Assembly: GCA_003524745.1 (NCBI GenBank)
Contig: DQGN01000037.1
Coordinates: forward strand, 1-18,882
Direction: 5' to 3'
DNA from: Patescibacteria group bacterium
GTDB taxonomy: Bacteria > Patescibacteriota > Kazan-3B-28 > UBA10110
Length of the DNA: 18,882 nt
Shown here: positions 1 through 18,882 of the stretch, piece after piece
Layout: each line of letters starts with the position of its first letter
Position numbering within the stretch: position 1 is the first letter of the stretch
Position numbers and translations under genes: made by a program
The notes under the pieces: generated by a model
What the model was told of the DNA's origin: nothing
The model's input: only the letters and a program-made list of their open reading frames with translations
Database searches by the model: none

Positions 1-273
1 CTCAAAACCTTTATTGTTTTGTTGCGGGCATTGGGGTGGTTGGTTCTGGTCGGCGGATTAGCGGGTGCTATCGAAGCCATGATCGCGCCAGAGTTGATTG
101 ACCAACTGGGATTGCTTAATATTTATCATTCTGCTTGGCTGTTGGCATTAGTTATTCTGATTGGAGCAGTAGTTTATGCCATGATTTTCTTTGCCTTAGC
201 CGAAGCCATTGGTGCTTTTCTGTCAGTAGAAGGCAATATGCGTAAACTCCGTGAACTATTAGACAAAAAGTAG
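1..273 (+). CDS. Small integral membrane protein, 5' end outside the window
   Basis: The reading frame is already open at base 1, so the gene probably starts upstream; the first in-window start-like codon (TTG at 19) lies inside a hydrophobic run and is unlikely to be the real start. It ends with TAG at 271-273. About 90 residues are visible. They form two clear membrane segments, one around the first 20 residues and one in the middle (SAWLLALVILIGAVVYAMIF), followed by a charged cytoplasmic-looking tail ending KLRELLDKK. No catalytic motif is seen, and I do not recognise a family with a known function. The stop codon lies only a few bases before a family A palindrome and about 50 bases before the 5S gene, which shares its strand. 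Confidence 0.7.
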   Translation, partial: LKTFIVLLRALGWLVLVGGLAGAIEAMIAPELIDQLGLLNIYHSAWLLALVILIGAVVYAMIFFALAEAIGAFLSVEGNMRKLRELLDKK

Positions 274-276
274 TAT

Positions 277-304
277 CCGTCATTCTGGCTTGTCCAGAAT
301 CGTA
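277..304. repeat. Family A palindromic repeat copy
   Basis: The sequence runs GTCATTCTGG, a short loop, then CCAGAATCGTAT. The two arms ATTCTGG and CCAGAAT are exact complements. The same element recurs at 18319-18360 and twice at 18643-18706. It sits between the stop codon of the first gene and the 5S rRNA gene. Confidence 0.75.
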
Positions 305-324
305 TTTATAAAAGTAACGAGTAT

Positions 325-449
325 ATTGTCCTGGTGTCCGAAGCGAGATGGAAACACCCGTTCCCATCCCGAACACGGCAGTTAAGCATCTCAGCGCCGA
401 TGATAGTTGCCCTTTGTGGGTCGCAAAAGTAGGTCGATGCCAGGACAAT
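325..449 (+). rRNA. rrf: 5S ribosomal RNA
   Basis: The region contains the conserved 5S core: GAAACACCCGTTCCCATC, CCGAACACGGCAGTTAAG, a CAGCGCCGATGATAG stretch and a GTAGGTCGATGCCAGG 3' end. The two ends (325-334 and 440-449) form a perfect 10 bp helix I. Length is about 120-125 nt, normal for bacterial 5S. The helix-based ends are approximate by a few bases. No 23S sequence precedes it: the upstream neighbour is a protein gene 50 bases away, so this 5S gene is not at the end of a normal 16S-23S-5S operon. A terminator follows at 470-493. Confidence 0.95.
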
Positions 450-469
450 GTATTGGTTAAATGGAAAAC

Positions 470-493
470 AACAGCCCATTGCGGGCTGTTTTT
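470..493 (+). terminator. Rho-independent terminator after 5S rRNA
   Basis: An 8 bp perfect stem (AACAGCCC / GGGCTGTT) with a 5-base loop is followed by a run of T. It starts 20 bases after the 5S 3' end. Confidence 0.85.
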
Positions 494-573
494 GGTATTG
501 TATACATTGTGTTTTAGGATAGTTTATGATAAATTTAAATATCAAAATTGATATCTTAGAGGAGATGATTGAT

Positions 574-1029
574 ATGGAAAAACAGCTCAAAGAATTTATC
601 GAAGCTGTTAACAAATTGCCCTTTAAAATTCCAGTAGTCCTGGCAGACGAGATAAATTCTCGTATGGAAGAGATCGGGGGAGTCAATGTAATTGGCACAC
701 GGGAATTAATGCCTACTTTGGGAGGGACTCTCTGTATTTCTACTGGTGGAAATCCCGTGAGTTCGGTCAAGAATGTGATGGACATTATCGAGAAATTGAT
801 AGGTAAGAAGCCTGTCGTAAGAAACTTCTCGGTTAGCATGGGAATAAGCGTTGTTCCCAGTTGGTTGAAAGCCAAAGTCACATTGTCTATAGCTGATGGA
901 GTTTTTGGCCGTTATTGCCTCAATGATCCTAATCTGGGATGGGTGGTAATTGAAGCTTTACGGCAAGAACTTGGAGAGCCTGTTGATGGGTGCTGGAGTT
1001 ACTCAGTTTATTACGTTTGGCCATCATAG
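574..1029 (+). CDS. Unknown soluble protein, 151 aa
   Basis: The start at ATG 574 is chosen because AGAGGAG at 558-564 lies 9 bases upstream. An in-frame ATG at 565 abuts that sequence, and the longer frame from 526 would bury it. The protein starts MEKQLKEFIEAVNKLPF. It has no signal peptide or membrane segment and looks like a mixed alpha/beta soluble domain with a glycine-rich stretch (TLGGTLCISTGGNP) and an aromatic end (CWSYSVYYVWPS). I do not recognise a family. It is flanked by strong terminators on both sides (470-493 and 1065-1100), so it is probably a single-gene transcript. A small inverted repeat (ATATCA, 4 bases, TGATAT; 539-554) lies just before the ribosome binding site and might be an operator or leader hairpin. 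Confidence 0.75.
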   Translation: MEKQLKEFIEAVNKLPFKIPVVLADEINSRMEEIGGVNVIGTRELMPTLGGTLCISTGGNPVSSVKNVMDIIEKLIGKKPVVRNFSVSMGISVVPSWLKAKVTLSIADGVFGRYCLNDPNLGWVVIEALRQELGEPVDGCWSYSVYYVWPS

Positions 1030-1064
1030 GCTTAATCAGGAACCCAAGTACCGAACCGATTAAT

Positions 1065-1100
1065 GTCCCCGTGTGCTATGCGCCACGGGGGCGTTTTTTT
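1065..1100 (+). terminator. Rho-independent terminator
   Basis: Stem CCCCGTG (1067-1073) pairs with CACGGGG (1084-1090), extended by G-C and T-G pairs at the base, and is followed by seven T at 1094-1100. It closes the transcript of the 574-1029 gene. Confidence 0.85.
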
Positions 1101-1135
1101 ATCTCTCAATAATACCTGGTTCTATTACGGCAGTA

Positions 1136-1144
1136 TGGTACAAT
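1136..1144 (+). promoter_or_regulatory. Probable extended -10 promoter for the 1168 gene
   Basis: TGGTACAAT matches an extended -10 element (TG, one base, TACAAT). No good -35 is seen at the expected distance, which is tolerated with extended -10 elements. Transcription would start near 1151, giving a leader of about 17 bases. The upstream terminator at 1065-1100 makes a new promoter here necessary. Confidence 0.4.
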
Positions 1145-1167
1145 AATAATAATTAATATGTAGTCCT

Positions 1168-1464
1168 ATGGCGAAGAAATTCAAAAAGACAGCGAAGGAG
1201 ATCGAACGGTTAAGCGGGTTATACAAACACACCAGCCAACCCATCGGGGTAGCCAGTCCTATTGTCAATACAGTGTCCGGTCAGGCAGCCGAAGGCACTT
1301 TAGCGGCCGCGCACAATCAAAAACACATCATTATTCGGCACGATCTAATCACTTTGTTGATTGTGGCGGCAATTATGTTAGTGGCTCTGTTTGCCCTGAA
1401 TTATGCGGTTGACCACACTATTGTCGGCACTTGGTTGAATCAAGTCGTCAGCAAATTCATCTAA
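1168..1464 (+). CDS. Small single-pass membrane protein of unknown function, 98 aa
   Basis: The N-terminus is basic (MAKKFKKTAKEIERLSGLY), the middle is a flexible Ala/Ser/Gly linker, and one membrane helix lies around residues 62-79 (LITLLIVAAIMLVALFAL). A short tail ending VVSKFI follows. This order suggests a cytoplasmic N-terminal part that may touch nucleic acid or ribosome, anchored by a C-terminal helix. That is only an inference from charge. There is no convincing Shine-Dalgarno. The gene converges with comM; the gap between them carries family A repeats and an AT-rich imperfect hairpin. I do not recognise the family. Confidence 0.7.
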   Translation: MAKKFKKTAKEIERLSGLYKHTSQPIGVASPIVNTVSGQAAEGTLAAAHNQKHIIIRHDLITLLIVAAIMLVALFALNYAVDHTIVGTWLNQVVSKFI

Positions 1465-1474
1465 ACATTGTATG

Positions 1475-1580
1475 TGTCATTCCCGCGCAGGCGGGAATCC
1501 AGACAAAAACAGAATTTTTTTTGTTTTATTTTCTGGGTCCCCGATGTCGGATGGCTTTGCCTCCGACTCGAGGATGACAA
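1475..1580. repeat. Family A repeats in the convergent gap, possible bidirectional terminator
   Basis: The first copy has an 8 bp perfect stem, ATTCCCGC (1479-1486) and GCGGGAAT (1491-1498), inside GTCATTCC...GGAATCCAG. It is followed by T and A runs around 1510-1530. A second, diverged copy ends with CGAGGATGACAAC near 1580, just beyond the comM stop. The T run after the first stem could terminate the plus-strand gene, and the whole gap could end both convergent transcripts. Confidence 0.55.
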
Positions 1581-1584
1581 CGAG

Positions 1585-3108
1585 CTAAAGTTCGTTGTCA
1601 GTTAAACGGTAACTTAAGGCCTCGGCGATATGCTGGGGTTTTATATTGTTTTCATTTTCTAAATCGGCAATGGTTCTGGCAACTTTGAGGGTGCGGCTAT
1701 AAGCGCGGCCAGACAAATTCATTTTATCGACCGCATGGCGCAGGAGTTGGTGGCCGGTCTCGTCTAAGGCGCAAAATTGCTTTAGCTCCTCGGTATTCAT
1801 TTCGGAATTATTGGTGGTGGGGGAAGTGGCGAATCTCTCGGCTTGAATTCTTTGGGCTAAAATAATCCGCTCCCTGATCTTAAATGAACTTTCGGCATTG
1901 GGGTTAGTAGTAAGTTTGTCGTAGCTTAAACGGGGGACTTGGATATGTAAATCGATCCGGTCTAACATCGGCCCAGAAATCTTCTTTTGGTAATTATGGA
2001 TTTGGCCGGCACTACAAGTGCAGGATTTTTGTGGGTCGCCAAAATAACCACAGGGGCAAGGGTTTTGCGCCGCGACCAACATAAAATTAGCCGGAAAGGT
2101 GGTGTTTTGGTTAGCTCTGGAAATATGCACGACTTTATCTTCCATCGGTTGACGCAGCACATCCAGTACTTGCCGCGTAAATTCCGGCAATTCGTCTAAG
2201 AACAATACACCTTTGTGGGCAAGTGAAATTTCCCCGGGCTTGGGCCAATTTCCGCCCCCAGTAATCGCGACGGCAGAAGCGGTATGGTGAGGACTACGAA
2301 AAGGTCGCTGAAGGATCAAGGAGCTATTATTGCTCAAATATCCAGTTACGCTATAAATTTTGGTCACATCTAACATTTCCGGGACGGTGAGAGGCGGCAG
2401 GATAGTGGTTAAGGCCTTGGCGAGCATGGTCTTACCGCTTCCCGGAGGGCCAGACATCAGAATGTTGTGTCGGCCGGCGGCCGCGATCTCGAGTGCCCGT
2501 TTCGCTTGTTCTTGGCCGGAAATATCTTTCATATCGGTGGCAAAGGCCTGTTCCAGCAGCGAGGGATCAACGGCAGTTTGTGGGTGCGGGGGAATGTTAA
2601 TTTCTCTGCGGAGATGGGCGACCAGTTGTTTTAAGTTTTTGACCGGGATAATTTCTATACTATCAATGAGGGAGGCCTCCAGCGCATTTTCAGCTGGCAG
2701 ATAAATAGTTTTGATGCGTTGTTCTTTAGCCATCGCAGCAAATAAAATAGCGCCATTAATGGGGCGAATATTACCGTCTAAGGCTAATTCTCCAAAAAAT
2801 ACTGCACTATCTGGTTTATAAATTTGTTCGGAGGCTAACATAATCCCGACTGCGATTGGCAAATCGTAAGCCGGACCTTCTTTGCGGATATCGGCCGGGG
2901 CTAAATTAACCGTAATTTTCCGATTGGGAAATTGGACATTGCTGTTGCGAATAGCCGATTTTACTCGTTCTTTGGCTTCTTCTACGGATTTATCCGGTAA
3001 CCCCACAATTAAAAAACCGGGCAGACCATTGCTGATATCTACTTCGGTATCTACTAAAGTGGCGCTTAATCCGACAATTGCTGCGCTGTTGATTTTGGCT
3101 AAGGCCAT
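1585..3108 (-). CDS. comM: ComM/YifB-family Mg-chelatase-like AAA+ ATPase
   Basis: 507 aa, the usual full length for this family. The N-terminal part (about 1-170) is the Lon-protease-like S5 fold domain (GLPGFLIVGLPDKSVEEAKE, LAPADIRKEGPAYDLPIA). The AAA+ core follows: Walker A GPPGSGKT at 220-227, Walker B VLFLDE at 301-306, sensor Asn 349, and the family cysteines CPCG (351-354) and CTC (363-365). An arginine-finger region is MLDRIDLHI near 381-389. The C-terminal Mg-chelatase-like domain carries NLSGRAYSRTLKVARTIADL. In Haemophilus and other bacteria ComM is a hexameric helicase that promotes branch migration during integration of transformed DNA. In this organism that role is inferred from family only. 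The gene has no strong Shine-Dalgarno, and family A repeats fill its upstream gap. Confidence 0.93.
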   Translation of the reverse strand: MALAKINSAAIVGLSATLVDTEVDISNGLPGFLIVGLPDKSVEEAKERVKSAIRNSNVQFPNRKITVNLAPADIRKEGPAYDLPIAVGIMLASEQIYKPDSAVFFGELALDGNIRPINGAILFAAMAKEQRIKTIYLPAENALEASLIDSIEIIPVKNLKQLVAHLRREINIPPHPQTAVDPSLLEQAFATDMKDISGQEQAKRALEIAAAGRHNILMSGPPGSGKTMLAKALTTILPPLTVPEMLDVTKIYSVTGYLSNNSSLILQRPFRSPHHTASAVAITGGGNWPKPGEISLAHKGVLFLDELPEFTRQVLDVLRQPMEDKVVHISRANQNTTFPANFMLVAAQNPCPCGYFGDPQKSCTCSAGQIHNYQKKISGPMLDRIDLHIQVPRLSYDKLTTNPNAESSFKIRERIILAQRIQAERFATSPTTNNSEMNTEELKQFCALDETGHQLLRHAVDKMNLSGRAYSRTLKVARTIADLENENNIKPQHIAEALSYRLTDNEL

Positions 3109-3138
3109 AAGTTAGAGAATAATCATCTATAGGATCTC

Positions 3139-3204
3139 GTCATCCTGAACGCCTGCCTGCCGGTTTACCTGCCGTAGGTGTGGTAGGCAGGGATTCAGGA
3201 TCCG
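3139..3204. repeat. Family A repeat, long form
   Basis: It starts GTCATCCTGAA and ends TTCAGGAT, with an inner imperfect inverted pair (GCCTGCCTGCCGG against GTGGTAGGCAGGG). It lies upstream of comM. Confidence 0.7.
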
Positions 3205-3223
3205 CATTTTTGTTTATTTTCTT

Positions 3224-3254
3224 GTCTGGATTCCGGGTCCAGCCCGGAATGACG
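3224..3254. repeat. Family A repeat copy
   Basis: GTCTGGATTCCGGG, a short loop, then CCCGGAATGACG. The arms ATTCCGGG and CCCGGAAT are complementary. The same arms are found inside the coding copy at 12323-12420. Confidence 0.75.
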
Positions 3255-3304
3255 AAGTGGTGCAAGGGTAAGATAAATTAATTATAGCGTAGATACTGCG
3301 GCAC

Positions 3305-3333
3305 AAAAAAGCGACTGATCTTATCTAGTCGCT
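3305..3333 (-). terminator. Rho-independent terminator of the two-gene small-protein operon
   Basis: Read on the minus strand, stem AGCGACT pairs with AGTCGCT (3327-3333 and 3310-3316) around a 10-base loop. It is followed by a run of six T (the A run at 3305-3310). It lies 27 bases beyond the stop codon of the 3360-3545 gene. Confidence 0.85.
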
Positions 3334-3359
3334 TTGGTCTCTGTTCAGAGAAGTTGATC

Positions 3360-3545
3360 CTAATCTTTACCACCTTCCCTGATTTTTTCGTTTTCTTTCT
3401 CCGCTGTTGACGAGTGAGGGCCGTGCCGCTGTTGGCACTTTTTCTGCCAATCGCGAAGCCGTCCCGCAGGAAGCCCAAACGGGGTTGTTCTTTTTAGGCG
3501 TCGCAGGAGATCGTTATTAGAAGAACCGTCATTTTTCTCTGGCAT
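3360..3545 (-). CDS. Small basic unknown protein, 61 aa
   Basis: The start is the ATG at 3545, because AAGGAGG (3551-3557 on the opposite strand) lies 5 bases upstream, an unusually perfect Shine-Dalgarno. An in-frame ATG further upstream would bury it. The protein starts MPEKNDGSSNNDLLRRLKR, is rich in Arg and Lys, and ends in a charged tail (EKENEKIREGGKD). It has no membrane segment or signal peptide. The motif FGLPAGRLRDWQKKC in the middle could be a short nucleic-acid-binding helix, but this is only a guess. It follows the 3582-3863 gene by 36 bases and shares its promoter and terminator. I do not recognise the family. Confidence 0.65.
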   Translation of the reverse strand: MPEKNDGSSNNDLLRRLKRTTPFGLPAGRLRDWQKKCQQRHGPHSSTAEKENEKIREGGKD

Positions 3546-3581
3546 GGTAGCCTCCTTTTTGTGCAAGGAATCCAGGGGCTT

Positions 3582-3863
3582 TTAAGCCCGGTATTTGGGG
3601 TACAATGCTTCCGCATTATCCAGAAGTTCAAACCATTCTTTTACTGTTAGCGCGCTAAACTCACCTCGGTGAAATTTATTTAACAGTAATTGAGTTAGTT
3701 CGGGACATAAAGCACTTAGATCCCAACCCTTAACACCCAGATAGTATCTTCTTAACCATCCCGGGTGTTTGGTGGCTGTTCTGGGGATATTTAGTGTCTG
3801 CAATTCTTTTACCAGCACTTGGGCTGGTGTTTCGGAAGTCGTTTCTGATATCTGTATGGACAT
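3582..3863 (-). CDS. Small unknown protein, 93 aa
   Basis: A perfect AAGGAGG lies 6 bases upstream of the ATG at 3863, and a consensus-like promoter lies about 50 bases upstream, so this is very likely a real and well-expressed gene. The sequence starts MSIQISETTSETPAQVLVKE and continues with a compact helical region (LRRYYLGVKGWDLSALCPE, TVKEWFELLDNAEALYPKYRA). It is soluble, with no signal peptide. The last codons overlap a small hairpin (GGGCTTTTAAGCCC, 3576-3589) that includes the stop codon. It heads a two-gene operon with 3360-3545. I do not recognise the family. Confidence 0.75.
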   Translation of the reverse strand: MSIQISETTSETPAQVLVKELQTLNIPRTATKHPGWLRRYYLGVKGWDLSALCPELTQLLLNKFHRGEFSALTVKEWFELLDNAEALYPKYRA

Positions 3864-3914
3864 CGGCAGCCTCCTTATTGTTTGTAAAAGTGCGACCTTG
3901 TTGAAGCAAGAATC

Positions 3915-3943
3915 ATTATAAGCTTACTGGGATGGCTCGACAA
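3915..3943 (-). promoter_or_regulatory. Strong promoter of the small-protein operon
   Basis: On the minus strand TTGTCG (3943-3938) is followed after exactly 17 bases by TATAAT (3920-3915). Transcription would start near 3908, giving a leader of about 45 bases before the ATG at 3863. Its -35 and spacer lie inside the last codons of the CapA-like gene, so the promoter overlaps the end of its upstream neighbour. Confidence 0.65.
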
Positions 3944-4973
3944 GGGGTAACTTTTTGGCCAAATCGGACAAATGTTGCGCCAGAAGATCTTTGTTAACAT
4001 CGCTTTCGGTTAGCCGGGGTTGCCAGCCAGCATCGATCGGAACAGCAGTATAGGCAAATTTGCGGTCAGGATAAAGGGTGATTTCAGCCGCAAAACTATG
4101 TTGGGTCCAATAGTCAAATGGTTGCCAGAAAGCAAAGTTACCTAACGAATAAAAGATCAAACCGTTGTTATAATTTTCGATACCCTCGGGGACATGCGGA
4201 TGGTGGCCGATAACTATATCTGCTCCCACATCAATCACCTGGCGGGCGAAGTCTATTTGGGTGGTCGAGGGCTCGTCTTGATATTCTACGCCTCGGTGCA
4301 TGGAGATAATAATCCAATCCACATTCGGGCGGACGCTTTGGATGGCAGGGATGAGTTTATCGGTATCCGCCCAAGCCACATAATCAAGGGCGCCCGATTT
4401 TTCGTAGCCATTTAGAATTGCCGTCACGGCGAACCAAGCGATAGTTTGGCCGTTTTTTTCTATAATCACCGGTTGATAAAGTTGGGTAGCCTCGCGGTTA
4501 GCCCCGACATATTTTACCGCAGCAGTTTCTAAGTTAGTAAAAGTTTCTAACAAGCGGTCTTTGCCATAATCCCACATGTGGTTATTGGCCAGCGAGACGA
4601 TATCGAAACCAGCATTTGCTAATGTTTTAGCGCCGTCGGGAGGACCGGCAAAGCGGTATTCGTTGGTAGGCGATTGGGTCTCGCCATCTAAATCGGCTAA
4701 TTGGCTTTCTAAATTACCAAAAGTAATATCTGCTGATTTTAAGTAATCGGCAATATTCGCAAACGGATAATCAATTTCTCCGGCTAAGATCTTTTGGCCG
4801 GACTGCCTGCCCAAATTTATATCACCGACCGCAATAATTTTGACGGGTTGAGACTGGGGAACCGCAGTAGTGTTGCTCGGGGTTGTTTTACCAGACATAT
4901 AGATAAAATTAGCAGTAGCATACAACAGAAATAATACCCCCAATCCAATATAGATTTTATCGTTTGTTCTCAT
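3924..4973 (-). CDS. CapA/PgsA-family metallophosphatase-like envelope protein
   Basis: The start is placed at the ATG at 4973 (MRTNDKIY), giving 349 aa. The frame runs on upstream through a family B repeat, and those extra residues (SDVPRGGRVGRM) are repeat-derived and precede the natural signal anchor. Residues 6-26 are the membrane anchor, so the rest is outside the membrane. Family motifs appear in order: VGDINLGR (49-56), GNLES (86-90), ANNHMWDYG (129-137), HRGVEY (226-231) and GHHPHVPEGIENY (256-268), then FYSLGNFAF. These match the PGA_cap/CapA family (PF09587), built on a calcineurin-like metallophosphoesterase fold. In Bacillus, CapA/PgsA takes part in poly-gamma-glutamate capsule export. 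No CapB or CapC partner is visible here, so capsule work is not established. The Shine-Dalgarno is weak. Confidence 0.88.
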   Translation of the reverse strand: MRTNDKIYIGLGVLFLLYATANFIYMSGKTTPSNTTAVPQSQPVKIIAVGDINLGRQSGQKILAGEIDYPFANIADYLKSADITFGNLESQLADLDGETQSPTNEYRFAGPPDGAKTLANAGFDIVSLANNHMWDYGKDRLLETFTNLETAAVKYVGANREATQLYQPVIIEKNGQTIAWFAVTAILNGYEKSGALDYVAWADTDKLIPAIQSVRPNVDWIIISMHRGVEYQDEPSTTQIDFARQVIDVGADIVIGHHPHVPEGIENYNNGLIFYSLGNFAFWQPFDYWTQHSFAAEITLYPDRKFAYTAVPIDAGWQPRLTESDVNKDLLAQHLSDLAKKLPLVEPSQ

Positions 4974-4989
4974 AGACCTATTGTATAAC

Positions 4990-5046
4990 ATCCTCCCCAC
5001 CCTGCCTCCCCTTGGAACGTCAGACGTTCCTTGGTAGGGGAGGATG
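4990..5046. repeat. Family B repeat with inner hairpin
   Basis: The outer part is the C-rich to G-rich pair (CCTCCCC ... GGGGAGG). Inside is a perfect 7 bp stem, GGAACGT (5014-5020) and ACGTTCC (5024-5030). It lies against the start of the CapA-like gene and extends that gene's open frame. Confidence 0.75.
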
Positions 5047-5060
5047 AACAAACTAATAAA

Positions 5061-5219
5061 ATTCCCCTCCTGCCCGCTTCGACTCGGAAGCGAGGCGAGC
5101 CAGAGGAGGGGTTAGGGGAGGAATAAATGTGATCCCCTCCTGTCCGAGGAGGGGTTAGGGGAGGAATAAATGTGATCCCCTCCTGCCAGAGGAGGGGTGA
5201 GGGGAGGAGGGAGTATAAA
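5061..5219. repeat. Three tandem family B units, about 43 bp period
   Basis: Each unit has CCCCTCCTG, a few bases, then GAGGAGGGG, followed by GGGGAGGAATAAATGTG in the first two units. The second unit spans 5131-5173 and the third begins at 5174 with the same GATCCCCTCCTG, giving an exact 43 bp step. The first unit (5061-5130) carries an extra hairpin of about 27 bases between its arms. Confidence 0.8.
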
Positions 5220-5249
5220 TTAATCACCCCCCCACCCCAGCATTCGCTT

Positions 5250-5292
5250 CATCTCATTGGAAATAGGTCATTAGCCTCTTCCGATATAGATG
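5250..5292. other. Possible small structured element, unknown
   Basis: CATCT (5250-5254) pairs with AGATG (5288-5292). Inside, GGAA (5259-5262) pairs with TTCC (5279-5282), and AGG (5265-5267) pairs with CCT (5275-5277). The nested order suggests a folded element between two family B copies. It could be part of a longer repeat rather than an RNA. Confidence 0.25.
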
Positions 5293-5310
5293 TCGCTCCG
5301 CGGGGCAGGC

Positions 5311-5360
5311 CTAACCTCCCCTCTGGACGTCGAACGTCCAAAGGGCAGGGGAGGAGTAAG
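5311..5360. repeat. Family B repeat with inner hairpin
   Basis: ACCTCCCCT and AGGGGAGG form the outer arms. The inner perfect stem is TGGACGT (5324-5330) and ACGTCCA (5334-5340). The inner ACGT arms echo those of the copy at 4990-5046. Confidence 0.75.
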
Positions 5361-5364
5361 GATG

Positions 5365-5401
5365 TTAAATTTTTTCTAAGGGATAATATCACGGTTGGAT
5401 A
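5365..5401. other. Near-copy of the argS 3' end
   Basis: Bases 5365-5401 align with 16323-16360, the last codons and stop of argS, with four mismatches and one single-base gap. Shared blocks include ATTTTTTCTAAGGG, ATAAT and GGTTGGATA. It lies 8 bases beyond the stop codon of the 5410-6984 gene. It could be a relic of a small duplication or recombination event; the gap breaks the argS frame. Confidence 0.5.
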
Positions 5402-5409
5402 GGGGTGGG

Positions 5410-6984
5410 TTAGAACTTGAAGAATAGTTTTATTTTCTGGAAGAGATTATTTATTAATCCAATTACTTGTTCTGTAGTTTTCGCTATGGTGGATTGTGGC
5501 TTTTTGGTTTGCTGATATGGCGACGGGGTCTTTGTCTTTAATTGTTCTTGTTGGGGTTGAGTTATCCCGCCAGTAGTTGGGGCCGGGGCAATTTTTTCTA
5601 CATTGGTTGGCTCCGGGGTGGGCTTTACTACAACGGTGGATTTTGATTGAGACAAAGGTTTAACTAAAATATTAACTTTAAATTCTGAATCTTCCACCCA
5701 AGCCAGACCGTCGGCTACCAGCGCAAAATATTCAGTAAACTTGGTAGAACGTTTTACTGTCGGGGCTTGGACGGTGAATTCAGCATCGAAACTTTCCCCC
5801 GGTTTGATGATGCCGGGCAGCACTATTCGAGCTGCCCGATTAGAGTAGGGCCAACTGGGATCAATGAATTTGGATTTGCGGTCTCGCGGTCGGCTGGTCC
5901 CAATATGGATTGGTTGTAAGAGACTATCCCAATCCAGATTCCCGGTGTTAGTGAATTTTAGTTTAATTTTGCTTTCTGCTTGGGAGAGTAGCTCTATTGT
6001 GCGAGTGTCTAATACAGGCACTTTAACTTTTAACTCTTGCGGAGGCAGTGCATCAATCACATAAATCTTTAACTTGTCAGCCAAGATTGTCTTATCTGGT
6101 TGAACCACAATCGTCAAATCTATTAGCCCTTTAGGTGGGGCAAAAGCCGGGATGAAATATTCCAAGATGATTAGGTTAGGGTCGTCGGGGGCTGAAACTA
6201 CGCGGGCAAGGGGAGCAATGTAAGTTGTTGACGGAGCCGCTAACTCCACTGCGACATCTTTCAGTAAATCTTCCAGCAAATCTTCCTTAGTGACGTGGAT
6301 CGTTGACTGACTCTTTAACCCTGCTGCTATGGTTTTCAGTAAATCTTCCTTTACTTTTGCATAAACAAATAGTTTGTTGGGCCGATCATGGATGATAATT
6401 TTAGGCGAATAGTCCACTATGGTGAGAGTCGATTTTAGGTCTATAGGTTTTTTTACCGGTGTTTCCTCTTTGGGGGGAGCTGGTTGTTCAGGAGGGGTGT
6501 AAGGTGGTTCTTCTTCGTCTCCTCCGTTAGTTCTGCCTCTTCCTCCGGTTATTGCACTCTTGATGGTAAAGGCCGCATTGCTGGTATCTGTAACCGTGTC
6601 ATCTCCCACCTTAGAGATTTTGATTAAAGCTTGATTGGTAGCAGGCGTAGTTACTGACCAAGAATAACTCCCATCGTTGGTGGTGGAGCTGGTCAGTTCT
6701 TCCCAAGTCCCTCCGGTTGCTCTCTGTAATTCGATTTTTACGTCATTGATCGGCCCCAGGGTAGTCCAGGCAATAGTTACGCCCGTATTAACTGTCCAGG
6801 TTTCCCCTCCATTTGGGTCAGTTACTGTAATAGAGCCACCAATAGGATAGACCGTTATATAAGCAGAAATATCGGCCTCCGCTTTGGCAAATAATAGCCC
6901 GGTAGCCACCATCAGAAGAGCCAGGAGCGTGATTAACTCCTCTTTCAGAACTGTTAGAATAGTTTTTTGTATTTGTTTTAACAT
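5410..6984 (-). CDS. Secreted surface protein with Kre9/KNH-like domain and C-terminal beta domain
   Basis: 524 aa. A signal peptide or anchor covers about residues 17-36 (LITLLALLMVATGLLFAKAEA). Residues 53-142 look like the Ser-Thr-rich/Kre9-KNH-like domain (PF10342): VTDPNGGETWTVNTGVTIAW, WEELTSS, DGSYSWSV, then AAFTIK. A Gly and Pro-rich linker (147-181) leads to a region with two DLL-type segments (213-248). The C-terminal part (about 335-442) looks like an immunoglobulin-type beta sandwich. Its motifs are TNTGNLDWDS, IGTSRPRD, DPSWPYSNRAA, PGESFDAEF and EYFALVADGLAWV, resembling NBR1-Ig-like or related domains. The tail is Thr, Pro and Lys-rich and ends KIKLFFKF. The role is probably structural or adhesive at the cell surface; no enzyme motif is seen. 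A near-consensus promoter lies directly upstream. Confidence 0.8.
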   Translation of the reverse strand: MLKQIQKTILTVLKEELITLLALLMVATGLLFAKAEADISAYITVYPIGGSITVTDPNGGETWTVNTGVTIAWTTLGPINDVKIELQRATGGTWEELTSSTTNDGSYSWSVTTPATNQALIKISKVGDDTVTDTSNAAFTIKSAITGGRGRTNGGDEEEPPYTPPEQPAPPKEETPVKKPIDLKSTLTIVDYSPKIIIHDRPNKLFVYAKVKEDLLKTIAAGLKSQSTIHVTKEDLLEDLLKDVAVELAAPSTTYIAPLARVVSAPDDPNLIILEYFIPAFAPPKGLIDLTIVVQPDKTILADKLKIYVIDALPPQELKVKVPVLDTRTIELLSQAESKIKLKFTNTGNLDWDSLLQPIHIGTSRPRDRKSKFIDPSWPYSNRAARIVLPGIIKPGESFDAEFTVQAPTVKRSTKFTEYFALVADGLAWVEDSEFKVNILVKPLSQSKSTVVVKPTPEPTNVEKIAPAPTTGGITQPQQEQLKTKTPSPYQQTKKPQSTIAKTTEQVIGLINNLFQKIKLFFKF

Positions 6985-7007
6985 AATTATGGAAGGATAT
7001 CCTTTTC

Positions 7008-7036
7008 ATTATACCACAATATAGTTATTTAGTCAA
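7008..7036 (-). promoter_or_regulatory. Strong promoter of the 5410-6984 gene
   Basis: On the minus strand TTGACT (7036-7031), 17 bases, then TATAAT (7013-7008), with TGG directly before the -10 as an extended element. Transcription would start near 7001. The leader includes the palindrome AAGGATATCCTT just upstream of the start codon. The architecture matches the promoter at 16120-16148. Confidence 0.8.
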
Positions 7037-7127
7037 CAGATAAGTTTCTGGTAATTTTCCGGGCAAATATCAGATATCTCCCATGGTTGGCCGGTCATTT
7101 TGAGGCAAGAGGTTTCGGTAAACTTAA

Positions 7128-9350
7128 CTAGTTTTTCTCAGCTCTCTTCAGCTCAAGGAAGCGTAAAAGATTGTAACCGGATTCTATTCCTGCGGTATCA
7201 TCCTTAAACTCGAGCAGGAGCCGGGCTTCTCTTTCTGCCGCTGACTGTTCTCCCATCTCAAGATAGGTCAGACCAAGGTTATAACGCACCTGAGAGTCAT
7301 GGGGGGTCTGTTCGAGGATCGCTCGATAAGTTCTGACTAACCGGGGGAGATCTTTCTTCTCGGCATAAAAAGCGGCTAATTGCTGGGCGTAATTCCGCAA
7401 GCTGATCTTGTTTGCCCAGCGGTCAGAAGCATCCCAATTATTTAGCAATCCTTCAGTAATAGCCAAATGGAGGTTGACTAATTGAAATTGATCATTAAGG
7501 GAGACGGCCTGAAGGAAAAACTCCCGCGCTTTTAGATAATCATTTCTCTTATAGTAAAGAAGACCATGATAGTAGGAGAGGAAGGGACGAGCCGGTCCTA
7601 AGGCGGCGGCCTGCTCCAGAAAAGCTTGTGTCCGAGCAAAAGCCTCGTCATTAATATCCGCGTTTGGGTAATAAGCCAGAGCGATTCCGGTTAAGTTCCG
7701 AGAATCGTTTTTAAAATCTTCCCGATAGCGATACAGCAAATCAGCCACCAGCGGCCAAATTTCTCGTATTTTTTGCTCTTCAGTAAAATCAGGTAGGGCG
7801 ATGCTGTTCTGGGAAAGGGCGAGTGGCAGATAAGGTAAGAAGTTGCGGCGCAAGAAAAGAGAATTTTTCACTAAACTTTCCATCTGTTCGAATTTTTGCT
7901 TAAGTTCAGTCCGCGTGATTGTTCTCAGTTCTCCTACTGCCGCCCGTTGTAGGAGCCATGGTCGCCAAGTATATTGGGGAGAGACCCAGAGTACCAAAAT
8001 GATAAGCGGCACTAGGACGACCCAAGCAGGAGCACGAGAAGAAATCCAGGAGGAGCTTAATGTCGGGCCCAAAGAAGCGATCAAAGCAAAAATAAAAATC
8101 GCCAAAATAGAAGAGGCAATCACATCAAAACCAAAAAAGCTGAGAATGAGATAGGTGACTAAACCAGCTAACCCCAGATAAGCCAATTTTCTGGTAAGGA
8201 AGGGTAGTTTCTTTTTTCCCTTAATATATTGTCCCGTTCGCAAGCAGAGAAAAATAAATAGAAGCACCATTAAGATAACACCGGGCAAACCGGCAACCAC
8301 CGCATATTCCACTAAAAAATTATGAGCCCTGTCGTACCACCAGGTTTCTATGGGAGTGGAGAGGTCCTCAAACACCGGGCGGTAGTGGTTAGTAAAAGCC
8401 AGAGAGAAGTTCTCTAACCCCCAGCCCAAAAGAGGTTTTTCTAAAAAGGCCTCCCCACCAATTTGCCAAGCTTGGAAGCGGTGGGCAAGACCCGGTTCAT
8501 TAAGCTGAATTGCCAGACGGGGAAAACCGGTAAAAGCCAGCATGCCAAACCCCAAAATTATGGTTAGTATACTCAGGATGACAAAGAACTTTTTCTTGAA
8601 AGGCGCCCAGAATTTTACCGCCAACAGCACCAGGACACCTGCCAATACAGCAAAATAAGCGGTGCGCCCGAAAGTCAGCCACAGAGCGTAGAATTGGGCC
8701 AGCAATGATAGGCCCAACACCCAACGCCAAGTCGGTTTAAAATTAAAGAGCAACAGAGCGACAGTAGTAACAATTGCAAGAGCCAGGTAATAGGCCAGAA
8801 AATTAAGATTAGACAGAGAACCGACGGCATCGACCATCCAGGTGTTCGTCATGAGAAACTGCATAAAGGATTGGACAAAAATCCAAGCGGAGATGAGCCC
8901 TGCTACCAATCCGTTGAGAAAAAGCCAATCGATCCAAAGGGAGGGGCGGGCAGTAAAATTTAACCGGAGAAGATAATAAAAGAGAAGATAATGGAGCCAC
9001 TGGTATAAACTATCGTTGCGCCAGAAGGTACCCCAAATACTGTTCGTCCGGTCTTGACTGAAAATAGTAGCTAATATTAAAACTATCCCAAATCCGGCAA
9101 TCAGAAAATCAATGATATTCCAGCGGAAAGCGGCTAATTTAAGGCGGCCACTTAAGCAGAGCAGAGCGAAAACAATGAGAATAACTTCGGTTAAGGCATT
9201 GAACAAAAACGCCTTGTCAAATAGATTGGCGTAAAGAGAAGCACTATTGTGCCAAAGGATGATCAGAGGGACCAATAAAAGAAGATAGGCAGGTAAGCCG
9301 TCTAAAGAGAAGGCAAAGGCAGGTTTAGTTTTAGGATATTTTTCCGTCAT
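7128..9350 (-). CDS. O-antigen ligase/polymerase-like membrane protein with C-terminal TPR repeats
   Basis: 740 aa. The first 465 or so residues form roughly a dozen membrane helices. The O-antigen ligase (Wzy_C/WaaL, PF04932) pattern is present: TFGRTAYF near 226-233 with the conserved Arg, then LLGWGLENFSLAF (307-319), then the RAHNFLVEYAVVAGLPGV loop (341-358) with the conserved His-Asn. The C-terminal 180 residues are soluble TPR-like helices (LSYYHGLLYYKRNDYLKARE, YNLGLTYLEMGEQSAAERE). Such proteins move lipid-linked glycans onto an acceptor, or act as protein O-oligosaccharyltransferases; the TPR tail may hold the acceptor. With secreted Thr/Ser-rich proteins on both sides, protein glycosylation is a reasonable inference. 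The ATG lies in a family A-like stretch (AGAATGACGG), and no Shine-Dalgarno is seen, so the exact start is uncertain. Confidence 0.85.
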   Translation of the reverse strand: MTEKYPKTKPAFAFSLDGLPAYLLLLVPLIILWHNSASLYANLFDKAFLFNALTEVILIVFALLCLSGRLKLAAFRWNIIDFLIAGFGIVLILATIFSQDRTNSIWGTFWRNDSLYQWLHYLLFYYLLRLNFTARPSLWIDWLFLNGLVAGLISAWIFVQSFMQFLMTNTWMVDAVGSLSNLNFLAYYLALAIVTTVALLLFNFKPTWRWVLGLSLLAQFYALWLTFGRTAYFAVLAGVLVLLAVKFWAPFKKKFFVILSILTIILGFGMLAFTGFPRLAIQLNEPGLAHRFQAWQIGGEAFLEKPLLGWGLENFSLAFTNHYRPVFEDLSTPIETWWYDRAHNFLVEYAVVAGLPGVILMVLLFIFLCLRTGQYIKGKKKLPFLTRKLAYLGLAGLVTYLILSFFGFDVIASSILAIFIFALIASLGPTLSSSWISSRAPAWVVLVPLIILVLWVSPQYTWRPWLLQRAAVGELRTITRTELKQKFEQMESLVKNSLFLRRNFLPYLPLALSQNSIALPDFTEEQKIREIWPLVADLLYRYREDFKNDSRNLTGIALAYYPNADINDEAFARTQAFLEQAAALGPARPFLSYYHGLLYYKRNDYLKAREFFLQAVSLNDQFQLVNLHLAITEGLLNNWDASDRWANKISLRNYAQQLAAFYAEKKDLPRLVRTYRAILEQTPHDSQVRYNLGLTYLEMGEQSAAEREARLLLEFKDDTAGIESGYNLLRFLELKRAEKN

Positions 9351-9366
9351 TCTAAATTACTTTTCT

Positions 9367-9411
9367 GTCATCCTGACCTCCGTCATCTGACGGAGTGGAG
9401 GAATCTAACCA
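9367..9411. repeat. Family A repeat copy
   Basis: It starts GTCATCCTGACC and contains a perfect 8 bp stem, CTCCGTCA (9378-9385) and TGACGGAG (9388-9395), then GGAGGAATC. Confidence 0.65.
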
Positions 9412-9509
9412 CTTTACAAGCGGCCCTGAATTCTTGTTACTTTCCCGAGGACAGTAAACCCAAGGGGTCCCCTTTGGGGCCAAAGTCTTCTCGCAGTCGC
9501 TTTCACTCT

Positions 9510-9582
9510 GGATGATATGAAAATATAGCTTTCTGTTCTCGTCCGGTATAACCGGACTTCACAGCGCTAATTTTCATTATCC
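9510..9582. other. Long nested hairpin, possible structured RNA or long repeat
   Basis: The outer arms 9510-9524 and 9570-9582 are complementary with a 2-base bulge. Inside, AGC (9527-9529) can pair with GCT (9566-9568). The tip is a perfect 7 bp stem, GTCCGGT (9541-9547) with ACCGGAC (9551-9557) around ATA. No T run follows on either strand, so it is not a standard terminator. It could be an RNA structure at the end of the upstream transcript or part of a dispersed repeat. Confidence 0.4.
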
Positions 9583-9660
9583 AGTACGCTCAAGCTCCAA
9601 TGCTCGGTCAGGGAGAACAGAGCTCGAGTTCCAAGGGCTGGGTTAAAACCAAGGGATCTT

Positions 9661-12093
9661 TTAGGCGACGGTAAACTGCATAGTTCCATCATAATCAGCC
9701 GGTATCTGCGATGGAGGCATCACCACCTGAATGGTGGGGCGGATATTGGTAACACTTCCATTGGCGCCGCTACTGCGGGTGCCGACAGCTCTGGTAGTAT
9801 CCAGTGAGTAAGTGCCGCTGGTCGTCTCGTTAGTGGAAGTGATAACTCCACTCCAAAGGGTATAAGTATCACCTGTACCATCCCCGCCAGCGGGGATGCC
9901 ATCGGTTCGCAACTTCACATTGGCATCAGGAATAGTATGTCCGCCACCTCCGTCATTCAGCGTAACGGTCATAATCACGGTCAAGCTCCACGCCGCCGAC
10001 CCGTAGGTTACTGCTACCAATTCTCCTGCCCCCCAAGTGGTTTCAGTGGTAACGCCGGGGTTGCCGGTGGTTAATGTAACATCGGTTGGTGCGGTTACCC
10101 CCAGAGAAGCTGCTGTACTAAAAACAACTTTAGGGTAAGTGGTAGGATAAAAATCAAAATCAGTGCCGTTGTCAGTTACTTTAAAGTCGTAGGTCGCGAC
10201 GGTGGCGGATTGAAGCGACCATTCATATTCGGTAAAGTTGGCGGGGAGCATGGTAGTATCACCGGCGGGGCTACTATTTTCCTCCATCGACCCGGCGGTG
10301 AAGGTAAAACCGCTGGCGGAGTCATCAGTCAATTGTCGGGTCGTAGCTAAAGCATCGGCCACATTAGCTGAAGTGACGATCGTAACATTGGAAGAACCGG
10401 TGGTGATCTCCGTCCAGGAACCCGGCGGAGAGTTGACCCGATAGTAGACCTTAGGGCTTAAGGTGTCGGGGTTCTCGTCCCCTTGGTTTCTGATCTGGAA
10501 GCGCAAACGGAAGTTGGTGGCGGTAAGAAAAGCCACGGTAGTGTCGTCTTCTGTAGTAGCACCGTCCTTATCGGTCCAGGCCGCGTGGGTGTCGTTAGAG
10601 GTATTGTCATCGTTATCCTCGTCAAAACGCCAGTGGGTCTGATTATAAAGTTGATTGGCGTAGGCGAGAGGAGTGGGGGTAGAGGCATAATTCATCGGAG
10701 GTAGAATAGCGCTGTCGTAATTAGAGATGCCGGGTGAATTACTGCCACCGAAACGGTGGAGGACATTTCCGGCCGTACTCGCGGCCAAACTGACCAGCTC
10801 CACCTCCACCACTAATCTATCTCCCAAACTGGACGCCACTGATGAGCCGGTGATCAGCACCTCCACTTGATTGTCGCTAGTGGCGATTCCCCATTCAGTG
10901 CCGGAGTTGGCTACGGCAGCAATCGTACCTCGGCTGCCGGAATCGTCGTTTTTCCAGACATAGATCATATAGCGGTATTGGGCGTTATCAGTAGCGGCAG
11001 TTTCGTTACCGTGCATATGAAGGACCCAGGTAGCGGCCGGAATGGTTTGGGCGGTCAGAGGCGGGGAGGTCCAGGTGTTCATTTGGTAGTAGAGGGGGTT
11101 GCCGGTGACAGTTACGGCTTGGGTTTTGGTCTCGGCGCTTGAGCCGGCGGTGGTGCTGGATCTTCGGCCTTCCCAAGTCCCGGCTTGGAAAGTATCGCCG
11201 GTTTGGTGGGCGTTGGGGGTCGGTTCGTAAGAAGTGGTAGTTTCTCTCAGCCAAAGGGGGTCAAAGGTATCCACTGCGGTAATCCCAACTGTGACATAGC
11301 TGGCCGGAGTGGTGTTATTAGTGCCATCAACCACAGCCACATTCCCGCCCCAGTTCAAGGTGGCGAAGCGGGTAGCGGCAGTACGAGTGGAAGCATCCAC
11401 CCAAATCTCTACTGCCAAATAATCAGTGTTACCGCTGGTATAGTTGCCGCCGGTCATGGCGTTAGCGACGGTCCAGATTCTCCCAGAGTTAGCAGATCCG
11501 CCAGTACCGATCTCGGTGCCGTGCGAGGTAGGGCCAGCCAAAGTTTTAACATTAGAATTGGTGCCGGAATCATAGACATATATAAAAGCCCGGACAAAAC
11601 CGTTCAGAGCACCGTTGGATTCGCTGGCTGACACCCCCACTTCAAAAGTGCTCGCACCGGCTCCCGGGGCTACAAAATTGGTACCAGAAGCCAGCGGCAT
11701 GATAAAAGTTCTAAACCACGCCATGTCCACATCCGGGGTCGTGGTAAAGGCAGGACTCACTATCGAGTAGGAAGCGGTGCCAGGATCTATCGGGCCGGCG
11801 ATGGGAATCATGCCGAGAGCAGTACCTTGACCACCGACAACCATGCCGGAAGTATCACTGCTGTTTTCAACGGTAGGACCGGCCACGCCAAAATAATTAT
11901 TAGCGGTGCGGGTGGGGGAGATCGTATAATCCCCCTTAAAATAAAAAGTAGTCGGCGCCGCCGCTTGGGCGTTAGCTCTTGGCGATGAGGTGGTTTCCTG
12001 GGGGCGACCAATTAAATCCGCGTCGATTAAAACATTGGTCGTCAAAAAAATTGCCGCCATTAACCAGACCAGTTTTTTTAGTTTGCTTTTCAT
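9661..12093 (-). CDS. Very large secreted beta-rich surface protein with WxL-like C-terminus
   Basis: 810 aa. The N-terminus is a signal peptide (MKSKLKKLVWLMAAIFLTTN, with an ANAQA-type cleavage region around 40-44). The rest is rich in Thr, Ser, Gly, Asn and Ala with no membrane helix, typical of repeated beta domains. Residues about 45-280 look like one domain and 285-470 like a related one: both carry Thr-rich strands, W residues and an LAVEIW/LVVEVEL strand. The last 140 residues hold a W-S-L motif (702-704, AAWSLTV) and end YDGTMQFTVA. This recalls the C-terminal WxL cell-wall-binding domain, but the second WxL motif is missing. The role is probably a structural surface or appendage protein. 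It lies 61 bases after the DUF916/LysM gene, the gap being almost entirely one family B repeat; it is probably co-transcribed with it. Confidence 0.75.
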   Translation of the reverse strand: MKSKLKKLVWLMAAIFLTTNVLIDADLIGRPQETTSSPRANAQAAAPTTFYFKGDYTISPTRTANNYFGVAGPTVENSSDTSGMVVGGQGTALGMIPIAGPIDPGTASYSIVSPAFTTTPDVDMAWFRTFIMPLASGTNFVAPGAGASTFEVGVSASESNGALNGFVRAFIYVYDSGTNSNVKTLAGPTSHGTEIGTGGSANSGRIWTVANAMTGGNYTSGNTDYLAVEIWVDASTRTAATRFATLNWGGNVAVVDGTNNTTPASYVTVGITAVDTFDPLWLRETTTSYEPTPNAHQTGDTFQAGTWEGRRSSTTAGSSAETKTQAVTVTGNPLYYQMNTWTSPPLTAQTIPAATWVLHMHGNETAATDNAQYRYMIYVWKNDDSGSRGTIAAVANSGTEWGIATSDNQVEVLITGSSVASSLGDRLVVEVELVSLAASTAGNVLHRFGGSNSPGISNYDSAILPPMNYASTPTPLAYANQLYNQTHWRFDEDNDDNTSNDTHAAWTDKDGATTEDDTTVAFLTATNFRLRFQIRNQGDENPDTLSPKVYYRVNSPPGSWTEITTGSSNVTIVTSANVADALATTRQLTDDSASGFTFTAGSMEENSSPAGDTTMLPANFTEYEWSLQSATVATYDFKVTDNGTDFDFYPTTYPKVVFSTAASLGVTAPTDVTLTTGNPGVTTETTWGAGELVAVTYGSAAWSLTVIMTVTLNDGGGGHTIPDANVKLRTDGIPAGGDGTGDTYTLWSGVITSTNETTSGTYSLDTTRAVGTRSSGANGSVTNIRPTIQVVMPPSQIPADYDGTMQFTVA

Positions 12094-12109
12094 CTTCTTG
12101 AATATTGAT

Positions 12110-12154
12110 TAACCCCACCCAACCTCCCCTTGACAAGGGGAGGAGAGGAGGGGT
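12110..12154. repeat. Family B repeat between two co-directional genes
   Basis: The core is a perfect 9 bp stem, CCTCCCCTT (12123-12131) and AAGGGGAGG (12135-12143), around GAC, flanked by CCCCACCC and GAGGAGGGG. It starts directly beyond the stop codon of the 12155-13657 gene. It could act as an mRNA 3' hairpin that tunes expression between the two genes. Confidence 0.8.
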
Positions 12155-13657
12155 CTATTCCGGTACTTCTAATTCAAGGCCGGCTTTCAGTTTGAACCCC
12201 GGCTTCAGGCGATTAAATTTGGCTATTTCTTTCCAGGATAATCCGGTAAATTGTTCCACATCTTTGCGGGTATCGCCCGGCTGGATAATGATGGTGTAGC
12301 TAGGTGTCTGGGTGATAACCCCTTTTGTCATTCCGGGCTTGACCCGGAATCCAGACCTAGATCCTGGAGATCCTGAATCGAGTTCAGGATGACGGTTTTG
12401 AGGTCCAGGATGACGAAGGGAAGGGTGAGGTTTCCGAGAAAATAATCTGACGACAGGAGCGAATAAGTAAACCAATATATTAGGAATCGGCAGGATTCTC
12501 CGTTGACCTTGGCTGTCGGGCACATAAATGGTTTTGGTTGTCCCTAAATCATATGGCGGTTTAATTTCGTTGATTTGCGCCAATAATTTCCAATCCACCC
12601 GGTACAAGCCAGCGATTTTCTGCAAAGTGTCAGTTTTTTTAATGCGGTGGCTGACGACCGGAGTTTTAGCTAACCGCATAAACTTTCGCCATTTGTTGAT
12701 CTGCCAGCCGAACCAAGCCAAGAACAGCAAGATGACAAAAACGATCGCTTGAGTATAGGGAATAAAGAAGGTCATCAGATAGACCCGGATGGGTGGGGCG
12801 GGGGCAGTGATTTTATTACTGGGGTTAAGCCCTTCGAAGGTGTCTTGAATATTTAAAATAGCGAGGTAAGGCCCCAGCAAAGGTCGGTTCTTGCCTGGCC
12901 AAATCATTTCGCTAGTTAAGGTCTTTTTAGGGAATATTTGTCCCAGCTCAAAGTTGTCTTTCTTGTCATATAAACCGAATAGGCCATAAATTTTGCCGTT
13001 AGCTTCCAGATTAGCTCGCACATTACCATTGTTGGTCCATTTGAATCGAAAGACCATTTTGGACCCCCTTCCGAACCAAGCTTTGGCTTTAAGTTGCAAA
13101 TCCCGGATGATGTTCCCTTTAACTGTGAGATACATCCTGGCACCGACCCGAGTAGTTACGCCTACCGTGGCCCCCCCGGCATTTATGGTTGCATCTGGTG
13201 TGGTGGTATCTTTTTGGACCGTGATTCCCCCAATATGGTCACCTACCTCTGCATCAACTGGCACCTGAACAGTAAATTTGATGTCCATCTGGGACTTAGG
13301 CGGTAAAGTCAGTTTTTTTTCGGCCAAGGTAATCCATTTGCCAATGTCTTGATTTCTACTTTCATCATCTGTCAGGGCGAAAGACCCGTCTTGAGTTGAA
13401 AATGCATCCAGACCCTCCAGATTAATTTTTAGTTCATTAGAAGAACTGTTAATCACCCTCACCGTATCTTCAATGGTGGTGCCGGGGTCTACTTCGTAGA
13501 CGAACCAGCTACCCTTGATTCTGGATTCCGAGGAATCTGGCGAAGGGGTTACTCCGACGCCACCGGCAGACACTGCCAAAACCGCATTGGGTTGTAATAA
13601 AACAGCCGCTGCCAGTAGTATGAGAATTAAAAATATTTTTTGGTGTTGGCGAAACAT
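12155..13657 (-). CDS. DUF916-like surface protein with one or two membrane segments and two LysM domains
   Basis: 500 aa. Signal peptide at 7-29 (LILLAAAVLLQPNAVLAVSA). Residues 33-180 match the DUF916/WxL-interacting-protein pattern: GVGVTPSPDSSESR, VYEVDPGTTIEDTVRVINSS, DAFSTQDGSF, LTLPPKSQMDIKFTVQVP and GDHIGGI. A second beta domain covers 185-290. A membrane helix (303-320) is followed by basic residues NKWRKFMR. LysM 1 spans 336-380 (HRIKKTDTLQKIAGLY ... TIYVP) and LysM 2 spans 453-500 (IIIQPGDTRKDVEQFTGLSW ... ELEVP). Between them is a weakly hydrophobic stretch (389-405), then about 31 residues (415-445) encoded by a family A repeat (HPELDSGSPGSRSGF, KPGMTK). The function is probably anchoring or holding surface proteins against the wall. 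It begins 15 bases after the GT-C-like gene, with no visible Shine-Dalgarno. Confidence 0.8.
   Translation of the reverse strand: MFRQHQKIFLILILLAAAVLLQPNAVLAVSAGGVGVTPSPDSSESRIKGSWFVYEVDPGTTIEDTVRVINSSSNELKINLEGLDAFSTQDGSFALTDDESRNQDIGKWITLAEKKLTLPPKSQMDIKFTVQVPVDAEVGDHIGGITVQKDTTTPDATINAGGATVGVTTRVGARMYLTVKGNIIRDLQLKAKAWFGRGSKMVFRFKWTNNGNVRANLEANGKIYGLFGLYDKKDNFELGQIFPKKTLTSEMIWPGKNRPLLGPYLAILNIQDTFEGLNPSNKITAPAPPIRVYLMTFFIPYTQAIVFVILLFLAWFGWQINKWRKFMRLAKTPVVSHRIKKTDTLQKIAGLYRVDWKLLAQINEIKPPYDLGTTKTIYVPDSQGQRRILPIPNILVYLFAPVVRLFSRKPHPSLRHPGPQNRHPELDSGSPGSRSGFRVKPGMTKGVITQTPSYTIIIQPGDTRKDVEQFTGLSWKEIAKFNRLKPGFKLKAGLELEVPE
12323..12420. repeat. Family A composite repeat inside a coding sequence
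   Basis: It contains GTCATTCCGGG/CCCGGAAT and TCCTGAA/TTCAGGA inverted pairs, each ending in the family's GTCAT/ATGAC signature. The reading frame passes through it without a stop and translates to residues 415-445 of the DUF916/LysM protein. Confidence 0.85.
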
Positions 13658-13672
13658 AATATTAGTATATCT

Positions 13673-15265
13673 TTATTTTATGTTATTTAAATTGATTTTG
13701 CGATAAATAACACTAATATTATCGTTGTAAACTTTTTCCCAGTCCGATTGTCCCGATAGGGCCCAGTCCAATGGCCGACCGGCTAATACCATTATCCAAT
13801 CCACGCCGTACCTCACTTCTAACAAGCCGATGGCACCGGCTCCGGCTGAAGTGGCATACTGGGTATCGGCAAATACGAATTTATCGCCCATTTGCCAATA
13901 GGGCATCCGACCATCAATAAAAACTTTCTGTTCGGGGAAACGCCAAATCAGAAATCCACCCCAGCCATATTCATTAAACATCTTGGTGCCGATCTTATCG
14001 GGATGGGTTTTAGCCCAGTTAATCGCATCCACCGGATAATATCGCGATTGCCTTAATTGCTCATCTATATTTAAGGCCTGACTATTGTCTAAAATTCTTT
14101 GAGAAATTAGAATGGCGATCAATGCGCAGAACCCGATCAACAACCAGCGGTGGCGGGTGAAGGCATCCCAAGCTAAATGGGTATATTTTTGAATAGTTTC
14201 GGCCAGGAACCCCAAACTGGCTATCATAAAGAATGGCATATTGCGCCAGTAGAGAAATGATAAACCGAGCAAAGCGATCCACAAAGCCCAGCGGGTTGGT
14301 TCGATCTTTCTGTAAGTCAGGATTAACAATATCATTAGCACCACTAAGTAGATGGCAAAGTCATATGCCATGGGTTGGGCCAAGGAAACACTTTGCCACT
14401 CGGAAATGTTGTTAATGGCAAAGGGATTGGTAAATAATTTGTAGAAATCATAATGTAATCCCCAGCCGTAAGGATTGATCAAAGTAATCAAGCCGGAGAG
14501 CAGACCTACTGTTAGCAGATGTTTGATTTGGGGAAAGGTCAGCGTGGTTTCGGTGATGCGCATTTTTTTGTACCACTTAGGCCAAATGGTAGCGGTAGTG
14601 TATTTGATGGTTTCCATTAGCCACCAAATTGCTAAAATAACAAAACCGATCAAAAATCCACCGTGCAGATTGGCCCACAGCAAAAAAATTAACGGCAAGT
14701 ACCAGAGATGGGTCAACTGCTTTTGTTGATAACGGGTTAGTAACCATAAAACAGTGCTCATCAAGAGTAGGGTAATCATTTGCATGCGTACTCCCAAGAT
14801 CGGCAGAGCGGCCAGCAGACCGATCAGGGCGGCGATAATTTTATAACGCAGTTCTACTTTGGAGAGGGAGGCCGCGAGCAGAAAAGTCCCGGCGATGAGG
14901 CCAGAAAATAATAAGCCCAACACTAATGGCCCCAGCCATTGATAAATTAGAGCCATTAAGCCGTCAGATAACCATTCATGGTTAACCCATGGCCAGTCGG
15001 GGAGGGTATAAGAATAAATATCCAGTTTGGGGACCGACCAATTTTTTAAGAGGTCTATCCCGGAGCGAAGATGCCAACCGAAATCCGGGTCCAGCAAGGG
15101 TCTAAAACCTAAAGTGAATAGTAACAGCAACAATAGCCGCTCGAAGATACCGATACCGGCAACCCCACCTACACCTCCCCTTGGTAAGGGGAAGGAGGGA
15201 GGGGGGAGTTTACGAATATTATTAATGAGAAAAGCGAATAAAGACACCCTGGAAGATTTAGGCAT
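13673..15265 (-). CDS. Polytopic GT-C-like glycosyltransferase, putative
   Basis: 530 aa with about ten membrane helices. The first extracellular loop carries DPDFGWHLRSG (59-69), followed by PKLDIYSYTLPDWPWVNHEWL (79-99), a layout seen in GT-C fold glycosyltransferases that use polyprenyl-phosphate sugars, with acidic residues in loop 1. The C-terminal soluble part (about 410-530) has FNEYGWGGFLIWRFPEQKVF and FIDGRMPYW. The substrate cannot be told. Residues 20-34 (PPPSFPLPRGGVGG) are encoded by a family B repeat placed between the cytoplasmic N-terminus and the first helix. No later ATG precedes the first helix, so these residues are probably translated. It ends 15 bases before the DUF916/LysM gene, suggesting an operon. 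Confidence 0.65.
   Translation of the reverse strand: MPKSSRVSLFAFLINNIRKLPPPSFPLPRGGVGGVAGIGIFERLLLLLLFTLGFRPLLDPDFGWHLRSGIDLLKNWSVPKLDIYSYTLPDWPWVNHEWLSDGLMALIYQWLGPLVLGLLFSGLIAGTFLLAASLSKVELRYKIIAALIGLLAALPILGVRMQMITLLLMSTVLWLLTRYQQKQLTHLWYLPLIFLLWANLHGGFLIGFVILAIWWLMETIKYTTATIWPKWYKKMRITETTLTFPQIKHLLTVGLLSGLITLINPYGWGLHYDFYKLFTNPFAINNISEWQSVSLAQPMAYDFAIYLVVLMILLILTYRKIEPTRWALWIALLGLSFLYWRNMPFFMIASLGFLAETIQKYTHLAWDAFTRHRWLLIGFCALIAILISQRILDNSQALNIDEQLRQSRYYPVDAINWAKTHPDKIGTKMFNEYGWGGFLIWRFPEQKVFIDGRMPYWQMGDKFVFADTQYATSAGAGAIGLLEVRYGVDWIMVLAGRPLDWALSGQSDWEKVYNDNISVIYRKINLNNIK
15161..15208. repeat. Family B repeat inside a coding sequence
   Basis: CCCCACCTACACCTCCCCTT and AAGGGGAAGGAGGGAGG form the usual C-rich to G-rich pair. 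The GT-C-like reading frame runs through it and yields a Pro/Gly-rich insert near its N-terminus. Confidence 0.8.
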
Positions 15266-15334
15266 AGACTAAGTCGTTATAAGTTAAAAATATCATTTAA
15301 TAACAGTTTTACATAGTAAAAAATAACTCCCGCC

Positions 15335-15428
15335 GTCATCCTGAACTCGTTTCAGGATTTTTACAAAGATGCTGAACTTCGTCCGTCGCTCTGCGAGCTA
15401 TGGAGGACTGATGTAAATTCAGCATGAC
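15335..15428. repeat. Family A repeats between the WxL-like and GT-C-like genes
   Basis: One copy starts GTCATCCTGAACTCG and closes TTTCAGGAT (15336-15358), with a T-rich stretch on the minus-strand side that might terminate the upstream transcript. A second, diverged copy has GATGCTGAAC and TTCAGCATGACGC arms (15369-15430). Confidence 0.65.
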
Positions 15429-15436
15429 GCAGGTGA

Positions 15437-16078
15437 TTAGGCGATGGTCAAACGCAGATTAGTGGTGTAGTCGATCGCTTGGGCGGAGATAGGGATATTG
15501 AAGTTGAATATAATATTGGTCATATTGTAAGCCCCGGCGCCGTTGTTATCGGATGCCTGATTGGAATTTATCAATCCCAGAGAATTGGCCGCTGCAATAC
15601 CGGTAAAATTATTATTAGCTCCGGCCACGGCTCCGCCAGAGTCACCGGTTATTGGGGTAATTACGGCGAGACCGGGGAACCAGCCCAAGCGTAGAGTGCC
15701 TCCATCGTTGATGGACATTTGAACACTGCCATCCGTGTTCTTAAAGTTAGTGTTAAAGAAACCAGTTACAGCCCACCCGGCTTTGGCTCCCGTGGTATCA
15801 TTAGTAACCACGCCATTAGTACCGCTTCCAGTATTTGCTGTGGTACTGTCACCGGGTGCACCAGCATTAAAGTTCAGCTGGTCTGGTGCCTGATCTATAG
15901 ACAAAGCGCCTGCCGATACATTCTGGGCAACATTAGTATCGTCAGTCAGCCCGGCTTGGATGATCTGAATGGTTCCCACGGACATTAAAGCTACAGAGAA
16001 GATAACCGTTCCCAGCACCAACCCGTGGAGGATTTTTTCAGATCGGAGACGTAATTTTACCTGTATTTTATGTTTCAT
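15437..16078 (-). CDS. Secreted WxL-like surface protein, 213 aa
   Basis: The start is set at the ATG at 16078 (MKHKIQVKLRLR). A GTG at 16108 would lie within about 5 bases of the predicted transcript start and adds residues before an already good signal peptide. The signal/anchor runs about 15-42 (ILHGLVLGTVIFSVALMSVG). The mature part is rich in Asn, Gly, Thr and Ala: NVSAGALSIDQ, then AGWAVTGFFNTNF (100-112), then a final YTTNLRLTIA. The W-x-V motif at 102-104 and the Tyr-Thr-Thr ... Leu end resemble the WxL domain of Gram-positive surface proteins, although the second W is absent. It has no cysteine and no enzyme motif. It is probably an abundant wall-bound or appendage subunit; its own strong promoter supports high expression. 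Confidence 0.75.
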   Translation of the reverse strand: MKHKIQVKLRLRSEKILHGLVLGTVIFSVALMSVGTIQIIQAGLTDDTNVAQNVSAGALSIDQAPDQLNFNAGAPGDSTTANTGSGTNGVVTNDTTGAKAGWAVTGFFNTNFKNTDGSVQMSINDGGTLRLGWFPGLAVITPITGDSGGAVAGANNNFTGIAAANSLGLINSNQASDNNGAGAYNMTNIIFNFNIPISAQAIDYTTNLRLTIA

Positions 16079-16119
16079 TTTCGATATAGCATAGATGCGA
16101 AATATCACCTTATTATTTT

Positions 16120-16148
16120 ATTATACCACTATAATCTGATTCAGTCAA
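16120..16148 (-). promoter_or_regulatory. Strong promoter of the WxL-like gene
   Basis: On the minus strand TTGACT (16148-16143), 17 bases, then TATAAT (16125-16120), with TGG before the -10. Transcription would begin near 16113, about 35 bases before the ATG at 16078. The element closely matches the promoter at 7008-7036. Confidence 0.8.
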
Positions 16149-16298
16149 TACCTTTTCTTTTGGGTGCAAATAGGGTCGGGATAGATAAAAATTAAGCGAC
16201 ATTCTGCCTGTTAATTCAATTAGCTTATTTTCCTCTTTCTGTATTAAATTAAGTAATACTTAAATTATAAATTATATAAGAAACAAATTGCAATCATT

Positions 16299-16320
16299 TT
16301 TGTATAAAATTTGTATAAAA
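16299..16320. repeat. Perfect 11 bp tandem duplication
   Basis: TTTGTATAAAA occurs twice back to back, directly beyond the argS stop codon. It is part of a very AT-rich stretch of about 120 bases (16200-16320), unlike the rest of the window. Confidence 0.7.
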
Positions 16321-16322
16321 AA

Positions 16323-18209
16323 TTAGATTTTTTCTAAGGGAATAATGCCAAGGTTGGATAAAAGGTTGGCTAAAACCTGCTTGACCGTCGCCACCAAATG
16401 CAACCGAAAATTTTTCGTATCATCATCAGCGGAGAGCACCGGATTTTTTTCGTAGAATTTAGAAAAAGCGCTGGCCAAAGTAAAGCCAAAATCTGTGAGC
16501 AGGGAAGGATCTAATTCGTCGGCGGCTAATTCTAACACCCGAGGGTAATCTTCCACCAGTTTAATTAGTTGGTGGGTTTCTATCGAAGTGGTAGCGGGCA
16601 GATCGGGATGATTGGCTAAAGGTTGCCAATCGGCCACTTTGTTTAGAATGTTGCAACAGCGGGCATAGGCATATTGCAAATAGACGCCAGTATTGCCGTC
16701 AGTTTTTAATGCCTCGTCAAAATCGAAAATGATTTCCTTGGTGGCGCGGTTACGCAACATATAATAACGAATAGTCGCAGCCGCTAATGTTTGCACGGCG
16801 CTGGCGAAAAGTTGCGGATTAATTTGCGCTATTTTTTCTTCGACTTTATCCATGAGGTCGTCAATTTTTACTCCGATACCTTCCCGACCTGACATAGCGT
16901 ACTCTTCTTTGTCCGTTTCGGGTTTAACACCCAATTCTTTGACTGCTCCCAAAGATAATTTGACCACCTGATATTTTAAATGCACCGAGTTGGCCGCTGC
17001 TTTTTTATAACCTAATTTGTCCAGGGTCTCTTTGATAACTTCTTGCGGGTAACTTTGACGCAAATCGATGACATTAACCACGCGGTCAGGTTGATTGAAA
17101 TTACGCTGGGCAGTTTCCAAGTCAGTAATGCCATAAGTTCCACCCGGGGTAGTCAATAAAGGTTCGCCGTTCCACTGCAGGGCACGGATATAATAAGTAA
17201 AATCAAGCGGCAGCAGCCCAAATTTCCACAACTGATAAGCGAGGTCCTTGGCGGTGTAAGTAGCGACGCCGTCACTCTTTACTAAGATTTTATTTTCTCG
17301 TTCGGTAGTGCCAAATTCCACCACCCAGGCTCCTTTGTGTTCACCGCGGTGGGGTTGATGAATTAATTTTTTTTGTTTGAGGTCGGCGAATACGCTTGGC
17401 CAGAGCCCCACATCAATAATGTCCCTTTCCCAAACCAATAAATTATAAGCGATATTAAGGCGAGCGAAAGTGGCCAGATGTTGATTCACAATTTTGTTGG
17501 CAATTTGCGTAGCTGCTGTTGCAGTCGGGTTGTTGCCTTCTTCTAACAACCAGAGGACTTCTTTCCGCCGATCTTTCAGCTTTTCATCCACATCGTACAT
17601 TTTTTGAATTTTGGCGTAGATCGTCCAACAAAAATAGTCAAAAGGTTCGCTGCCTTGTTGGTCGAGTAGGTTTTCTAAGGCCACCACAATATCGGCCACT
17701 TGGGCGCCGGTATCGTCAATATAATTTTGCACCTCGACTTGCCATCCCTCCGCGCGCAGTAAGTTGGCGACGCTATCGCCCAAACAGGCATTGCGCAAAT
17801 GCCCCACATGAGCAGCCTTGTTAGGATTAATTGCCGTATGTTCCACAATAATTTTGCCTTTTTCTTCTGGGCTCCCGCCATAGGCTTGTTTTTGAGTCAG
17901 GATTTTATTAATCAGATGCTTACTTAAAGCGGGATAATCCAAAATAAAATTAATATACCCCGGCTGGGTAATGGTCACTTCTTTTATATATGTAAGCGGC
18001 TGTTGGTCGAATTTGGCTTTGATTTGATTGGCGATTTCGAGCGGCGGCTTGGTCAAGATTTTGGCCAGAGTTAAAGACAGGGCAGTCGAAAGATCACCGA
18101 ATTCGTTTGACGGGGGAGCCACCACATCAAAGGGCGGAATTTTAATCTCCGGCCACAACTCTGTGGCAGTTTTCCGTATGATTAATTCTAATTGCTGGGT
18201 GAGAGTCAT
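16323..18209 (-). CDS. argS: Arginyl-tRNA synthetase
   Basis: 628 aa, somewhat longer than the usual 550-590. The N-terminal tRNA-recognition domain is visible (NEFGDLSTALSLTLAK, 35-50). The class I signature HVGH is at 134-137 within NPNKAAHVGHLRN. The KMSK-equivalent loop is degenerate (YAMSGREGIGVKIDD, 437-451), as is common for ArgS. The active-site region ILVKSDGVATYTAKDLAYQL (308-327) is intact. The C-terminal DALR anticodon-binding domain includes YLQYAYARCCNIL and ends SNLGIIPLEKI. It charges tRNA-Arg with arginine. AGGAG lies only one base from the ATG, too close for normal use, and the predicted promoter suggests a leaderless message. Confidence 0.96.
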   Translation of the reverse strand: MTLTQQLELIIRKTATELWPEIKIPPFDVVAPPSNEFGDLSTALSLTLAKILTKPPLEIANQIKAKFDQQPLTYIKEVTITQPGYINFILDYPALSKHLINKILTQKQAYGGSPEEKGKIIVEHTAINPNKAAHVGHLRNACLGDSVANLLRAEGWQVEVQNYIDDTGAQVADIVVALENLLDQQGSEPFDYFCWTIYAKIQKMYDVDEKLKDRRKEVLWLLEEGNNPTATAATQIANKIVNQHLATFARLNIAYNLLVWERDIIDVGLWPSVFADLKQKKLIHQPHRGEHKGAWVVEFGTTERENKILVKSDGVATYTAKDLAYQLWKFGLLPLDFTYYIRALQWNGEPLLTTPGGTYGITDLETAQRNFNQPDRVVNVIDLRQSYPQEVIKETLDKLGYKKAAANSVHLKYQVVKLSLGAVKELGVKPETDKEEYAMSGREGIGVKIDDLMDKVEEKIAQINPQLFASAVQTLAAATIRYYMLRNRATKEIIFDFDEALKTDGNTGVYLQYAYARCCNILNKVADWQPLANHPDLPATTSIETHQLIKLVEDYPRVLELAADELDPSLLTDFGFTLASAFSKFYEKNPVLSADDDTKNFRLHLVATVKQVLANLLSNLGIIPLEKI

Positions 18210-18215
18210 ACTCCT

Positions 18216-18244
18216 ATTGTATCGTCATCGTCTTCCCGTGTCAT
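18216..18244 (-). promoter_or_regulatory. Probable argS promoter, -35 supplied by a repeat
   Basis: On the minus strand ATGACA (18244-18239), 17 bases, then TACAAT (18221-18216); each box matches five of six consensus bases. The start of transcription would fall at or next to the ATG at 18209, giving a leaderless mRNA. The -35 is the GGAATGACAC end of a family A half-element (18237-18250). Confidence 0.45.
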
Positions 18245-18268
18245 TCCCGCACCCCTTCTTCTGTCATC

Positions 18269-18631
18269 CTAAACCACCCCACCCAACCTCCCCTTACTAA
18301 GGGGAGGAGAGGAGGGGTCGTCATTCTGGGGAGCCTTCCAAGGCGACTCCAGAATCGTATAAGATAAATCTTCCATCATTGGGTTCATTCTTCTGATTAG
18401 TCTTATTTTATCATCTCGGTTCATATCCTTGATTTGTTTTTCTCTGATGATTGCTTGCATAATCTCATCAAAAACTTCGTAGTACACTAATTTATGACAC
18501 AAATACTTGGCAGTAAATCCGGGTATAAGATTATGTTGGTGTTTATACACTCTTTGAGTTAGATTGCTAGTCACTCCCACATACAAAGTTGGCCGATTAT
18601 TAGCCATAATGTAGGTGTATCCACTTTTCAT
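18269..18631 (-). CDS. Single-domain GIY-YIG nuclease with repeat-encoded C-terminal tail
   Basis: 120 aa. The first 90 or so residues are the small GIY-YIG family domain (UPF0213/UvrC N-terminal-like). YTYIM (5-9) and LYVGVT (16-21) stand for the GIY and YIG strands, followed by Arg in LTQRVYKH, Glu in AIIREKQIK, and NPMMEDLS at the end, all family landmarks. The last 30 residues are not natural domain: 91-105 come from a family A repeat (ESPWKAPQNDD) and 106-120 plus the stop codon from a family B repeat (PSSPPLSKGRLGGVV). Two more family A copies lie directly upstream and a TATAAT sits 7 bases before the ATG. The role is unknown; DNA strand cleavage is expected from family. Confidence 0.88.
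   Translation of the reverse strand: MKSGYTYIMANNRPTLYVGVTSNLTQRVYKHQHNLIPGFTAKYLCHKLVYYEVFDEIMQAIIREKQIKDMNRDDKIRLIRRMNPMMEDLSYTILESPWKAPQNDDPSSPPLSKGRLGGVV
18274..18319. repeat. Family B repeat at the end of the GIY-YIG gene
   Basis: A perfect 9 bp stem, CCTCCCCTT (18287-18295) and AAGGGGAGG (18299-18307), flanked by CCACCCCACCC and GAGGAGGGG. It is nearly identical to 12110-12154 apart from the loop. Confidence 0.85.
18319..18360. repeat. Family A repeat inside the GIY-YIG reading frame
   Basis: CGTCATTCTGG ... CCAGAATCGTATAA, with arms ATTCTGG and CCAGAAT, placed end to end with the family B copy. Confidence 0.8.
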
Positions 18632-18637
18632 ATATCT

Positions 18638-18643
18638 ATTATA
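18638..18643 (-). promoter_or_regulatory. Possible -10 of the GIY-YIG gene
   Basis: TATAAT on the minus strand, directly joined to the GAATCG end of a family A copy. The start would be about 18631, so the message would be leaderless, and there is no Shine-Dalgarno before the ATG. No good -35 is seen. Confidence 0.4.
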
Positions 18644-18706
18644 CGATTCTGGACGAGGCCAGAATGACGGAGAAGAGGATTCTGGACGAGCCAGAATGAC
18701 GGAGCA
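18643..18706. repeat. Two tandem family A repeat copies
   Basis: GATTCTGGACGAG, then CCAGAATGACGGAG, occurs twice in a row (18645-18673 and 18679-18704) with small differences. Confidence 0.8.
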
Positions 18707-18735
18707 AGGAATACTTCGTCAGTTGAGGTAAGAAA

Positions 18736-18882
18736 TTACTTGAGGAATTTAATTAATTCCGCGGTAGTAATCAAATTCGTTTCATTGTCAGTGCGCTTTT
18801 TCAGCTCAATCTTCCCGCCAGTTTTTTTGCTTACGGTGGCCCTTAGGGGAATGCCGATCAAATCGGCATCGGCAAATTTTTC
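18736..18882 (-). CDS. proS: C-terminal end of a probable prolyl-tRNA synthetase, partial
   Basis: The frame is open to the window edge and ends with TAA at 18738-18736. The visible 48 residues run EKFADADLIGIPLRATVSKK to ITTAELIKFLK. DADLIGIPLR followed by a basic strand (KIELKKRTDNET) is typical of the anticodon-binding domain (HGTP_anticodon) of class II synthetases, and this form fits ProS best. Threonyl- or histidyl-tRNA synthetase is less likely. Being next to argS, it would place two synthetase genes near each other on the same strand, separated by the repeat-rich GIY-YIG unit. Confidence 0.7.
   Translation of the reverse strand, partial: EKFADADLIGIPLRATVSKKTGGKIELKKRTDNETNLITTAELIKFLK

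Follow-up and report, generated by a model that had tools for sequence, protein, structure and literature searches.

The closest described relatives of the repeat reported here are the CGTC-tagged REPs, which carry a CGTC, TGTC, or CCTC tag, an 8- to 9-bp stem beginning with AT, a loop of 4 to 5 nucleotides, and a CCA-like tail, and which are organized mostly as opposed dimers (Di Nocera et al. 2013, PMC3733652). That paper includes in this class RPE-4 (CGTC-4) and RPE-6 (CGTC-1) of Rickettsia conorii, as well as the dRS3 repeats of Neisseria, and describes intragenic members in several species, more than half of which are dimers or groups encoding 20 to 30 residues. An earlier note on the DNA analyzed here placed in-frame palindromic elements in Rickettsia and Wolbachia; this stands for RPE-4 and RPE-6, but the phenomenon is not confined to them, given the several species reported in PMC3733652. 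The same paper leaves the mobilizer of CGTC REPs open, with no dedicated transposase known in 2013, and the words 'GIY' and 'candidate' are absent from its text.

REPINs and RAYT REPtrons are built on a similar plan, in that an inverted hairpin pair forms a short non-autonomous unit and the nuclease gene is flanked by the same hairpins; they employ a Y1 transposase and a GTAG tag, whereas the system described below has a GIY-YIG nuclease and a CGTC tag. GIY-YIG proteins are known as homing endonucleases, and those of the I-TevI type share the GIY-YIG domain with its conserved Y, R, E, and N, but the gene described here differs in being very small (∼95 residues), stand-alone, and bracketed by REPs. 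In Moraxella catarrhalis, RayT and GIY-YIG are represented by separate clade-specific genes (PMC9465073). None of the literature matches listed concerns GIY-YIG genes with CGTC REPs, an absence that is unproven since preprints and most subscription papers lay outside the search.

The window (the whole 18,882-nucleotide stretch of Patescibacteria DNA analyzed) codes for a surface protein with WxLIP_PGBD (5.6e-14) and LysM (1.7e-11) domains as identified with Pfam, and a palindromic composite lies within its gene at 12327-12414, with the reading frame open throughout, as the earlier note had described (coordinates are in the table). The composite comprises two CGTC-tagged REPs as a doublet, and a third hairpin is nested in the loop of one of them. 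REP-A, REP-B, and REP-C each start with GTCAT and have a mismatch-free 8-bp stem beginning with AT, the full tag being TGTC in REP-A and CGTC in the other two, and REP-B has a loop of 35 because REP-C is nested inside it. On the coding strand the insert reads RHPGPQNRHPELDSGSPGSRSGFRVKPGMT (residues 415-444). The addition of ∼31 residues between two LysM domains is likewise borne out: the first LysM domain is at residues 337-371 in the whole-protein Pfam search, and the C-terminal 51 residues, which give no separate stretch in that search, score as LysM (4.1e-5) when searched alone, so the insert sits between two LysM domains.

Features of the window discussed in the text
Feature	Coordinates	Strand	Remarks
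Dispersed REP, ATTCTGG family	279..300	+	Family flanking the GIY-YIG gene; hairpin detector
Dispersed REP, ATTCCCGC type	1476..1498	+	Hairpin detector
Intergenic REP	3139..3201	+	Partner of 3230-3253 in outward-facing pair; loose detector only
Intergenic REP-A-type copy	3230..3253	−	Repeat comparison and hairpin detector
WxLIP/DUF916 and LysM surface protein ORF	12155..13657	−	500 aa; insert at residues 415-444
REP-A	12327..12350	+	GTC tag; 8-bp stem, 0 mismatches, loop 5; residues 436-444
REP-B, outer hairpin with REP-C in its loop	12361..12414	−	Stem 8, 0 mismatches, loop 35; residues 415-433
REP-C, nested in REP-B	12370..12393	−	Stem 8, 0 mismatches, loop 5; residues 422-430
Intergenic REP-C-type copy	15335..15358	+	Repeat comparison and hairpin detector
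Small GIY-YIG nuclease ORF	18269..18631	−	120 aa; 3' end runs into REP; Pfam GIY-YIG 1.5e-12
REP at 3' side of GIY-YIG gene	18320..18355	+	Tag outward; 1 mismatch, loop 17
REP at 5' side of GIY-YIG gene	18646..18668	−	Tag outward; 1 mismatch
Second REP at 5' side of GIY-YIG gene	18679..18700	−	1 mismatch

The composite has the features of CGTC REPs: the tag, stems that start with AT, a stem of 8 with a loop of 5 in REP-A and REP-C, multiple copies, and opposed dimers, and it also shares the tail and the ORF-internal copies described for the class (PMC3733652). RPE-4 and RPE-6 of Rickettsia are likewise CGTC-type repeats translated in frame in conserved genes; they belong to another lineage, and the likeness is one of class features. 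A trait of RPE-type elements is also seen here, in that the repeat lies in frame in functional genes and is absent from orthologues, and the in-frame doublet is thus a new lineage for a known phenomenon. NCBIfam holds RPE models, and none of these matched the four insert-bearing proteins searched. The best explanation is that the insert would be translated as part of the LysM protein, because the frame is kept and the hairpins, read in this direction and phase, contain no stop codon. Insertion into a linker is consistent with selection for a tolerated site.

Comparison with orthologues shows that the REP-like linker residues are present in four of 30 aligned rows (the window protein, P0002, P0003, and P0004) and absent from the other 26, which include P0005, the insert-free sister of insert-bearing P0004. 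The alignment comprises the window protein and P0002-P0030, drawn from 38 homologues, with the 99% identical P0001 and P0031-P0038 left out. Of the five best orthologous loci of the window, three are in Kazan-group records and two elsewhere in Patescibacteria, which puts the window's genome near candidate division Kazan. On a tree of the part preceding the linker, the insert requires two changes. P0002 and P0004 have by eye nearly identical C-terminal LysM parts on cores that are only about half identical, so that recombination at the 3' end of this surface protein gene is as likely as two insertions.

The composite is assembled from parts that recur in the window as intergenic DNA, as had been claimed, but this applies to the parts and not to the whole: REP-A recurs at 3224-3256 (94% over 33 nucleotides) and REP-C at 15333-15358 (96% over 26 nucleotides), and the full composite has no second copy in the window. 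A pair of REPs of the same types as in the composite faces outward at 3139-3253. The hairpin detector reports 10 matches with a GTC tag in the window and two in its reversed sequence. In 400 kb of relatives (20 stretches from four Kazan-group genomes), the GTC tag gives 82 hairpins, above what chance would produce: five other tags give 16, 2, 23, 15, and 14, and the reversed sequence gives 14. Among 25 close REP pairs in these 400 kb, 20 face outward, which is also the orientation of the GIY-YIG gene flanks, five face the same direction, and none face inward. A tighter REP pattern has six, 17, and five copies in genomes G001, G002, and G004, respectively, and none in G003, G005, and G006, with a single match in the backward control across all six. 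At the places listed for it, the doublets in G064 have a start-to-start spacing of 43 to 47 bases, mostly 45, as expected of one mobile unit.

The window has other repeats and RNA features. A second palindromic family, CCTCCCCTT-N3-AAGGGGAGG, is present at 12112-12154, 15173-15204, 18276-18318, and 4980-5400; it includes a 43-bp tandem array at 5099-5208, and one copy overlaps the predicted start of the ORF at 13673-15265. At the Rfam gathering threshold, the only match in the window is a 5S rRNA at 330-445.

Copies inside reading frames, which the earlier note had proposed to count, are present in other genes of the lineage; genomic copies were counted in the genomes of relatives. Of 80 non-nested hairpins in the 400-kb set, 53 are intergenic or at gene edges, 20 fall within ORFs of 150 residues or more, and seven are elsewhere. 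By inspection, eight of the 20 ORF-interior hairpins form four doublets, located in TrmD and LeuRS of G004 and in a class I synthetase of G002 and of G008, and a further one is a one-sided MnmA case (L130). The remaining 11 resemble chance palindromes in native coding sequence on inspection and were left out of the insertion count. Opposite the LeuRS insert of G004, the best solved match, itself a LeuRS, has a gap of 18 residues. The synthetase doublets of G002 and G008 are at the same site; the best solved match of the G002 copy is an IleRS, to which the alignment is loose around the REP insert.

Among 33 loci collected with REP patterns, with domains identified by Pfam, the TrmD genes of G001 and G004 (L032 and L033) share the position of an in-frame REP, MnmA (L038) contains two REP-like inserts, and two reverse transcriptases (L026 and L031) have a REP inside the gene. 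The TrmD insert of L032 comprises residues 76-103 and falls between blocks ending at 79 and starting at 82 of the solved chains, these being the best two solved matches among the matches listed. In both reverse transcriptases the in-frame REP is at a similar position, just ahead of the GMPLGN motif. Two loci in which the REP precedes the enzyme domain (L043) or the ribosomal L10 domain (L027) may represent untranslated upstream DNA, and L044, in which the REP lies in an ORF that has no Pfam domain and resembles by eye the window ORF at 13673-15265, was left out of the insertion count.

The window also codes for a small GIY-YIG nuclease flanked by outward-facing REPs. Residues Y17, R27, E64, and N83, which we take to be the catalytic positions, are kept in all 34 aligned GIY-YIG sequences. 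Small GIY-YIG genes in the Kazan group number 58, of which 11 have a strict REP within 500 bp and eight have strict REPs on both sides, outward in all eight; the long-ORF GIY-YIG genes, presumably UvrC, have a REP nearby in two of nine cases and on both sides in none (strict detector). Association with any GIY-YIG gene can therefore be set aside, since most of the small ones are unbracketed, and the linkage is with a close subfamily: with the loose detector, 12 of 16 close relatives of the window's gene are bracketed versus one of 42 other small GIY-YIG genes, the bracketed exception (L063) belonging to G009, a genome outside the 116-genome set described below. Seven small Kazan-group GIY-YIG genes (L057, L058, L062, L068, L071, L074, and L082) adjoin tRNA-like sequences by eye and are unbracketed. 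As a point against this link, the in-frame REPs (ATTCCGG and ATCCTG types) differ in family from the REPs at the window's GIY-YIG gene (ATTCTGG); REPs of the REP-A type do, however, flank a GIY-YIG gene of G070 (L171).

A search of 116 Patescibacteria genomes identified GIY-YIG relatives (E ≤ 1e-6) in 47 and the REP pattern in 51. The pattern is present in 32 of 34 genomes with a GIY-YIG relative at E ≤ 1e-14 (median, 16 matches) versus 19 of 82 others (median, 0), a genome-level association with a Fisher value of 4e-13 in a test that ignores shared ancestry. Against the association, five of the 32 genomes with at least four REP matches have no GIY-YIG relative at E ≤ 1e-6, namely, G001 (27 matches), G016 (21), G020 (16), G048 (9), and G100 (4). 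Outward REPs lie within 160 bp on both sides of 20 of 30 GIY-YIG-relative loci (one per genome) across Patescibacteria, compared with two of 4,000 random placements, which were made in four Kazan-group genomes and not in the 30 genomes tested. The other 10 loci fail the bracketing test as coded, and some of them resemble sequence variants by eye. At four loci (L143, L147, L152, and L157) the interval from the inner REP edge to the GIY-YIG start codon holds, by eye, a TATAAT-like box, which suggests that the unit may have a built-in promoter. A number of the GIY-YIG relatives in this search have in-frame stops, as expected of decaying mobile genes.

Related genes are also found in other phyla. 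A tblastn search of plasmid records matched 33, of which 23 are from Rhizobium, Sphingobium, Sinorhizobium, and Shinella and the remainder include Neisseria, Azospirillum, and Aeromonas; the equivalent search of phages gave no GIY-YIG match. Eight of 17 named loci examined among the 33 records are bracketed according to the loose detector, at close range in Rhizobium CIAT894, Neorhizobium, Aeromonas, Azospirillum, and two Shinella, and by doublets further out in Planktothrix and Spirosoma. Random placements were bracketed in none of 5,000 cases in each of three named records. The other nine loci fail the test as coded, and some resemble variants by eye: those of Sinorhizobium meliloti and Shinella HZN7 miss it by one base, and GTCACC or GTCGCC versions are seen in Sphingobium and Novosphingobium. 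Neisseria gonorrhoeae has REPs near its GIY-YIG gene in a different arrangement, and no REPs were seen at the Photobacterium and Sphingomonas GIY-YIG loci.

In whole-record counts, REPs at the GIY-YIG gene account for seven of 10 pattern matches in Rhizobium CIAT894 (within ∼1.7 kb) and three of 10 in both Shinella WSC3-e and Azospirillum lipoferum, where the rest are mostly dispersed copies. The REP-GIY unit of A. lipoferum lies between sufB and sufC and is absent there in the five relatives compared, and the unit of Shinella PSBB067, with a different REP sequence, is right behind the sufB stop codon, sufB and sufC having been assigned by similarity search in this unannotated record. These two alphaproteobacterial genera (L180 and L217) have a REP-bracketed GIY-YIG gene at the same sufB-sufC place with different REP sequences. 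The Azospirillum spacers have diverged, so no exact junction or target-site duplication is definable, and no other record covers the Rhizobium CIAT894 site, which was sought for target duplication.

In-frame REP doublets are present in this lineage, and one GIY-YIG subfamily is tightly linked with CGTC REPs, making the small GIY-YIG gene a candidate for the machinery that spreads these repeats. We infer that the GIY-YIG protein mobilizes the hairpins and that the LysM-gene doublet represents a non-autonomous copy of a GIY-YIG element. In this minimal mobile element, the small nuclease gene would lie between an outward REP and an inverted one, and doublets would be its short non-autonomous forms. 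Recognition of the tagged hairpins by the nuclease would promote the copying of these hairpins to new sites, a role for CGTC REPs equivalent to the one proposed for RAYT transposases with GTAG REPs. At the LysM locus, a doublet with one further REP nested in it would have inserted into the linker between the two LysM domains. The LysM protein would survive because only insertions accepted by an exposed linker or loop would be retained. It is reasonably probable that the LysM doublet is both a translated linker insertion and a non-autonomous form of a REP/GIY-YIG/inverted-REP element whose nuclease promotes copying. We lean only slightly toward the broader proposal of a widespread element whose GIY-YIG nuclease is the dedicated mobilizer of CGTC REPs, with these repeats, Rickettsia-type in-frame elements and dRS3-like repeats among them, as its short non-autonomous forms. 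The full element in this broader proposal, held with the same cautious preference, would be ∼400 bp and be composed of a REP, a promoter, a ∼95-residue GIY-YIG nuclease, and an inverted REP.

In the main rival explanation, which we consider unlikely, the protein is a stand-alone homing nuclease of the GIY-YIG type, REPs already in place serve as its target or landing site, and the REPs, including the in-frame one, are spread by other means. The established role of GIY-YIG proteins in homing fits this explanation, as do the 19 of 82 genomes with REPs and no close GIY-YIG relative and the nesting of REP-C in REP-B, which suggests that REPs can serve as insertion sites. However, strict REPs on both sides of the gene are invariably outward (8/8), and Neorhizobium (1.76 Mb) has four pattern matches, among which the only two good hairpins are the GIY-YIG flanks. 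Similarly, S. meliloti (3.7 Mb) has 12 matches, three of which belong to the flanking family and cluster 5' of the gene within ∼340 bases, two of them identical and one with one change, with one related shorter hairpin elsewhere. These counts suggest that the REPs in both replicons travel with the gene and are not an abundant prior target.

It is very unlikely that the doublets are old, immobile structural RNA or DNA elements spread by template switching or recombination, with the in-frame copies as relics and the GIY-YIG link as hitchhiking. Some copies are indeed old, as shown by the shared sites in TrmD (G001 and G004) and IleRS (G002 and G008), and the C-termini of P0002 and P0004 suggest spread by recombination, but against this explanation stand the specific linkage to one GIY-YIG subfamily in both Patescibacteria and Proteobacteria and the fact that close Azospirillum species differ in whether the suf junction carries the unit. 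That RAYT (Y1_Tnp) transposases, the proposed mobilizers of GTAG REPs, also mobilize the CGTC REPs of this phylum is disfavored and seems highly improbable. The Y1_Tnp domain is present in 54 of the 116 genomes, and its association with REPs is weak (at least four matches in 21 of 54 genomes with Y1 versus 11 of 62 without; P = 0.013), but it is missing from G001 to G006, including REP-bearing G001, G002, and G004, and of 20 Y1_Tnp genes chosen from REP-bearing genomes, none is bracketed by CGTC REPs and one has any REP nearby. That ordinary conserved protein sequence makes up the 30 residues and resembles the repeat by chance has a negligible probability and is refuted by their absence from 26 of 30 rows, the three mismatch-free 8-bp hairpins, and the related copies in intergenic DNA, with no point found in its favor; the conserved, non-repetitive orthologues or lack of other copies that the earlier note had named as grounds for rejection were not what was found.

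The copies in TrmD, MnmA, and aminoacyl-tRNA synthetases show that these small-genome bacteria retain REP insertions in core translation genes. If the GIY-YIG nuclease does spread CGTC REPs, it would represent a second, unrelated solution beside that of RAYT and GTAG REPs, and one whose cargo can become fixed inside essential proteins. The presence of a REP-bracketed nuclease gene in both Patescibacteria and Proteobacteria makes the question of the CGTC-REP mobilizer testable in soil bacteria.
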